Assembly: GCF_001660705.2 (NCBI RefSeq)
Contig: NZ_LYBV02000041.1
Span: 1 to 64,000, forward strand
DNA from: Saccharicrinis aurantiacus
Lineage (GTDB): Bacteria > Bacteroidota > Bacteroidia > Bacteroidales > Marinilabiliaceae
Direction of reading: 5' to 3'
DNA length: 64,000 nt
The notes beneath the pieces were generated by a model. That model saw only the letters and a program-made list of their open reading frames with translations. It was not told where the DNA came from and made no database searches. Within the stretch, counting starts at the first letter, position 1. Every line of letters starts with the position of its first letter. This document shows positions 1-64,000 of the stretch, piece after piece. A program made the position numbers and the translations under genes.

Positions 1-2
1 AA

Positions 3-286
3 ATCAATGTTGTCCTAATTAAATTTTCACTCAAGCCGTGAAGGCTTCTACTTTTTTCTACAGTCAAAAAAGTAGACAAAAAAACCGTCGACTACACCCA
101 TTTCACTCAAAAAACTAGGTTTCATGACTGAAATTGTTTTAAACTCGCACTTTTTCGTGCCTCAAAGCACTCAAACAGAAAACAATTTTTAACCGTCATT
201 TCAATCCTGTTTTTTGGTTCACTGGCTGAGGTCGATACTAAACAAGGCGTGCAGCACGTTATATAAACATGTTTAGGACGAGATTG
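3..286 (-). repeat. 284-bp interspersed repeat, copy 1
   Basis: This stretch matches the reverse complement of 13932-14215 over its whole length, without an obvious gap. The match begins at ATCAATG and ends at GATTG. Near its left end is a perfect hairpin, CTACTTTTTT (48-57) and AAAAAAGTAG (66-75) around an 8-nt loop. A short reading frame in the repeat (minus strand here, ending ...KSASLKQFQS) is kept in both copies. Two copies in one 64-kb window suggest a dispersed family. No transposase is encoded, so it is a non-autonomous or structural repeat. Confidence 0.9.
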
Positions 287-378
287 AAAAAACCTAACTA
301 CTACCAATTATATTTATCAATCAGACAAACTTTATAGTATACTTTAAACTAGAGTAGATTTATGATTCTTAAGCGCAC

Positions 379-412
379 AAAAAAAGGTAAGACGAAATTA
401 ATCCGTCTTACC
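379..412 (-). terminator. Rho-independent terminator of the GH3 gene
   Basis: GGTAAGACG (386-394) pairs with CGTCTTACC (404-412) around a 9-nt loop. On the minus strand the stem is followed by seven T. It lies 21 bp past the stop codon of the GH3 gene. Confidence 0.9.
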
Positions 413-433
413 TAAGTGATTAGTATTAAGGTA

Positions 434-3037
434 TTATTCCGATTTTGCTACAACTTCTGTAATAACAAAAGGAGCTTTTCCTCCTGGAGGAATAATTTTA
501 AGAGAATCATGTTTTACTTCGCCACTTACAGTTTTAACTCTTAAACGAACTGGCTTTCCGTATTCTGGTGGAATAGGAATCTTAATTTGTAGTTTACGTT
601 GCTTATTCAAAATAGTATGCGATGCAATTTCAACACCTTCCATCGAAGTAACCACAATAGCTTCTTTGCTGGCATCGGCAAAACTAAGTTCCGCATCCCA
701 AGTACTTACATAAACGCCTGGATCAACAAAAACAATCTCATACTCTATCCACTTATGTGAAGAATCTTCATCTTGTTTTTCTTTCTTGCTACTTAAGGCA
801 TCTTCCTCATATAAGTAATCCCATTTTTTGCTGCGGTTTTCATCCTTGGCATTAAAGTAACCACTTTTTTGTCCAACACTGATTTTAGGGATAGTTCCAC
901 CTTCAACTTTTAGTGTTTGGCTCGCTACGATATCCTCGCTCGATTGCCCAATCATAATTTCAAAGTCACCTTCTTCAACCTGAAACTCCTTAGCATCTAC
1001 ATTGTAATGAGAAAAAGCTTCGTAAGGTAGCTTGATAGACACCGTTCTGCTTTCTCCGGCTGGTACGTGTATTCTATCAAATCCTTTTAAGGCTTTTACC
1101 GGTACTGTATGGTTGGCTTCAACATCGCGAACATAAACTTGTAAGATATCGTCTCCATCCATATCTCCAACATTCGAAACTTTAGCTGTTACCACAAGGT
1201 CTTTCATGGTTTTAACCTTCTTGCTGCTAAGTTTCATATCAGAAACTTCGAACTGCGTGTAACTAAGTCCAAAACCAAACGGATACAATGGTTTTGAGTT
1301 GGCATACATGTAAGTACGTCCTACTTCAGGACCATAATCATCTTTCCAGGTTTTTACGTTATAATCATGAAAGTGGGGTAGTTGTTTTTCCGATTTCACC
1401 CATGCTGTACTCAGCTTACCACCTGGGTTAACATCGCCAAATAATACATTAGCCAATGCAGTACCTTGTTCCTGACCATTTGGCCACGCACATACAATTC
1501 CCGGAAGGTTTGCTTGTTCCCAACCAATAGAAGTAGATCCGCTAGGAATAAGTACTAAAATTACGTTTTTATTAACCGCCTGAACTGCTTTTATTAGTTT
1601 GTGCTGCTTACCCGGTAAACTCAACGAAAGACGATCGCGTGTTTCTGTAGCTGTTGATTCATCATTTCCAACAACCATAATTACCGTATTCGATTTTTTA
1701 GCTAAAGCAACCGCTTCTTTAATCTTCTGTTCGTCGTCCTCGGCTCCAGTAACAGAACAACCTTCGGCAAAGCTTACGTTACCTTTGGCGCTTTTTTTAA
1801 TGCCATCAAGGGGTGTTACTTTGTTTTTAGGATTACCTGAATAAATACCCAACCAACAACGATTCGCAAACGGACCAATAACAGCAAGCTTGTCTATATC
1901 TTTCTTTAGAGGCAATGCAGCATCGTTTTTTAATAGTACAATAGACTGCTCAGCTGCTTTAAGCGCTAATTTTTTGTGTGTTTCAGACTCAAGTACTGAG
2001 CTTGGTATTTTAGAGTATGGGTTAAGCGATGGATCATCAAAATCACCCGTCATAAAGCGTAATCTTAATAATCTTCTAACAGATACATTAAGTTCTTCCT
2101 CGGTTAACAAACCTTGTTCAATGGCTGGTTTTAATGCCTTAACAAAAGGAGCAGCCTTTGTTTTGTGTCTGAAACACTCTTGATCAACTCCGGCTTTAAT
2201 GGCCATGGCAGCAGCTTCTTCTTGTGTTTTGGCAAATCGCATACGTTTTTCTAAACCCTGAACTGCAGCCCAATCGGCAATTACATATCCTTCAAAGCCC
2301 CATTCATCACGTAATACACCATTTACTAAAGCATTGTTTGCCGAACATGGTGTGCCGTTTACACCATTTAATCCGGTCATAATACCAGTTGCTTCCTCAT
2401 CAATAATACAAGTTTTATACGCTGGGAAATAGTACTCGTATAAATCTATATCGCGTACCAACGAGTGGCTAAACTCTCTACGTTTCTCTACATTGTTGGC
2501 TACATAATGCTTTACAGTAGTTACTGTTTTTACATATTTAGGGTCGTTCCCTTGCATACCGCGTACGTACATTCGGGCTATTTCCGACATTAAAAGTGGG
2601 TCTTCGCTATAGCACTCTTCGTTTCTTCCCCAGCGTGGATCGCGTGCCATATTCACCGTTGGCGAAAACATCATTACCTCTTTCTGTCCTGCATTTTTTA
2701 AGGCACGGGCTTCGTTAGATATTGCTGTGGCTACATCAAACATCAAATCCGGATTCCATGTGGCTCCCATGGCAATATTTTGTGGAAATTGCGTACAATT
2801 CCAAGCTTTAAGTCCATGAAGGGCTTCGCCGTACCATTCAAAATAAGGGATGCCCAAGCGTTCAATACCCGAAATTCGGGAACCACAATAGGCTATCTTT
2901 TCATCCAATGTCATTTTAGATAATAAATCTTCAACTCTATCCTCAACCTTTGCGTTAGGATCTTTCCAGGTTTGGCCATTCACTCCAATTGCGCAAAGTA
3001 GCATCAGGAATAAAGAAATGCTTTTTACTGCTTTCAT
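434..3037 (-). CDS. Secreted glycoside hydrolase family 3 (beta-glucosidase/beta-xylosidase type)
   Basis: The 867-residue protein has an N-terminal signal peptide ending near VNGQ (residues 19-22), so it acts in the periplasm or outside. The GH3 N-terminal barrel follows, with DPRWGRNEE (about 133-141), KHYVANN (about 176-182) and the nucleophile region VIADW, with Asp255 the expected nucleophile. The C-terminal alpha/beta domain carries ETRDRLSLSLPG, where GH3 enzymes usually have the acid/base glutamate. An FnIII-like domain lies at about 610-710. About 150 further residues (711-867) are a beta-rich extension not usual for the family, perhaps a carbohydrate-binding module. It probably releases glucose or xylose from the non-reducing end of oligosaccharides; the exact substrate cannot be read. 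It stands alone with its own terminator, far from the utilization locus. Confidence 0.92.
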   Translation of the reverse strand: MKAVKSISLFLMLLCAIGVNGQTWKDPNAKVEDRVEDLLSKMTLDEKIAYCGSRISGIERLGIPYFEWYGEALHGLKAWNCTQFPQNIAMGATWNPDLMFDVATAISNEARALKNAGQKEVMMFSPTVNMARDPRWGRNEECYSEDPLLMSEIARMYVRGMQGNDPKYVKTVTTVKHYVANNVEKRREFSHSLVRDIDLYEYYFPAYKTCIIDEEATGIMTGLNGVNGTPCSANNALVNGVLRDEWGFEGYVIADWAAVQGLEKRMRFAKTQEEAAAMAIKAGVDQECFRHKTKAAPFVKALKPAIEQGLLTEEELNVSVRRLLRLRFMTGDFDDPSLNPYSKIPSSVLESETHKKLALKAAEQSIVLLKNDAALPLKKDIDKLAVIGPFANRCWLGIYSGNPKNKVTPLDGIKKSAKGNVSFAEGCSVTGAEDDEQKIKEAVALAKKSNTVIMVVGNDESTATETRDRLSLSLPGKQHKLIKAVQAVNKNVILVLIPSGSTSIGWEQANLPGIVCAWPNGQEQGTALANVLFGDVNPGGKLSTAWVKSEKQLPHFHDYNVKTWKDDYGPEVGRTYMYANSKPLYPFGFGLSYTQFEVSDMKLSSKKVKTMKDLVVTAKVSNVGDMDGDDILQVYVRDVEANHTVPVKALKGFDRIHVPAGESRTVSIKLPYEAFSHYNVDAKEFQVEEGDFEIMIGQSSEDIVASQTLKVEGGTIPKISVGQKSGYFNAKDENRSKKWDYLYEEDALSSKKEKQDEDSSHKWIEYEIVFVDPGVYVSTWDAELSFADASKEAIVVTSMEGVEIASHTILNKQRKLQIKIPIPPEYGKPVRLRVKTVSGEVKHDSLKIIPPGGKAPFVITEVVAKSE

Positions 3038-3420
3038 AATTCAAATTATTTGTAAGTGTTTTAAGCGCTGTTTTCAACTTAAGTGATAAAGTTAGCAACA
3101 GGCGGTTTACTCATTTTAGACTATTGTAAAATTCGATATTTTAAAATGGAATCAGCTTGCTTTGTACTTAGTCAGAACTTAACAAGGCCTATTTTTGACT
3201 TAGCTAGAACTTTACATGCCTCTATTGTAGGGTTCAGAAAACCTCAATACCAAGTCTGCTTAATATAGGTGTGAAAAATCCCAAATTGCAGCTTCAGTGC
3301 TTTGTATATCATTAATGTAGCTTTTTTTGTAGATGTAATTTGATAAGGGGTGTTCTTTTGCCTTAGAGAGGGGTAAAATATACATGGTAGAAAAATTAGA
3401 GATTTGTAATTGGATTAGCG

Positions 3421-3609
3421 CGATCTCGCATCGGGGATACCCAATCTCGCATAAAGAAAGTTCAATCTCGCCCTAAGGGAAGTGAATCTCGCATAGGGGG
3501 AAGCCAATCTCGCATGGGTACTTCGTGAATCTCGCATGCAGGTAAGGCGATCTCGCACCTCCGGAGGTGAATCTCGCATCAAGGATACCCAATCTCGCTA
3601 GCGAGATTC
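3421..3609. repeat. Iteron-like array of nine 21-bp units with core AATCTCGC
   Basis: The core ATCTCGC starts at 3423, 3444, 3465, 3486, 3507, 3529, 3550, 3571 and 3592, so the period is 21 bp with one step of 22. Cores are preceded by CA or GA and mostly followed by A. The array ends in a perfect 18-bp palindrome, AATCTCGCTAGCGAGATT (3591-3608), so the last core faces an inverted tenth copy. Several 12-13-bp spacers are themselves palindromic, such as ACCTCCGGAGGT. It fills the space between two divergent genes (GH3 leftward, lipoprotein rightward). The rest of 3038-3841 shows no gene. Confidence 0.9.
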
Positions 3610-3841
3610 ACCCTTTACGATATACAGGCACATCAATTTTACTATTGGCAGTGTATGCTCATTCCTAAATTAACATATGTAGCTGAACATAAAATAAAAT
3701 TATCTATTTTTACTATCGAATTAGATATTCTTGCTGATACGTATATCGCCTTTTGCGGTGAGTATACAGAACATACGGTAGTTTTGTATGGGGAGGGGGT
3801 GAGGATATAAATGAGTTGTAGCCAATTAAAAAAGAATCGTG

Positions 3842-5092
3842 ATGAAAATAAATATTGCACTCTATATTGCACTTTTTTATTGTGCAGTATTATTAAATTC
3901 TTGCAAACCTTCTATAGAAAATAATAGCATTAAGAATCTTATTCAATGCTATAAAGAAGCTATCAATCAACATGATTATAGCATTATCGAACCATGCTTA
4001 TCAAATGATTTTAGAACCAATGATTCTGATTTAAATTCATCTTTAATTGAATTTTATTCTTATATAAATTCGAACCAATCAAGAAAGATTGATCGTGTGA
4101 AAATTAATAAAGTTGAGAATCTTAATGACTCTACAATATGTGTAGATGCTTGTCAATATTTTCATAATGATGAAGTCCGGGGTAATATTACATTTATTTT
4201 TAAAGAAACTAATAGACTTCGTTTATATAAGCTGATTAACTATTTTCCAGTAAATAGCAGCATAACAACAAGGGCTTCTTATGTTAATGAAGAAGTGTTT
4301 GGTATTAATAGAATTAAAAGCATAAAGAATTTATCAATAATTGACATAAAATCTGGGGATTCTATTTCTGGGCAACATTTTACCACATTTTATGATAATC
4401 CAACCTTAAGAGATGATGCATTTACGGCTCTTCAACTTTTTGAAAAATTAGACAGTCTTTTAACTTATGATTTTGGGTTTTACGATATTGAAAGAGAAAA
4501 CCTGTTTCTCACAACTATAAACTCCAGAAACACATGTACAATAGGTAATAGTAGAAAAATACCATGGACAATGGCTTTGTATGAGACAGACAGTATTAAC
4601 AATTTAAAAATGATTAATAAAATTGGGAACACATTTTCGCATGAAATAGTAGAAGGTTGTTTAATAGTTAAATATAAACTTAATGGATATGATTTTAGAT
4701 GGTTTAGAGATGGTTTGTCAGATTATATTGCTTATAAATTTTGCTCATTGATTTCACCTGATGAAGCTCAACGTTATTTTCTTGATAATAGATTAGCTGA
4801 TGCAAGAAAACATCAACAGAATGGTAACCTTCTCGATTGGAGAGGTAACAATCCGATTGCATCTGTAGATACAGGAAAAATATATGGTGATAGGTATATC
4901 TATTCTAACGAAGTAGGTCAATATGGTAGAGCTTTTAAATTGTTTAAAGATTTATTTGATAATAATCCTCAACAAATCTCTGAAATCTTGCAAGCAATTA
5001 GTGAAATTAACAATATAACCGTGTCTGACCTTATGAGAATTATGGACAAAGTAACCTATTCAAATATGGAAGACCTAATAAGTAAATACTAA
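3842..5092 (+). CDS. Lipoprotein with NTF2-like domain and degenerate gluzincin-like peptidase domain
   Basis: This is a protein of about 416 residues with a lipoprotein signal (LLNSC, Cys near residue 21), so it probably sits in the outer membrane. The ATG at 3842 is preferred; an in-frame GTG at 3839 is possible. Residues of about 30-135 resemble an NTF2/SnoaL-like fold (pattern ...CYKEAINQHDYSIIEPCLS...). The C-terminal half has HEIVEG (about 267-272) followed about 20 residues later by WFRDGLSDY. This spacing recalls the HExxH...E/D arrangement of M1/M61-type metallopeptidases, but the second histidine is replaced by Glu. The domain is therefore either inactive or a divergent relative. 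I do not recognise a named family. It is unusually AT-rich compared with neighbouring housekeeping genes. Confidence 0.75.
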   Translation: MKINIALYIALFYCAVLLNSCKPSIENNSIKNLIQCYKEAINQHDYSIIEPCLSNDFRTNDSDLNSSLIEFYSYINSNQSRKIDRVKINKVENLNDSTICVDACQYFHNDEVRGNITFIFKETNRLRLYKLINYFPVNSSITTRASYVNEEVFGINRIKSIKNLSIIDIKSGDSISGQHFTTFYDNPTLRDDAFTALQLFEKLDSLLTYDFGFYDIERENLFLTTINSRNTCTIGNSRKIPWTMALYETDSINNLKMINKIGNTFSHEIVEGCLIVKYKLNGYDFRWFRDGLSDYIAYKFCSLISPDEAQRYFLDNRLADARKHQQNGNLLDWRGNNPIASVDTGKIYGDRYIYSNEVGQYGRAFKLFKDLFDNNPQQISEILQAISEINNITVSDLMRIMDKVTYSNMEDLISKY

Positions 5093-5249
5093 CTGGCTAT
5101 TACTAGGAGCATAGGATATAAGAATAGGCTTGGAGGTGTAGCTCATTAAAAAAGTTCGACTCTCTGGAGCTTTGGATAGTTTGCTTTTTCAAATCGCTTA
5201 CAGTTTCATCCTGTTACCAATAGGAACATACGTACTAGAAACCAAAGAA

Positions 5250-5284
5250 AAGAGGCTAAATCACTTGTTGTGAAATGGCCTCTT
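5250..5284 (-). terminator. Terminator-like hairpin after the DUF2807 gene
   Basis: AAGAGGC (5250-5256) pairs with GCCTCTT (5278-5284), with a further imperfect inner stem TCAC/GTGA. It lies 31 bp past the stop of the leftward gene, with a pyrimidine-rich tail on the minus strand. It may also stop rightward transcription from the lipoprotein gene. Confidence 0.65.
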
Positions 5285-5315
5285 GTATATTTTTATTTCA
5301 GAAACTTAAAATAGC

Positions 5316-5996
5316 TTATTCCGAGTCTTTTTGGATATTACCTTTACTTTTTATTTTGGCAGGGTTGCCATTGTATATGATTTTACCACCTGTAGTAGTT
5401 TTCATATCTAAATCTTCAGTTGCATTTACCCAAGCAACACCACCGGTTCCGGTTTTTATAATCGCTTCTCGGCTGATTAATTTATCGGCAATATACTTTC
5501 CACCAGTTACTACACTAACCTCTTGAAAGTCAACCTCACCTACTAATTCTATTTTAGATGATACCGATGACGCTTTTAATGTTCTAACATCAACATCTAA
5601 TACAATTGAGGCGCCACTACCTGCTTTAACAGTAAGTAAATCGGCCTTAACAACATCTTCTGATGTAATAAACGAACCCGACTCAGCATTAATTTGGTTT
5701 ATAGTTTTGTAGCTTACGTATACCTGAACGGCTACATCCTTATATATTTTGTTTTTAAGCTTAACTTTTAGGTCACGCCCTTTAATCTCAGTAATTACAT
5801 CAGTTACAGCTGCATTTTCAATTTCAATCTCAATCTTTTCCTTATCGCCTTCAATTAAAGTTACGTTAATTCCTTTTGTAGTTGTAATTGTGTTGAATGC
5901 TCCAATATTTCTACTTTGAGTTTTAACATCCTGTGCATTAGTATATGTGCTCGAAAATAAGGTGATAATGGCAGCTATAAATAGTAATTTCTTCAT
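5316..5996 (-). CDS. DUF2807 (head GIN domain) secreted protein
   Basis: The 226-residue protein has a clear signal peptide (MKKLLFIAAIITLFSSTYTN, then AQD). The mature part matches the DUF2807 pattern: a start like RNIGAFNTITTTKGINVTLIEG, then regular beta-strands such as GRDLKVKLKN, INAESGSFI, LTVKAGSGASIVLDVD and IIKTGTGGVAWV. These suggest a stacked beta-helix fold. Such proteins are common in Bacteroidota and are exported to the periplasm or outer membrane; their role is unknown. It is a single gene with its own terminator. Confidence 0.88.
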   Translation of the reverse strand: MKKLLFIAAIITLFSSTYTNAQDVKTQSRNIGAFNTITTTKGINVTLIEGDKEKIEIEIENAAVTDVITEIKGRDLKVKLKNKIYKDVAVQVYVSYKTINQINAESGSFITSEDVVKADLLTVKAGSGASIVLDVDVRTLKASSVSSKIELVGEVDFQEVSVVTGGKYIADKLISREAIIKTGTGGVAWVNATEDLDMKTTTGGKIIYNGNPAKIKSKGNIQKDSE

Positions 5997-6134
5997 GGTT
6001 AATTTATATTGTTTATTGTTATAACTTCTATTTAATAAAAATAGTATTCAGAACTCTAAAGGTAAGGGCATGGGCTTATTGGCTAGCAAAGAAACAAAAA
6101 AAGTAATTATTATTGATAAATTGTTTTATAAGAA

Positions 6135-9029
6135 TTAGCTGAACAACTCTTTAATTTCACTTTCACCCATATTTTTAAATGGGTTGTTAGAGTTGATAAA
6201 TGTATTGGCCAATTCCGATTTATGTTCTTGCAGTCGCATTATTTTTTCTTCAATAGAGCCAACGCTAATAAAGCGATACACAAATACATTTTTAGTTTGT
6301 CCAATCCTATGGGCTCTATTAATTGCTTGAGATTCAGCAGCTGGATTCCACCACGGGTTTAACAGAAATACATAATCAGCGCTAATTAAATTTAAGCCAA
6401 CACCGCCTGCTTTCAGCGATATTAAAAACACTTTACAATTATCATCATGCTCAAAGTCTTCAACCACTTTCTGCCTATTGGTAGTGCTGCCAGTTAGCTT
6501 GCTGTAGCTAATTTTGTCCTTAGTAATTTGTGTTTCTATTAATTCCAGATCCTTTACAAAGGAAGAGAATATAAGTACTTTATGGCCCTCATTAATAATA
6601 CTATTTAAATGATCTAAAATGAGGTTGTATTTACCAGAAGATCCCGTGTATTCTTCATCAACCAATTTAGGGTGATTGGCAATTTGTCTTAGTTTAGTTA
6701 GTCCTTGTAAAGCCAAAAAGGTTGATTTTTCAATACCCTCACTCGCAAATGTTTTTAGTAACTGATTGCGAATGCCTGATTTCTCAACCTCATATACCTT
6801 TTGCTGCTCGGGAGTCATATCGCAAAGTAAAACCTGCTCACTAACAGGAGGCAATTCTTTAGCTACCTTCTCTTTTGTTCTTCTGAGAATATAGGGAGCA
6901 ATTAGTTGTTGCAATTTCTCTTTCTGACCTTCGTTGTTTAATTTCTCTATGGTATGTACAAATTGCTTTTTAAAAAAGGGAAGACTGCCCAACAAGCCTT
7001 CGTTAACAAAATTCATTTGTGCCCAAAGGTCCGTTAGCGAATTCTCGATAGGAGTACCCGTTAAAACCAGTTTCTTATTGCATTCTACTTGGCTTACGGC
7101 CTGATATATTTTTGATGTTGGATTTTTTATATATTGGCTTTCATCTAAAATAAAATACTCGAAATTGTAATGTTTGATGTATTCTATATCGTTACGTATA
7201 ACCCCATAGGATGATAAAACAACATGATAGTGGCGTATGATGTTGCCAATTTCCTTCGATCGGAGTCGCTTTTGACCACTGTAAACATAAACCTTTAACG
7301 ATGGGGCAAACTTTTTAAATTCGTTAAGCCAATTATGAATCAACGATGTTGGCATTACAATTAAACTAGCCGCAATATTTGATGTGTTAAAGCCTTCAAT
7401 ACCTTCACTAATTGGATGTGTGTTATCTGGGTTGTGCTCTGAAGGTTTGTATATATTTAATAAAAGCGTAATGGTTTGTAAGGTTTTACCCAATCCCATA
7501 TCATCGGCCAATATACCACCATAGCCATTGTTGTTAAGGTAATTCATCCAGCTAAACCCCTGTTGTTGGTAGGGGCGTAAACTAGCCTTTAATGTGGCAG
7601 GCACTGTACTACTGTTTTGTTGTATTAAAACTTCAGCATTTGTATTGTTCTTTTTACCTGTAAGATGATGAAAAATAGGTTTTAACCTCAGTTTGTTTCC
7701 AAACACTTCGGCATACGTTAATATGTCGCCATATTTACTATACCATTCCTCAGGGATAACAAATATTTTTCCATCGGGTAATTCATATTCTTTTTTACCC
7801 GCAATAATATATTTTCTGAATTTTAAGAATGGAATATCATAGATGCCAATCTTAATAATCATTTGTAAATCGTACCAATCGCCATCTTTACTGGTGTTTA
7901 ATACGCAGCTCGATTCTCCAAAATAGTACTCCTTATCCAATGATTTGTCGCTTAAGCTTACATCAAGCTCATTTAATGTTGTGCGGTTTAAGTTATACCA
8001 GTTTATTATGGGATAAAACTCGTAAGGCTGTCCATATCCTTTAGGATAGTAGGCATGTCCTTCAAGACTTAATAATCCAAGATCTAATAGTTTTTTTATA
8101 ATGAGTTGCTCCCAATCATCATCACGCTTATGTTTTATAAGCGTATATTTTTCATTGGCCTCTTTCACATCAACAACAACGTTAGACTTGCTGTTGGCCA
8201 AATGTGATTTAGTTCCGTATACAAATTCCAGTGTTAATATGGGCTCTTGTTGGAGGTTGTAGGCTATCACTAATTTGGCAACGGGTTTAATATCTTCTGT
8301 AACTATATTAAAACCTTCAGCGTTCACGGCATGGTTTTTTACTGATGCAGCTACAAACGTTTTCATGTAGGTGGCTACACTTCTTGCCTGTATTTGAACA
8401 GACGATTTTTCGAAGAAAGGCACAAATTTTTTACTATCTGTATTCTCAAATCGATACAACTTTTCTCTGATTAAAAGAATACAAGGGGAATGGCTTATAA
8501 CAATTGGCTTTTTATAAGTTAAACTGACATCTTCAGTTTCCGTTTTAATTTTTAGGGTGTAGTTTATTCCTTTTTCATCTAATTTAAAATAGAATATAGG
8601 ATCTACTTTCTGAGGATATATTTCAAGTCGATCAGACTTATAAATATTACTATATTTCTTATCCTTCAGATATATTTTTATGGATGGATTTTGCGCTAGA
8701 ACGTTTAAGCAAGCCATCATTTGTGCTTCAATATGTGGCCTTATAGTATCTTCTAGCTTTTGATCATCGAGCTTCTCGTAAAATTGCTTGATGCTGGTAT
8801 CCTTTGAGAACTCATTAAATAAATATCGATCAGTAATTTGATCAAGGATAGCTAGTACTGTGAGTTGCTCAGTAGTAAAAGTGAATTTTTTATGTTGCTC
8901 AGGAGAATGTGTGTTTACTTTCTCCTTTAAAACCAAAGAAGGCGAACCTTCATTATCCTCGGCAAAGTATGCCGAAGCGATTATTCCTAGGTTTCTATTT
9001 TCAGTTAGAACAACAATAAAATGATCCAT
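6135..9029 (-). CDS. SNF2-family DEAD/DEAH-box helicase
   Basis: The 964-residue protein has a poorly conserved N-terminal half and a full SNF2 ATPase core. Motif Q/I lies at about residues 485-520 (LRPYQQQGFSWMNYL, then ADDMGLGKT). Motif II is DESQ (about 628), motif III LTGTPIENS, and the C-terminal lobe contains SLKAGGVGLNL and QAINRAHRIGQ (motif VI). Members of this bacterial group (HepA/RapA-like class) use ATP to move along DNA or remodel protein-DNA complexes. No SWIM zinc finger (CxCx...CxH) is visible at the N terminus. It is followed by the leftward transporter and transferase genes upstream and may be co-transcribed with them (gap 53 bp). Confidence 0.93.
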   Translation of the reverse strand: MDHFIVVLTENRNLGIIASAYFAEDNEGSPSLVLKEKVNTHSPEQHKKFTFTTEQLTVLAILDQITDRYLFNEFSKDTSIKQFYEKLDDQKLEDTIRPHIEAQMMACLNVLAQNPSIKIYLKDKKYSNIYKSDRLEIYPQKVDPIFYFKLDEKGINYTLKIKTETEDVSLTYKKPIVISHSPCILLIREKLYRFENTDSKKFVPFFEKSSVQIQARSVATYMKTFVAASVKNHAVNAEGFNIVTEDIKPVAKLVIAYNLQQEPILTLEFVYGTKSHLANSKSNVVVDVKEANEKYTLIKHKRDDDWEQLIIKKLLDLGLLSLEGHAYYPKGYGQPYEFYPIINWYNLNRTTLNELDVSLSDKSLDKEYYFGESSCVLNTSKDGDWYDLQMIIKIGIYDIPFLKFRKYIIAGKKEYELPDGKIFVIPEEWYSKYGDILTYAEVFGNKLRLKPIFHHLTGKKNNTNAEVLIQQNSSTVPATLKASLRPYQQQGFSWMNYLNNNGYGGILADDMGLGKTLQTITLLLNIYKPSEHNPDNTHPISEGIEGFNTSNIAASLIVMPTSLIHNWLNEFKKFAPSLKVYVYSGQKRLRSKEIGNIIRHYHVVLSSYGVIRNDIEYIKHYNFEYFILDESQYIKNPTSKIYQAVSQVECNKKLVLTGTPIENSLTDLWAQMNFVNEGLLGSLPFFKKQFVHTIEKLNNEGQKEKLQQLIAPYILRRTKEKVAKELPPVSEQVLLCDMTPEQQKVYEVEKSGIRNQLLKTFASEGIEKSTFLALQGLTKLRQIANHPKLVDEEYTGSSGKYNLILDHLNSIINEGHKVLIFSSFVKDLELIETQITKDKISYSKLTGSTTNRQKVVEDFEHDDNCKVFLISLKAGGVGLNLISADYVFLLNPWWNPAAESQAINRAHRIGQTKNVFVYRFISVGSIEEKIMRLQEHKSELANTFINSNNPFKNMGESEIKELFS

Positions 9030-9082
9030 TAATAATTAAATTTATCTAGGTTATTGATTAGCGAAATAAGTTAAATGTTACC

Positions 9083-9982
9083 TTAAAAAGCGAAAAATAA
9101 AATTACTCCACACACAGCAATTACTGCACCAATAATCTCCTTTGCTTTTACCTTTTCCTTAAAAATAACAATTGAAGGTACAATAATTAATATGGGTACA
9201 ATAGACATAATTGTAGCAGCAATACCCGTTGTGGTATATTGGATGGCTAATAAAGAAAGTGATACCCCTAAAAATGGTCCGAATACCGAGCCAATGCTAA
9301 TACTTAACATGGCAGGTTTATTTCTTAAAGCCGAAAATACTTTTGGCCAAATACCTAATACACTAAAAAGAACAGCAAAGCCAACAATTGCAGCAATAAT
9401 TCTAATCTGAGTACTTAAAAAAGGATCGTAATCTTTCATTCCATATTTTGATAGAACTAAACCTAATGCTTGTCCAAATGCACCACCAATTGCAAGCAAA
9501 ATACCTTTAATAGGATAGGAGACTTGTACCTGATCTGATTGCTTTTCTTTGTTAAGAACCACTATGGCAATTCCAGCAATTGTTACTGCCATCCCTAACA
9601 TATTCATGAGGCTAAGATTCTCGTTTAGTATAAAATACCCAAGTAGAGCCGACATAGGAGGGGATAATGCCATGATAAGCATTGATAAGCGAGCCCCAAT
9701 TACTACAAAGGCCTGGAATAGTAATAAATCGCCAATTACGAAACCAATAATGCCACTAATGCTTAACCATAACCAAAGCTCGTTGCTGGCATCAGTGGCT
9801 ACAAACATTCCTTTTCTGAAATAGGAGAATATTCCTATAATAAAGAATGCAATTACAAGTCGAATAAGGTTTACAGGTAACGATCCTACCTTCTTACCTG
9901 CAAGTTCGAAAGCAATAGCCGTTATGGTCCAACAAACAGCAGTAGCCAGTGCGGCACTTTCGCCAATCAGATTATTTATCAT
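9083..9982 (-). CDS. EamA/DMT-family transporter
   Basis: The 299-residue protein has about ten hydrophobic segments arranged as two EamA repeats. The first runs from SAALATAVCWTITAIAFEL and contains a glycine-rich LGMAVTIAGIAIVVL helix; the second starts at GILLAIGGAFGQALGLVLSK. It is an inner-membrane drug/metabolite transporter of unknown substrate. Its start overlaps the end of the upstream transferase gene by 11 bp, so the two are probably translationally coupled. Confidence 0.92.
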   Translation of the reverse strand: MINNLIGESAALATAVCWTITAIAFELAGKKVGSLPVNLIRLVIAFFIIGIFSYFRKGMFVATDASNELWLWLSISGIIGFVIGDLLLFQAFVVIGARLSMLIMALSPPMSALLGYFILNENLSLMNMLGMAVTIAGIAIVVLNKEKQSDQVQVSYPIKGILLAIGGAFGQALGLVLSKYGMKDYDPFLSTQIRIIAAIVGFAVLFSVLGIWPKVFSALRNKPAMLSISIGSVFGPFLGVSLSLLAIQYTTTGIAATIMSIVPILIIVPSIVIFKEKVKAKEIIGAVIAVCGVILFFAF

Positions 9983-11093
9983 CTATATTTTCTCTTCTAT
10001 ACTCTGCAGCAATATATTTTATTTTCTTTTTTCTACGTAAAATAAATATTGCTGGTATATAGCTACACCCCAGTCCTAATGTAAATATTAGTAGTGAAAG
10101 CTTTAAAACACCTAAATCTTTAAGGGTATATGATAAAATAACAAAAACAATATTAACCCCTCCGATTATTAGTGAAGTTTGTAAATGGGTAAAACCCAAT
10201 GTCAACATACGGTGGTGTATATGATTTTTATCTGCCGTAAATGGTGAATTCCCTCTTGAAAGCCTAAAAATAAAAACTCTAATTGTATCAATTATAGGAA
10301 CAATTAATATACCTATTGCAACTGCTGGTGCAGAATCCATTGTATATTTAAGATTGTGTCTGTTTTCAGGAATATTAAATTCGCAAAATCGGATTGCCGC
10401 AATTACTATTAAAAAACCTAATATAAGAGAGCCTGTATCACCCATAAATATTTTATTGGTTTTTGAGAAAACGTTGTAATACATAAATGCCAAAAGCACT
10501 CCAATCAATACTGCTGAGAAAACAGGAATATGATAATCGTCATTTATATAGAACCATACCATGAACGATGTAATGGATATGATTGCTACTGTAGAGGCAA
10601 GTCCATCAATTCCATCAATTAAATTGAAGCCGTTTATTATAAATACAAATAAGAAAATACTAAAAGTAATACTGGTTAAGTAATCGGGTTCAATACCAAA
10701 AAAACCATGAAAAGAAGTAATTCTTACATCGCCCCAAGCAACAATAATAAAGGCCGCGCAAATCTGTCCCATTAGCTTTACAATGGGTGCAGTAATCATT
10801 ATATCATCTTTTATTCCAATTGCAAAAATGATTAATATGGATGGAATTAAAAACGGTATTTTAGTGAACGAAAACCAATCAGAAAATATAGAATAGGTAA
10901 ATAAAAAGCTCATGAAGATGGCAATGCCGCCTAAGTTTGGGATAGCAGTTTTATGCAAGGTTCTACCGTTTGAGTCTGCAAACATTCCTTTAGATCGCGT
11001 TACTTTGATAATTGTTGGTATTGTTGCAAAAACAATAAAGAAAGAAACTAAACTAGCGAAAGGAATAAGAAGCTTAATCAGAAATATATCCAT
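9972..11093 (-). CDS. WecA/TagO-type undecaprenyl-phosphate sugar-1-phosphate transferase
   Basis: The 373-residue integral membrane protein has about eleven hydrophobic segments. It carries the glycosyltransferase family 4 (MraY/WecA) motifs: KDDIMITAP (Mg-binding aspartates), NGFNLIDGIDGLAS, FMGDTGSL, and the HIHHRMLTLG histidine loop typical of WecA rather than MraY. It probably loads GlcNAc-1-phosphate or a similar sugar phosphate onto the lipid carrier to start a surface polysaccharide. It sits outside any visible polysaccharide cluster. The gene overlaps the downstream transporter by 11 bp. Confidence 0.9.
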   Translation of the reverse strand: MDIFLIKLLIPFASLVSFFIVFATIPTIIKVTRSKGMFADSNGRTLHKTAIPNLGGIAIFMSFLFTYSIFSDWFSFTKIPFLIPSILIIFAIGIKDDIMITAPIVKLMGQICAAFIIVAWGDVRITSFHGFFGIEPDYLTSITFSIFLFVFIINGFNLIDGIDGLASTVAIISITSFMVWFYINDDYHIPVFSAVLIGVLLAFMYYNVFSKTNKIFMGDTGSLILGFLIVIAAIRFCEFNIPENRHNLKYTMDSAPAVAIGILIVPIIDTIRVFIFRLSRGNSPFTADKNHIHHRMLTLGFTHLQTSLIIGGVNIVFVILSYTLKDLGVLKLSLLIFTLGLGCSYIPAIFILRRKKKIKYIAAEYRRENIDDK

Positions 11094-11319
11094 GTCTATT
11101 TTATATTGAGCCGCAAAAATAGATATTTTGTTGGATTGATCTTAATCTCTAAACGTCTATTTTTACTACTATTTTATTAATACTACTCAATATTTTATTA
11201 AAAGTTACAGATCCTTAGTATCATGTCAAATAAGCTAATTAAATTCTAAAGCTTATAAGATTCAGATTTTGAGAGTAATAATATTTGCATAAACAGAATA
11301 ATGAATAGTTTAAGTAAAT

Positions 11320-11340
11320 ATTGTTTAACGAATAAACAAT
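11320..11340. promoter_or_regulatory. Inverted repeat upstream of ffh
   Basis: ATTGTTTA (11320-11327) and TAAACAAT (11333-11340) form a perfect 8-bp inverted repeat with a 5-bp centre. It lies 28 bp upstream of the candidate -7 element of ffh. It could be an operator. The rest of 11094-11402 shows no gene. Confidence 0.5.
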
Positions 11341-11367
11341 AATGCACGGAGTAAGCAATTATTTTTT

Positions 11368-11375
11368 TACTTTTG
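11368..11375 (+). promoter_or_regulatory. Candidate -7 promoter element of ffh
   Basis: TACTTTTG fits the Bacteroidota TAnnTTTG consensus and lies 27 bp before the ffh start codon. No good TTTG -33 element was found at the expected distance. Confidence 0.5.
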
Positions 11376-11402
11376 CAATCTGAAATTTAAAAGTACAATA
11401 CA

Positions 11403-12737
11403 ATGTTTGAGAATCTGTCGGAAAAACTGGAACGTTCCTTTAAACTTTTAAAAGGTCAAGGTAAGATTACAGAAATTAATATTGCCGAAACTTTAAAAGA
11501 AGTACGTAGAGCGTTACTTAATGCTGATGTCAACTATAAAACTGCTAAAACTTTTACCGAAACAGTAAAAGAAAAAGCCATGGGCCAAAATGTACTAAAT
11601 GCAGTACAACCAGGGCAAATGATGGTTAAAATAGTGCACGATGAGTTGGCATTATTAATGGGAGGCGATTCTGTAGATATCAATATAAAAGGAAGTCCTG
11701 CCGTAATTTTAATGGCTGGTTTACAGGGTTCGGGTAAAACAACCCACACTGGTAAATTAGCTAACTTCTTAAAAACTAAAAAAGGAAAGAATCCTTTATT
11801 GGTTGCGGGTGATGTTTACCGTCCAGCTGCGATTAACCAACTACAAGTGTTGGGAGAGCAAATTGGCGTTAAAGTATATACCGAAGAAGGAAATAATGAC
11901 CCAGTTAAATTGGCTAAAGATGGTGTTGCCTTTGCAAAAGCAAACGGACACGATTTAGTAATTGTCGATACTGCCGGTCGTTTAGCAGTTGATGAGCAAA
12001 TGATGGAGGAGATATCTTCCATTAAAAAAGCCATTAATCCTGAAGAAATTCTTTTCGTAGTAGATTCTATGACGGGGCAGGATGCTGTAAATACTGCCAA
12101 AGAATTTAACGATCGATTAAATTTTGATGGTGTTATCCTAACTAAGTTAGATGGTGATACACGTGGAGGAGCTGCCCTATCAATCAGAAGCGTAGTAGAT
12201 AAGCCTATTAAGTTTGTGGGTATGGGCGAAAAAATGGAAGCTTTAGATGTTTTCCATCCAAGTCGTATGGCCGACCGTATCTTAGGTATGGGTGATATCG
12301 TTTCTCTTGTAGAGCGTGCTCAAGAGCAGTTTGATGCTGACGAGGCTCGTAAACTACAAAAGAAAATTGCTAAAAATCAATTTAGCTTTAACGATTTCCT
12401 AAATCAGATACAGCAAATCAAAAAAATGGGTAACCTGAAAGATTTAGCTGGCATGATCCCAGGAATGGGTAAAGCACTTAAGGGAATGGATTTTGATGAT
12501 GATGCCTTTAAAGGTATTGAAGCCATTATATATTCAATGACACCTACAGAGCGCGAAGATCCAAAAATCTTAAACGGAAGCCGCAGAAAGCGAATTGCCG
12601 ATGGATCAGGAACAAACATTCAGGAAGTAAATCGTTTAATTAAGCAATTCGACGACACACGCAAGGTAATGAAAATGATGACCCAAGGAAAAAACATGGG
12701 GCGCATGATGCAAAACATGCCTTTCGGTAAAAGATAA
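11403..12737 (+). CDS. ffh: Signal recognition particle protein Ffh
   Basis: This is a 444-residue SRP GTPase that binds signal sequences and 4.5S RNA and targets nascent membrane proteins to FtsY. The N domain is at residues 1-95. The G domain follows with P-loop GLQGSGKTTHTGK (about 107-119), DTAGRL (about 190), TKLDGDTRGG (about 248-257) and GMGEKMEAL. The methionine-rich M domain (about 325-444) contains the NFLNQIQQIKKMG and SRRKRIADGSG segments and ends in a Met-rich tail. The length is normal for the family. A terminator follows, then folD. Confidence 0.98.
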   Translation: MFENLSEKLERSFKLLKGQGKITEINIAETLKEVRRALLNADVNYKTAKTFTETVKEKAMGQNVLNAVQPGQMMVKIVHDELALLMGGDSVDINIKGSPAVILMAGLQGSGKTTHTGKLANFLKTKKGKNPLLVAGDVYRPAAINQLQVLGEQIGVKVYTEEGNNDPVKLAKDGVAFAKANGHDLVIVDTAGRLAVDEQMMEEISSIKKAINPEEILFVVDSMTGQDAVNTAKEFNDRLNFDGVILTKLDGDTRGGAALSIRSVVDKPIKFVGMGEKMEALDVFHPSRMADRILGMGDIVSLVERAQEQFDADEARKLQKKIAKNQFSFNDFLNQIQQIKKMGNLKDLAGMIPGMGKALKGMDFDDDAFKGIEAIIYSMTPTEREDPKILNGSRRKRIADGSGTNIQEVNRLIKQFDDTRKVMKMMTQGKNMGRMMQNMPFGKR

Positions 12738-12758
12738 TAACAACATAGTAAATAGGAG

Positions 12759-12784
12759 AGGGAACGCATACGTTCCCTTTTTTT
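12759..12784 (+). terminator. Strong hairpin terminator between ffh and folD
   Basis: AGGGAACG (12759-12766) pairs with CGTTCCCT (12771-12778) around a CATA loop, followed by seven T (12778-12784). The folD start is only 24 bp further on, leaving little room for a separate promoter. Some read-through to folD is therefore likely. Confidence 0.88.
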
Positions 12785-12808
12785 ATTCATCGAAAAAAAA
12801 CATACAAC

Positions 12809-13687
12809 ATGCAAATTATTGATGGGAAGTCAACCTCTCAGAAGGTAAAAGATGAAATTGCAGCAGAAGTAGCAAGTATAAAAGCAGCCGGAGATAGAGC
12901 TCCACATTTAGCAGCCATATTAGTGGGGCACGATGGAGGTAGCGAAACATACGTAGCCGCTAAAATTAAAGCCTGTGAGTATGTAGGCTTTAAATCAACT
13001 TTAATTCGTTTTGAAGATACAGTTACTGAAGAAGAATTATTAGCCAAAGTAGAAGAGTTGAATAACGATGCCGACTTAGACGGATTTATTGTTCAGCTAC
13101 CATTACCAAAGCATATTTCTGAAGAAAAAGTTACCGATGCAGTTGATTATCGTAAAGATGTTGATGGGTTTCATCCCCAAAATGTGGGTCGCATGAGCAT
13201 TGGTTCGCCAGCATTTATATCAGCAACACCACAGGGTATTATGGAGCTTATTGAGCGCTATAAAATTGAAACATCAGGTAAGCACGTTGTAGTTATCGGT
13301 CGTAGTAATATTGTAGGCCGTCCAATGAGTATTTTATTATCTCAAAAAGGATATCCAGGCGATGCTACTGTTACCGTGTGTCATAGTCGCACAGCAAACC
13401 TGCAAGAAATTTGTTTACAAGCCGACATTATAATTGCAGCCATCGGAGCACCTGAGTTTGTTAAGGCAGATATGGTAAAAGAAGGCGCCGTAGTTATCGA
13501 TGTAGGTACAACACGTGTTAAAAGCGATGTAACCAAATCGGGTTGGAAACTGAAAGGAGATGTTGCTTACGATGAAGTTGCACCAAAATGTAGTTTCATC
13601 ACGCCAGTTCCGGGTGGAGTAGGTCCAATGACAATTGCATCTCTACTTTTAAATACATTAAAAGCCGCTAAAAAGGAGATTTACTAA
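12809..13687 (+). CDS. folD: Bifunctional methylenetetrahydrofolate dehydrogenase/cyclohydrolase
   Basis: The 292-residue FolD interconverts 5,10-methylene-, methenyl- and 10-formyl-tetrahydrofolate in the cytoplasm, using NADP. Signatures are [14 protein letters not shown] (about 48-61, with the catalytic Lys), [12 protein letters not shown] (about 92-103), the Rossmann loop [11 protein letters not shown] (about 168-178) and [15 protein letters not shown] near the C terminus. It is full length and well conserved. It lies just after ffh, separated by a terminator, and has its own strong terminator. Confidence 0.98.
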
Positions 13688-13710
13688 ACTAGTATTTCAT
13701 CTAAAATATA

Positions 13711-13755
13711 AAAGTCCGTAAGCTATGTATACCATAAGTTTACGGACTTTCTTGT
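13711..13755 (+). terminator. Terminator of folD
   Basis: AAAGTCCGTAA (13711-13721) pairs with TTACGGACTTT (13740-13750). The right arm ends in T-rich sequence. It lies 23 bp past the folD stop. Confidence 0.85.
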
Positions 13756-13762
13756 TTCTAAT

Positions 13763-13913
13763 GGCGGCATAATCTGGCTATCCGTTTTAGCCTTTATTTA
13801 GGCGGCTATATTCAGCTAAGCCGTGCGTGTGCTTCCTGCGGTCGCATCCGCCAACTAAGCTTTATAAAGCCGTCTAAATAAAGGGCTGCCACTTCTATCC
13901 AGCCCGCATCAGC
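13763..13913. repeat. Imperfect palindromic extragenic element
   Basis: AGCCTTTATTTAGGCGGCT (13789-13807) is the near-perfect complement of 13868-13887. Imperfect pairing continues outwards (CTGGCTATCC against GGATAGAAGTGGC read in reverse). The central loop is GC-richer than the surroundings. The element lies against the second copy of the 284-bp repeat. It codes for nothing I can recognise and looks like a palindromic interspersed repeat. Confidence 0.65.
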
Positions 13914-13931
13914 AAAAACAATAAGTAATAC

Positions 13932-14215
13932 CAATCGCGCCCTAGACGCTTTTATAAAATGTGCTGCACGCCTTGTTTAGTATCGGCCTCAGCCAGTGAG
14001 CCAAAAAACAGGATTGAAATGACGGTTAAAAATTGTTTTTTGTTTGAGCGCTTTGAGGCACGAAAAAGTGCGAGTTTAAAACAATTTCAGTCATGAAACC
14101 TAGTTTTTTGAGTGAAGTGGGTGTAGTCGACGGTTTTTTTGTCTACTTTTTTGACTGTAGAAAAAAGTAGAAGCCTTCACGGCTTGAGTGAAAATTTAAT
14201 TAGGACAGCATTGAT
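13932..14215 (+). repeat. 284-bp interspersed repeat, copy 2 (inverted relative to copy 1)
   Basis: This copy matches 3-286 in opposite orientation with scattered substitutions, fewer toward the 14215 end. It contains the same 10-bp hairpin arms and the same short frame ending KSASLKQFQS. The two copies bracket 13.6 kb that includes ffh and folD. Confidence 0.9.
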
Positions 14216-14261
14216 GTATTACCAAGTATTTTAAGCTAATATTTGATTCATTATAATATTA

Positions 14262-14349
14262 TATACCTATGCAGTAAAAATTCCATAGGTAAGGAAAAAA
14301 TATTGCATACGTATGGAAAAAAAACTCCATAGGTACGCAATTTTAGCTC
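14262..14349. repeat. Array of four 22-bp units with core CATAGGTA
   Basis: Units start at 14262, 14284, 14306 and 14328, exactly 22 bp apart. The cores are TATACCTA, CATAGGTA, CATACGTA and CATAGGTA, each followed by an A-rich tail. The first unit's TACCTATG is the inverse of CATAGGTA, and the third contains the palindrome CATACGTATG (14306-14315). The array lies between the 284-bp repeat and the end of sfsA; 14350-14429 shows nothing further. Confidence 0.75.
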
Positions 14350-14429
14350 CTTGCTTAATGTTGATAATCAGCTACTTATAAAGGGGTGTTTTTTAGCTAT
14401 TTTGAGCCTGTTTTTATCAGCAAATAATC

Positions 14430-15122
14430 TTATAAGAAAAATGGAATTTCCTTCTTTATCTTAATCTCTTCCGGACTCACATCCGCAATGAGCGGAATAA
14501 TTTCAACACCATTTTCATAAGCCTCTTTAAGTGTGGCTGCATAAACTGGGTCAACCTCTTTAGCAGGACCAAACTTGCTCACATCAGCGCGCTGAATTAT
14601 ATACACCATCACAGCACGCATTCCTTGCTTTTTAACTTCCATTAAAGTTCTCAGATGCTTTTGCCCGCGTGTAGTAACAGCATCCGGAAATAAAGCCCAT
14701 TCACCTTCCTTCATCGATACATTCTTTACCTCAATAAAGCATTGCTCCTTATCATTCTCAGCATATACATCAAAGCGACTATCCTCAAATTTTACTTCGC
14801 GCTTCACATGGGTGTAACCTTTCAGTTTTTCAATTTCGCCATTAAGTACAGCTTCATAAACTATTTTATTCGGATGCCCTGTGTTAATACCTATCCATCC
14901 ATTATTTATGAAAATCATTTCCCAAGTATACTTTGTTTTTCGTTTAGGATCTTTTGCCGGCGATACATAAACAGGTGCATTTTCTTCAATACATGTTTTC
15001 ATACTGCCAGAATTGGTGCAGTGCGCAATAACAATACTTCCGTCTTCTAACTTTATATCTGATAAAAAACGTTTATAGCGTTTAAGCAAAGTCCCTTTTA
15101 TTAGTGGAGTCTCAAATTTCAT
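14430..15122 (-). CDS. sfsA: SfsA family protein
   Basis: The 230-residue protein is full length for SfsA (sugar fermentation stimulation protein). Recognisable blocks are KRYKRFLSDI near residue 15, AHCTNSGSMKTC (about 34-45), NTGHPN (about 80), VEVKN-type FIEVKNVSM (about 129-137) and FPDAVTTRGQKHLRTL (about 145-160). The D...E-x-K arrangement resembles a restriction-endonuclease-like fold. SfsA was named for maltose metabolism in E. coli and has been linked to DNA binding; its role here is unknown. It is a single leftward gene. Confidence 0.95.
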   Translation of the reverse strand: MKFETPLIKGTLLKRYKRFLSDIKLEDGSIVIAHCTNSGSMKTCIEENAPVYVSPAKDPKRKTKYTWEMIFINNGWIGINTGHPNKIVYEAVLNGEIEKLKGYTHVKREVKFEDSRFDVYAENDKEQCFIEVKNVSMKEGEWALFPDAVTTRGQKHLRTLMEVKKQGMRAVMVYIIQRADVSKFGPAKEVDPVYAATLKEAYENGVEIIPLIADVSPEEIKIKKEIPFFL

Positions 15123-15263
15123 AATTATTGGTAAAATGTGAATGGCGCAAAGGTAGTAAAAGCATTAAGCTCTGCCACAAAGCAGCGAGAAGTCTGCATT
15201 TTGTTTATTCGCATTAATATGGCTATATTAATTACATTATTCACCTCATAAAACTACATTATT

Positions 15264-15482
15264 ATGGAAAAAGTAATTTATGGTCACATAGTAGATATTG
15301 AGATATATAAGGACTTGCTAAAACAATCTAATATTGAGTGTTTAGTAAAAAATGAATTTGAAAATGCTATGAAAGCGGGTTTTGGTTCAGGGATTCCTGG
15401 TAATGCCGAGCTTTTTGTTGAAGATGCTGATAAAGAGAAGGCCATCAGTATAATTGAAGAATTTAAAAAGACAAATATTTAG
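15264..15482 (+). CDS. DUF2007-type small protein
   Basis: This is a 72-residue cytoplasmic protein with the DUF2007 layout: a first strand (VIYGHIVDIEIYKDLL), the segment SNIECLVKNE, a glycine-rich loop (GFGSGIPGNAELFV), then VEDADKEKAISIIEEF. The domain resembles the regulatory domain of PII-like or glutamine-binding proteins, but the function is unknown. A terminator follows directly. Confidence 0.8.
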   Translation: MEKVIYGHIVDIEIYKDLLKQSNIECLVKNEFENAMKAGFGSGIPGNAELFVEDADKEKAISIIEEFKKTNI

Positions 15483-15483
15483 T

Positions 15484-15507
15484 AAAAGGGCAGAAGCCCT
15501 TTTTTTA
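15484..15507 (+). terminator. Terminator of the DUF2007 gene
   Basis: AAAAGGGC (15484-15491) pairs with GCCCTTTT (15496-15503) around an AGAA loop, followed by further T. It begins 2 bp after the stop codon. Confidence 0.9.
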
Positions 15508-15532
15508 TATGCCTTGTTTACGGTTTTTAATG

Positions 15533-15562
15533 TTGCGATTCCTATACTGCTTGTTATATTTG
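15533..15562 (+). promoter_or_regulatory. Promoter of the 15590 gene
   Basis: TTG (15533-15535) is separated by 19 bp from TATATTTG (15555-15562). This fits the Bacteroidota TTTG-N19-TAnnTTTG consensus. Transcription would start near 15569, so the protein must begin at 15590 rather than at the upstream in-frame ATG at 15509. Confidence 0.65.
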
Positions 15563-15589
15563 CCTCAGATTTTAAATGCGAAGAATACA

Positions 15590-15838
15590 ATGAGTAAGAT
15601 ATACTACAAAATATATGAAAATGCCATTACTGGATATTTACTAACTGTAAAAATTGAGGATAGTGAAATGTCGTTTAATCACCAGAATATGCATGCCAAA
15701 GAGGAGTATGAGTTTTTTGAGGCAGATGATTTAGGAATTGAAGTGGTTAATGGAATTAAAATGCGCCACATTAATGGTAAAATATTAAACGAAGATGAAT
15801 ACGAATTCCTAGAACGTATAATCGAAGATATAGAGTAA
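15590..15838 (+). CDS. Small acidic hypothetical protein
   Basis: This is an 82-residue, acidic, soluble protein starting MSKIYYKIYENAITGYLL and ending LERIIEDIE. I do not recognise a family. The ATG at 15590 is chosen because a good promoter lies at 15533-15562. A longer reading of 109 residues from 15509 would begin upstream of that promoter and adds only a low-complexity hydrophobic stretch. A bidirectional terminator separates it from the convergent superoxide dismutase gene. Confidence 0.7.
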   Translation: MSKIYYKIYENAITGYLLTVKIEDSEMSFNHQNMHAKEEYEFFEADDLGIEVVNGIKMRHINGKILNEDEYEFLERIIEDIE

Positions 15839-15900
15839 GCTATTAGTGTTCAGTTTCTAGCAAGTGGTTAAAACTGCATCTTCAAAATATTGAGCAACAA

Positions 15901-15924
15901 AAAGAGGGCTGTGATGCCCTCTTT
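15901..15924. terminator. Bidirectional terminator
   Basis: AAAGAGGGC (15901-15909) pairs with GCCCTCTTT (15916-15924) around a 6-nt loop, with A/T runs on both sides. It sits between two convergent genes. Confidence 0.8.
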
Positions 15925-15975
15925 GTATTTAAGTATACAGATTGTTGTTTATGCCTTCTGCTACTGACAACTATA

Positions 15976-16701
15976 TTACCCCAACCATTTGCCCGATTTG
16001 GCGTTTGCATATCGCTCATTAATTTCATTCCAATTAATAATATTCCAAAAAGCGTTAATGTAATCGCCACGTAGGTTTTGGTATTTTAAATAATAAGCAT
16101 GTTCCCAAACATCAAAAGCAATTAATGGAATTCCTTGAATATCACTATCCGGCATTAAAGGATTATCTTGATTGGCCGTATTACCAACTTCTAATTTACC
16201 AGCCTTATTAAGAACCAACCATGCCCAACCACTTCCGAATTGCGTTTTAGCTTGTGTGAAAAAGTCTTTTTTAAACTGATCCATTCCTCCAAAATCATCA
16301 TCAATTGCCTTAGCTAATTCTGCCGAAGGGCTTCCTCCATTTGGATTTAAACAACTCCAAAAAAGACTATGGTTGTAATAACCACCTCCGTTATTTCTAA
16401 CGGCATCATCATATTTATGAATATGCTTAAATATTAAGTGCATGGGAGTTTTTTCAAGTTCACTACCTTCAATAGCTGCTGTAAACTTCTTAAAATAACC
16501 TTTATGGTGTTTGCTATAGTGCAACTCCATTGTTTCGGCATCAATATATGGTTCTAGTGCATTATAGGCGTAGGGTAATTCGTTTAATGTATGTCCTTTA
16601 AAATTAGCACTTGACGGACTAACGCAATTGGCTAGAGTAGGCGATATGATTAAAGCAGTAGCGCCAGCTCCGGCAAGTTTAATAAAATTACGACGTTTCA
16701 T
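15976..16701 (-). CDS. Exported Fe/Mn superoxide dismutase
   Basis: The 241-residue protein turns superoxide into oxygen and hydrogen peroxide. It begins with a twin-arginine-type signal (KRRNFIK, then a hydrophobic run) ending in LANC, which also looks like a lipobox. It is therefore probably exported folded and perhaps lipid-anchored. The SOD core starts with LNELPYAYNALEPYIDAETM. The expected metal ligands are visible: His in MELHYSKHHKGY, His in GGGYYNHSLFW, and Asp and His in DVWEHAYY. The rest of the family signature (FGSGWAWLV, INWNEINERY) is intact. It is a single gene, divergent from the TPR/propeller gene at 16850. Confidence 0.95.
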   Translation of the reverse strand: MKRRNFIKLAGAGATALIISPTLANCVSPSSANFKGHTLNELPYAYNALEPYIDAETMELHYSKHHKGYFKKFTAAIEGSELEKTPMHLIFKHIHKYDDAVRNNGGGYYNHSLFWSCLNPNGGSPSAELAKAIDDDFGGMDQFKKDFFTQAKTQFGSGWAWLVLNKAGKLEVGNTANQDNPLMPDSDIQGIPLIAFDVWEHAYYLKYQNLRGDYINAFWNIINWNEINERYANAKSGKWLG

Positions 16702-16780
16702 GTAGTTTAAATATTAGTTTGTTGATTGTAGTTTAATTGAAGTGAAAACAATGTTGAAGTAAAAAAAGTTCATATTAATC

Positions 16781-16818
16781 AATAGAAGAATGTATATTAA
16801 CTAATAGAAATGTATATT
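16781..16818. promoter_or_regulatory. Paired direct repeats in a divergent promoter region
   Basis: AATAGAAGAATGTATATT (16781-16798) is nearly repeated as AATAGAAATGTATATT (16803-16818), a 22-bp step. They lie between the divergent genes starting at 16701 and 16850. They could be a regulator site, but no other copy supports this. Confidence 0.4.
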
Positions 16819-16849
16819 CAAGTAATTATAACCTTATATCGCACCTAAA

Positions 16850-18406
16850 ATGAATAATTTAGCAAAACTTCTACTCGTAATAACTTTAAGCTTACCATCT
16901 TCTGTATTTTCACAGAAATATGAAAAGCGGGGAGAGCAATATCTTAAAGTTGGCAATTTCTCACGCGCCATTAAGGACTTTGAACGTGCTTTACGACGTA
17001 TGCCTGCCAATAAACAGTTACACCGTAACTTGGTATTGTGTTATTTAGAATCAAATGTTGATAAAGCGGCAGCACTGCAGTATACTTCGTTTTTGATTAC
17101 TAACGATACCACAGCTATTAACTTATTAAATCATTCTAAGGCTCAATTTTATAATTATCAATTCGAGAATTCTTTAAAAGGTTTTGAGAGGGTTAAGAAA
17201 TTAGAAAATGAAAAGTCAGAATTATATATTGAAGCTGATTTGTACATTAAGTGGTGTTTAAATGCGCAAGCCTTTGTTAAAAGTCCAGTTGATGTTGAGT
17301 TTGTAAACCTAGGTTCAGGTATCAATACAAAAGAGAATGAATTAAATCCCTTTGTTACACAGAACGAGGACAAACTGGTTTATTCAAATGATAAGCGTTA
17401 TCATTCCTATGCGGGTGTCAATTATTTTAATGCAAATATATCCGTTAGAGATAAGAATAAATGGACAAAAGGGAAATCGTTAGGGAGCGCTATCAATTCA
17501 GAGTACGATGAAATTGTATCGGGCTATCACCCTGATGGAGAAGAACTGTTTGTATTCCACAATAGAAAGGGAACTGAGGTACTTGCATCTTCAAAGTATA
17601 AGGGTAACAATAGGTATAATGACATTGTGGAGTTTGAACACCTTACAGAAAAGAAGAAAGGGGTATTTGGCGTATCCTTAACCACTAGTGGAGATACACT
17701 TTTGTTTGCGGCAGAAAATGAGAATGGTGATACTGATATTTATTACTCCATTAAGTTGCCGAATGGTGAATTTGGAGAATCGCGTGTTTTCTCAGAAAAC
17801 ATTAATACAAGTGGCGATGAGAATTTCCCAGTTCTGAGTTATAGCAATAAAAGAATATATTTTTCTTCAACCGGCGAAAACTCAATGGGTGGGGCCGATC
17901 TTTTTTATTCAGATTACAATGAAAAAAAGGAGTGGAGTAAGCCTGTCAATATGGGTTATCCAATTAACGATTTATACGATAATTATTCTATTTCGTGGGT
18001 TAAGAATCACCGTTACGCCTATGTCTCTGCCATTAGACCAGAAGGCTATGGTCAGAGAGATTTATATAAGCTCATTTTTCAAAAAGTTAAACCTCAGCCC
18101 ATTATTATAAAGGGAAGTGTAATTGAGCAAAATTCAGAGGGTACGTCTTTAATTACATCTTCTATGCATGTGGAGTTGATGGATACTACAAATACCGATC
18201 TTCTTGGAATGTATAGCTGTTCTGGAGATTCTTCAAATTTTGTTCTGGCCCTAAATCCTGGTGATTATTTATTGAATTTTTATAAGGATGGAGAACTAAC
18301 TTACTCAGAAAGCTTGAATATTAGCGATATGTTATATGCCACTATTCCTGAGAAAATGTTATTTATCCTGCCTTTAAAGGAGGATGCGTTAGAAAAAGAC
18401 AAATAG
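16850..18406 (+). CDS. Secreted TPR plus WD40-like (PD40) beta-propeller protein
   Basis: The 518-residue protein has a signal peptide (to about VFSQ, residue 22). TPR-like helices follow at about 24-110 (GEQYLKVGNFSRAIKDFERAL). A PD40 propeller spans about 160-410, with NPFVTQNEDKLVYSND and YSNKRIYFSSTGENSMGGAD typical of its blades. A C-terminal beta domain (about 420-515) may be a carboxypeptidase-regulatory-like fold. The layout resembles the N-terminal part of PorE-type and OmpA-family proteins of Bacteroidota. The OmpA peptidoglycan-binding domain is missing, so it should not be called PorE. A role at the cell envelope is likely. Confidence 0.8.
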   Translation: MNNLAKLLLVITLSLPSSVFSQKYEKRGEQYLKVGNFSRAIKDFERALRRMPANKQLHRNLVLCYLESNVDKAAALQYTSFLITNDTTAINLLNHSKAQFYNYQFENSLKGFERVKKLENEKSELYIEADLYIKWCLNAQAFVKSPVDVEFVNLGSGINTKENELNPFVTQNEDKLVYSNDKRYHSYAGVNYFNANISVRDKNKWTKGKSLGSAINSEYDEIVSGYHPDGEELFVFHNRKGTEVLASSKYKGNNRYNDIVEFEHLTEKKKGVFGVSLTTSGDTLLFAAENENGDTDIYYSIKLPNGEFGESRVFSENINTSGDENFPVLSYSNKRIYFSSTGENSMGGADLFYSDYNEKKEWSKPVNMGYPINDLYDNYSISWVKNHRYAYVSAIRPEGYGQRDLYKLIFQKVKPQPIIIKGSVIEQNSEGTSLITSSMHVELMDTTNTDLLGMYSCSGDSSNFVLALNPGDYLLNFYKDGELTYSESLNISDMLYATIPEKMLFILPLKEDALEKDK

Positions 18407-18408
18407 TA

Positions 18409-18438
18409 TTGCTTGACCCATTAATAAAGTTATTTTTG
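18409..18438 (+). promoter_or_regulatory. Promoter of the exonuclease gene
   Basis: TTG (18409-18411) lies 19 bp before TATTTTTG (18431-18438), matching the TTTG-N19-TAnnTTTG consensus. The leader to the start codon would be about 115 nt. Confidence 0.55.
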
Positions 18439-18559
18439 TATCTGAAATTGCTAAAAATGGAATGTTAAATATCAATATTTGATACCTAGCAATTTATAAT
18501 TTAACAAGAAATAAGTTTACCAAATGGATCAACTATCCATGGTACGATAAAAGGATAAG

Positions 18560-19327
18560 ATGAAACTTAATTTAAAGAACCCAATTGTTTTTTTCGATTT
18601 AGAAACTACCGGAATTAATGTAGCTAAGGATAGAATTGTTGAAATAGCTGCTATTAAAATCAATTTAGATCAATCTGAAGAGACCTTAAAATATCGCATT
18701 AATCCGGAGATGCATATCCCTAAAAAAACATCAGAGATACATGGTATTTATGATGAAGACATTAAGGATAGCCCTACATTTAAAGAGGTTGCTAAAAAGG
18801 TTGCCAAGTTTATTGAAGGCTGTGATTTAGGAGGGTATAACTCAAATAAGTTTGATATTCCTTTAATAGCAGAAGAGTTTTTAAGAGCCGATGTGGATAT
18901 TGATATGAAAAAAAGAAAGTTTGTAGATGTGCAAACTATTTTTCATAAAAAGGAGAAAAGAACCCTAGAAGCGGCATACAAATTCTTTTGTGATAAAGAG
19001 CTTACAGATGCACATAGTGCTGAGGCTGATACACGAGCTACCTACGAGATTCTATTGGCCCAATTAGATAGGTACGAGGATTTAAAGAATGATATTGATT
19101 ATTTGGCAGAATTCTCTTCTTATGGAAAAACTGCGGATTTTGCCGGACGTTTAGCCTACGATGAAGATGGCGACGAATGTGTGAATTTTGGAAAGCACAA
19201 AGGCAAAAAAGTGACAGATATATTAAAGAGTGATCCGGGCTATTATGGTTGGATTATGCAAGGAGATTTTCCATTATACACGAAGAAGATCTTCACAGAA
19301 ATTAAACTGCGAAACTTTCAAATGTAG
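18560..19327 (+). CDS. DEDDh 3'-5' exonuclease (DnaQ/RNase T type)
   Basis: The 255-residue protein has all DEDDh catalytic residues: Asp and Glu in FFDLETTG (about 12-19), Asp in NSNKFDIPLI (about 95-104), and His and Asp in DAHSAEADTRATYEIL (about 150-165). The C-terminal block NFGKHKGKKVTDILKSDPGY (about 212-231) is the domain often fused to such exonucleases in Bacteroidota. It probably trims 3' ends in DNA repair or proofreading rather than being the Pol III epsilon subunit itself. It is followed 20 bp later by the FAH-family gene, probably in the same operon. Confidence 0.92.
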   Translation: MKLNLKNPIVFFDLETTGINVAKDRIVEIAAIKINLDQSEETLKYRINPEMHIPKKTSEIHGIYDEDIKDSPTFKEVAKKVAKFIEGCDLGGYNSNKFDIPLIAEEFLRADVDIDMKKRKFVDVQTIFHKKEKRTLEAAYKFFCDKELTDAHSAEADTRATYEILLAQLDRYEDLKNDIDYLAEFSSYGKTADFAGRLAYDEDGDECVNFGKHKGKKVTDILKSDPGYYGWIMQGDFPLYTKKIFTEIKLRNFQM

Positions 19328-19347
19328 TCCGTAATAAAAGCATTGCT

Positions 19348-19962
19348 ATGAAGATTATTTGTATTGGTAGAAATTATGCCGACCATGCTAAGGAGCTAAA
19401 GAATCAGATTCCGAGTGAACCCGTAATATTTATTAAGCCAGATACAGCATTATTACGTAATAATGATCCATTTTTCGTGCCTGATTTTGCAGAGGATTTC
19501 CATTACGAAGCAGAATTGGTGGTTAAAATCAATCGTTTAGGTAAGCATATTGCGCCAGAGTTTGCACATAGATATTACGATGAAATAGGAATGGGTATCG
19601 ACTTTACTGCTCGCGACCTGCAATCAAAATTGAAGGAAAAGGGTTTACCTTGGGAAAAGGCCAAGGCCTTTGATGCTTCTGCGGGTATTTCTAAACAATT
19701 TGTGCCAAAGTCGAAGTTTAAAGATGTGCAAAATATCAACTTTAAATTATTGGTTAATGGTGAATTAAGACAAGATGGAAATACCAATGATATGCTATTT
19801 AAAATAGATGATATCATTGCCTATGTTTCTAAGTTTTTCACGCTAAAAATTGGAGATCTTATTTATACCGGAACACCAGCAGGAGTAGGTAGAGTGACTA
19901 TTGGTGAGCGCTTTGAGGTATTTTTGGAGGATGATAAAATGATGGATTTCTTGATTAAATAA
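19348..19962 (+). CDS. Fumarylacetoacetate hydrolase family protein
   Basis: The 204-residue protein has the FAH fold signature: CIGRNYADHAKEL at the N terminus, PVIFIKPDTAL, the metal-binding YEAELV (Glu-x-Glu), GIDFTARDLQ (Asp) and YTGTPAGVG near the end. Family members hydrolyse or decarboxylate 2-oxo-acid compounds such as acylpyruvates or oxaloacetate (FAHD1/YcgM type). This short form lacks the N-terminal domain of true fumarylacetoacetase. The true substrate cannot be read. It lies 20 bp downstream of the exonuclease. Confidence 0.93.
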   Translation: MKIICIGRNYADHAKELKNQIPSEPVIFIKPDTALLRNNDPFFVPDFAEDFHYEAELVVKINRLGKHIAPEFAHRYYDEIGMGIDFTARDLQSKLKEKGLPWEKAKAFDASAGISKQFVPKSKFKDVQNINFKLLVNGELRQDGNTNDMLFKIDDIIAYVSKFFTLKIGDLIYTGTPAGVGRVTIGERFEVFLEDDKMMDFLIK

Positions 19963-20153
19963 AAAGCACAAAACCTTTAAATAACATTATTGAAGTTCTA
20001 GCTGTTTTATGTGCGTTGGTTCTTGGCTTTTTATCTAATATTTGGTTTAATCACTTGCAAGATAGAAAATGTAGAGAACGCGAATTAAAGTGTTTGTTCT
20101 TTGAACTGTTTGATTTACATCGTCACTTTAGTGCCAGTGTTTTGGTACTTTAA
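19959..20153 (+). pseudogene. Possible truncated membrane-protein remnant
   Basis: An open frame without an ATG encodes a hydrophobic helix followed by a charged segment (IIEVLAVLCALVLGFLSNI, then WFNHLQDRKCRERELK). It overlaps the FAH stop codon and ends at 20151-20153. It reads like the start of a small single-pass membrane protein, but no start codon, ribosome site or homologous neighbour supports it. A rare start (ATT near 19986) cannot be excluded. Confidence 0.35.
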
Positions 20154-20248
20154 GAATTGATTTAGAAAAAGGGATTCCTTCAATTATGCATTTTCAAAAA
20201 CCAGGTGTATTAGAAACATCCATATAACTGTGTCCTTCTTATTTTTCA

Positions 20249-20367
20249 ACCAAAACCATCCAAAAGTATGCTTTTAGATTCAAACAAGGGCGACTTGTGT
20301 TGCCCCTGCGTCAAGTCGGTCATTTACCCTTGGCAGAATTTGGAAGCATACTTATTTTCGTTTTGGT
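20249..20367. repeat. MITE-like palindromic element (about 119 bp)
   Basis: ACCAAAAC and AAGTATGCTT (20264-20273) at the left are matched in inverse by AAGCATACTT (20344-20353) and GTTTTGGT (20360-20367) at the right. A second, inner inverted pair CGACTTG/CAAGTCG sits in the middle, with AAGGG/CCCTT between the pairs. The nested structure and higher GC suggest a folded mobile repeat. No other copy is in the window. Confidence 0.5.
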
Positions 20368-20492
20368 CACCCTTCGCATTTGTAGGTCTACACCTTCTAT
20401 TGTATTTGTTGTATACACCATACGCCTAATATTTTTAGAAAAATAGAAATAGGAATTTAGTTTGCACCATTTATCTCGCTATGATTTAATAT

Positions 20493-20547
20493 ACTTTCGG
20501 ATATAATTAGCCCTGTATTGTGCTTAATTATACCCGAAAGTGTTTTT
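20493..20547 (+). terminator. Long terminator-like hairpin in a gene-free stretch
   Basis: ACTTTCGGATATAATTAG (20493-20510) and TTAATTATACCCGAAAGT (20524-20541) pair almost fully around a short loop, followed by GTTTTTT. No gene is recognised just upstream. The rest of 20154-20889 shows only short frames, including one of 36 codons from 20551 that I cannot support. Confidence 0.55.
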
Positions 20548-20889
20548 TAAATGGATTTAGAGCCCTTCAAACTCTTGGTCTGCATATACTCAGAAAGTAT
20601 TCTGAAGCATAAAGATGCACTCAAAGCGATCTGTTTACTGTATACTATCAGTAACTTTTAAGCGTTTTTTTTTGATTACATGGCTGCCATCTTCAAAATA
20701 ATATATTTGTCCTTACTTAGCCATAGGTTGTTTTATTAGTCCTCTTTAATATGAGGCAACATTAATTTAGTTGACATTTACTAAGAAATCATCTTTTGTT
20801 ATTGGAATATTAGAAATTCATCTACAAAAAAAAGCTATCCATATCTGTAATGAGATAGATAGCATCTTTAAAGGAGGTTTAACTATAGT

Positions 20890-21798
20890 TTAATTTACAC
20901 TCCGGTATTCAGCTGGAGTAAGCCCTGTTTTCTTTTTAAATAAACGAGAAAAATATTGCGAGTATTCAAAGCCTAAATCGTAAGCAATTTCAGAAACTGT
21001 ATCGCTCGAGTTAAGTAGCTTGCTTTTTGCTTGTTCCATAACAAAGTAGTGAATGTGGTCTTGCGCATTTCTACCTGTTTCCTTTTTAAGCAAATCGCTA
21101 AGGTAATTTGCCGACATGTTTAGTTCATTGCCACAATACTTTACTGTAGGCACGCCTTGTTTTAACGCCATACCAGTATGGTAATACTTCTTTAGGAGAT
21201 GCTCAAACTTACTTACTAAATCTTTATTCAGGTTTTGGCGCGTATAAAACTGGCGGTCGTAAAAACGGGTACAGTAATCCAGTATCTGCTCAATGCTGCC
21301 AATAATTAGTTTCTGGCTGTGCTTATCAATGTTGAGGCTATATTCTTTTATTATTTTATCACGCAAGTCTGCCATGATATGTTTTTCATCTTCCGACAAA
21401 TGAAGTGCTTCGTGAACATCGTATGAAAAAAATGAATAATCATCCATATGCTCTCCGAGTGGCGATTTTCTAATAAAATCGGGATGAAACATCAAAGACC
21501 AGCCTCCGTCTGAATCGTTAAATTCCCATTCGGGTATAGATATAACCTGTCTCGGTTTAAGAAACATCATCGTTCCTTCCTGAAAATCGTATGTATTTCG
21601 CCCATAGCCAAACGAAGCGTCGCTATGCATTTTATAAATTATTAGATACATATCGGCAGCAACATTTTTCTCAATCAGTTCCTTGTTTGAATACATGTTT
21701 TCGTGATAAAAAACACTTACTAAAGGATGCTTGGGTTTGTCCAGACCCATAAATTCATGAGCCTCACTAATTGTTTTTAAACGATGTATATTTTTCAT
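20890..21798 (-). CDS. AraC-family transcriptional regulator
   Basis: The protein of about 302 residues has an N-terminal cupin-like sensing domain (MKNIHRLKTISEAHEF..., HPLVSVFYHENM, SFGYGRNTYDFQEGTMMFL, PRQVISIP). Its C-terminal AraC domain has two helix-turn-helix units; the second is VSEIAYDLGFEYSQYFSRLF, followed by KKKTGLTPAEYRSV. The start at 21798 fits the usual N terminus of this family; an in-frame ATG at 21831 would add 11 unlikely residues. It lies at the downstream end of the leftward redox cluster. It is the best local candidate to bind the paired operators at 27.1, 28.2 and 29.3 kb. Confidence 0.92.
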   Translation of the reverse strand: MKNIHRLKTISEAHEFMGLDKPKHPLVSVFYHENMYSNKELIEKNVAADMYLIIYKMHSDASFGYGRNTYDFQEGTMMFLKPRQVISIPEWEFNDSDGGWSLMFHPDFIRKSPLGEHMDDYSFFSYDVHEALHLSEDEKHIMADLRDKIIKEYSLNIDKHSQKLIIGSIEQILDYCTRFYDRQFYTRQNLNKDLVSKFEHLLKKYYHTGMALKQGVPTVKYCGNELNMSANYLSDLLKKETGRNAQDHIHYFVMEQAKSKLLNSSDTVSEIAYDLGFEYSQYFSRLFKKKTGLTPAEYRSVN

Positions 21799-22065
21799 TC
21801 GATTAGATTTAAAATTTTTAAGGTGTCTCATTGCATGCTCCGCCTTGGCGGATGAACCTGAATAGTTATAAATGCTCGTTTCATAATTTCAAATAAATAA
21901 CCATTTAAATGGAGGCTCTTTTTTTTATCTCTACAAATATAAATTTAGAAACCCAATTATATCCCAATTCAGAACAGTTAAGAAGAAAAAGGCAATTACA
22001 ACGATATTTTTTCGATGTGTTATGCATTCCCCGTAATCCTTTAGGCATATGCGCAGGATTTAACC

Positions 22066-22240
22066 TTAATATTTATTTGTGAAACTAAGGATAAATAAAT
22101 CAGACCCGGCATCCATCATTTCAAACAGTTCAGAAATCTCTTGAATACCCTGTGCAGATATATTCTTTGCCTTAGACTCTCAGGATGCACCTTCTGTAAA
22201 TACTACTTCCAATCCATAGGGTATTATTTCTTTTCCATTC
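22066..22240 (-). pseudogene. Possible decayed reading frame
   Basis: In one minus-strand frame the translation runs NGKEIIPYGLEVVFTEGAS, then a TGA stop, then ESKAKNISAQGIQEISEL and FEMMDAGSDLFILSFTN before a final stop at 22066. It looks protein-like but has an internal stop and no clear start. I do not recognise the family. The remaining part of 21799-22507 holds a 12-bp inverted repeat, AAGTCATAGACC (22353-22364) and GGTCTATGACTT (22416-22427), and nothing else I can name. Confidence 0.3.
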
Positions 22241-22507
22241 TTTATCTACTAATTGCCATAGGCATATTGAAGCGTTTTTATGGCTAGCCTTTCCACATTG
22301 TACCCACGTCCTTAAGTTGGAACAGCAGATCAAAGTTTTCGTTAGATAATTAAAGTCATAGACCTTGAATTCTGAAAATCGGACTTCATCATTTTATTGA
22401 ATAGGTCGTTAATGTGGTCTATGACTTATTGGAATCTTCTTAATATATTAAGTGTTTTGATATAGGACCATTCTACTCTGTATTAGAATATTTACATGCA
22501 TGTAAAC

Positions 22508-23245
22508 TTAGACCTCTTGAACGGTTGGTCTAATAATCAATTCGTTAATATCTACATTTGCAGGTTGATCAATAGCGTAGGCCGCTGCTTTTGCAATAGA
22601 AATTGCAGGAATAGCATCTTTATAAACTTGCTGTATAAATTGTGAAGTTGCCTCATCCGAGCTTCCAAATTGTAGTTCAGATTCAATTAATCCTGGGGTG
22701 ATTATTGTCGTTCTAATATCTTTTCCCACTTCCTTTCTTAAGCCATCGCTAATAGCTCGAACAGCAAATTTCGTCCCACTGTATACAACAGAGCCGGGGT
22801 TGACATTAAGACCAGCAATAGAAGCAAGATTAATGAAGTGGCCAGAGCTTTGAGCCTGAAATAGTGGTAACGCAGCTGCAATTCCATTGAGGACACCCTT
22901 TATATTAACGTCAATCATTTGATTCCATTCATCAACTTTCAACGCTGCCAAAGGAGCTAAAGGCATTATACCTGCATTATTGATGATGACATCTATTTTG
23001 CCGAAAACTTCTACACCTTTAGCAACAAGTGCCTTTACTTCCTCGATATTTGTTACATCCATCTTTAAGTAGGTAGCTAGCCCTCCCTTAGCTTTAATTT
23101 GAGATGCAATGCGTTCCAGATTTTCAACTCTACGGGCACCTAAAACTACCGATGCACCTTTTTCTGCTAAATAACGAGCAGTCTCTTCACCTAATCCACT
23201 GCTAGCGCCTGTAATTACTACTACTTTTCCTTCGATATTATTCAT
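22508..23245 (-). CDS. Short-chain dehydrogenase/reductase (SDR)
   Basis: The 245-residue classical SDR has the cofactor motif TGASSGLG (about 12-19), ARRVEN (favouring NADP), NNAGIMPLAP (about 89-98), and the catalytic Ser and YSGTK (about 150-155) within INLASIAGLN and VVYSGTKFAVRA. The sequence resembles the NADP-dependent oxidoreductase group related to YdfG and clavaldehyde dehydrogenase. The substrate is unknown. It is an intact member of the redox cluster, downstream of a broken SDR. Confidence 0.93.
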   Translation of the reverse strand: MNNIEGKVVVITGASSGLGEETARYLAEKGASVVLGARRVENLERIASQIKAKGGLATYLKMDVTNIEEVKALVAKGVEVFGKIDVIINNAGIMPLAPLAALKVDEWNQMIDVNIKGVLNGIAAALPLFQAQSSGHFINLASIAGLNVNPGSVVYSGTKFAVRAISDGLRKEVGKDIRTTIITPGLIESELQFGSSDEATSQFIQQVYKDAIPAISIAKAAAYAIDQPANVDINELIIRPTVQEV

Positions 23246-23510
23246 AATATTTCTCCTTTTTAATTTTTACTAGTTGATTTAAATTTGACCCGCCCGTTTG
23301 GCGAGATTATGATCTGATTTTGGTTTCTTTTATGATTTTTTCCTTTAAGTTATTGAATTTCTTGGGTTACATCAAGTTATGATATCTTGTTAGTGAAAGA
23401 TTGTGTCTCGATAAAACTTGTTATACTAGTAGCTACAAATCCATTGTTTTTGATGATGTTATTCACTTCTAACAATGCATATACTTCGATCTTCACATTA
23501 GATTCTAATT

Positions 23511-24422
23511 CTAGAATTTGTAGTTAAAACCAGTTAGTTTTTCCGCAACATTAAACAGCTCTTTTGCTATTGCTTTATCATAAGCATGCGGTTTAGCCTT
23601 CACCTTTCCAGGCTTACCTTTCATGTCGGCAAAACCAGTTGGCCCAAAATAATCTCCACCTTGCACGTTGTTATCCAGTGATGCCATTAACTGAGGCAAT
23701 GCTGCATTTTCGGGTTTATGCGTAACCAAAGGAAGTAGTGGGTAAAGAATGAAATAAAGTGCTTTAGGGATATGTCGTGCCAAATCGGTATTTGAGCCAC
23801 CAGGATGTGCAGCAACTGCAATAGTTTTTGAGCCCGCTGCTATAAGACGTCGATTTAGTTCCTGAGCGTGCAACAAACACGCTAATTTACTCTGACTATA
23901 AGCTCCCATTCTTGAATACGATTTTTCAGCATTCAAATTGTCAAAATCAATCTTCCCACTTTCATGAGCTTTGCTGCTAAGCATTACAATTCTTGACCCG
24001 GTGGTGGTGTTCAAAACATCTAAAAGCAAACCAGTAAGTACAAAGTGTCCAAAATAATTGGCGCCCATCTGTAATTCAAAATTGTCTTCGGTAACTGAGT
24101 AAGGAGTACTCATAACTCCTGCATTATTCATTAATATATCCTATCGCTTATGCTTAAGCAAAAAGTTATTGGCAAAAGTATGAACCGACTTTAAACTAGA
24201 TAAATCTAGTGTCATAATCTCCAGTTTTGCTTTCGGAGCTTTTTGCAAAATAGCTTGCTTCGCTTTTTCTGCTTTCTCCGCATTTCGGCACGCCATAACT
24301 ACGGTAGCATCTTTTTTAGCCAGAGCAAGTGTTGCTTCATAACCCAGGCCTGCATTTGCTCCTGTAACTATTACTGTTTTGTTGGATAAAGAACCAACAT
24401 TCTTCATTGACCAATTTTCCAT
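23511..24422 (-). pseudogene. SDR oxidoreductase interrupted by one in-frame amber codon
   Basis: The two halves are in the same frame. 24422-24144 encodes the N-terminal Rossmann part (TVIVTGANAGLGYEATLALA ... FANNFLLKHKR). A TAG codon lies at 24143-24141. DIL follows and then the second half, starting [11 protein letters not shown], with the catalytic YSQSK and an intact C terminus ending NYKF at 23511. Without the stop the product would be about 303 residues, normal for the retinol-dehydrogenase-like SDR subgroup. The expected residue at the stop is Leu ([11 protein letters not shown]), so one or two base changes explain it. The rest shows no damage, so the mutation is recent, or a sequencing error or suppression is involved. 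Confidence 0.85.
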
Positions 24423-24488
24423 CTGATTAAACTTTTTGATATTATTACCTGACTAACACAATTTTCAATTATATTACTGTGAGTGCAT

Positions 24489-24632
24489 TTAGAATACGGA
24501 ATCGATGCTTTCTTTACCACTAAAAAGTTCGTAAATGTTGCCTTTGGTATTTTCGTTCTTTCGCAGTAGGTCGACCAAAATTTTTCCAATCTGACCGCCA
24601 GCTCCAATTATTAATGTTTTATTCGTCATCAT
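24489..24632 (-). pseudogene. Truncated NAD(P)-binding protein fragment
   Basis: A 47-codon frame starts MTNKTLIIGAGGQIGKIL and continues VDLLRKNENTKG before stopping at 24489. The GAGGQIGK loop is a Rossmann NAD(P)-binding motif of the NmrA/SDR-atypical type, normally the start of a protein of 200-300 residues. Here it is cut short and followed by the broken SDR. It is probably a remnant. Confidence 0.55.
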
Positions 24633-24648
24633 TCATTAAAATTTTTGT

Positions 24649-25767
24649 TTAGCTCTGAGCTTGCATCATCTCCCTATATTCCTGCTGTTTTTCCTTGCTT
24701 AGGTTAAAGAAACACTCAATTCCGTTGGGATTAAAGCAACTGTTACACGCAATACACTTTGCTTTTGTTCCATCTCCATTCTTCCATCGTTTAACCAAAT
24801 CAGATTCCCTCACTAAAGCACGACTCATTGAGAAAGCTTCAATTTTTGTTTCCGAAAGAATGTTGTTCATTTCATCAAGATCTCTTAATCCGCCCACAAG
24901 AATTATAGGTGTATCTACTTTTTCGCTAAGCTTTTTGGCTGCATCAAGATGATAGGCTGCATATTTTTTTGACCGCGCTGAACTATGAATCCCTGCCATT
25001 GAACCACCACTAACTTCTATGGCGTCAATTCCATTTGCTGCAAGTTGCTCGCCAATTACCAGAAATTCTTTTTCGTTTAAACCTTTATTGTCCACTTCAA
25101 AATCGGTACTGCTTAGCTTTATCCACACCGGATAGTTTTTGCCACAGGTACTTTTTATTTCGCTTAAAATATCAAGTACAATTTTCATTCTACCATTTAC
25201 ATCACCGCCATACTCATCTGTACGTTGGTTGTACAAAGGGCTCATAAATTTGTTAAGCATGTAACCGTGTGCACCATGAATTTGCACGCCATCAAACCCT
25301 GCTTCTTTGGCATAGGCAGCTGCCTGTCCAAACTCTTTTACAAACTCCTGAATTTGTTCTTTCGAAAAGGCTGTGGCTTTAATACCGTTCATCGGGTCGG
25401 TATATTCAGATGGGCCATAAACAGTACCTTCCGGTTGAAAATATAACTGCGTGCTTGCATGATTAATTTGAGCTACCATTTTTGTTCCGTAGCCGTGAGC
25501 CATATCGGTTACTTTCTTAAACTCGGCTACCGTATCAGCACCTAATTCAAGTGAGTTTCCCGCGTAATGGTCCGACTTTGAAAATGCCATGTAACCCATT
25601 ATAATCGTCCCAACTTCACCTTTGCTAAGGTCTTCGTATTTATTAAATATTGCTTTATTGGGAATAAAGTTTTCTGCATTCGGGTCGTTTGTAGCCGAAC
25701 GTATAAATCTGTTTTTTACTTCGATACCACCTAGTAATGAGGTGTTAAATACTTCTTTTGCATTCAT
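24649..25767 (-). CDS. NADH:flavin oxidoreductase / Old Yellow Enzyme family
   Basis: The 372-residue TIM-barrel flavoprotein uses FMN to reduce activated C=C bonds or related electrophiles with NAD(P)H. Seen are VKNRFIRSATND (about 17-28), the substrate/FMN-binding IHGAHGYMLNKFMSP (about 174-188), NQRTDEYGG, PVWIKLSSTD, and GGLRDLDEM near the second phosphate site. A C-terminal cysteine cluster, CIACNSC...GIEC, is the type seen in this subgroup and could hold an Fe-S cluster. It lies directly downstream of the Fe-alcohol dehydrogenase and is probably expressed with it. Confidence 0.93.
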   Translation of the reverse strand: MNAKEVFNTSLLGGIEVKNRFIRSATNDPNAENFIPNKAIFNKYEDLSKGEVGTIIMGYMAFSKSDHYAGNSLELGADTVAEFKKVTDMAHGYGTKMVAQINHASTQLYFQPEGTVYGPSEYTDPMNGIKATAFSKEQIQEFVKEFGQAAAYAKEAGFDGVQIHGAHGYMLNKFMSPLYNQRTDEYGGDVNGRMKIVLDILSEIKSTCGKNYPVWIKLSSTDFEVDNKGLNEKEFLVIGEQLAANGIDAIEVSGGSMAGIHSSARSKKYAAYHLDAAKKLSEKVDTPIILVGGLRDLDEMNNILSETKIEAFSMSRALVRESDLVKRWKNGDGTKAKCIACNSCFNPNGIECFFNLSKEKQQEYREMMQAQS

Positions 25768-25781
25768 TTTATTATCTATTA

Positions 25782-25907
25782 TTATGCGAATTGTTTGTTG
25801 TCGGTAATGAACATTGCATCATTTAACTTTATACGATTGGCAAGCAGTTCAGCAACGTCGACTTCTTTCATTAAGTTGATTGTTCCACCTGAGTAAACAC
25901 AGAATGT
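25782..25907 (-). pseudogene. C-terminal remnant of an SDR, related to the 27211-28023 gene
   Basis: The minus-strand frame reads EVDVAELLANRIKLNDAMFI, then TDNKQFA and stop. It closely matches the end of the intact SDR at 27211 (GADAVELLANRRKLNDKMFI...). Only about 42 codons remain and the start is lost. It lies between the OYE and Fe-ADH genes, so a second SDR copy once stood there. Confidence 0.75.
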
Positions 25908-25924
25908 TTATTTTGAAACACCCA

Positions 25925-27073
25925 TTAATACATTTCCTTTAGTAACTCTAATGCTTCATCAACTGTGAACTTTCTAGGAGTTGCCATCAAAAGAACTTGC
26001 TCATTCATAGTAGCCTCTGCTAAAGTTTTTAAGTCATCTTTTTTAACCCCAGTTTCACTAAGCGTTGGAATATTGAGTTTTTTATTAAGTTCCTTTAACT
26101 CGTTTACTACTATTTTAGATGCTTCTTCAGCGCTTAAATTGGCAATATCTAATCCCATTACTAAACCAATCTCTTTTACTGCTTTAGCTGAGCTAACTGA
26201 GTTAAATTTTACTCCATACGGAAGTGCAATTGCATTAGCTACTCCATGCGGTATTTTATGGTATGCGCTAAATGGATGTGCAAAGGCGTGTACCAACCCA
26301 AGTCCGCCATTACCGAACGCAATTCCGGCCATCGAACTTCCCAGCATTACATTTGCTCTCGCGTCCTTATTCGCCCCATCTTCATAAACAGTTACTAAGT
26401 TTTTATATATTAACTCTATCGCTTTTAAAGCAAATTGATCAGTCAAAATATTTTTACCTAATGAAAGATAGGCTTCAATTGCATGAGTCAGCGCATCTAT
26501 TCCTGTAGATGCTGTAATGGATGCTGGTAACGAATAAGTTAATTCAGGATCTATTAAAGCTATTGCAGGTAGGGCTTGTGGTCCTCCAACAATAAATTTT
26601 CTTTTTTCTTTGGCATTAGATATTATTGAAAATGCCGTAACCTCACTACCTGTCCCTGATGTGGTTGGAATAGCAATTAAGGGTTTCGTAGGCAAAACAG
26701 GTACACTGAAGTCCTCATATTGGTTTATTGGCGATGGATTAGTCAAAAGCATGTTGACTGCTTTTGCAGTATCCATTGGACTTCCTCCTCCTATTGCAAT
26801 TATTGCGTCAACTTCAGCAACTCTACCTATCTCAGCAGCTTTCTCAACTGTAATATCTGAGGGATTTGCTTCTACACCTCCGAATTCTGTAACTTTAAGA
26901 TTCGCTCCATTCAAGTTAGTAATTATATCATCAACTATTCCGGTAGATTTGACACCCTGGTCATAAATAACAAATACCTTTTCAGCTCCTAGGCTTTTTA
27001 CTATTTCACCAATTTTTTGTGATTCACCTTCGCCGAATATAATTTGTGGTCCTATTCCAAATGTAAAATTCAT
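25925..27073 (-). CDS. Iron-containing alcohol dehydrogenase
   Basis: The protein of about 382 residues starts MNFTFGIGPQIIFGEGE; an upstream in-frame ATG at 27103 lies in the promoter and is rejected. It has the type III alcohol dehydrogenase motifs: NAD-binding GGGSPMDTAKAVN (about 92-104), PTTSGTGSEVT (about 137-147), and metal ligands in ASTGIDALTHAIEAYLS and GLVHAFAHPFSAYHKIPHG. It oxidises alcohols or reduces aldehydes such as butanal or lactaldehyde with NAD(H). It is preceded by a paired operator and -7 element at 27101-27163. Confidence 0.95.
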   Translation of the reverse strand: MNFTFGIGPQIIFGEGESQKIGEIVKSLGAEKVFVIYDQGVKSTGIVDDIITNLNGANLKVTEFGGVEANPSDITVEKAAEIGRVAEVDAIIAIGGGSPMDTAKAVNMLLTNPSPINQYEDFSVPVLPTKPLIAIPTTSGTGSEVTAFSIISNAKEKRKFIVGGPQALPAIALIDPELTYSLPASITASTGIDALTHAIEAYLSLGKNILTDQFALKAIELIYKNLVTVYEDGANKDARANVMLGSSMAGIAFGNGGLGLVHAFAHPFSAYHKIPHGVANAIALPYGVKFNSVSSAKAVKEIGLVMGLDIANLSAEEASKIVVNELKELNKKLNIPTLSETGVKKDDLKTLAEATMNEQVLLMATPRKFTVDEALELLKEMY

Positions 27074-27100
27074 GTTTTTCTTTTTTAAATTAATATTATA

Positions 27101-27163
27101 CAAATGTAGGTAGCCCTAATAGCCTCAGTGTATACTAATTACAAAAACCTGTATACTAATTAC
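27101..27163 (-). promoter_or_regulatory. Paired operator plus -7 element before Fe-ADH
   Basis: GTATACTAATTAC occurs at 27130-27142 and 27151-27163, 21 bp apart. On the minus strand TACATTTG (27108-27101) fits the TAnnTTTG -7 consensus. The gap from the -7 element to the nearer operator is exactly 21 bp, the same as at the two other promoters of this cluster. Confidence 0.85.
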
Positions 27164-27210
27164 TAATTGTGTGATTAATCGAGGGATCCTACTTATATCT
27201 TGCTATCTAT

Positions 27211-28023
27211 TTAATAGCCAAATTGTTGTTTGATACGCGCAATAAACATCTTATCATTTAACTTTCTCCGATTGGCAAGTAATTCTACGGCATCTGCACC
27301 AGCTTCGTATCTTAAGGTGTTTGTTCCGTCGGTAACAGCCGCATAAATTTGTTTGGTTACCACAATTGGAGGTGACGAAATATTACCTACACTGTTATGA
27401 AATTTCATCAGTTTTTCTATTGCAGGCTGGTATTCTAACATGGTTTCATCGTTATTAAAATCGAAGGAACGCCCGCCAAAGTCAGTTGCAATAATACCTG
27501 GTTCAATAATTTTCACTTTAATTCCAATAGGCTCCAACTCAAAGTGTAATGATTCGGAAATACCTTCGATAGCGAATTTTGTTCCATGATAAAGCGAGCC
27601 CAATGGGAAAGTTGTTTTACCTCCAATAGATGAGATATTAATAATAACACCATCTTTGTTGGCTCTGAAATGGGGAAGAAGTGCACGGGTAACATCTAAC
27701 ACTCCAATAATATTAGTATTTAGTTGGCGAATCATTTTTTCTCTTGTGAAAGCCTCCAGCGGACCAAAAGCTCCATAACCGGCATTGTTTAGTAAAACAT
27801 CAATTTTACCAAATCTCTCAATCCCTTCTTTTACAGCATTGTCAATTGATTCCAGGTTGGTAACATCTAAGCGGGTTACCAAAGTATTTTCTAGTTTGAT
27901 AAGCTCTTCTTCCTTTTCAGGAGTTCGCATGGTTGCAATTACGTTCCATCCTTTTTTGTTGAAATACTTTGCTGTGGTTTTCCCGATTCCGGAGCTTGCA
28001 CCAGTAATTAATATTGTTTTCAT
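27211..28023 (-). CDS. Short-chain dehydrogenase/reductase (SDR)
   Basis: The 270-residue SDR has TGASSGIG (about 7-14), NNAGYGAFGPLEAF (about 84-97), and the catalytic segment ISSIGGKT...LYHGTKFAIEG. It belongs to the classical group that often acts on small carbonyls or steroids; the substrate is unknown. Its promoter region (28138-28232) is a near copy of that of the next SDR gene. The operator is unusually far from the start, 175 bp against about 57. Confidence 0.93.
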   Translation of the reverse strand: MKTILITGASSGIGKTTAKYFNKKGWNVIATMRTPEKEEELIKLENTLVTRLDVTNLESIDNAVKEGIERFGKIDVLLNNAGYGAFGPLEAFTREKMIRQLNTNIIGVLDVTRALLPHFRANKDGVIINISSIGGKTTFPLGSLYHGTKFAIEGISESLHFELEPIGIKVKIIEPGIIATDFGGRSFDFNNDETMLEYQPAIEKLMKFHNSVGNISSPPIVVTKQIYAAVTDGTNTLRYEAGADAVELLANRRKLNDKMFIARIKQQFGY

Positions 28024-28168
28024 GTTTAAATTTTTTTGATTTCTGTATGTTCAAAGTTTTGAAGACATTCAGGAACTCCCATAAATTTTAATCATTCTTC
28101 TATGTTAATTTAGAATGATAAAAATTCATGTTCGTTTCATTTTGTATTGTTTAAAAATTTAACTGATA

Positions 28169-28232
28169 CAAAAATACTGACGAAATACTTCGTGGATGTA
28201 TAGTAATTACAGGGTGTTGTATACTAATTACA
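28169..28232 (-). promoter_or_regulatory. Paired operator plus -7 element before the SDR at 27211
   Basis: GTATAGTAATTACA (28198-28211) and GTATACTAATTACA (28219-28232) are 21 bp apart. TATTTTTG on the minus strand (28176-28169) is the -7 element, again exactly 21 bp from the nearer operator. Confidence 0.85.
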
Positions 28233-28253
28233 GAATAAGGAAATCATTGCTTC

Positions 28254-28297
28254 AAAAAAAAATCACAGTAATAATAAAAGATATTACTGTGATTTTT
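28254..28297 (-). terminator. Strong terminator after the SDR at 28377
   Basis: AAAAATCACAGTAATA (28258-28273) pairs perfectly over 16 bp with 28282-28297. The minus strand continues in a run of T. It separates two operator-controlled transcription units. Confidence 0.92.
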
Positions 28298-28376
28298 GAA
28301 ATAACGTTACCTATTAAAAGATTGAATTATAAATAAGGATATAATTTTATCAGCTTCAAATTAGATAATCACTATT

Positions 28377-29246
28377 CTAATTTACTTTTGTTTCTAGTAA
28401 ATAATCCATTTTGTACGCTTGCAAGGAACCATCTTGTATTGGTTGCGTTAATTCATTAACCTTATCTGCTCCTAGTGGTAGTCCAACAGTGGTTCTTGTA
28501 GGTCTGGAGCCTTGAGGCATTTCAGCAAGTTTCAAATAAGCCTCAGCAACTAAATTAGGCTGAGGGAAACCGTCTGATTGTAATAAGGTAGCAACCCCTT
28601 CCATCATACCTCCAAAAATTGCTTGCACCTCAGAATACTCTTCTACAATTTCCGTTCTTGCTTCAGGTGAGAATGAACCAACCAAGTTTGTTCCAAATGG
28701 TCCTGGTTCAACTAAAATAGTTTCTACACCGGTAGGAGCCAATTCATATTTTAAACTTTGTGTGTAAGCCTCTATAGCAGCTTTAGATGCACCGTAAGTT
28801 GCTGCAAAAGGAGCAAATACTCTACCATAGGCAGATGTTGTATTAATGATTAGTCCCTTTCCTTCTTTACGCATATTTGGTAATACTGCTTGGGTGGTTC
28901 TAATTATACCATAATAGTTTACATTCATCAATTGATTTGCCTGATCAATGCTAAAGGCTTCTGCAATACCCATATGCATAATACCAGCATTGTTTATTAG
29001 TACATCAATTGTACCTACTTCATTAATTATGCTGTCCATTGCAACTTTTACCGACTCGTCATCTGCAACGTCGGTGTCCACCACTTTAATATTCGAAGAA
29101 TATTTTTCCAGTTCTTGTTTCTTTTCAGAATTGCGTCCTTCTGGATTTCTCATTGTTGCATAAACCTTGTAACCCTTGTCTGCAAATAGCTTTGCTGAGA
29201 GATATCCAAATCCGTTACTGCTTCCTGTGATTATTACATTTTTCAT
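28377..29246 (-). CDS. Short-chain dehydrogenase/reductase (SDR)
   Basis: The 289-residue SDR has TGSSNGFG (about 7-14), NNAGIMHMG (about 87-95) and the catalytic TTSAYGRV...TYGASKAAIEAYT. The long C-terminal part after EPGPFGTNL fits the subgroup around E. coli YbbO-like enzymes that act on aldehydes. The start codon lies 58 bp downstream of a paired operator. It heads the leftward cluster and has its own terminator. Confidence 0.92.
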   Translation of the reverse strand: MKNVIITGSSNGFGYLSAKLFADKGYKVYATMRNPEGRNSEKKQELEKYSSNIKVVDTDVADDESVKVAMDSIINEVGTIDVLINNAGIMHMGIAEAFSIDQANQLMNVNYYGIIRTTQAVLPNMRKEGKGLIINTTSAYGRVFAPFAATYGASKAAIEAYTQSLKYELAPTGVETILVEPGPFGTNLVGSFSPEARTEIVEEYSEVQAIFGGMMEGVATLLQSDGFPQPNLVAEAYLKLAEMPQGSRPTRTTVGLPLGADKVNELTQPIQDGSLQAYKMDYLLETKVN

Positions 29247-29274
29247 TTTGTATTCTTTAAAAATTTATCTGATA

Positions 29275-29338
29275 CAAAACTACAGCTAGTAGACTCCGCT
29301 ACTGTATAGCAATTACAGGATGTTGTATACTAATTACA
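29275..29338 (-). promoter_or_regulatory. Paired operator plus -7 element before the SDR at 28377
   Basis: GTATAGCAATTACA (29304-29317) and GTATACTAATTACA (29325-29338) are 21 bp apart. TAGTTTTG on the minus strand (29282-29275) is the -7 element, exactly 21 bp from the nearer operator. The rest of 29247-29673 shows no recognisable gene. Confidence 0.85.
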
Positions 29339-29673
29339 GAAAAACAAAAAAAATAGTATTTCTACCAGCGTTATTACTTATCTCGTTAAGGTTTATTTTA
29401 AATCGTAATCAAATTCACATCCGGTTTTTAATATAACAGGTTAGTTTGCACATATACTTTTTTGTAACTTCTAGTGCTTTAAAAGAATGCTACATTCTTT
29501 TATCAGATTGTATTAAAAAAACAAGTTCTGTATTTTTTTTCTTCATCCAACGATTTCATAAACCCTTTCCAACCTGACAGAAATTAATGTACGACCGCCA
29601 GAACCTACCAACTATGATTTGGAATATCGATGGTACTTTGCTCTTAGTTGATACTTATTTAACGTTAATAAGA

Positions 29674-30009
29674 TTAGTCTTTTTTTCTTTTCTTTTGGAT
29701 AGCTAAAGACTCTTTTGCCCACTCTATAAATTCATCAGCATCTTCGAATACATCGGGAGGAATGTTGTAAAAAGAAACCACCATAGATTCGTTATTTTTA
29801 AACGGTTTTAATTGAGTTGAACCTGCTTTAGAAAATTTGTGCCTGTTTGAGTCATCTACTTTCATGTATACAACATCATCAGCAATCATAGCAAATACTA
29901 AATGGTCTTGATACAAAGCAACACAGCCAAACATACGTTTTACATGCACTTTACCCCATCCTGATAATAGATCTAGTACATATTGGAGGAAATCTTTTGT
30001 TACAGTCAT
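29674..30009 (-). CDS. TfoX N-terminal domain protein
   Basis: The protein of about 111 residues has the TfoX/Sxy N-terminal pattern: WGKVHVKRMFGCVALYQDHL, then FAMIADDVVYMKVDD and LKPFKNNESMVVSFYNIPPD, with a Lys-rich C terminus. Proteobacterial TfoX/Sxy co-activates competence genes with CRP. Stand-alone N-terminal domains like this are common in Bacteroidota and their role is unknown. The ATG at 30009 is preferred; one at 30036 would add nine residues. Confidence 0.88.
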   Translation of the reverse strand: MTVTKDFLQYVLDLLSGWGKVHVKRMFGCVALYQDHLVFAMIADDVVYMKVDDSNRHKFSKAGSTQLKPFKNNESMVVSFYNIPPDVFEDADEFIEWAKESLAIQKKRKKD

Positions 30010-30788
30010 ATAGTTTCTGTTAATAGTTATGTCCAAAGAAGAAATAAGATAAGAATAATGAATTCATCTGAACCTGCATTAATTAAAATGCAGCAACCTT
30101 GTTTGCAAACCTTTCCCACTTACTATGGCTATCTATAGTTTTTAGTATCACAGTTTACTAAAAAGTTTACTCGCAATCCAGGTACTAATTAAGAATTCTA
30201 TCCTAGCTAGTAACAATATTAGAAATGCAGAGTTTCACTCTCCAAGTCCTTAGTTTACAAATGCAATCCAAAACATGCTTCTCAAGTTTCCCACTAAAAA
30301 AAGAAAACATTTTTGGAAATGCCATAAACGTTGCCCTGATTTCTACAAAATGTATTCAAATATTTGTAGTTAAAATGATAATTACAAATTGTTTTAAGTT
30401 GATTTTTTGTTTGCCATATTGCTTGTTCACAAATACTACATAAAGTTAAAGGGGCATAGAAATGTTTTCGATGATAGTTGCTAAGAAATCAGGAGTTACG
30501 GATTTTTATAGGAATACGGCTTAAATATTGGGCAGAAATACCATTAAAAGAGGCAACTTGATGTTGAAGCACTCTTAAAATTACTTGTTAGTTATTCTTT
30601 AACAGGGCAAGGTATCTTTCTTTTAAAGTTTTAAATTATAAAATCCATGCCTTACGATTCTGATTTTATAACGTTCATTTTAAATAGTAAGATGGCTCCA
30701 CCTATTAGGTAAAAGTATTTTTTAGTTAAAAAAAGTTATGTTTGTAGTCCACTCCAACTCTATAGATTCTCATTAATGCTTATAATCA
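30010..30788. other. Gene-poor leader region before the HTCS gene
   Basis: About 780 bp of AT-rich sequence has only short reading frames, such as one of 72 codons from 30225 with no family resemblance. TATGTTTG at 30737-30744 fits the TAnnTTTG -7 consensus 44 bp before the HTCS start codon, without a clear -33 partner. Nothing else is supported. Confidence 0.5.
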
Positions 30789-33700
30789 ATGGATATACTT
30801 AAAACCGCTACCAATAGTTATATAAAGGCTTTTATTAGTACGTTATTATTATCGTTTTCATTATGCCTAGGAGCTACTAGCAGGCCTTTTGAAGCCATTC
30901 AACATCTTTCAGTTGATGAAGGTCTTACACATCATGGGGTTACGTGTGTGCTTGAGGATAGTAAAGGCTATGTATGGATAGGAACCTATGATGGTCTACA
31001 TCGATATGATGGTTACGGCTTTGAGGTGACACGGAATAGACTGGGAGATAAAATAATTTTAAGTAATCGTATTCGAAGTCTAGCAGAAGATAAACATGGT
31101 GATATTTGGATAGGTACTGATGAGGGACTATCTATATATGATTATTCGACAGGGCATATTGAGAATGTTTATTCGAATAGTTTATTCGAACAAGAAACAA
31201 CGGGTCCTATCATTAGAAAGATTTTAATCACAGAAGAAAGTATTCTATGTATAACGGAATTAAATGGAGTGTTAATCTTTAACCATGATTATACTTTGAA
31301 GAATCAATATATACCTCAAATAGATATTTCGAGAGAGATTAAGTTACGAGATGTTATAGAATTAGATAAAAATAACTATTTGATTTCGTCTACCATTGGC
31401 GCATTGCTTTTCGATAAAAAAACAGGAGAGTTTACGCATCACTTAAAAGAATTGATTTATTCAAGTACTTCATGTATTAAAATAAATAGAAATAATATGG
31501 TCATTAGTGCCTCTAGAGGACTGGTGTTTATTAATTATGATTTAGATAATACTGATCAGCCGTTTGGAGAAATGTCTTCTGTTTTAAAAGATATAGAGGT
31601 AAGTGCCCTGGGAATTGATAAGTTCAATAATTTGTGGGTGGGAGAACGCAATGATGGCCTATGTAAAATAACAAATGTAAAAGGTGTTATTGCAGGATTT
31701 AAACCAGAAATAGTTGAGTCTGATCTAGGAGTTGAGTCTATAAGAGCAAGTACTATTCATATTGGAGCTAATGATAGATGTTGGTTTGGGTCTTTTAATA
31801 ATGGGGTATATCGTTTTTCAATAAACGAGAATCCATATTATTATCATTCGTCAGAAGAGGATGACAAATATGGCATTACAAGTAATCGTATATTAAATGT
31901 AGAACCATATGATGATAATCGAGTGTTCGTGTCGGCCTATTTTGGAGGATTTGGTTTATTTAACACCCTTACTCATTTGTTTGAACCGCTTCCATTTTCC
32001 TTGCCAGAAGATCAATGGGTAAAAGAGTCTTTCGTATTCGTAGATTCTCGAGGTATTGTTTGGATAAGTTCATCTTACCCACTTCATAGTTTATTGCGAA
32101 TTAAGCCTGGTGAAAGAAAAGCTAGCCTAATTAAGGGAAATAGTTTTCCGAAAATGAAGGGGATTCGGTCTATTACAGAAGATCACAAGGGGAATTTGTG
32201 GATAGCTTGTATTAACGGTTTATTCAGAGTAGTTATTGGTTTTAATGGAGAGGTAGAAAAGGTTGAAGATGTGAACAATAATAGCCTCTTTATAAAAGAT
32301 AAGCTTGATTTAGTTCGCTATGTTTATGCTGACCCTCTGCATGACTTTGTATGGGTTGGTACGGATACAGAAGGGCTATTGCGCATTGATAAAATAAATA
32401 GTGGATTGGTTGAGGATTTGGTTATTACCAAGTATACCAAAGATCAACAGAACTCCAATTCTATATCAAGTAACTTTGTAACTTCAATTGTGCGGATTCC
32501 TAATGGAGAGTTATGGATAGGAACAGAGCAGGGAGGTATTTGTAAAGTAATAAATAGTGAAAAACATCCTAGTTTCATCTCTTTCTCTGAAAAACAAGGA
32601 TTATCAAACGAAGTGGTTAAAAGTATTGTATGTGATAATGATAATAACCTATGGATTGCTACCAATCGTGGACTCAATCTGCTTAATACCAAAAACATGA
32701 ACATTAGGCGTATCCGCAAAAGGGATGGCCTGCCATACGATGGTTTCGGGTATAGTACTTGTATGATGGACAATGGAAGGATAGTTACTTCTAGTCAGAA
32801 TGGTTTTTTCTATTTTAATCCCAAGGTTGTTAAAGAGTCTGATGATTTGCCAAAGTTTGAGTTTGGTAATGTACAATTGTTTAACTCAATTGTAAGTCCA
32901 GGAGATACCATTGGAGATCGAGTATTATTAGAAAAGCGTATAGAGGAACAGCGTTCTATTGAGCTTGAGTATGATGAGAATATTATAGGTATTGAGCTTA
33001 TATCATTACACTTACAAAATTCTGAAAATTATTTTCTTCAATATAGACTGCCTCCTTTTAGTGATAAATGGATGAAGATTTCTTCCGACGAAAGATACCT
33101 ACACTTTAATGGTTTACCACCGGGAGAGTACGAGCTTGAGGTAATGGCCTCAAATGCTAAAGACGAATGGACTGATATTGAGAAGATATCAATTCTTATT
33201 CACCCTCCCATTTGGAAAACTAAATGGGCCATTGCAAGCTATTTAATTATAGTGATCATCATGATTATTGGAATAATAAAGACAATAATTAGCATGCAAA
33301 GTTTAAAACATAATTTAGAAATTGAACAACTGGAGAAAACAAAAACAGAAGAAGTAAGTGACGTTAAGTTTAAATTCTTCTCTAATATCTCGCATGAGTT
33401 TAAAACACCATTAACACTTATTTCTGCACCTATTGATATATTATTAGAGCGTTTTAACAAAGATACCGATGTTAATAATCAATTGCTTTTGGTAAAGCGT
33501 CAGGCTGGAAAAATGTCACAATTAGTTGATCAGGTGCATGATTTTCAGAAGGCTGATAAAAACCTTTTGAAGATGAACTACAGTCAATTTACCTTTAATG
33601 GTTTTATATCATCAGTAGTGAATGATTTTACTTATTTAGCCAGTGATAATAATAAAACACTAAAACTTGAGAAAGTAACTGATATCGTGTTTGTATTGGC

Positions 33701-34928
33701 AGATAGAGATAAGCTTGAAAAGATATTTAATAATCTTCTTAATAATGCTTTTAAGTTTACTGATTCAAACGATTCTATCAATATTAATTATCATGTGAAA
33801 GGTAATGAGTTAGAGATCACTGTAAGTGATACAGGTAAAGGAATTGATCAAGTTGATCTGCCGTTTGTATTTGATCGTTTTTATCAATCAAAGAAGAAAC
33901 ATAGTGCCTATACAGGAGGATCAGGAATTGGCTTAGCTTTTTCAAAGCGTTTGGTTGAGATGCATTATGGAAGCATTAAGGTGTCAAGTGAGTTAGGAAT
34001 AGGAACAGAGTTCACTATTGTTCTGCCAATTGTCGTGGATGGAAAGAATGCCCAATACGATGAGAAGGTACAGAAAATTATTAGTGAGGAAGAGAATTAT
34101 CGCACAGGTAGTGCCATCAAAGATGTGGATGAGTTACTCAACTTTAAGGTAGATGAAGACCTCAATGAGTCTATCGTGTTTTTTGTTGAGGATAACGATG
34201 ATATGCGAAATTTTGTAGAAAGTGTACTGTCAAAATATTTTAAGGTGAAATCGTTTGCTAATGGTCAGGCTTGTGTTAATGCTATGGAGACAGAGTGGCC
34301 CGATTTAATTTTGAGTGATGTATTAATGCCGCAACTTAATGGCTTTGAACTGTGTGAGAAGGTAAAGTCTGATATAAAAACCAGTCACATACCAGTTATC
34401 TTACTTACAGCTTGTACAACTATTGAGGATCAGATTGAAGGTTTAAAAATGGGAGCTGATGCCTATATTAAAAAACCCTTTAATTTGCTACATTTGGTAA
34501 CACGTGCAGAAACATTATTATTAAGTCGTAAAAAATTACGTGAACGTTATCAGGTGGATTATCCTTTAAGTAATGAGAAACAGAATAGCGAGGATGATGC
34601 TTTCTTAAATAAGTTATATGAGTTGATGGAAGCGAGTATTGATGATCAGGATTTGGTTATGGATCAATTTGCCAAAGAGTTATTCCTTAATAGAACTCAC
34701 TTTTACCAAAAAGTAAAAGCTTTAACTAATCAAACGCCGTATGACTTGCTAAAATCATATCGCCTAAAAAAAGGAGCTAGGCTTTTGGCTCAAGAGCGTT
34801 TACCAGTTGGTGAAGTATGTTTGTTAATAGGTTTTAAAAGTAGAACTCATTTTAGTAAACTCTTTAAAGAAACCTACAATGTTACACCAGGTAAATATGC
34901 TGCTGAACAAGCTAAAAAGCTCTCGTAA
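30789..34928 (+). CDS. Hybrid two-component system regulator (HTCS) of the utilization locus
   Basis: The 1379-residue one-protein two-component system has a signal peptide, then a periplasmic double propeller of 'two-component regulator' repeats (about 35-725, e.g. DSKGYVWIGTYDGL, EDKHGDIWIGTDEGL). A Y_Y_Y domain follows (about 735-808), then a transmembrane helix (about 813-834). The histidine kinase has His869 in NISHEFKTPLT, and its ATPase carries NNAFKFTDSND and GSGIGLAFSKRL. A receiver domain (Asp1177 in LSDVLMP) and a C-terminal AraC-type helix-turn-helix (VGEVCLLIGFKSRTHFSKLF) complete it. Such proteins bind an oligosaccharide in the periplasm and switch on the adjacent SusCD locus. 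All catalytic residues are present. Confidence 0.97.
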   Translation: MDILKTATNSYIKAFISTLLLSFSLCLGATSRPFEAIQHLSVDEGLTHHGVTCVLEDSKGYVWIGTYDGLHRYDGYGFEVTRNRLGDKIILSNRIRSLAEDKHGDIWIGTDEGLSIYDYSTGHIENVYSNSLFEQETTGPIIRKILITEESILCITELNGVLIFNHDYTLKNQYIPQIDISREIKLRDVIELDKNNYLISSTIGALLFDKKTGEFTHHLKELIYSSTSCIKINRNNMVISASRGLVFINYDLDNTDQPFGEMSSVLKDIEVSALGIDKFNNLWVGERNDGLCKITNVKGVIAGFKPEIVESDLGVESIRASTIHIGANDRCWFGSFNNGVYRFSINENPYYYHSSEEDDKYGITSNRILNVEPYDDNRVFVSAYFGGFGLFNTLTHLFEPLPFSLPEDQWVKESFVFVDSRGIVWISSSYPLHSLLRIKPGERKASLIKGNSFPKMKGIRSITEDHKGNLWIACINGLFRVVIGFNGEVEKVEDVNNNSLFIKDKLDLVRYVYADPLHDFVWVGTDTEGLLRIDKINSGLVEDLVITKYTKDQQNSNSISSNFVTSIVRIPNGELWIGTEQGGICKVINSEKHPSFISFSEKQGLSNEVVKSIVCDNDNNLWIATNRGLNLLNTKNMNIRRIRKRDGLPYDGFGYSTCMMDNGRIVTSSQNGFFYFNPKVVKESDDLPKFEFGNVQLFNSIVSPGDTIGDRVLLEKRIEEQRSIELEYDENIIGIELISLHLQNSENYFLQYRLPPFSDKWMKISSDERYLHFNGLPPGEYELEVMASNAKDEWTDIEKISILIHPPIWKTKWAIASYLIIVIIMIIGIIKTIISMQSLKHNLEIEQLEKTKTEEVSDVKFKFFSNISHEFKTPLTLISAPIDILLERFNKDTDVNNQLLLVKRQAGKMSQLVDQVHDFQKADKNLLKMNYSQFTFNGFISSVVNDFTYLASDNNKTLKLEKVTDIVFVLADRDKLEKIFNNLLNNAFKFTDSNDSININYHVKGNELEITVSDTGKGIDQVDLPFVFDRFYQSKKKHSAYTGGSGIGLAFSKRLVEMHYGSIKVSSELGIGTEFTIVLPIVVDGKNAQYDEKVQKIISEEENYRTGSAIKDVDELLNFKVDEDLNESIVFFVEDNDDMRNFVESVLSKYFKVKSFANGQACVNAMETEWPDLILSDVLMPQLNGFELCEKVKSDIKTSHIPVILLTACTTIEDQIEGLKMGADAYIKKPFNLLHLVTRAETLLLSRKKLRERYQVDYPLSNEKQNSEDDAFLNKLYELMEASIDDQDLVMDQFAKELFLNRTHFYQKVKALTNQTPYDLLKSYRLKKGARLLAQERLPVGEVCLLIGFKSRTHFSKLFKETYNVTPGKYAAEQAKKLS

Positions 34929-34968
34929 AATCTATTAGCATTAATTAAAATTCTATTTAATATACAGT

Positions 34969-35003
34969 AAGCCTAGTTTCTAATTATGAAACTAGGCTTT
35001 TTT
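34969..35003 (+). terminator. Terminator of the HTCS gene
   Basis: AAGCCTAGTTTC (34969-34980) pairs perfectly with GAAACTAGGCTT (34988-34999), followed by TTTTT. The GH110-SusCD genes downstream therefore have their own promoter. Confidence 0.93.
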
Positions 35004-35103
35004 GTTCGTTATAAAAATACAAGTAGTCATAGTAATAGGGTATTAAACCTGATCTAAGTATTTAAGGTTCTTAAAATACAATAAAACAAAATCTTACAGA
35101 GAA

Positions 35104-35207
35104 GAGGTATAGCACCGCTATGGTTATTTCAGGAAAGTTAGTAAATGGTTTGTTTTGAAGTAGTTTAAATGCGTAATAGGATGTTTAATGCATATTTCGG
35201 GCTAAAC
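35104..35207 (+). repeat. About 105-bp repeat, copy A (upstream of the GH110-SusCD operon)
   Basis: This region is about 80% identical to the reverse complement of 49395-49500, from GAGGTATAGCACCGCTATGG to ATGCATATTTCGGGCTAAAC. It has the same orientation relative to the downstream gene as the other copy, so it may be a shared regulatory leader rather than junk. The remaining stretch 35208-35650 shows no gene. Confidence 0.75.
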
Positions 35208-35650
35208 CCACAATATGCGTTAGAAAATCTATAACCTAATTGTAGCGTTTCATGAGAATTTAGACAGGATTATAAAATCCAGTTAAATGAAATTGATATT
35301 TCTTACCAGTCAGTGTCCTGAATTATTCAAATTTTCGGTTCGTATCATGCGCAATATTCTCTGCATTCAATAGATGTTTTTTTTCAAAATGTATCTAAAA
35401 GTTAATAAAAGCTCATTCTTTTAACCTATAGAGTACCTAAGTGTCTCTATGAGTAAACATAGTACACTCTGTTAATCAATGTTATACATAAATAATGTAT
35501 ATGTGTGTAATTAACAGTTATTAACCTTCTGAGACTATTGCTTTACAAAAACAGACTCTTCCTAATTTAGTAATACAGAGCTTTACAATCGTAGAATAAT
35601 AGTCGCTGTAATGGCTATTCTATATCATGAAATTAAACACCATTCATAAT

Positions 35651-37540
35651 ATGAAGATCACACAGATTTGTATTTCAACCTTCTTGTTATCCATTTTATT
35701 AACAATAAGTAGTTGCGTAACTAAAGAACCAAGATTCTTGCAGGTAATGTTTGATACCTCTATCAAAGAGGATGCCACTCCAGCAGTTTTAGCGAAGATG
35801 ATGAAAGCCAAAGAGCTTGGGAGTTCTGAGGTGCAATTTGAAAAAGGAACGTACCATTTTTATCCTGATAAAGGTAAAGAGTTTTATTGTTTTATATCTA
35901 ACCACTGTAATGTAATGGTTCGTACAGCTTTTCCTATAACAGGTTTAGATAATCTAACAATCGACGGGCAAGGTTCAACCTTTATATTTCATGGCGTTAT
36001 GATTCCTTTTTTAGTAGATGAGAGTACGAATATCACCGTTAAAAATTTGTCGATTGACTGGAATGATACATTTCATAGTGAAGGTTTAATCGTAGCGAAT
36101 GATGAGAAAAACGGAACCTTTGATATGCAAATCTCCGATGACTATCCATATGTGATTAGAAATCAGCAGCTCGTATTTATCAAAGAGTATTATGAACATA
36201 CTTTAGGACAGACCATTTTATATGATCCAACTCGTAAAGCGATTATATTTGGTTCAAGATCGTACACGCCTTTAACTGCTTATAAGAAGTTAAAGGTTAA
36301 GCATAACTTAGATAAAATTAACTATAAGTACGAAATCGATCCACGAGCACCTAAATTAAGAGGTACTCAATTAGAAGATAGGTTAATAGCTAAAGAGATT
36401 AAGCCTGGTTTAGTTCGTATTTATAATCATAGAAGAAAGCTGCCACAGGTAGGAATGATTCTTTCTGCTAAAGGTGAACAAGGATATAACCGTGTTGCAC
36501 CAGCGTTTAGAGTAACTAATACTAAAACATTTAATGCCGAAAATGTAAATGTACATCACGCTGGTGGAATGGGTATTATTGCTGAAAATTCAGAAGACTT
36601 AACCCTGGATGATTTTAATGTTACGCCATCTCACGGTCGTATGGTATCAACAACTGCCGACGCTACTCACTTTGTGGGATGTAGAGGAAAGGTAATTCTT
36701 CGTAACTGCACATTTAACAATCAATTAGATGACGCTTCAAATGTACATGGCACTTACCAAAAGGTTGTTGATATATTAGATGATAATCGCCTTGGCGTAA
36801 GAATGGGGCATGACCAGCAACAAGGTTTTACTATTGGAAGACCAAATGATACCATTGGTCTGGTAAGGTTAACCGATTCATTTTTTCCTTATGGTAAGGC
36901 AAGCATAAAAAGTATCGAATATATAAATAGTCGTTACCAGATTATCACATTTAATGAGCCCTTACCTAAGAATATAAAAGCGGGTGATTTATTAGAAAAT
37001 CTGGATGCATATCCTGAGCTCTTGGTTGAGAATTGTAACATCAGTAGAAATAGAGCTCGAGGATTATTGTTATCGACGCCTAAAAAAACGTTGATTAAAA
37101 ACAACTTCTTTCATACTGAGAAGGAAGCTCTTTTAATTCCAGTTGAGAGTGGATATTGGTACGAGTCGGGAAGCTCATCGAATCTAACCATTACAAATAA
37201 TGAGTTTAAAGACTGTTCCCATGGTGGTCAAAATCGTGGGATTATCCGTTTCGAAACCGATGATGATAATCAAAATATCGCTTTTAGAAACATTGTTATT
37301 AGTAATAATAAAATAGATCAATTCGATAACTGGATATTGGAAATAGCCAATACTGATGGTTTAAAGTTCACTGGAAATACCATTGTTAATAATGGAGGTT
37401 TCCCTCAATTGTATCCCCATAATCCTGCTATTTCTATTAAAACATCAAAAAATATAGTGTTTGAAAATAACACTTACAAGGGTAAGGCTAAGGTGATTAT
37501 TGAAACTAAAGCACCCATGAAAGAAATCAAATTTCAATAA
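35651..37540 (+). CDS. GH110-like alpha-1,3-galactosidase lipoprotein
   Basis: The protein of about 629 residues (start MKITQICISTF; an ATG at 35627 would add eight residues) has a lipoprotein signal ending in ISSC. The body is a right-handed parallel beta-helix. It shows GH110 hallmarks: DNLTIDGQGSTFIFHG, VHHAGGMGIIAENSEDL, TTADATHFVGCRGK and the conserved LDDASNVHGTY. GH110 enzymes remove terminal alpha-1,3-linked galactose by inversion; the first known act on blood group B and linear B structures. Upstream of SusC and under an HTCS, a dietary or algal galactan is the likely target. It is probably first in the operon 35651-45080. Confidence 0.88.
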   Translation: MKITQICISTFLLSILLTISSCVTKEPRFLQVMFDTSIKEDATPAVLAKMMKAKELGSSEVQFEKGTYHFYPDKGKEFYCFISNHCNVMVRTAFPITGLDNLTIDGQGSTFIFHGVMIPFLVDESTNITVKNLSIDWNDTFHSEGLIVANDEKNGTFDMQISDDYPYVIRNQQLVFIKEYYEHTLGQTILYDPTRKAIIFGSRSYTPLTAYKKLKVKHNLDKINYKYEIDPRAPKLRGTQLEDRLIAKEIKPGLVRIYNHRRKLPQVGMILSAKGEQGYNRVAPAFRVTNTKTFNAENVNVHHAGGMGIIAENSEDLTLDDFNVTPSHGRMVSTTADATHFVGCRGKVILRNCTFNNQLDDASNVHGTYQKVVDILDDNRLGVRMGHDQQQGFTIGRPNDTIGLVRLTDSFFPYGKASIKSIEYINSRYQIITFNEPLPKNIKAGDLLENLDAYPELLVENCNISRNRARGLLLSTPKKTLIKNNFFHTEKEALLIPVESGYWYESGSSSNLTITNNEFKDCSHGGQNRGIIRFETDDDNQNIAFRNIVISNNKIDQFDNWILEIANTDGLKFTGNTIVNNGGFPQLYPHNPAISIKTSKNIVFENNTYKGKAKVIIETKAPMKEIKFQ

Positions 37541-37635
37541 ATAATATAAAACTAAAAGCTTGGTCAACACCTAAGTAAACCCGAAGGATAAAAAAAAATA
37601 TTAATTATTAAAAGCTTCTAAAATTTTTAGAGTCT

Positions 37636-40600
37636 ATGAAGAGAAAAAGATTATTTAATTCGAAAAAAGGGCTGGGGCAATACCTGCTCACAACCTTGTT
37701 TGTGCTGCTTTTTTGCAGTATTGGAGCGCAAGCTCAAGAGCTAATTGTTACTGGTGTAATCGTAAGTGAAACAGATAATTTACCAATTCCTGGGGTTAGT
37801 GTAACTAAGAAAGGTACATCTGTTGGTACCATTACCAATATTGATGGTAAATATAGTATTAAAGCTATAAAAGGAGATGTGCTTGTTTTTAGATTTATAG
37901 GTATGCAGCAATATGAAGCCACTGTTTCAGACCCTAGGTTAGATGTAACAATGAAATCAGAATTAATATCACTAAATGAGGTGATTGCTATTGGTTATGG
38001 TTCGCAAAAGAAAAAAGAGGTAACTGGGGCTGTTGCTCATGTTTCTTCTGAAACAATATCTAAAACGGTAACTTCCGATTTAGGAGCTGCTCTTCAAGGT
38101 CAAGTAGCAGGTGTAAATGTTGTAGCTAGCTCAGGTGCACCAGGAGCTCAGGCAGAAGTATTAATCCGTGGTATCAGTTCACTAAGTGGTAATACACCTC
38201 TCTATGTGGTAGATGGTGTGCCACAAATTGGTAATCCTGGTATTAGTCCTAGTGAAATTGAATCACTGGATATTCTTAAAGATGCAGCTTCCTGCGCTAT
38301 ATACGGTGTTGAGGGTGCTGCTGGTGTTATCTTAATTACTACAAAACAAGGAAAAGAAGGTTCCTTAAAGGTTTCTGTTAATGCTAGTTATGGTATTCAG
38401 GATATCCGTTCAAGTACCCCAGTAATGAATTCCGTAGAGGATACTTACTTTAAAATCATAGAATCTAAAAACCGTAATCCAGGAACAAATGATAATGATG
38501 CCAATTTAAGTTTGGTTAAAAGCCCTAAATCTTTCCAATACGATACAAATATTAACGATGATGTATTTGTAGATAATGCTGCTGTTCAAGACTATAATAT
38601 TAATATTTCTGGAGGGTCAAAATCGATAACTTATAGTGTTGTAGCAGGTTATTTTGGGAAAGTTGGTTCTATCGTTAACTCAGATTTTAATCGTTTCAAT
38701 ACTCGTGCTAACACTACCTATAAAATGGGAAAATGGAATATTCAAGCCAGTTTAGCACTTACAACAGAGCAGAAACAAGCTGCTCCAGGAGGTATTATTA
38801 CCCAAACCATTAAGTATATGCCTACACAAGCACCTATTTCCCCGGATAACAGCGGTCAGATTGTTACTATTGGTGGAGATGATGGTAAAAGAGTAGGATG
38901 GGTAACTCAGAGTTTACAAAATACCGATGATACAAATAATACACGAGCACTGGCTAACTTAAATGTAGATTACGAGATTGTAAAAGGATTAAATATATCT
39001 ACGCGTTTTGGATATAATGTTTTTAATTCATACAGAAAGCGTTTTGCACCATTTCAAGATGTAATAACCATATGGGATGATCCCGTTACGAATAACGAAG
39101 ATAGTTACGTAAGAAACGATGCAATAATCAGTACGGGAATTACTTCTGAATCAGGACTTAGGTATCAAGCTAAATTTGGCAAACATAAGATTACTGCACA
39201 AGGAATATTCTCTATTAAAGAAAATAGAAGAGAGCAATTTTATGCTCGTAGAGAGGGTGTTCTCGATAACTCAATAAGTGTACTGAACGGTACTTCTATA
39301 AATTCTGAAGTAGGCTCAGGTACAGATTATGTGAACAAGCAAATTGGTACTTTGGCACGTATCCTTTATAATTATAAAGGCAAGTATTCGCTTAATGTAA
39401 GTGGAAGATATGATGGTTCATCACGTTTTGCAGAGGAGAATAGATGGGGATTTTTTCCATCAGTTTCTGCAGCATGGAATATCTCTGACGAAGGTTTTTG
39501 GTCTCCTTTAACAGATTTTTCGAACGGTGTTAAGTTGAGAGTTAGTAGAGGAACTGTTGGTAATAATCGTATTCCAGATTACTCTTACTCTGCAAGTGTT
39601 ACCTCACAAAACTATGCGTTTGGTCCTGAAGGATCTAATTTGTCTCAAGGTATGACACAAACTTCTTTTGGAAATCCTTATGCTTCATGGGAAACATCAG
39701 TGATGTATAATTTAGGACTTGATATGGCTTTCTTTAAAAACAAACTAACATTTTCTGCTGAATATTACCATACCGAGAAAGAAGATATGTTATTCCCTAT
39801 TAACTTACCAGGTTCAACAAGTGGTGTAAGTAATGCTAAAGTAACCCTAAATGTAGGGGATATGACCAATACTGGTTATGAGTTCGCCATAGGATGGCGC
39901 GATCATGTTGGTAAGTTAAATTATGGAATTAATGGAACATTTACTACCAATGAAAATAAAATCACCAAAATGATTTCAAACAACTCCTATGAGTTGACTG
40001 ATGATAGTGGTTTAATTGCTGGAGCCAAAGAAACTTCACAAATAACAGCTTTGGCAGAGGGTTATGAGGCAGGTGCCTTCTTTGTGTATACTACAGATGG
40101 TATAGTTGATACCCATCAAAAATTAGCTGAATATCAAAAACTAGTTCCTTCTGCTCAAATGGGTGATTTAATTTATAAAGATAATAATGGTGATGGTCAA
40201 ATAGGAAGTGCAGATAGGGTATATGTAGGTAGTGGATTACCAGAATATGAAATAGGATGTAATTTATCGGCCGATTATAAGGGGATAGATTTGAGTATAC
40301 AAATGTATGCAGCAATAGGTCATGAAATTATGAATGGTTCTAAAGCGACAGCTTTTGGTTGGGGACGCCATAAAGATTTATTGTATCAATACTCCGAATC
40401 AAACCCTGTAACCCCAATTCCTGCCTACATGGGCGATGCAAAAAGTGCTAGTCAAAACTACAGAGGCTATACCGATCTTTGGTTAGAAGATGGATCGTAT
40501 TTACGTATTAGAAATATTACCCTAGGGTATAGCTTTTCTCAAAAAGCATTGTCTAAAGTTGGTATTAGTAAGGCAAGGTTTTTTGTAAACGCACAAAATC

Positions 40601-40728
40601 CATTTACAATTACAAAATATACTGGTTATGATCCTGAAATTGGTGGTAACATTAATTCTAAAGGTTTGGATAAAGGAAACTATCCTGTAACAGCAGTATA
40701 CTCTATAGGAATGAATCTTAATTTTTAA
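37636..40728 (+). CDS. SusC/RagA-family TonB-linked outer-membrane transporter
   Basis: The 1030-residue protein has a signal peptide to IGAQAQE (residue about 35). A carboxypeptidase-regulatory-like domain follows (TGVIVSETDNLPIPGVSVTK ... GTSVGTITNIDGKYSI). The SusC plug starts at VIAIGYGSQKKKEVTGAV (about 117) and contains PLYVVDGVPQ and DAASCAIYGVEGAAGVILI. The beta-barrel ends in Phe (MNLNF). It imports oligosaccharides with energy from TonB. The usual 'ASAAAIYG' is here ASCAIYGVEG, a small variation. The SusD gene begins 2 bp after the stop, so the pair is tightly coupled. Confidence 0.97.
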   Translation: MKRKRLFNSKKGLGQYLLTTLFVLLFCSIGAQAQELIVTGVIVSETDNLPIPGVSVTKKGTSVGTITNIDGKYSIKAIKGDVLVFRFIGMQQYEATVSDPRLDVTMKSELISLNEVIAIGYGSQKKKEVTGAVAHVSSETISKTVTSDLGAALQGQVAGVNVVASSGAPGAQAEVLIRGISSLSGNTPLYVVDGVPQIGNPGISPSEIESLDILKDAASCAIYGVEGAAGVILITTKQGKEGSLKVSVNASYGIQDIRSSTPVMNSVEDTYFKIIESKNRNPGTNDNDANLSLVKSPKSFQYDTNINDDVFVDNAAVQDYNINISGGSKSITYSVVAGYFGKVGSIVNSDFNRFNTRANTTYKMGKWNIQASLALTTEQKQAAPGGIITQTIKYMPTQAPISPDNSGQIVTIGGDDGKRVGWVTQSLQNTDDTNNTRALANLNVDYEIVKGLNISTRFGYNVFNSYRKRFAPFQDVITIWDDPVTNNEDSYVRNDAIISTGITSESGLRYQAKFGKHKITAQGIFSIKENRREQFYARREGVLDNSISVLNGTSINSEVGSGTDYVNKQIGTLARILYNYKGKYSLNVSGRYDGSSRFAEENRWGFFPSVSAAWNISDEGFWSPLTDFSNGVKLRVSRGTVGNNRIPDYSYSASVTSQNYAFGPEGSNLSQGMTQTSFGNPYASWETSVMYNLGLDMAFFKNKLTFSAEYYHTEKEDMLFPINLPGSTSGVSNAKVTLNVGDMTNTGYEFAIGWRDHVGKLNYGINGTFTTNENKITKMISNNSYELTDDSGLIAGAKETSQITALAEGYEAGAFFVYTTDGIVDTHQKLAEYQKLVPSAQMGDLIYKDNNGDGQIGSADRVYVGSGLPEYEIGCNLSADYKGIDLSIQMYAAIGHEIMNGSKATAFGWGRHKDLLYQYSESNPVTPIPAYMGDAKSASQNYRGYTDLWLEDGSYLRIRNITLGYSFSQKALSKVGISKARFFVNAQNPFTITKYTGYDPEIGGNINSKGLDKGNYPVTAVYSIGMNLNF

Positions 40729-40730
40729 TT

Positions 40731-42521
40731 ATGGTTATTATGAAATTAAATATATATAAGTCTTTAATGGTAGCTCTACTGATGGTTGTAGTATTTACAT
40801 CTTGTGAAGACTACTTAACAGAGGTAGACCCTAACGGTTTAACAACAGATAGTTATTGGCGAAATCTAAAGGATACTGATGCCGGTATTACAGCTACATA
40901 TTCAACATTATTAAATCATTTTATAATTAGTCTAGATGCCGAGGGATGCAGAACAGATGAAGGTTGGCCGGGGTACGGAAGACCAACACCTAATGGTAAT
41001 GGTAAGTTAGATTGGTATTACAACACATATAATAATAGCTCTGAGGAAGTTGGAAAAAAATGGAATGCTTGTTATCAAGGCATATTTAGAGCTAATCAAG
41101 TAATTAAAGCGCTTAATAATTTAGAGTTAACAGATGCAGAAGAATTGGTAGAAAAAGATCTTCAAATGGCGCAAGCACGCTTTTTAAGAGGTTTATTTCA
41201 TTTCTATTTGTATTCAGCTTATAACAAAGGAGAAGTAATTATTGGAAGAAGTGTACCTGATGAGTTAGAAGAGTATTATTCAGGACTATCACCAGCTAAA
41301 GAGGTGCGCGATTTTTATTTAGCAGATTTATATTTTGCTTTTGAAAACTTAAAAGGTGTATCATCAAGTACTACCCATGTGTTAGGAAAAGCCACGGAAT
41401 CTACAGTAGCTACTATTTTAGGGAATAGTTATTTATATGAGAATAATTTAGACTCTGCCATGTTCTTTTATAATGAGGTTATGTCTAACAAAAATCTTGA
41501 GTTAGTAAGTGGTAATGATGTTATTCCTGGAGCAGAGTGTAAGATGTTCTCTATTAAGGGTGAGAATAATAGTGAGTCTATTTTCGAGATTAGTTATAAT
41601 TTAAATCACGATGTTGAACTAAATCGTTGGTCAGAAGTGAGTATGCACAATCGTTGGGCTGAGCAAACTGCCAGCACACGCGGACCAATTACTCCTGCTT
41701 GGTTAGTACATACATTCAAAAATGAGAAATTAGATCCTTTAGACGATCGAAATTACTACGTTGATGAAACCGCTCCTTCAGGACGTACCATGCGTAACGT
41801 ATCCTTACGTTCTTCTGCTTCAATTACTTGTGTGGAAGATACAAGGTCGCCATGGTATGGTGGTGTAGAGAGTGTTGCCGAAGCGGCTAATTTCTCATAT
41901 AATGGATGGGGATTTGGTATGTGTAGGAAATATTACGATCCAGCGTTAATAGAAAAAGAGGGGTGGGAGTCTGGCCTAAACGTTTCATTAAATCGTTTAT
42001 CTGAGGTTTATATTAATATGGCAGAGTGCTTACATCGCACAGGCGAAACACAAAAGGCGCTTGATCTTATTAATCAAGTAAGAGCACGATGGGGCCTCGT
42101 TTTATTAGGTACTGCAGGTACCGATATTGCACATACCTATGATGGAGAAGATTACCTTGCAGATACTGATTTATTGATGAACCACATTATGTATGTTGAA
42201 AAACCTTTAGAAACATATTTAGAAGGGTTCTCTACTCGATGGTTCGATTTACGCCGATGGGGTATTGCAAAAGAACGTTTTGAAGATTTAGCAAGTAGAA
42301 CCTATTATGGTGTAGATTTCACTTTTATTAGAATGTCAGATAATAAAGAGGTAACGGAGCAAAGGGTTTCTATTGTTGATGTTGTAGATCCAGGATATAC
42401 AGGGAAAACAACTGTTATAGATAATGAGTACGATGTAAAGGCCCTTAATTATAATCCGGCTATACATGATTGGCTTCCGATACCTAATGATGAAACCACA
42501 TCAAATTCAGAGATTGACTAA
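40731..42521 (+). CDS. SusD/RagB-family glycan-binding lipoprotein
   Basis: The protein of about 595 residues has a lipobox FTSC (Cys about 25), then CEDYLTEVDPNG typical of SusD. The TPR-like SusD fold is seen in DTDAGITATYSTL, AQARFLRGLFHFYLY, RLSEVYINMAECLHRTGET, and RWFDLRRWGIA near the C terminus. It caps the SusC pore on the cell surface and binds the glycan. An ATG at 40740 (MKLNIYK) is an equally good start. It lies directly downstream of SusC. Confidence 0.96.
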   Translation: MVIMKLNIYKSLMVALLMVVVFTSCEDYLTEVDPNGLTTDSYWRNLKDTDAGITATYSTLLNHFIISLDAEGCRTDEGWPGYGRPTPNGNGKLDWYYNTYNNSSEEVGKKWNACYQGIFRANQVIKALNNLELTDAEELVEKDLQMAQARFLRGLFHFYLYSAYNKGEVIIGRSVPDELEEYYSGLSPAKEVRDFYLADLYFAFENLKGVSSSTTHVLGKATESTVATILGNSYLYENNLDSAMFFYNEVMSNKNLELVSGNDVIPGAECKMFSIKGENNSESIFEISYNLNHDVELNRWSEVSMHNRWAEQTASTRGPITPAWLVHTFKNEKLDPLDDRNYYVDETAPSGRTMRNVSLRSSASITCVEDTRSPWYGGVESVAEAANFSYNGWGFGMCRKYYDPALIEKEGWESGLNVSLNRLSEVYINMAECLHRTGETQKALDLINQVRARWGLVLLGTAGTDIAHTYDGEDYLADTDLLMNHIMYVEKPLETYLEGFSTRWFDLRRWGIAKERFEDLASRTYYGVDFTFIRMSDNKEVTEQRVSIVDVVDPGYTGKTTVIDNEYDVKALNYNPAIHDWLPIPNDETTSNSEID

Positions 42522-42539
42522 GAACTAAATTTAAGAAAA

Positions 42540-44234
42540 ATGAAAAATACATTAAATATAATGGCACTATTTGCACTTCTTTTATTTGCAGGGTGTCAAG
42601 ATGACGAATATGTAGCTCCAGATAGTTTATCAGATGTTACATGGTATTCAAGTATTCCGCATGGCGATGATGTTGCTGTTAATCAAGGCTACTTTATATC
42701 TTTTATGGATGCCTCGCTAAATGCAACAAGCCATACGTGGACTATTGAAGAAGGTAATAATTATCTTATTAATGGATTTGATGTGAACGAAAAAGCAGAT
42801 TCATTGCTACCTTCTTTCATCAATGAAGAGGCAGGCTTATCAGTAAGCGACCCTACTATTCATGTGTTATTTAATAACCCAGGTTTAAACACAGTTCGTT
42901 TAAAAAACACCTTTTCTGAGAAAGTTTCTTTCAAAGGGGAGTTTCCCTTAGAAGCTATCAAAGTTGGAGACGAATGGGTAATTGATACTTCTTTTGTAGT
43001 AGATGTATATGCTGAGATAGAACCTTCGTTTTTAGTTAAAAAGGAAAATGAAGATGGTGTTGAGGAAGTACTATATACCTTTAATTCGGGAGATGAAATA
43101 CCGGCTGATTCTTCTTTATGGAAGAAAATTACAATAGAATCTGGCGAGAAGCTAACTTTTGTTGACATTACCGAAGTTGGTCGTCCAACTGATAGATGGT
43201 GGTATTTAGAAGGAGCCTCATATGAAGATGGTACTTCAGGAGGCGACTCAACTCGCACAGCTTCATATTACAATATGGGTTTGTATAGTGGGCAGCTTAA
43301 AGGTATCCGTAAAGGAGACTTTCCATCGGCGGAAACAGAAATTCAGATGCCTTTATTTATTGAAACCACGCAATCATCCAAACTTTTAGAAGCAGTAAAT
43401 TCTCCTAAAGTACAAGAGGATGAAACAATCGCCATAACTATCTCAGGAGCATTAGTTCCGTTTACCGATCAAGAGGATTTCTTTACGGTAATAGTAAATA
43501 ATGCCGATGCTTGGGTCGTTGATAAACAAGTTGAAGTGATTGCTGCAGCAAGAGGTGCAGTAAAAAATGAAATTAGTTTAACCCTTGGTGAGGCTATTTA
43601 TAATACAGATATAGTAACCGTTGCTTATAATAATACAGGTAGTACTATTCTTTCTGGAGATGATCGTCAGTTAGAATCGTTCGCAGCTATTGAAGCAAGC
43701 AATTACTATGCAGGTAATTACTTAAATGCGAACTGGGCAGGTTATGAGGATTACAATTCCAACTGGAAATCGGCATTCTGTGTAGGTTATTGGGTAGGAA
43801 ATGGTAATGGAAGTGAAGCAGACCCAATTTTTGGACGTAATACAGAAAGACCTTTTTCAGGTGCGGCAAGTATGAAATATACAGCTAGAGATGGGGTTAA
43901 GGCTGTGTCTCTTGCTGGCGAAGATTTTGCCGGACAATTAACAGAGGCTGGTTTGTACCGTGTATCTTTTAAATTATTTATAGATACCAATACAACCATG
44001 AGTACTATTAGAGCTGTAATACAAAAACCATGGACGCTTTTAATGTGGGATTTCTCAGACCAACCAAAAGGTGAATGGGTTACAATGAGTCAGGATGTAA
44101 TGTTTGATGAAGTACCTTCTGGTAAATTAAATATTCAGGTTAAAACTACTGATGGAAATAATGGAAGTGCTACAGGTGATCAAATTTTCTATTTGGATGA
44201 TATAAGTTTTGTACCTCTGCAAACTCGTCCGTAA
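42540..44234 (+). CDS. Surface glycan-binding-type lipoprotein
   Basis: The 564-residue protein has a lipoprotein signal (LLFAGC, Cys19). The N-terminal half contains a PKD/Ig-like segment (NATSHTWTIEEGN ... GLNTVRLKNTF). The middle part has Ig-like strands (LVPFTDQEDFFTVIVNN). The C-terminal 170 residues look like a carbohydrate-binding beta-sandwich: AASMKYTARDG, AGLYRVSFKLFI, LLMWDFSDQPKGEWVTM and FYLDDISF. The same pattern recurs twice in the secreted protein at 52704. It lies 18 bp after SusD and probably acts as the locus's surface glycan-binding protein (SusE/F position), though sequence family assignment is open. Confidence 0.75.
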   Translation: MKNTLNIMALFALLLFAGCQDDEYVAPDSLSDVTWYSSIPHGDDVAVNQGYFISFMDASLNATSHTWTIEEGNNYLINGFDVNEKADSLLPSFINEEAGLSVSDPTIHVLFNNPGLNTVRLKNTFSEKVSFKGEFPLEAIKVGDEWVIDTSFVVDVYAEIEPSFLVKKENEDGVEEVLYTFNSGDEIPADSSLWKKITIESGEKLTFVDITEVGRPTDRWWYLEGASYEDGTSGGDSTRTASYYNMGLYSGQLKGIRKGDFPSAETEIQMPLFIETTQSSKLLEAVNSPKVQEDETIAITISGALVPFTDQEDFFTVIVNNADAWVVDKQVEVIAAARGAVKNEISLTLGEAIYNTDIVTVAYNNTGSTILSGDDRQLESFAAIEASNYYAGNYLNANWAGYEDYNSNWKSAFCVGYWVGNGNGSEADPIFGRNTERPFSGAASMKYTARDGVKAVSLAGEDFAGQLTEAGLYRVSFKLFIDTNTTMSTIRAVIQKPWTLLMWDFSDQPKGEWVTMSQDVMFDEVPSGKLNIQVKTTDGNNGSATGDQIFYLDDISFVPLQTRP

Positions 44235-44513
44235 TATATAATTATGTGAGAAAGCCTCTGTTTATTCACGCAGAGGCGAACTAATTAATATTAAAGAAAT
44301 ATATGAAGCTTGTATAGGTAGCAAAAATAACTAAACTCCTCTATTTAGGAATTATAGGCATTACCTATCAAGGGTCATTAGTATTTAAAGTATGAAACAA
44401 ACATGCTAATTTGATTATCTAAATCGGCAAACGAGAAGGTGATTAAATTGATTTTGCAAGCCTGTCTGCTGACAGACAGGTTTCATATTAACATTGAAAA
44501 TAAATTTAAACAG
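44235..44513. other. Intergenic region with two hairpins
   Basis: GCCTCTG (44254-44260) pairs with CAGAGGC (44271-44277) just past the 42540 gene; it lacks a T tail. CCTGTCTG (44461-44468) pairs perfectly with CAGACAGG (44473-44480) 33 bp before the next start codon. The second could fold in the leader of the small lipoprotein. No gene is seen. Confidence 0.65.
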
Positions 44514-45080
44514 ATGAAAAATAATATATTATTTACAGCAGTGTTTACTCTGATGCTTGTTTTTGTAAGTTGTGAGGAAGAAACTTGGCTACAGCCAGAT
44601 ATTAAATTGGTACCTATATATAGTTTAACAGAAATAGAAGGGGGGACACCTTTCTCTATGGAAGTTTATAGAGAGCAGCCTTTATTGATTGAAAATAGTA
44701 CAACAGCTGAATTACCGAAGCTAACGAATTATGAAACTAATCTTTATAGTGATACAACAAATCAACAAAGTTATGGAATTAACTTCTCGGTAGATATTGA
44801 AAATGTTTATACCGAAACAGATATTCTAACAGACTCTGTTAAACATGAAGATGTTACTGTTGTTGAAATACATAAAGACTACACTATTCTAGGAGATGTA
44901 GAAACGAGTGTAGGAACGCTCAAAATAGAGTCGACAGAAGTATCTACTTTAACCACTATCGTGTACCAGTTACAAGCTAACGGAGATTGGGTATTTACAG
45001 AAAACCCTCCTGTTGTAGAGGAAAGCTCTTCTGTTTTTGAAGGAAGTGCTGTTATTACAGCAGAAGAACGTTATAACTAA
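44514..45080 (+). CDS. Small hypothetical lipoprotein of the utilization locus
   Basis: The protein of about 188 residues starts MKNNILFTAVF with a lipobox FVSC (Cys20); an upstream in-frame ATG at 44439 gives a poor signal and is rejected. The rest is acidic and beta-rich (INFSVDIENVYTETDI, TVVEIHKDYTILGDV), with an FEGSAVITAEERYN end. I do not recognise a family. The position after SusCD and before a terminator suggests a surface accessory protein of the same operon. Confidence 0.75.
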   Translation: MKNNILFTAVFTLMLVFVSCEEETWLQPDIKLVPIYSLTEIEGGTPFSMEVYREQPLLIENSTTAELPKLTNYETNLYSDTTNQQSYGINFSVDIENVYTETDILTDSVKHEDVTVVEIHKDYTILGDVETSVGTLKIESTEVSTLTTIVYQLQANGDWVFTENPPVVEESSSVFEGSAVITAEERYN

Positions 45081-45103
45081 AAAGTTTTCTTTTATCATAT
45101 CAA

Positions 45104-45133
45104 AGAGGCTGTCTCAATTGAGATGGCCTTTTT
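45104..45133 (+). terminator. Terminator of the SusCD operon
   Basis: AGGC and TCTC arms pair with GAGA and GCCT around AATT, followed by TTTTT. It lies 23 bp after the last gene. The stretch 45134-45456, between convergent genes, shows only a short palindromic motif around CGGGTTTAACCCG (45219-45231). Confidence 0.8.
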
Positions 45134-45456
45134 AGTTTTTCATTAAACCTATATTTAATCAAAGCTGAAAATTGAGAACCTATTTGAAAACCTGTATGAT
45201 TTTCGATTTATATTTCGGGTTTAACCCGGATTCAAAAGATAATAATTAATATTACCCAAATATGGGCTATTGAGAAATCGTATCCCAATAGTATAACTAA
45301 ACCCCTTGGTTACACAATTAATGAGATAGTGTCAATACAAAAAGAGGATGCCCAATCTACATTGAACACCCTCTATATTAATTAATCTGGATTCTATTTC
45401 CTAACTCAAACTCAGTTTAATAAACTGAAAATCTACTTGGTCAAAGTAGCAATTCC

Positions 45457-48400
45457 TTAGTTTTTATAAACCTTACGTGTAATTGTTGTATTTCCATTAA
45501 TTATTTTAACAAAATATAAACCGCTTTTGTAGTTCGATACATTTAACATAGAGTGCGATTTAACTAAGCTACGACTTAAAACTATTGTTCCGAGATTGTT
45601 AATGATAAATAGTTTGGCATCACTTTCTATTTTGGCATCCAAATCAATATGTAACATTTCATTTACCGGATTTGGATATATTTTTAACTGCTTAGCGGTT
45701 GAAGTTAATGGGGCGTCAATTTCAGCGTTTTTCAGATGATTCTCAGAAATTGTAAAATCTTTATTTATCTGATGGATTTGCATATTAGAGCCTTTAGCTG
45801 TTATGCGTACACGACAGTAATACTCACCCGTTTCATCCGGAATTGTAAGGTTTACATTTATTTCATCCTGCCCGGCATTTACGGGAATATTTTTTTGCTT
45901 TAATAAAGCCCATGGACCTCTTTTTATAAGTGCAACATTTATCTCTCTATCCTCACTAGCAGAATAGTTAATGTTTATGCTAGCCTCCTCACCAAGCGAC
46001 ACTTCATCTGGCGTAACAACAGATATTATTTCATCGGTAAAAGAATTGCTTATAACAACAGGTTTTGTGGTATTACCTCCAATTTTCTCTTCCCATGTTT
46101 CTCCTTCAGGCATCATGTAGGCTAACCATCGGTAGGTATCGTTAACCGAAGGATTATTTTTAGGTGTAATGCTAACTGTTAATGTACCATTATTAGTTTT
46201 AGAGACAGTTGTTGTTTTGCCTCCATGCATTGTTCCTTTGGTAGTGTTTTGTAAGCCAATATAAATATCTCTGCTAGCAGACGTTTCGTATTGAACTGTC
46301 ACATTTACTTCATCGGTAGTATTAATACCTGATGGTGCACTCATTGACTTAATTTCATCGACAGCAGATATGTCACCAAGCGGGCTATCTAGTTCGATAT
46401 CAATAAAACGGAATAAACCGCACTTAATATCCACGTCAATAGATGAAGAATTACTGACGCTATAGCTTGTTCCATCTAAAATATCAGTCATTTTTATAGG
46501 ATTAACCGTATGAAAAGTAACAGTAGCCGTTTTGTCACTTGGGTTGATGTAACCGCCATCAATAATGGTTAAGCGCAAATGTGTTGGTGATGTTTGAGAA
46601 ACTACCCATGCCACTTCTCCCGAAACTGTTAATGGAAGTTTTTTAGCCCTTTCCTCAATATCGTTCTTTATGGTTTGATAATACTCCTTAGCAGTATAGG
46701 TTGTATTTCCATCAGAAGAGTAATAATTGTGTCCATCCGTAATATACTCCTTGGTAATGTTTTTGTATAGCGGATGTAAATGATCTGTTAAAGAACCCCG
46801 AGGAGCCGTTTTATCGGCATACTTTCCTTCTTGAGGAGGGGTAATTAATACCATTCCATTTTTATAAGGAGGCAAGAAGTTTAAACGACGGTCTTTTACG
46901 CCGGATGCATAACTAGAGAAATCCCAATCGGATACTTGTGCTCCTGACCATCCTCCTGTTAAACGACCAAATACGTAGGCATCATTTCCTGTTAATTCAA
47001 CATCGTCTCGAACTGTCCAACTACCATCATTAGCTTCGCGTAAAAATTTTTCATCAGGTGTTATCATACTCAGGTGCACCGGCGAAAGACTAACAATTTC
47101 AGAACGTTTGGGTACATAAAGGGCTCCCTTTGCAATCAATTCATATAGGAAACTCATATAGTCCGAATCTACTTCGAAATTATGAGGGTATCGGGCACCA
47201 CATGCAATGTTATAAATACAATAACGTAAAAAGTGGTTGGGTAACATTTGATGACTATAGCTACGTGACCTCATAAAGTTAGTATTGTCGCGTGCAGCTC
47301 TGCAGCCCCAATCATCTACTACGCCGCTTGCCCACATTCCCATTCTACCTGCAATGGTTTGATCCATCGACATATCTTCTGTTTCTTCCATGGCAGCAAC
47401 AAAAACATCTGAGAATTCACCCGTTAAAAAGTGAGACCAGTGCGGAGTATAAGGTGTAGAAAACCAAAAGGCATGTTTGCTACGAATGTAAATATTCGCA
47501 TTTTTACCCTGTGAATATTCTGCCAATGGATAAAACAAATTATCCATTGCAAATTCAAACTCTTCCACATCAGCATCTAACTCAGGATAAATGATAACCG
47601 TTTTTTTACCGTTGGCACCATCAATCACTTTTTTGGTGGTTTCAGGGTTGTAAAAGTATACATCCCTTCCGTGGCCTCCACGAAAAGTGATGCCCGGCTC
47701 ATTATCATATTCAGGAATTAACGCGCTTAATACTTCTTGTTGAGTTAAGTCATATATTTTTCGTTGATCACGTCCTTCTTCAAAATGAGTATTGTTTAGT
47801 ACCGAACGATCCCAATCTTCAACATTTTTTGAGAAAACGTGATTTAGAAACTCAGGACTGGAATAATTATTTTTAATATTAGAAATAATATCGCTAGCCC
47901 CAACTGGTGTATCCATAATATAAACTTTTAACGGATCTCTTTCCCAAGATGGTTTCTCATAACTTTTAAGCGCATTTCTTGATATTTGGGTGTTTGCAAG
48001 AATGTTGGTTATGTTTCCAGGAGGGGTTAATGCAGCATATTCCTGTTTCCAACTTGCATTATCTAAATCGATGATATGAATACAGCTTCCACCACTTTGC
48101 GAGCTTCCTAAAACAATTTTATTACTAGAAGGGTCTTTCCACATAGAGTTGAAAGAGTACTTACCAGTTAAGACTTCTAGTTTACTAACATCAAGAGATT
48201 CGGGTATCAATCCTATTTGATTTCCTGTTAATATAAAGTAATAGGTTTCATTATTTACTTTTATAACATCGGGTTGAATAACTCTATAACCAAATGCAAG
48301 GTTCATTTCTTGTCCTGCATAAAAAGTTGTAATAGTACCTGTAGTAACATCTAATATGCTCATATTTGGGTTTTGATTAGCGTTTGCAGCGCCAAGTAAT

Positions 48401-49164
48401 AGCTCATAATTGCCATCTTCATCAATATCTCTTACCCGCATTTCTGCAATACGACCATTTTCATGTGGCGTATTTATCTTTTTAAAAAAGGTGTCTTCTA
48501 AAGGTTTAAATAAATACAAGTCAGTTGAAGGTTCGCCATGACTGATAACAGCATTTACAGCTAATACATCTGAGCCATCAGCTTGCGGTATGGCACGTAA
48601 AAAATTTATGGTATGAACATTGTGAAGTATATGTCCATCATCAAACTTTGGATTAAACCATATGGTAGAATAGCTAGACGAGGGCATTGTTTTTAATAGT
48701 TCTCCGGTAGCCGATAGATAATAGAAATTCATATCGCCACCACCACAAGCAATATAGGGTGTGCCTTGAGTATCTTTAACAACACAAACTGAAATCATAG
48801 GAAATTCATTTGGCTGAAACTGCCATAGAATCTCACCTCCACTGCTTAGGCAATATGTTGTTCCGCTGGCGCTGGCGACAAGTATTTCTTCATTACCATT
48901 GTCGGTAATATCACTCACGCATATATCGTGATTCATAATACCGTTTCCAATATTGGTTTCCCAAATTGTTACGCCGTTAAAGTTCATGGCTATCAGTGTT
49001 CCGTCGTAAGCACTTCCAATAATGTAGGAGTAGTTCTTCGTTTTTGCCGTTTTAATTTTTCTAATGGTGTGTTCCGTGTCATAGCTTTTTATGGCTTGTG
49101 AAATTAATTGTTTCTGAATAGTAAAAAACATCAGAAACATGATTAGAAATGTAGATTTTTTCAT
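45457..49164 (-). CDS. Large secreted beta-propeller protein with T9SS tail; candidate GH150 (lambda-carrageenase) type
   Basis: The 1235-residue protein has a signal peptide, then a PQQ/VCBS-like propeller (about 25-420, e.g. GIMNHDICVSDITDNG, MRVRDIDEDGNYELLLGA). A middle, possibly TIM-barrel region (about 440-880) follows with acidic clusters (FRGGHGRDVYF, YPELDADVE, EETEDMSMDQ, DWGCRAARDN) and a beta-domain to about 930. Two Ig-like domains (about 945-1150) and a C-terminal T9SS sorting domain (IYPNPVNEMLHID ... GLYFVKI) finish the protein. From memory, lambda-carrageenase also combines an N-terminal propeller with a C-terminal catalytic part, and the GH110/SusCD context fits a galactan. 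I cannot verify the match. It is a near-duplicate of the next gene. Confidence 0.6.
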   Translation of the reverse strand: MKKSTFLIMFLMFFTIQKQLISQAIKSYDTEHTIRKIKTAKTKNYSYIIGSAYDGTLIAMNFNGVTIWETNIGNGIMNHDICVSDITDNGNEEILVASASGTTYCLSSGGEILWQFQPNEFPMISVCVVKDTQGTPYIACGGGDMNFYYLSATGELLKTMPSSSYSTIWFNPKFDDGHILHNVHTINFLRAIPQADGSDVLAVNAVISHGEPSTDLYLFKPLEDTFFKKINTPHENGRIAEMRVRDIDEDGNYELLLGAANANQNPNMSILDVTTGTITTFYAGQEMNLAFGYRVIQPDVIKVNNETYYFILTGNQIGLIPESLDVSKLEVLTGKYSFNSMWKDPSSNKIVLGSSQSGGSCIHIIDLDNASWKQEYAALTPPGNITNILANTQISRNALKSYEKPSWERDPLKVYIMDTPVGASDIISNIKNNYSSPEFLNHVFSKNVEDWDRSVLNNTHFEEGRDQRKIYDLTQQEVLSALIPEYDNEPGITFRGGHGRDVYFYNPETTKKVIDGANGKKTVIIYPELDADVEEFEFAMDNLFYPLAEYSQGKNANIYIRSKHAFWFSTPYTPHWSHFLTGEFSDVFVAAMEETEDMSMDQTIAGRMGMWASGVVDDWGCRAARDNTNFMRSRSYSHQMLPNHFLRYCIYNIACGARYPHNFEVDSDYMSFLYELIAKGALYVPKRSEIVSLSPVHLSMITPDEKFLREANDGSWTVRDDVELTGNDAYVFGRLTGGWSGAQVSDWDFSSYASGVKDRRLNFLPPYKNGMVLITPPQEGKYADKTAPRGSLTDHLHPLYKNITKEYITDGHNYYSSDGNTTYTAKEYYQTIKNDIEERAKKLPLTVSGEVAWVVSQTSPTHLRLTIIDGGYINPSDKTATVTFHTVNPIKMTDILDGTSYSVSNSSSIDVDIKCGLFRFIDIELDSPLGDISAVDEIKSMSAPSGINTTDEVNVTVQYETSASRDIYIGLQNTTKGTMHGGKTTTVSKTNNGTLTVSITPKNNPSVNDTYRWLAYMMPEGETWEEKIGGNTTKPVVISNSFTDEIISVVTPDEVSLGEEASININYSASEDREINVALIKRGPWALLKQKNIPVNAGQDEINVNLTIPDETGEYYCRVRITAKGSNMQIHQINKDFTISENHLKNAEIDAPLTSTAKQLKIYPNPVNEMLHIDLDAKIESDAKLFIINNLGTIVLSRSLVKSHSMLNVSNYKSGLYFVKIINGNTTITRKVYKN

Positions 49165-49651
49165 AATTAATGTAGATTAAATAATAACTGAAAATTGTAT
49201 ATTTTATATAAAAAAGAGGATGTTATATTTTATAATAGAGGCAGTTTTTAGGTTTAAGGACTATTCTTTTTCGTACCAAGTACATAGGTCGACTCATCAA
49301 GCTTTTTAATAATGGAATTGATATTCGAGCAATAAGAGGGTATTGTTTTATTAAAACAATAGGGAAGGGAAACAGCTTGCTTGGGATTCTGGCTGTTTTA
49401 ACCTGAAATATGCATTAGAAGTTCTATTGCGCATTAAAACTGCTTCAAAACAGGACGTTTCATTTACTTATCTGAACTCACCATAGCGATGCTATGCCTC
49501 GTATCAATAAGTGCCTGTTTTCTTGCGCATTTAATGCTCATGACGAAATCCTAACGCATAATTCATGTTTAATTTATTACCCCAAACCATTTCTAGTTTG
49601 GGGTAATGATTATCTCAGAATTTTCTATTACAGGAAAGTAATAAGTGATAG
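49165..49651. other. Region between the two propeller genes
   Basis: This region holds the second copy of the 105-bp repeat (49395-49500) and a 12-bp perfect hairpin, ATTACCCCAAAC (49576-49587) with GTTTGGGGTAAT (49596-49607). The hairpin lies 45 bp past the 49652 stop and probably protects or ends that transcript, though no T tail follows. No gene is seen. Confidence 0.7.
49395..49500 (-). repeat. About 105-bp repeat, copy B (upstream of the 1235-residue propeller gene)
   Basis: This is the reverse complement of a sequence about 80% identical to 35104-35207. Read on the minus strand it runs GAGGCATAGCATCGCTATGG ... ATGCATATTTCAGG. It lies 231-336 bp upstream of the leftward gene start at 49164. 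Orientation relative to the next gene is the same as for copy A. Confidence 0.75.
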
Positions 49652-52585
49652 TTATTTTAGTTCTTCCTGTAACTCAATATCAATAAAACGGAATAAACCG
49701 CACTTAATATCTACTTCTACAGATGAATTATTGACGTTAAACGATGTCCTATCTAAAATATCGGTCATACTTGCAGGGTTAACTGTATTAAAAGTTACTG
49801 TTGCCTTCTTATCACTTGGATTTATATAACCACCATCAATAATAGTTAAACGCAAGTGTGTAGGTGATGTTTGAGAAACGACCCATGCCACCTCGCCGGT
49901 AACCGTTAATGGTAGCTGTTTAGCACTCTCTTTAATTTCAGCAGCTACAGTTGTGTAATATTCATCTGCCTTATAAGTTTGCGTTCCATCTGATGATATA
50001 TAATTGTGACCATTGGTGATGTACTCCTTCATGATGTCTTTGTAGATAGGATGTAAATGATCCGTTAGTTTTCCTCGTGGTGCATCTTCATCAGCATACA
50101 CACCATTTTGAACAGGGGTGATCATTACCAATCCGTTTTTATAAGGTGGTAAAAAGTTTAAACGACGATCTTTAGCTCCAGATGCGTAACTTGAGAAATC
50201 CCAATCTGAAACCTTAGCTCCAGACCAGCCTCCGGTTAAACGTCCAAATACATAAGCATCATCCCCTTTTAGCTCAGCATCTTCTCTAACAGTCCAACTA
50301 CCATCATTAGCTTCTCGTAAAAATTTATCCCCTGGGTTTACCATACTCAGGTGTACAGGTGAAAAGCTAACTATTTCAGAACGTTTAGGTACGTATAAAG
50401 CACCCTTCGCTATCAACTCATACAAGAAACTCATATAGTCTGCATCTACTTCAAAATTTTGTGGGTATCTGGCACCACTAGCTATATTATAAATACAATA
50501 GCGCAAAAAGTGGTTAGGTAACATTTGATGACAATGACTTCGAGAACGCATAAAGTTAGTATTGTCGCGTGCAGCTCTGCAGCCCCAATCATTCACTACA
50601 CCGCTGGCCCACATCCCCATTCTGCCGGCAATGGTTTGGTCCATCGACATATCTTCTGTTTCTTCCATCGAAGGCACAAATACATCAGCAAATTCGCCTG
50701 TTAAAAAACGCGACCAGTGCGGAGTATACGATGTTGAATACCAGAAGGCATGTTTGCTACGGATATAAATATTTGCATTTTTCCCCTGTGAATATTCTGC
50801 CAAAGGATAAAACAAATTATCCATTGCAAATTCAAATACTGGTTCATCAGCATCTAACTCAGGATAAATAATAACCGTTTTTTTGTTGTTAGCTCCATCA
50901 ATCACTTTTTTTGTGGTTTCAGGGTTATAGAAATAGACATCTCTGCCATGACCTCCACGAAAAGTAATTCCCGGCTCATTATCGTATGCTGGAATCAGCA
51001 TATCTAAAACTTGTTGTTGTGTTAAATCATATATCTTTCGTTGATCACGTCCTTCTTCAAAATGAGCGTTGTTTAGTACCGAACGATCCCAATTTTCAAC
51101 GTTTTTTGAGAAAACGTGATTTAGAAACTCAGGACTGGAATAATTATTTTTAATATTAGAAATAACATCGCTAGCTCCATCAGGTGTATCCATTATATAC
51201 ACTTTTAATGGATCTCTTTCCCAAGATGGTTTCTCATAACCTATAAGCGCATCCCTTGCCTCTTGTGTATTTGAAAGGATAGCTGTAATATTTCCCGGAG
51301 GTGTTAATTCAGCATACTCTTGTTTCCAATCAATATTATCTAAATCTAGGATATGAATACAGCTTCCACCGCTTTGCGAACTTCCCAGAATAATTTTATT
51401 ACAAGTTGGATCTTTCCACATTGAATTATAAGAGTAGTTGCTGTTTATCACCTCTAGTTTGCTAGCATCTAGAGATTCGGGTATCAATCCTATTTGATTT
51501 CCAGTTAATATAAAATAATAGGTCTCATTATTTATTTTTATAACATCGGGGTGTATAACTCTATAACCAAAAGCGAGGTTCATTTCCTGTCCTGCATAAA
51601 AAGTTGTTATATTACCAGTAGTAACATCTAATATGCCCATGTTTGGTTCTTGATTAGCGTTTGCAGCGCCAAGTAATAGCTCATAATTGCCATCTTCATC
51701 AATATCTCTTACTCGCATTTCTGCAATACGACCATTCTCATGTGGCGTTTTTATCTTTTTAAAAAAGGAGTCTTCTAAAGGTTTAAATAAATACAAATCA
51801 GTTGAAGGTTCGCCATGACTAATAACCGCATTTACAGCTAATACATCTGAGCCATCAGCTTGTGGTATGGCACGCAAAAAATTTATGGTATGAACATCGT
51901 GAAGTATATGCCCATCATCAAACTTTGGATTAAACCATATGGTAGAATAGCTAGATGAGGGCATTGTTTTTAATAATTCTCCGGTAGCAGATAGATAATA
52001 GAAATTCATATCGCCGCCACCACAAGCAACATAGGATTCTCCTTGAGTGTTTTTTACGGAACAGACAGAAATCATAGGAAACTCATTTTCTTGAAATTGC
52101 CATAGCGTTTTTCCTTCTGCATTTAAGCAAAAAACAGTACCGCTACCACTGGCTACCAAAATTTCATCAACTCCATCATTTGTAATATCTGCACACCAAA
52201 TGTCATGGTTCATAATGCCTTTGCCCAGGTCATTTTTCCATAGAATCACACCACTATAGTCAATTCCCATTACCACACCATTATAACTGCTTGCTACAAT
52301 TATATTTCCATTAGTTGTTATAGCAGTTTTTAATTTTCTAATGGTATGTTCAACATCAATACTCACTATGGCTTGAGATGAATATACGTCTTGTATATCA
52401 TATTTTAAGCTAGTATTCTCTGAAACAGATTTCTCTGTTGTTAATTTCCAATATTCCGGATTATTGTTACGCCAATCTGATTGGTTGTTTTCAAAATCGA
52501 TTTGTTTATCTCCGCTACCATGTTGAGCTATTAATGTGAATGAACAAGCGAAAAAAATATAAGTTAAAAAGAAGAGTATTTTCAT
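49652..52585 (-). CDS. Large secreted beta-propeller protein, paralog without T9SS tail; candidate GH150 type
   Basis: The 977-residue protein has a signal peptide and a short N-terminal segment (DFENNQSDWRNNNPEYWKL) absent from its neighbour. The same propeller, catalytic-like middle region and beta-domain follow. Long runs are identical to the paralog (e.g. GGGDMNFYYLSATGELLKT, TFRGGHGRDVYFYNPE), and the DNA is also nearly identical in blocks, showing a recent tandem duplication or gene conversion. The protein ends right after RFIDIEL, where the paralog continues into Ig-like domains and the sorting tail. It would thus stay periplasmic, or be exported by another route. Confidence 0.6.
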   Translation of the reverse strand: MKILFFLTYIFFACSFTLIAQHGSGDKQIDFENNQSDWRNNNPEYWKLTTEKSVSENTSLKYDIQDVYSSQAIVSIDVEHTIRKLKTAITTNGNIIVASSYNGVVMGIDYSGVILWKNDLGKGIMNHDIWCADITNDGVDEILVASGSGTVFCLNAEGKTLWQFQENEFPMISVCSVKNTQGESYVACGGGDMNFYYLSATGELLKTMPSSSYSTIWFNPKFDDGHILHDVHTINFLRAIPQADGSDVLAVNAVISHGEPSTDLYLFKPLEDSFFKKIKTPHENGRIAEMRVRDIDEDGNYELLLGAANANQEPNMGILDVTTGNITTFYAGQEMNLAFGYRVIHPDVIKINNETYYFILTGNQIGLIPESLDASKLEVINSNYSYNSMWKDPTCNKIILGSSQSGGSCIHILDLDNIDWKQEYAELTPPGNITAILSNTQEARDALIGYEKPSWERDPLKVYIMDTPDGASDVISNIKNNYSSPEFLNHVFSKNVENWDRSVLNNAHFEEGRDQRKIYDLTQQQVLDMLIPAYDNEPGITFRGGHGRDVYFYNPETTKKVIDGANNKKTVIIYPELDADEPVFEFAMDNLFYPLAEYSQGKNANIYIRSKHAFWYSTSYTPHWSRFLTGEFADVFVPSMEETEDMSMDQTIAGRMGMWASGVVNDWGCRAARDNTNFMRSRSHCHQMLPNHFLRYCIYNIASGARYPQNFEVDADYMSFLYELIAKGALYVPKRSEIVSFSPVHLSMVNPGDKFLREANDGSWTVREDAELKGDDAYVFGRLTGGWSGAKVSDWDFSSYASGAKDRRLNFLPPYKNGLVMITPVQNGVYADEDAPRGKLTDHLHPIYKDIMKEYITNGHNYISSDGTQTYKADEYYTTVAAEIKESAKQLPLTVTGEVAWVVSQTSPTHLRLTIIDGGYINPSDKKATVTFNTVNPASMTDILDRTSFNVNNSSVEVDIKCGLFRFIDIELQEELK

Positions 52586-52703
52586 GCGTTTAATATTTAT
52601 TGAAATAGTTATAGTTGGTGCGATTTAAGATTGTAACAATATGTTGTTCAGTTATTTGTACTACTTGTGTTGTTTTTAAATATTATGAATCTGTGCAGCA
52701 ATT

Positions 52704-53831
52704 TTATTTTATGATTACAGATTCTACCACAATACCCTTTTGAGTTTTTATTTGTAACAGGTACATTCCTTTTGAGATATCAGATACAGGAATAGTTATC
52801 GATTGGCTCTTTAATGATGATTTTTTCACTATCCTTCCTGAAACATTATATAAAATATAGTCAGCAGGTATTTCACTTTCTATTTGCAATAATTGAGAAG
52901 CAGGGTTAGGAAATACTCTGTACGAGAATTTAGTGTCATCATCGACACCCGTATCATCTTTTTTTATAAAAACGATATCATCAATGTAAAATGTTCCGAT
53001 TCCTCCACCGTAGTCTGGATTGTTTGCCACTTGTAATACAAATGAAGTATTTTCGCAATCTGAACTTAAGCTCATTTCTTGTTTTAGCTCAACCCATTCA
53101 CCTTTTGCAACTGCTGCTATATCCCATTTTAAGCTAACAAAAGGCTCTTTTAGCTGAGTATAAAAGGAGGATATGGAGGTAGACTCTTCTACCCATACTT
53201 TCAAATGCATATTATAATCAGCAGCAGGTAAGCTAATATTGTTGGATTCTACAGTTTCTATAATACTGGAATAGGGCACTTCTACTGGTGGAATAATAGC
53301 TTCACCCCAAATCTGAAAATCGTCAATGTAAAAAACACCCTTTCCACCATGTGAACTTTCAATTTTAAAAAGACATTCAGAATCGATCACCTCAGTATTA
53401 AATGTTTGTTCTATTTCGAGCTCTACCCATTGTTCACGTTCTATACCATTAAAACTGTAATTAAAAGTTGTAAATGGTTCTTTTAAAACAAAGGTAAAAC
53501 CTGATATCTCAGCAGCAGACTGTAGCCATACCTTCACTTTAAATTTATAGGTTCCAGCGGGTAATGAAATTGTAGATCCATTTGATCCCCCATTAACTTT
53601 ATTCTGACTCGTAACAGCCACGTCGCTTTCGTATTTTAAACTGTAATTGCCAGAGGGGGCAGCCTTTTCTTGAGTTACACTCCATGTGTCATGTTGAAAA
53701 TATAACGCTTGACCTCCATTTTCGAAACCATAATTATCATCAGTTAGAAAATTTACAATATCAGCCTTTGCAGAAGTTATGATAGAACTAACTGCAAATA
53801 TAAGCATGAGTATTCTTTTATATTTATGCAT
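52704..53831 (-). CDS. Secreted two-module carbohydrate-binding-like protein with T9SS tail
   Basis: The 375-residue protein has a signal peptide (to ITSAKA). Two similar beta-sandwich modules follow (about 35-180 and 185-290), each with the pattern ...W-V-E-L... and FYIDD (REQWVELEIEQTF, VFYIDDFQIWG; KGEWVELKQEMSL, TFYIDDIVFIK). A T9SS type A sorting domain ends it (YRVFPNPASQLLQIES ... GMYLLQIKT). The modules resemble the C-terminal domain of the surface lipoprotein at 42540 and CBM4/9-like folds. It probably binds the same glycan outside the cell. It lies 118 bp upstream of the 977-residue gene on the same strand. Confidence 0.78.
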   Translation of the reverse strand: MHKYKRILMLIFAVSSIITSAKADIVNFLTDDNYGFENGGQALYFQHDTWSVTQEKAAPSGNYSLKYESDVAVTSQNKVNGGSNGSTISLPAGTYKFKVKVWLQSAAEISGFTFVLKEPFTTFNYSFNGIEREQWVELEIEQTFNTEVIDSECLFKIESSHGGKGVFYIDDFQIWGEAIIPPVEVPYSSIIETVESNNISLPAADYNMHLKVWVEESTSISSFYTQLKEPFVSLKWDIAAVAKGEWVELKQEMSLSSDCENTSFVLQVANNPDYGGGIGTFYIDDIVFIKKDDTGVDDDTKFSYRVFPNPASQLLQIESEIPADYILYNVSGRIVKKSSLKSQSITIPVSDISKGMYLLQIKTQKGIVVESVIIK

Positions 53832-54322
53832 TAGTATGAGTATTTTATTTTTTATGAAAACCTTTTTAAAGTCTTTATTTTACAAGTACACGATGAAATT
53901 TGTAGTCTTTTATCTATATAGTAGATATTTCCTTGTATTTCGAAATAATGATGTGAATATCAGATTTAGATTTTTGGATATCTAAGTCGTTCAGAGTTTT
54001 TTCCTAAAGCATAATACAAATAAGCAGTGACTATTTGTATAGCCTTGTCATTTGCCGGACACGGAAAAATATTACTACTGAATTACCTTTCTCGCATCTG
54101 ATATTACTAACCTTATTGTGTTTATGCTATACGTCTTTTTCATAATTACTTCTGTTCTAAATAGTATTTGTTGTTTTTACACACTACAACAATAAAATAA
54201 TATGATCACTATTTCGCATAACATAGGAGTGGGTGAGGTAACTAATATTACATTATTTTATTTTAAGAAAATTATAGACAGTGCAGAGACTGGGGATCCC
54301 TGCACCTACTGTAAACGCTAAA
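53832..54322. other. Intergenic region between secreted-protein genes
   Basis: ATACAAATA (54014-54022) and TATTTGTAT (54032-54040) form a perfect 9-bp inverted repeat, a possible operator of the 53831 gene. GTGCAG (54281-54286) pairs with CTGCAC (54300-54305) just past the stop of the 54323 gene, as a weak terminator-like hairpin. No gene is seen. Confidence 0.55.
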
Positions 54323-54985
54323 TTATTGTACTAAAACTTTTTTAATTGATATTGCACCTGATGAGCTTACCTTAACAAAGTAAATTCCTGGGGATAAATC
54401 CGAAATTGATAATGTTGTTGAAGCACTTGCTTTATCTAATTTCTTTAGCGTAGCTCCTGTTGAATTAATCACTTCAATAGTAGCTCCTTCAGGAGTAGCG
54501 ATAGTTAAATACTCAGATGCAGGATTAGGTGATACTGTAAAATCTACAGTTTCTTTCTTCGCAACATCTAATGCTATATCAGACAAAGTATATTCATAAT
54601 TTACTTGGCTACCTATAGTGGCACCTCCTTCAACGGGTTGCATTTTTGCATTAAAAAATGCTGGTCCGGTAATAGCACCTGCATCTGTTGGAATAGTAAT
54701 ATTTACTGTGATTGATGTTGTACCTTGTGTTACTTGAGGCTTTTGTGCAAAAATCCAAACAGGAGCTTCTCCTTCTACCTGTGTAACTTGAACTGCAATA
54801 GCTATTTTATCTTGCAGACCTTCACCAGTTCTTGTAGTGTATTCAATAGTTACAGGAATAGTGCTTCCTACATAATGTATTCCTTGGGGAACAGAAACTG
54901 ATGTTACTCCTTGCGCTGAAAGGCTAGTATTAAAACCTAAAATGATGCTTAAAATGATAATTGATCTTTGTAAATTTTTAATCAT
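54323..54985 (-). CDS. Small secreted Ig-like protein with T9SS tail
   Basis: The 220-residue protein has a signal peptide (to SLSAQG). One Ig-like domain spans about 25-135 (VTSVSVPQGIHYVGSTIPV ... SITVNITIPTDAG), followed by a T9SS sorting domain (FTVSPNPASEYLTIATPEG ... GIYFVKVSSSG). The Ig-like domain resembles those at the C terminus of the 1235-residue protein (ISVVTPDEVSLGEEASINI). It may be an adhesin or accessory of the secreted enzymes. It heads the leftward gene group 54985-45457, with a long gap to the next gene. Confidence 0.8.
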   Translation of the reverse strand: MIKNLQRSIIILSIILGFNTSLSAQGVTSVSVPQGIHYVGSTIPVTIEYTTRTGEGLQDKIAIAVQVTQVEGEAPVWIFAQKPQVTQGTTSITVNITIPTDAGAITGPAFFNAKMQPVEGGATIGSQVNYEYTLSDIALDVAKKETVDFTVSPNPASEYLTIATPEGATIEVINSTGATLKKLDKASASTTLSISDLSPGIYFVKVSSSGAISIKKVLVQ

Positions 54986-55079
54986 AATACTGTAATTTAA
55001 AGATTTAAAAAAAATGAATTTATTGAAATGAACACCTTCGGGCTATTTAAACTCTGAAGGCGTTGGATTATTAGAATTA

Positions 55080-55157
55080 TTAGTAATACTGTATTTTTGA
55101 GTTTGAGAAACTGTGGTTAAAAAGCGCCAAACTGAAAACAAATAGTAATTTCTTCAT
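55080..55157 (-). pseudogene. Short signal-peptide-like frame, possible gene remnant
   Basis: A 25-codon frame reads MKKLLFVFSLALFNHSFSNS, then KIQYY and stop. It looks like a signal peptide without a mature protein. It lies between the divergent genes at 54985 and 55407, upstream of the Ig-like protein. A true small peptide or a decayed secreted gene are both possible. Confidence 0.35.
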
Positions 55158-55241
55158 CTTTATATTTTAATTGTGTTTTAAGAAGAAGTTCAAATACAAG
55201 AACATTTTAATCATCCGAAGAATATTAAACTTCAAAAAACA

Positions 55242-55249
55242 TATATTTG
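55242..55249 (+). promoter_or_regulatory. Candidate -7 element for the TPR-LuxR gene
   Basis: TATATTTG fits TAnnTTTG. The leader to the start codon would be about 150 nt. No -33 element is clear. The rest of 54986-55406 shows nothing beyond the short frame at 55080. Confidence 0.4.
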
Positions 55250-55406
55250 CCTGTGGAATTGTATGCTTGCAATGTTAAATACAATGTTTTTATAAGTAGA
55301 AAAATTACCGTTACATAGTTATAACATTTAAAAAAAACAGCGTCACAAAGTATTAACATGCTAGTTTTTATGAAATAAATTATAATGATCGAAATAGGTT
55401 GATAAT

Positions 55407-57044
55407 ATGATATTTAGATACTATTACTCAAGGATATCAAGGGCGTTTTTGTTGATTTTACTTTATAACATTATTAATCCGGACTTATTACTTAGTCAGC
55501 ATCAGGAAACAAATTTAATTTCTAATGAATCGATATTAGAAATGGAATATGATGTGATAAAAAACAGGATGGAAAAGGTGCATCGTAATGCTAGAAATAA
55601 CCAGGATACAGTTAAACTTATTAAAAGCTTAATCACTCTCAGTTCAGTTGAACGAGTAAACCTAAATTATAGTTCGGCATTTAATTATTCTGGAGAGGCA
55701 CTCTTTTTGGCCGAAGAGATTAATGATATTTATTTTCAGGCTAAAGCGCATGAAGAATTAGGATTGTTAAACAATACATTTGATCAGTATGACTTAACGA
55801 AAGAGCACTTTAGGAAATCATGTAACTATTACTTAAAAGCTTATCAAAACAAAATCATTACCTCGTCAGAGCTAATTCGCCCATATTACAACTTAGCTCT
55901 TACTAACCAGCGCTTAAGAAATATTGAGATCACGAAGTGTTATCTTGATACGTGTTTTTATATAGCCGATTCAATAGATTTACCCTTACCCAATCGGATT
56001 ATTTTATTGGAAAGAAAAGCTACATTACTCTATCATCAAAAAAAGCCGAGTGAGGCATTAGATTTACTCTTAAATTGTGAGCAACAGCTTTTAAAGGCCG
56101 ATGTAAATACGCAACAAGACATCTTATATATCTACTCAAAAATTTATGTTTACACTACCTTGGGTAATGTAAACCAAGGTATTGGTAACTATCAAATATC
56201 ATTGCCTTACTATAGAAATGCCATTAAGTTATACGATTCGATTAATAAAGAAACCTCTCATAAATCGCAACTCTATACACAGTTCTCACTTTCGCTGATA
56301 CGAACCGGCAGAAGTTCCAATGCATATAATTATATAAAAAAATCTAAACTAATAGATAATAGGCTATTTAGTGCAAAAAATACTAAAAATAAAGGGTTCT
56401 TAACCATCCGTAATCGCTATAATGAAGAGTTGAGAAAAAGAGATACAGAACTCGTTCAGAAAAATTTATTGCTTGCAGAGCAAAAGAAAGAAATCCTAGG
56501 TTTTAGGATTATTCTTTATTCCTCTATATTTCTGCTTATCATCATTGGATTAATCCTGCGTAGCAGAATGATGAATAAAAAACATCAGAGAGAAAAATTA
56601 GATAATGAGGAAAAACAGAAAGAGTCGGCTGCACTATTAGAAACTAAGAATAAGGAGTTAACTAGTACAATGTTGCAGTTGATTGAAAAAGAAGAGGTAA
56701 TTAAAAAACTTAGCTCCTACTTAAAGGAAAATTTAAATAATAAAACCACCAATTCATTTTTGACCTCAATTAATCATCAAAGTGTAAGTTTGTGGGAGGA
56801 GTTTAATACTCGATTTATGTCCGTAAATGAAGGTTTCTACGAACGTTTAAAAGAAAAAGTTCCTGGCTTAAGTCCCGCAGATCTTAAAATTTGTGCCCTC
56901 ATAAAATTGAACTTTACGAGTAAAGAAATGTCACATCTACTTGGTATATCAGTGGGCAGTATTCGTATGGGAAGGCATCGCCTTCGAGCTAAGATTAACA
57001 TGGAAAAAGATATGAACTTGAATAGCTTTATCCATTCGATTTGA
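55407..57044 (+). CDS. Membrane-anchored TPR regulator with LuxR-type helix-turn-helix
   Basis: The 545-residue protein has an N-terminal signal or anchor (AFLLILLYNIINPDLLLS). TPR helices fill about 45-330 (SAFNYSGEALFLAEEIN, KAHEELGLLNNTFDQYDLTK), then a transmembrane helix (about 367-387, ILYSSIFLLIIIGLIL). A coiled coil (about 390-445) leads to a C-terminal LuxR-like domain (about 480-545) with LSPADLKICALIKLNFTSKE and MSHLLGISVGSIRMGRHRLR. This type is common beside Bacteroidota surface-protein genes. It may control the divergent genes at 54985 and leftward; the ligand is unknown. Confidence 0.88.
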   Translation: MIFRYYYSRISRAFLLILLYNIINPDLLLSQHQETNLISNESILEMEYDVIKNRMEKVHRNARNNQDTVKLIKSLITLSSVERVNLNYSSAFNYSGEALFLAEEINDIYFQAKAHEELGLLNNTFDQYDLTKEHFRKSCNYYLKAYQNKIITSSELIRPYYNLALTNQRLRNIEITKCYLDTCFYIADSIDLPLPNRIILLERKATLLYHQKKPSEALDLLLNCEQQLLKADVNTQQDILYIYSKIYVYTTLGNVNQGIGNYQISLPYYRNAIKLYDSINKETSHKSQLYTQFSLSLIRTGRSSNAYNYIKKSKLIDNRLFSAKNTKNKGFLTIRNRYNEELRKRDTELVQKNLLLAEQKKEILGFRIILYSSIFLLIIIGLILRSRMMNKKHQREKLDNEEKQKESAALLETKNKELTSTMLQLIEKEEVIKKLSSYLKENLNNKTTNSFLTSINHQSVSLWEEFNTRFMSVNEGFYERLKEKVPGLSPADLKICALIKLNFTSKEMSHLLGISVGSIRMGRHRLRAKINMEKDMNLNSFIHSI

Positions 57045-57294
57045 TTAATAATGGTAATGTTTTTCAAGCTCAAATGTTCAAAATGTATTTTGAGAAAATA
57101 CTTTGTTAGGTTCGGAATATAATATTGAAATTACAATGTGTATTGTATTTGTTGAAAGATAAAGTGTTGTTGTAATGTTAGAAAACGGGACATATTATAG
57201 GTTGGTGGTCTATAAGATTGGGTTTGTTCTAATGAAAACAGTTTTTTAGTAGAAGTGCTCAGCACCCCAACTGGTTATATTAGACTTTTTTCAA

Positions 57295-57444
57295 CTAAGG
57301 TGCTGAGAACCAAAATTCAAAAACTGATGAAATTGAAATAATACATTGACCACTTTTTTCTTGCTTGAAGTCAGTAATTTTAAAATAATCAAGTATTCCT
57401 TCCGGTAGGATAAGTACTAATAATTGTGTGCTTAATTCGGACAT
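57295..57444 (-). pseudogene. ISL3-type (ISAon1-like) insertion sequence relic
   Basis: A 49-codon frame starts MSELSTQLLVLILPEGILDY and continues FKITDFKQEKSG. The start resembles the N-terminal protein of ISAon1-type (ISL3 family) elements (pattern LLLPEgiLdYF). It then runs into unrelated sequence and stops, so about two thirds are missing. CTCAGCACC (57258-57266) and GGTGCTGAG (57299-57307) form a 9-bp inverted pair at its end. The transposase is absent. Confidence 0.6.
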
Positions 57445-57529
57445 ACTGCAAAACTATGTACTTTTTGTTTCAGACCCAACTTTTGCCGGTGATCCCATTT
57501 TAGGCCAGACATAGCAAATATTGACGTAT

Positions 57530-57566
57530 AAAAAAAGTCCCACAATACTCTCATATTGTGGGACTT
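57530..57566 (-). terminator. Orphan terminator, probably of the disrupted tRNA-Ser gene
   Basis: AAGTCCCACAATA (57535-57547) pairs perfectly over 13 bp with TATTGTGGGACTT (57554-57566). On the minus strand a run of T follows. No minus-strand gene ends here except the tRNA-like fragment at 57601-57624. Confidence 0.85.
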
Positions 57567-57600
57567 GTCCGTTTAGTGTCTATTTATGACATCTGTATCA

Positions 57601-57624
57601 GCGGAGAGTGAGGATGTTGAACCC
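57601..57624 (-). other. tRNA-Ser-like 3' fragment, candidate attachment site of the mobile element
   Basis: On the minus strand the sequence begins GGGTTCAA and ends CCTCACTCTCCGC. That is the T-arm plus acceptor 3' strand typical of tRNA-Ser in this phylum (from memory), with four mismatches in the T-loop area. The 5' part of the tRNA is not next to it. A perfect terminator lies 34 bp downstream in tRNA direction, as expected for the original gene. Element genes start 255 bp to the right. The rest of 57045-57878 shows no gene beyond the IS relic. Confidence 0.6.
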
Positions 57625-57878
57625 TTCACTTACTTTGCTATATATCAATGTTTTAAAAACAGCTTAATCAAACAAGCTACGATTTAGCTACTCTTTTTTA
57701 CTATGCCAAAGTTAAGCCAAAACCTACAATATTTCGTTTCTCAATTTACGTAATAATATTGAATTAGCAATCCTATTGTTTTTTTTAAATCTTTTAACAC
57801 GACATTTATCATGTTTGGTTGTTCTATATACTATGCTAAGTCGCAAGTCTTTATTTTAATCTAAACACTAATTACATA

Positions 57879-58478
57879 ATGGAACAAAAGACAGAAAACT
57901 ATTTAAGGATGATTGAACGGAAATTTGAATCTGATTCAGTTGGGGTAGCTGAATTCGAATCCTTATTAAAGGAGTGGGGGCAATTTGTATCAAATACTTG
58001 TTATGAGGGTCCTAATGTGAAGCAAACTTACTTAAACCTGAACTGTTTAAAACTAAGTGTAAAGTGGTTCATGGAGTTGGATTGCCTTAATAAGAGCCAA
58101 GCTTTACAAAATTTCATACAGGCCATGATTAAATATGTATGTGTAGAACTAGAAGGATTAAACATTTATCCAGAATTAGATAACGTTCAGCAGATAGAGG
58201 AAAAAAGTAAAACTAGACAGTTTAAATGGACAGCTAGTACTCGTTCATTAATAGAATTAATATCCGCTTTAGGCGAAGCTAAGTGTATTAACAAGGGTGA
58301 TATAACTACTGAAAATATACTATCCTATTTTCATGATATATTTGGGGTAAACTTAGACAATTATCATACAGAACTCAATAAAATGGCTAATAGAAAGCCT
58401 AAGAAGGATAATGATCAACGTGCTTATTTTCTTAGTGGTTTAGCAGAAAAATTTAACCAAAAAATGCTAGCCTCTTAA
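57879..58478 (+). CDS. RteC-domain protein of an integrative element
   Basis: The 199-residue protein has a C-terminal domain (about 112-195) like RteC: QFKWTASTRSLIELISALGE, then INKGDITTENILSYFHDIFG and a Lys/Arg-rich end. In CTnDOT, RteC binds DNA upstream of excision genes and turns them on. The N-terminal part (YLRMIERKFES ... CLKLSVKWFMELDCLNK) also fits the family. It is the first gene inside the element and is followed by a hairpin terminator. Confidence 0.85.
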   Translation: MEQKTENYLRMIERKFESDSVGVAEFESLLKEWGQFVSNTCYEGPNVKQTYLNLNCLKLSVKWFMELDCLNKSQALQNFIQAMIKYVCVELEGLNIYPELDNVQQIEEKSKTRQFKWTASTRSLIELISALGEAKCINKGDITTENILSYFHDIFGVNLDNYHTELNKMANRKPKKDNDQRAYFLSGLAEKFNQKMLAS

Positions 58479-58487
58479 AAGAAAATG

Positions 58488-58510
58488 CTCTACTTGATAC
58501 TCAAGTAGAG
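58488..58510 (+). terminator. Hairpin after the RteC-like gene
   Basis: CTCTACTTGA (58488-58497) pairs perfectly with TCAAGTAGAG (58501-58510) around a 3-nt loop, followed by a short T-rich stretch. It lies 9 bp past the stop codon. Confidence 0.75.
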
Positions 58511-58562
58511 TTCTTAATATTATCCATGTTATCACATTTGTACCAAACTAAAATACTAATGT

Positions 58563-58931
58563 ATGAATGTGATAACAATAGAATCAGAAGCCTATCAGGC
58601 TCTCTTGGATAAAATAGATTCTCTTTCCCAAACCATGCTTGAGCAACATAAGGCTATAAATTTTGACGAAGCCTGGGTTGATAGTGGAGATATTTGTTCT
58701 ATCCTAAAAATTAGCCCTCGCACTTTACAACGCCTACGATCTAAAGGCGAGATCACGTATTCTTTCATAGGTAAAAAAGCCTACTATACTTTATCAGAAG
58801 TCAGTCGATTGCTCGAGAGCCGCATCGTTCGCAGTCATATACAAACTATTGATGGACTTAGTAAATTGTATACAGACCGCCTTAATGGTATTCGTGAAAG
58901 GAAAAACAATAGGGGTAATCCTAATCAATAA
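58563..58931 (+). CDS. Excisionase-like helix-turn-helix protein
   Basis: The 122-residue protein has a short coiled-coil start (YQALLDKIDSLSQTMLEQH) and a MerR/excisionase-type winged helix (WVDSGDICSILKISPRTLQR, then LRSKGEITYSFIGKKAYY). This is the standard HTH gene of Bacteroidota integrative elements, related to Xis2-like directionality factors. It lies 8 bp before the DUF4406 gene. Confidence 0.88.
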   Translation: MNVITIESEAYQALLDKIDSLSQTMLEQHKAINFDEAWVDSGDICSILKISPRTLQRLRSKGEITYSFIGKKAYYTLSEVSRLLESRIVRSHIQTIDGLSKLYTDRLNGIRERKNNRGNPNQ

Positions 58932-58939
58932 ATGGGTGT

Positions 58940-59251
58940 ATGATTATTTACATATCTGGTATTAACCATGAAACGGATATGTGTGCACTCAATCAATTAA
59001 AGATTGATTTATTGGATTTGGGCTGCACACTTATTATCCCTGAAGAAAAAGAGCTTGATAAACTCACATGGTCTGAAAATATAAGCTTGCGTTTGAGTTT
59101 CATTAATAGTTGTAGGATAATATACATGCTTCCAAGTTGGAGGGAGAGTCTTATCGCTCGTATTGAACTTACAGCAGCAATGGATACTGAGAAACTTCTC
59201 TGTTTCTCATTGAAAGAAATCAAAGATTTAATAACCACCCTTGACAGCTAG
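58940..59251 (+). CDS. DUF4406 family protein
   Basis: The 103-residue protein shows the DUF4406 pattern: a first strand IIYISGINHE, a glycine turn (LGCTLIIPEE), a Trp (LTWSENISLRL), then SCRIIYMLPSWRESLIARIEL and a final LCFSLKEI. The fold is related to nucleoside 2-deoxyribosyltransferases. The function in mobile elements is unknown. It belongs to the operon running into the primase. Confidence 0.82.
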   Translation: MIIYISGINHETDMCALNQLKIDLLDLGCTLIIPEEKELDKLTWSENISLRLSFINSCRIIYMLPSWRESLIARIELTAAMDTEKLLCFSLKEIKDLITTLDS

Positions 59252-59313
59252 ATTGGTTTTGGTGGAGTTGTACAAGGGCAGCTCCACCTTTTTTATTTAG
59301 AATAAGTAGCCTA

Positions 59314-62300
59314 ATGGATGCAAATACAATAATAGAACATATAAATGGAGATATACTAACCGTTATTTCTAATTTTATTGAACTCAAAAAGTCCGGAACC
59401 AATTACAAAGCCTGTTGTCCATTTCATAATGAGAAAACAGCATCGTTTATGGTTAATCCTGCCAAAGGGATCTTTAAATGTTTTGGATGTGATAAGGGCG
59501 GTAATGCCATCGAGTTTATTAAACAACACGAGGGTGTAGAATTTAAAGAGGCGGTCGAGATAGGAGCAAAGAAACTTAATGTTTCATTTGAATGGAAGCC
59601 CAGTACTAAATTCGATGAAGCTAAATATAGACATCTCGAGAGTCTGCACATTGCATGTAATATAGTAGAGTGTTTCTTTACTGATAATTTGAATCACAAT
59701 AAAGCTCAGAACTATATAAAACAACGTAATCTAGTTATTCCTAACGGTGATAGTTTTAGCATTGGTTATGCGCCCGATGGTAATGCTTTGTTGGCATATG
59801 CTAGGGAAAAAGGGCTTAAAACAGAAATATTAGAAGATATTGGCGTACTAAAAAGTAATGAGAAAGGTATTTATGACTTTCTAAGAAACCGCTTGATATT
59901 TCCTATCTCTAATTCAACAGGACAAACCATTGCTTTTGCTGGGCGTGACTTAAACGAGAATCCAAAAATAAAGTACCTCAATACACCAGAAAGTACCATC
60001 TATGTAAAGGGAAACGAGTTGTATGGATTAAATGCCGCTCGTTTTGCCATAAGGAATGAAGAGCGAGTTTATATTGCCGAAGGATATTCAGATGTGCTCA
60101 GGATGCATTCCATTGGCGTAATCAATACTGTTGCTTCTGGAGGAACTGCATTAACCTCAGCACAAGCTAAATTATTAAAACGATATACCAACAAAGCAAC
60201 ACTCATTTACGATGGAGATGCTGCAGGATTAAGAGCAACAGACAGAAATGCAGAAATACTCATTAAAAACCAGTTTCATGTATCGGTAATTATTTTACCA
60301 GAGAGGCAAGATCCAGACTCCTTATTTAAAAGTAAGGATGTGTTTCTCGAATATAATGAGAAGCAGACGGATTACATCATCTTTAAAACGGCTCAATATA
60401 CCGAAAAGTCAAGTTCAGATCCTGTATTCAAGTCTGAAGCCATAAAGCGTATATCAAAACTCATTGCCAATTACGATAAAACAAAACAAGAAGTATATAT
60501 TGAGTTTGCTGCAGATCAAATTAAGCCTAAAAAGGCATGGCAGGATGCCGTAAAGGAATTGTGTAAGGATGAACCTAAAAGGTCGCAGCAGTATACCATA
60601 CCTAAAGATGTCAGTTTAAATGAATTTAATAGATGGGGCTTCTATGTTGAGAATAACTGTTATGTATTCCGCAATAAAAAAGGTGATGACTATGTAACAC
60701 ATTCTAATTTTGTGATGGCTCCACTTTTTCATATTGAAAGCCCCATAAATGCCAAACGTTTATACGAGATAAAGAACCGTCATAACTTGGTTAAAATAAT
60801 GGAACTTCCACAAAGAGACCTGGTGAGCATCACTGCATTCAAATTGCAAATAGAATCATTGGGAAATTTCTTGTGGACAGGAGGGGAGAGCGAACTCAAT
60901 AAACTAAAAGCCTGGCTTTACGAAAAGACAAAAAGTTGCAAGGAAATTACGCAAATGGGTTGGCAGCGTGAAGGTTTCTTTTGTTGGGGTAATGGCATCT
61001 TCGATGGCGATAAGTTTATAAAAGCCGATAGATATGGAATTGTACAGCACATCTCAAAGTACTTCTATATTCCTGCCTGTTCCGAAATTTATGAAACGGA
61101 TGATACACTATTTGAATTTGAGCGCCATTTTATTCATAACGAAGGAAACATTACGCTTTACGAGTATGCGCAAAAATATACAGCTGTATTTGCCGAAAAT
61201 GGCATTGTAACCCTATCGTTCTATTTTGCCTGTTTGTTTATGGATATCATCTCTAAACGCTTTGACAAGTTTCCCATTTTAAACATGTATGGCCAAAAAG
61301 GATCAGGGAAAAATACCTGTGCCGAAAGTATTCTGTATATGTATGGCCGCAAAGGAAAAGTACCCAATCTTCACAATTCAAGTAAACCATCCATTGCCGA
61401 CCATGTAGCATCTAGTGCTAATGCAGTTTGTGTTTTAGATGAGTACCGAAACGATCTAGAAATGGAGAAGCGAGAACTATTAAAAGGCTTTTGGGATAAG
61501 ACTGGACGAACTCGCATGAACATGGATAAGGACAAGAAAAAGGAAACCTCAAAAGTAAGCCAGGGAATCATAGTCTGTGGTCAGCAAATTGCAACGGCTG
61601 ATATTGCCTTATTTAGTCGTTTTATAGCCTTGGGTTTCTCTAAAACCACTTTCTCTTTCGAGGAGAAAAAGCTCTTTGAAGAGCTGGAGCAAATCAACAA
61701 ACAAGGACTTACTCAAATAACCCATCAGTTACTCAAACACAGAGAAACCTTTGCAAAGAACTACAATAAAACAGTAAATGCTGTAAGTGTTCAGTTTCGT
61801 GAGCTTCTGGGAACAACTACCATCGAAACCCGAATCTTTAATAATTGGCTCACCATAGCTTCTGCCTATGCAACCGTAGCACATATTGTAGAACTTCCAT
61901 TCAAGTACAACGACATCATTCAGTTATTTACACAAATGATGATTACACAAAACAAAGAAACCGCACGTAACGACGATTTGGGTATCTTCTGGAAAACTGT
62001 ACAATATCTGATCAGTTCAAATATGCTGTTTGAAGGAGGAGATTATAAGATAGTTTATGCCGATAAAATAATCCGAACCTTTAAAGAGAATGGATCTTGG
62101 CAAAAGAGCGATATCATATTAAAAGAGGCAGAAAATGTTCTATACTTATCCGTTAGTAGAGTATTTAGTTTATACAAATCACAAGCATTAAGAGAAGGGG
62201 ATAAGCCACTGCCTGATGCAACCGTAGAATACTACCTAAGAAATAGTCCTGCTTTTATATGCGATACCAAGAAGGTTAGTTTTAAAAAGATTGATGCCAA

Positions 62301-62418
62301 AACAGGTTGCCAAGAATTCGATGAATTAGGTAACAAAAGGTTTACCAGTACAACTGCTTTTGTATTTCATCTCGACATGCTTAATGTAAGCATTGAGGTC
62401 CCTAATAGAGGCACTTAA
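59314..62418 (+). CDS. Primase-helicase (CHC2 zinc finger, TOPRIM, helicase-like domain)
   Basis: The 1034-residue replication protein of the element has a CHC2 zinc finger: CPFH (Cys35, His38) and CFGC (Cys56, Cys59). The DnaG-like core and TOPRIM follow at about 250-330 (VYIAEGYSDVLRMHSIG, TLIYDGDAAGLRATDRNAE). The C-terminal ATPase-like domain (about 640-830) has an atypical P-loop GQKGSGKN and a VCVLDEYRND Walker B-like motif. A C-terminal tail follows (EAENVLYLSVSRVFSLYK). It would prime replication of the excised circle. The asparagine at the P-loop end, where Ser/Thr is usual, is noteworthy. Confidence 0.92.
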   Translation: MDANTIIEHINGDILTVISNFIELKKSGTNYKACCPFHNEKTASFMVNPAKGIFKCFGCDKGGNAIEFIKQHEGVEFKEAVEIGAKKLNVSFEWKPSTKFDEAKYRHLESLHIACNIVECFFTDNLNHNKAQNYIKQRNLVIPNGDSFSIGYAPDGNALLAYAREKGLKTEILEDIGVLKSNEKGIYDFLRNRLIFPISNSTGQTIAFAGRDLNENPKIKYLNTPESTIYVKGNELYGLNAARFAIRNEERVYIAEGYSDVLRMHSIGVINTVASGGTALTSAQAKLLKRYTNKATLIYDGDAAGLRATDRNAEILIKNQFHVSVIILPERQDPDSLFKSKDVFLEYNEKQTDYIIFKTAQYTEKSSSDPVFKSEAIKRISKLIANYDKTKQEVYIEFAADQIKPKKAWQDAVKELCKDEPKRSQQYTIPKDVSLNEFNRWGFYVENNCYVFRNKKGDDYVTHSNFVMAPLFHIESPINAKRLYEIKNRHNLVKIMELPQRDLVSITAFKLQIESLGNFLWTGGESELNKLKAWLYEKTKSCKEITQMGWQREGFFCWGNGIFDGDKFIKADRYGIVQHISKYFYIPACSEIYETDDTLFEFERHFIHNEGNITLYEYAQKYTAVFAENGIVTLSFYFACLFMDIISKRFDKFPILNMYGQKGSGKNTCAESILYMYGRKGKVPNLHNSSKPSIADHVASSANAVCVLDEYRNDLEMEKRELLKGFWDKTGRTRMNMDKDKKKETSKVSQGIIVCGQQIATADIALFSRFIALGFSKTTFSFEEKKLFEELEQINKQGLTQITHQLLKHRETFAKNYNKTVNAVSVQFRELLGTTTIETRIFNNWLTIASAYATVAHIVELPFKYNDIIQLFTQMMITQNKETARNDDLGIFWKTVQYLISSNMLFEGGDYKIVYADKIIRTFKENGSWQKSDIILKEAENVLYLSVSRVFSLYKSQALREGDKPLPDATVEYYLRNSPAFICDTKKVSFKKIDAKTGCQEFDELGNKRFTSTTAFVFHLDMLNVSIEVPNRGT

Positions 62419-62444
62419 AAAGCCAAGGTCAACTTCAAATATAT

Positions 62445-62482
62445 AAACGAGAGTTTCTAAAAATAGAGGCTCTCGTTTTTTT
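62445..62482 (+). terminator. Terminator of the primase gene
   Basis: AAACGAGAG (62445-62453) pairs with CTCTCGTTT (62470-62478), followed by T to 62482. It lies 27 bp past the stop codon. Confidence 0.88.
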
Positions 62483-62550
62483 AGTTTAAGGTAGAAAGAA
62501 TAGTTAGTTGGACTTTCCACCCAAAATCCGAAATACTCTACCAATATTAG

Positions 62551-62839
62551 TTACTTAGGGTACTTATATTACTTAAAAAGGTATTACTAATTAATTATCA
62601 ATAAGTTATTGTGTGTTTTGTAACGGTGGGTGGTTACTTGCAGTTACTTAGGCTTACTTAGTAATTAGGTATTTTTAATAGTACTTACTTAGTTACTTAG
62701 AAAATAAAGGATTGCTAAAAAATGTAATCGTCAATAAACTAATCCTTTAACCCGACTAAGTAAGCTAAGTAATGTAAGGCTAGTAAAATATATGTTCTTT
62801 ATAGATTTGCACATCCATTATTAATTCTCAATAAGTTAT
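62551..62839. repeat. TTACTTA-repeat and inverted-repeat region, origin-like
   Basis: TTACTTA or TACTTA recurs at least seven times between 62551 and 62700, for example TTACTTAG at 62551-62558 and 62693-62700. Inverted copies lie at 62756-62773 (CTAAGTAAGCTAAGTAA). TAAAGGATT (62705-62713) and AATCCTTTA (62741-62749) form a 9-bp inverted repeat. A 20-bp sequence, ATTAATTATCAATAAGTTAT, at 62590-62609 recurs with one change at 62820-62839. Directly after a primase gene this looks like an element origin of replication or transfer. Confidence 0.6.
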
Positions 62840-62878
62840 CTTTACATCATAGCTGTCAGGGGTATAATTGTATAAATT

Positions 62879-63100
62879 ATGCGCCAAAATTCTTATTGTA
62901 CTAAACAAGTAGTCTTTCAATTTGGGCAATATCTGGAAAAGTATCTTAGATATAGTCTGAACATAGGGTTAGGACATCTTCATATCCAAAAAAGCTTTAA
63001 AAAGCAGTCTCAAGCACTTAAAATATACACTACAACACTGCTTTTAGCATTATTGCAAGCACATTACTGTTCTTCTTTCAACCCAAACACAGCATTATGA
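62879..63100 (+). CDS. Small hypothetical protein of the element
   Basis: This is a 73-residue, basic protein (MRQNSYCTKQVVFQFGQYLE ... LLLALLQAHYCSSFNPNTAL) with no family I recognise. Its stop codon overlaps the next start as ATGA (63097-63100), which supports real translation, since the following pair overlaps in the same way. Confidence 0.5.
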   Translation: MRQNSYCTKQVVFQFGQYLEKYLRYSLNIGLGHLHIQKSFKKQSQALKIYTTTLLLALLQAHYCSSFNPNTAL

Positions 63101-63330
63101 TAGTCCAACGAACCATATTAAAACAGGATTTGGTTAAAAAACTTTATCCGAATAGCGTTTCAGTTGATGCAGCAATGCAACAGCTAAGACGAGATATAAA
63201 ATTATGTCCTGAATTAAAGGAGCAAATAGCAAATTCTGGACACAACAAACGCCATTATTATAACAAACAACAACTTCTCTTAATCTTAAAACATTTTTGT
63301 ATAACACTTGAAGAATTTGAACAACTATGA
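63097..63330 (+). CDS. DUF4248-like small protein
   Basis: The 77-residue protein has the DUF4248 pattern of Bacteroidota elements: LKQDLVKKLYPNSVSVDAAM, QQLRRDIKLCPELKEQI, and a final YNKQQLLLILKHF. It is a likely DNA-binding or regulatory protein of unknown role. It is coupled to the neighbouring genes on both sides by ATGA overlaps (63097-63100 and 63327-63330). Confidence 0.72.
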   Translation: MIVQRTILKQDLVKKLYPNSVSVDAAMQQLRRDIKLCPELKEQIANSGHNKRHYYNKQQLLLILKHFCITLEEFEQL

Positions 63331-63576
63331 TGTATTTTAGTGATATTACCAATTTAGAACAAGCTAAACAACACTATCGAACATTAGCAAAGCAATTGCA
63401 TCCAGACAAGGGTGGAACTGCCATTGAGAGAATTAGGTAGGCTTGCCAAGGTGCTAATAAAAAAGCAAGTGCCACAAGAATATTTAAAGCTCAAGATTCA
63501 AGAGACAGCTTCTCCATTACAAAAAAGTTTATTAGGTGACATTGTAGGTATACTAGATAGTATCCATAAGGTGTAG
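63327..63576 (+). pseudogene. Frameshifted J-domain-like gene
   Basis: The first frame (MMYFSDITNLEQAKQHYRTL, then AKQLHPDKGGT) is a DnaJ J-domain start with the HPD tripeptide, and stops at 63438-63440 after 37 residues. A +1 shift near 63415 opens a second frame (ELPLRELGRLAKVLIKKQV ... GDIVGILDSIHKV) that stops at 63574-63576. One indel would join them, so the gene is broken here, or two coding parts were fused by a deletion. The start overlaps the DUF4248 stop as ATGA. Confidence 0.6.
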
Positions 63577-64000
63577 GATTTGATATTTATTACTTTTTCT
63601 CACTATATAGTGCGTTATTTTTCTAAATTTGACATTGTTTGACGTAGGAGCAATAGACCTTTGTCAGGAAATGCCAGATACTATGGAAAATAATGCAATT
63701 ATATGACTTAATTTGTTATTTTCTCAAACTAGAAAGTAGTAAGAATGACATAATACCTTTAGTTGAGGTAATTCAGTAATTGCTGCAAAAAGAACTAAAA
63801 GAAAATAAACGAAACTAATAAATAACTCAATATCTTGATAGGAACTAGGACATGGTTGATGCTTTATAAATTAAAGAAATACAAAGAAAGTGTCAAATCT
63901 CTTAATGAACCGGCAAGTATTGTGAAATATTATGGATAATTAAATTCTAAAGTGAAATATAACGGAGATATAAACTCATTAGGAGGGATTCAGGATTACC
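63577..64000. other. Decayed or non-coding end of the window
   Basis: Only short frames occur. One from 63693 (MQLYDLICYFLKLESSKN ... VEVIQ) has an in-frame TAA at 63777 and continues LLQKELKENKRN to 63818, so it may be a broken small gene. Another of 26 codons starts at 63859 (MLYKLKKYKESVKSL). Neither is recognised. The element continues beyond the window. Confidence 0.35.

Follow-up and report, generated by a model that had tools for sequence, protein, structure and literature searches.

A paired operator before three redox-enzyme genes of Saccharicrinis aurantiacus, predicted to be read by an AraC-family activator

The window, a 64,000-nucleotide stretch of Saccharicrinis aurantiacus contig NZ_LYBV02000041.1, carries on its minus strand an AraC-family regulator gene (20890..21831, 313 aa) and a cluster of redox-enzyme genes. 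The cluster includes an old-yellow-enzyme (OYE) family oxidoreductase (24649..25767; Pfam Oxidored_FMN), an iron-containing alcohol dehydrogenase (Fe-ADH; 25925..27073, 382 aa from the ATG at 27073; Pfam Fe-ADH and ADH_Fe_C) and two short-chain dehydrogenase/reductases, SDR 27211 (27211..28023, 270 aa) and SDR 28377 (28377..29246, 289 aa), both matching Pfam adh_short. Upstream of the Fe-ADH and of each of these two SDRs, the minus strand reads WGTAATTRSTATAC, 7 bp, WGTAATTRSTATAC, 21 bp and TAnnTTTG.

By sequence match, the predicted operator of the Fe-ADH promoter consists of a distal copy, AGTAATTAGTATAC, at 27151..27164 and a proximal copy, TGTAATTAGTATAC, at 27130..27143, followed by the -7 element TACATTTG at 27101..27108. 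At the SDR 27211 promoter, the distal copy TGTAATTAGTATAC lies at 28219..28232, the proximal copy TGTAATTACTATAC at 28198..28211 and the -7 element TATTTTTG at 28169..28176, with a leader of 145 bp from the -7 element to the ATG. The corresponding features of the SDR 28377 promoter are TGTAATTAGTATAC at 29325..29338, TGTAATTGCTATAC at 29304..29317 and TAGTTTTG at 29275..29282. The sequence GTATASYAATTACA is exact in five of the six copies, the 27151 copy having a single mismatch at the final T. All six copies are in place as the first-pass annotation had described them, namely as three direct pairs with a 21-bp step (27130/27151, 28198/28219 and 29304/29325 in window coordinates). Its second observation, a TAnnTTTG element 21 bp from the nearer copy, is exact at all three promoters. 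A scan upstream of the window AraC, the OYE and a further SDR, SDR 22508, found no comparable pair.

The pair is rare. With three or fewer mismatches it occurs at only three places in the whole genome (5,879,763 bases, 69 contigs), each preceding a gene of one cluster, and the backward control pattern has no match in the 5.88 Mb. Pairs at random positions genome-wide had been named at first pass as an outcome that would count against the reading; in the scan, only the three window promoters match. The strength of the signal lies in the pairing, since a lone copy is near chance: 47 lone copies with up to 3 mismatches fall in the window where 38.2 are expected, and 7 of 100 shuffles reach 47. 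In a sample of 393 genomes of the order, two match besides the window's own, each with 3 mismatches, against one control match. A degenerate pattern that includes the -7 element adds two 3-mismatch sites in the same genome, C15:112791 and C48:2670, which lie about 2 and 7 kb from AraC paralogues of 49% identity, each upstream of an SDR-like ORF. In the loci around these paralogues (L048 and L049, on contigs C48 and C15), the two paralogue AraCs have almost identical DNA-binding regions, and a related, CTAAAAAGTATAC-like site stands before the SDR-like ORF.

The 20890 protein has a C-terminal DNA-binding domain with two helix-turn-helices (HTH), matched by HTH_18 (75.2 bits, cutoff 33.6; 5e-21) and HTH_AraC (50 bits, cutoff 26.6; 2.9e-13). 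These two HTH families are the only Pfam matches at E-values up to 0.001, none covering the N-terminus, and no NCBIfam equivalog reaches its cutoff. The HTH segments are conserved across the 20890 clade. An AF2 model (pLDDT 81.7, pTM 0.58) consists of a strand-rich N-terminal half, a long helix and a C-terminal helical domain. In Foldseek searches with this model, the N-terminal half matches the regulatory domains of RhaR (TMt 0.70–0.73) and AraC (TMt 0.57–0.63) at 9–11% identity, which points to a cupin-like sensor and dimerisation domain as in those two proteins, and the C-terminal half matches the DNA-binding domains of YesN, SoxS and MarA. The best E-values belong to whole-chain matches with CsvR, Rns and ToxT, yet these superpose poorly (TM 0.24–0.36, rmsd about 20), so that the domain arrangement is uncertain.

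This regulator had been put forward at first pass as the candidate for the sites, a proposal strengthened by the recurrence of the sites near its homologues with the same step and gap. Homologues of 20890 were taken from 71 genomes of the family and from 50 named loci (794 kb). The named loci include Ancylomarina (78% identity), a Prolixibacteraceae MAG (66%), Carboxylicivirga, Labilibaculum, Tenacibaculum, Winogradskyella, Flagellimonas and Saprospiraceae; L120 is labelled Calditrichia, the others are Bacteroidota by name, and the homologue in L124 reaches only 38%. Around homologues and paralogues in the family genomes (40 stretches of up to 20 kb each), an uncontrolled scan with the window code found weaker copies with 4 to 9 mismatches and the same step at twelve places, seven with a gap of 21 bp to the -7 element and five with a gap of 22. 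A degenerate motif, NGTAATWnnTATAC, was set after these matches had been viewed and then applied to the 50 named loci. With gaps of 20 to 22 and up to 7 mismatches it gave 56 sites against 2 in the reversed sequence, three of the 56 being counted twice (L117 repeats L076, the loci overlapping) and dropped from the 52-site target list used below. With up to 6 mismatches, 45 sites had gap 21 and 4 had gap 22, against 0–1 at each remaining gap between 10 and 33, and 39 of the 50 loci hold a site adjoining TAnnTTTG.

The step itself is sharply defined. Without the -7 condition and with a mismatch limit on each copy, 47 pairs in 33 of the 50 loci have step 21 (one L117/L076 pair counted twice), compared with no more than 2 at each of the other steps between 14 and 44 and 1 at step 21 in the reversed control. 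The per-copy limit matters: under a looser threshold, a single conserved copy together with an AT-rich 14-mer is enough for a match, and the background is then high at many steps, with counts reaching 33 where step 21 has 54. At up to 4 mismatches and again without the -7 condition, a step-21 pair occurs in 42 of the 50 loci and also in 5 reversed loci. Eleven of the 50 have no site adjoining TAnnTTTG: pairs with 1–2 mismatches and an altered -7 element are found in L079, L090 and L106, pairs with 3–4 mismatches in L120, L089 and L084, and no pair at up to 4 mismatches in L096, L103, L111, L112 and L124. Seven named loci (L079, L081, L082, L083, L084, L088 and L122) are not independent, because they are taken to be the same contigs as family loci, and many of the others are close relatives of each other. 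Other codes with the 21/21 geometry were also sought in these loci; step 21 is raised over all gaps (49 against 19 reversed), and with 3 against 2 in the 21/21 cell itself and a microsatellite in L045 filling many cells, a general 21/21 geometry is unsupported.

Regulator and sites also co-occur across genomes. Fifteen of the 71 family genomes carry a total of 29 sites with no more than 3 mismatches, and the control pattern has no match. Among the 13 genomes with a best AraC match below 1e-90, 12 have a site, compared with 3 of the 58 others; the limit was placed, after the family matches were viewed, at a visible gap between 8.5e-94 and 1.9e-81. The p-value of 4.4e-10 overstates this linkage because the genomes are related and not independent. 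One genome (G423) has a close AraC and no site, and three have sites and no close AraC; in two of these (G394 and G395) the sites adjoin a 43% AraC homologue, and the third (G403) has two sites and, among the matches listed, no AraC match better than 8.4e-12. Sixteen family sites were fetched, 15 of them away from any AraC match among those listed. The comparison supports an association of sites and regulator within the family that extends to sites away from listed AraC matches. In a phylum sample of 296 genomes, five have sites, the window's own included, against one control match. At the same limit of 1e-90, with G469 (50%, 1.2e-90) just outside it, a site is present in 1 of 7 genomes with such an AraC match and in 3 of 288 others (p = 0.09). 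The one genome of the seven is G611 (AraC 52%), whose site lies about 1.5 kb before its AraC. Either the code does not reach so far or the 3-mismatch limit may be too strict; given this weak phylum-wide linkage, we limit the claim to closer homologues.

The genes downstream of the sites are predominantly SDRs in the named loci. By a simple motif rule, the 52 sites precede 28 SDRs, 3 NAD-epimerases, 3 Fe-ADHs, 2 AraC genes themselves and 16 other genes; L086_9054, one of the 16, reads as an SDR, and some of the 6-mismatch sites are probably due to chance. The site precedes the AraC gene itself in L095, L125 and L142. Fourteen of the 16 fetched family sites pass the site rule, L128 and L136 (CA for TA in the -7 element) failing it; seven of the 14 stand before an MBL-fold hydrolase, five before SDRs as judged by eye, one before an epimerase (Pfam Epimerase match) and one before an AraC. 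The single hydrolase tested matches Lactamase_B_2 at 1.9e-47, and the other six are alike in sequence by eye. These hydrolase sites, one in each of seven family genomes (L127, L130, L131, L132, L134, L137 and L140), lie away from listed AraC matches. Start codons mostly follow about 15–60 bp after the -7 element.

Within the window, the membership first proposed for the regulon is supported for the Fe-ADH and the two SDRs, each gene having a paired site and a -7 element. In the loci searched, nothing resembles the window Fe-ADH closely, the best homologue reaching 28%. Three Carboxylicivirga loci have operator-preceded Fe-ADHs that are 26–27% identical to it, which suggests that enzymes of this type entered the regulon on more than one occasion. 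The OYE is a possible, perhaps co-transcribed, member; in Ancylomarina its homologue (57%) starts 12 bp past the end of an operator-preceded SDR (L117, 3617 and 3629).

The Ancylomarina contig NZ_SADB01000008 (L117, L076) carries two adjacent modules, each with an OYE, an SDR like SDR 22508 and an AraC, and apparently the product of a diverged duplication. Identities to the window proteins in the first and second module are 57% and 64% for the OYE, 80% and 78% for the SDR 22508-like protein and 63% and 78% for the AraC; the two AraCs are about 10 kb apart. The first module also holds a 78% homologue of SDR 27211 with the corresponding operator pair before it, and the second an intact 82% homologue, likewise preceded by an operator, of an SDR that in the window (23511-24422) is broken by an in-frame TAG at 24141-24143. 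Alignment of window positions 24410-24720 with Ancylomarina revealed no recognisable vestigial operator before the broken SDR. The window cluster has one AraC. Further remnants are found in the window: a C-terminus resembling SDR 27211 between the Fe-ADH and the OYE (25768-25924; 49% over 45 residues, with a stop), a Rossmann-like start (NKTLIIGAGGQIGKILVDLLRK) followed by stops at 24423-24648, by eye perhaps from an epimerase or NmrA, and at 22075-22281 a remnant, 48% over 71 residues, of the 147-aa ORF that precedes the AraC in Ancylomarina L117.

This comparison bears on which protein occupies the window sites. The protein that mainly binds them could be a different clade member, either one of the 49% paralogues on C48 and C15 or a second AraC of the type found in the first Ancylomarina module, once present in the cluster and since lost, leaving its sites partly orphaned. 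The decay visible in the window cluster agrees with such a loss, as does the place of the Ancylomarina pair before the SDR 27211 homologue, which sits in the module of the 63% AraC and not of the 78% one. The paralogues have related sites before SDRs, and since the two carry 3-mismatch sites there, cross-binding is possible. However, the first box of the paralogue sites reads GCAA, TTAA or CTAA where GTAA is expected, and the comparison of window and Ancylomarina shows no trace of a second AraC. A 40-residue fragment aside, 20890 is also the only match above 49% in its genome among the matches listed; a search of the genome for a second close AraC returned just this fragment, and the 18.5 kb around it contain no operator pair with 4 or fewer mismatches. 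We consider binding by another clade member unlikely and infer that the sites belong to 20890 rather than to a paralogue. A 122-bp copy of the 3' end of the window AraC gene, 97.5% identical, lies at L126 9137-9258 (contig C20); an ORF of 2408 aa about 1 kb away resembles, by eye, a polyketide synthase.

The three redox-enzyme genes are very likely switched together by an AraC-type protein, and there is good reason to think that a dimeric activator of the 20890 clade occupies the paired copies as tandem half-sites. One monomer would sit on each 14-bp copy (core GTAAWWnnTATAC) and contact GTAA and TATAC with its two helix-turn-helices, and copies two helical turns apart would place both monomers on one DNA face. 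With the -7 box placed at -12 to -5 (PMC9723704), the distal copy covers -68 to -55 and the proximal copy -47 to -34. The nearer copy thus ends at -34, in agreement with the position over the -33 region claimed at first pass, and would occupy the place of the TTTG that the B. fragilis promoter consensus has at around -33 (PMC7366714). TTTG is absent from the -33 region in 68 of the 71 distinct sites, a raw count taken without a background rate. An operator overlapping or abutting the upstream core element at a fixed spacing, here a gap of 21 or 22 bp, is consistent with class II activation; AraC-family class II activators bind sites that overlap core promoter elements (PMC8811837). Since the promoters have a good -7 element (TAnnTTTG) and no TTTG at -33, the bound protein would most likely recruit RNA polymerase by a class II contact. 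Once an inducer is sensed, the Fe-ADH and the two SDRs would be transcribed more strongly; the enzymes themselves prompt the guess that the inducer is perhaps a reactive aldehyde, ketone or lipid-derived carbonyl.

The same position could serve a repressor. Bound at about -68 to -34, with the nearer copy touching the -33 region, the regulator would block RNA polymerase. However, the rigid gap of 21 or 22 bp fits a contact with polymerase, and the lack of a -33 TTTG in nearly all sites is what activator-dependent promoters would have. The latter argues weakly against repression, because in Flavobacterium johnsoniae no -33 motif was identifiable at all, according to PMC7366714. Repression therefore appears improbable, and class II activation by a dimer is the likeliest mechanism, given the site position, the missing -33 TTTG, the class II precedent and the domains seen with AF2 and Foldseek.

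The 28198 and 29304 promoters have a near-identical leader after the -7 element (GTATCAGnTAAATTTTTAAAnAATACAAAATGAAA), so that one probably arose by duplication of the other. That a single promoter merely spread by duplication, without regulatory meaning, is nevertheless hardly credible, as other families of the phylum carry this code, in the same geometry, upstream of different genes, and the Fe-ADH promoter resembles the other two mainly in the sites and the -7 element, less around them.

The proposed mechanism, activation by an AraC-family protein, has well-known counterparts and would here act at a promoter of the Bacteroidota type. The araI1 and araI2 half-sites of E. coli are direct repeats 21 bp apart, and araI2 overlaps the -35 element. 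The window sites resemble this arrangement at araBAD, where two half-sites for AraC lie beside RNA polymerase at an induced promoter (PMC6018408), and the DNA-binding domain of 20890 is related by sequence to that of E. coli AraC (2k9s_A, E 5.2e-05). Unlike the E. coli system, the half-sites have another sequence and the promoter is of the Bacteroidota -7 type; against the arabinose AraC equivalog NF007860, 20890 scores 44.9 bits where the cutoff is 208. E. coli YqhC with its targets YqhD/dkgA offers a second comparison, YqhD being an enzyme of the Fe-ADH family. The YqhC N-terminus is described as AraC-N type, whereas 20890 has no Pfam match there; the best NCBIfam models for the window Fe-ADH are ErcA and lactaldehyde reductase, and it falls below both cutoffs. 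With the class II activators RamA, MarA and SoxS, 20890 shares an AraC-family DNA-binding domain with two HTHs. RamA is a monomer of about 110 residues (PMC8811837), whereas 20890 has an additional N-terminal domain, a long helix and paired sites. A search of the open-licence literature found no described operator for this AraC clade and no paper on its regulon, which is not proof of absence.

On a wider reading, whose chances we judge to be evenly balanced, the sites would mark the regulon of one AraC clade across Bacteroidales and Flavobacteriaceae, with weaker sites in Saprospiraceae. Two GTAAWWnnTATAC boxes with a 21-bp step and a 21- or 22-bp gap would replace the -33 element and drive SDRs, Fe-ADHs, NAD-epimerases, an MBL-fold hydrolase and at times the regulator's own gene, perhaps as a response to carbonyls or lipid electrophiles that recruits different enzymes. 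A conserved operator of exact spacing would make the regulon predictable from genome sequence in relatives of S. aurantiacus and would give a concrete class II geometry for the -33/-7 promoters of the phylum. Through it, an MBL-fold hydrolase and a number of uncharacterised SDRs and Fe-ADHs would be linked as parts of a single response.
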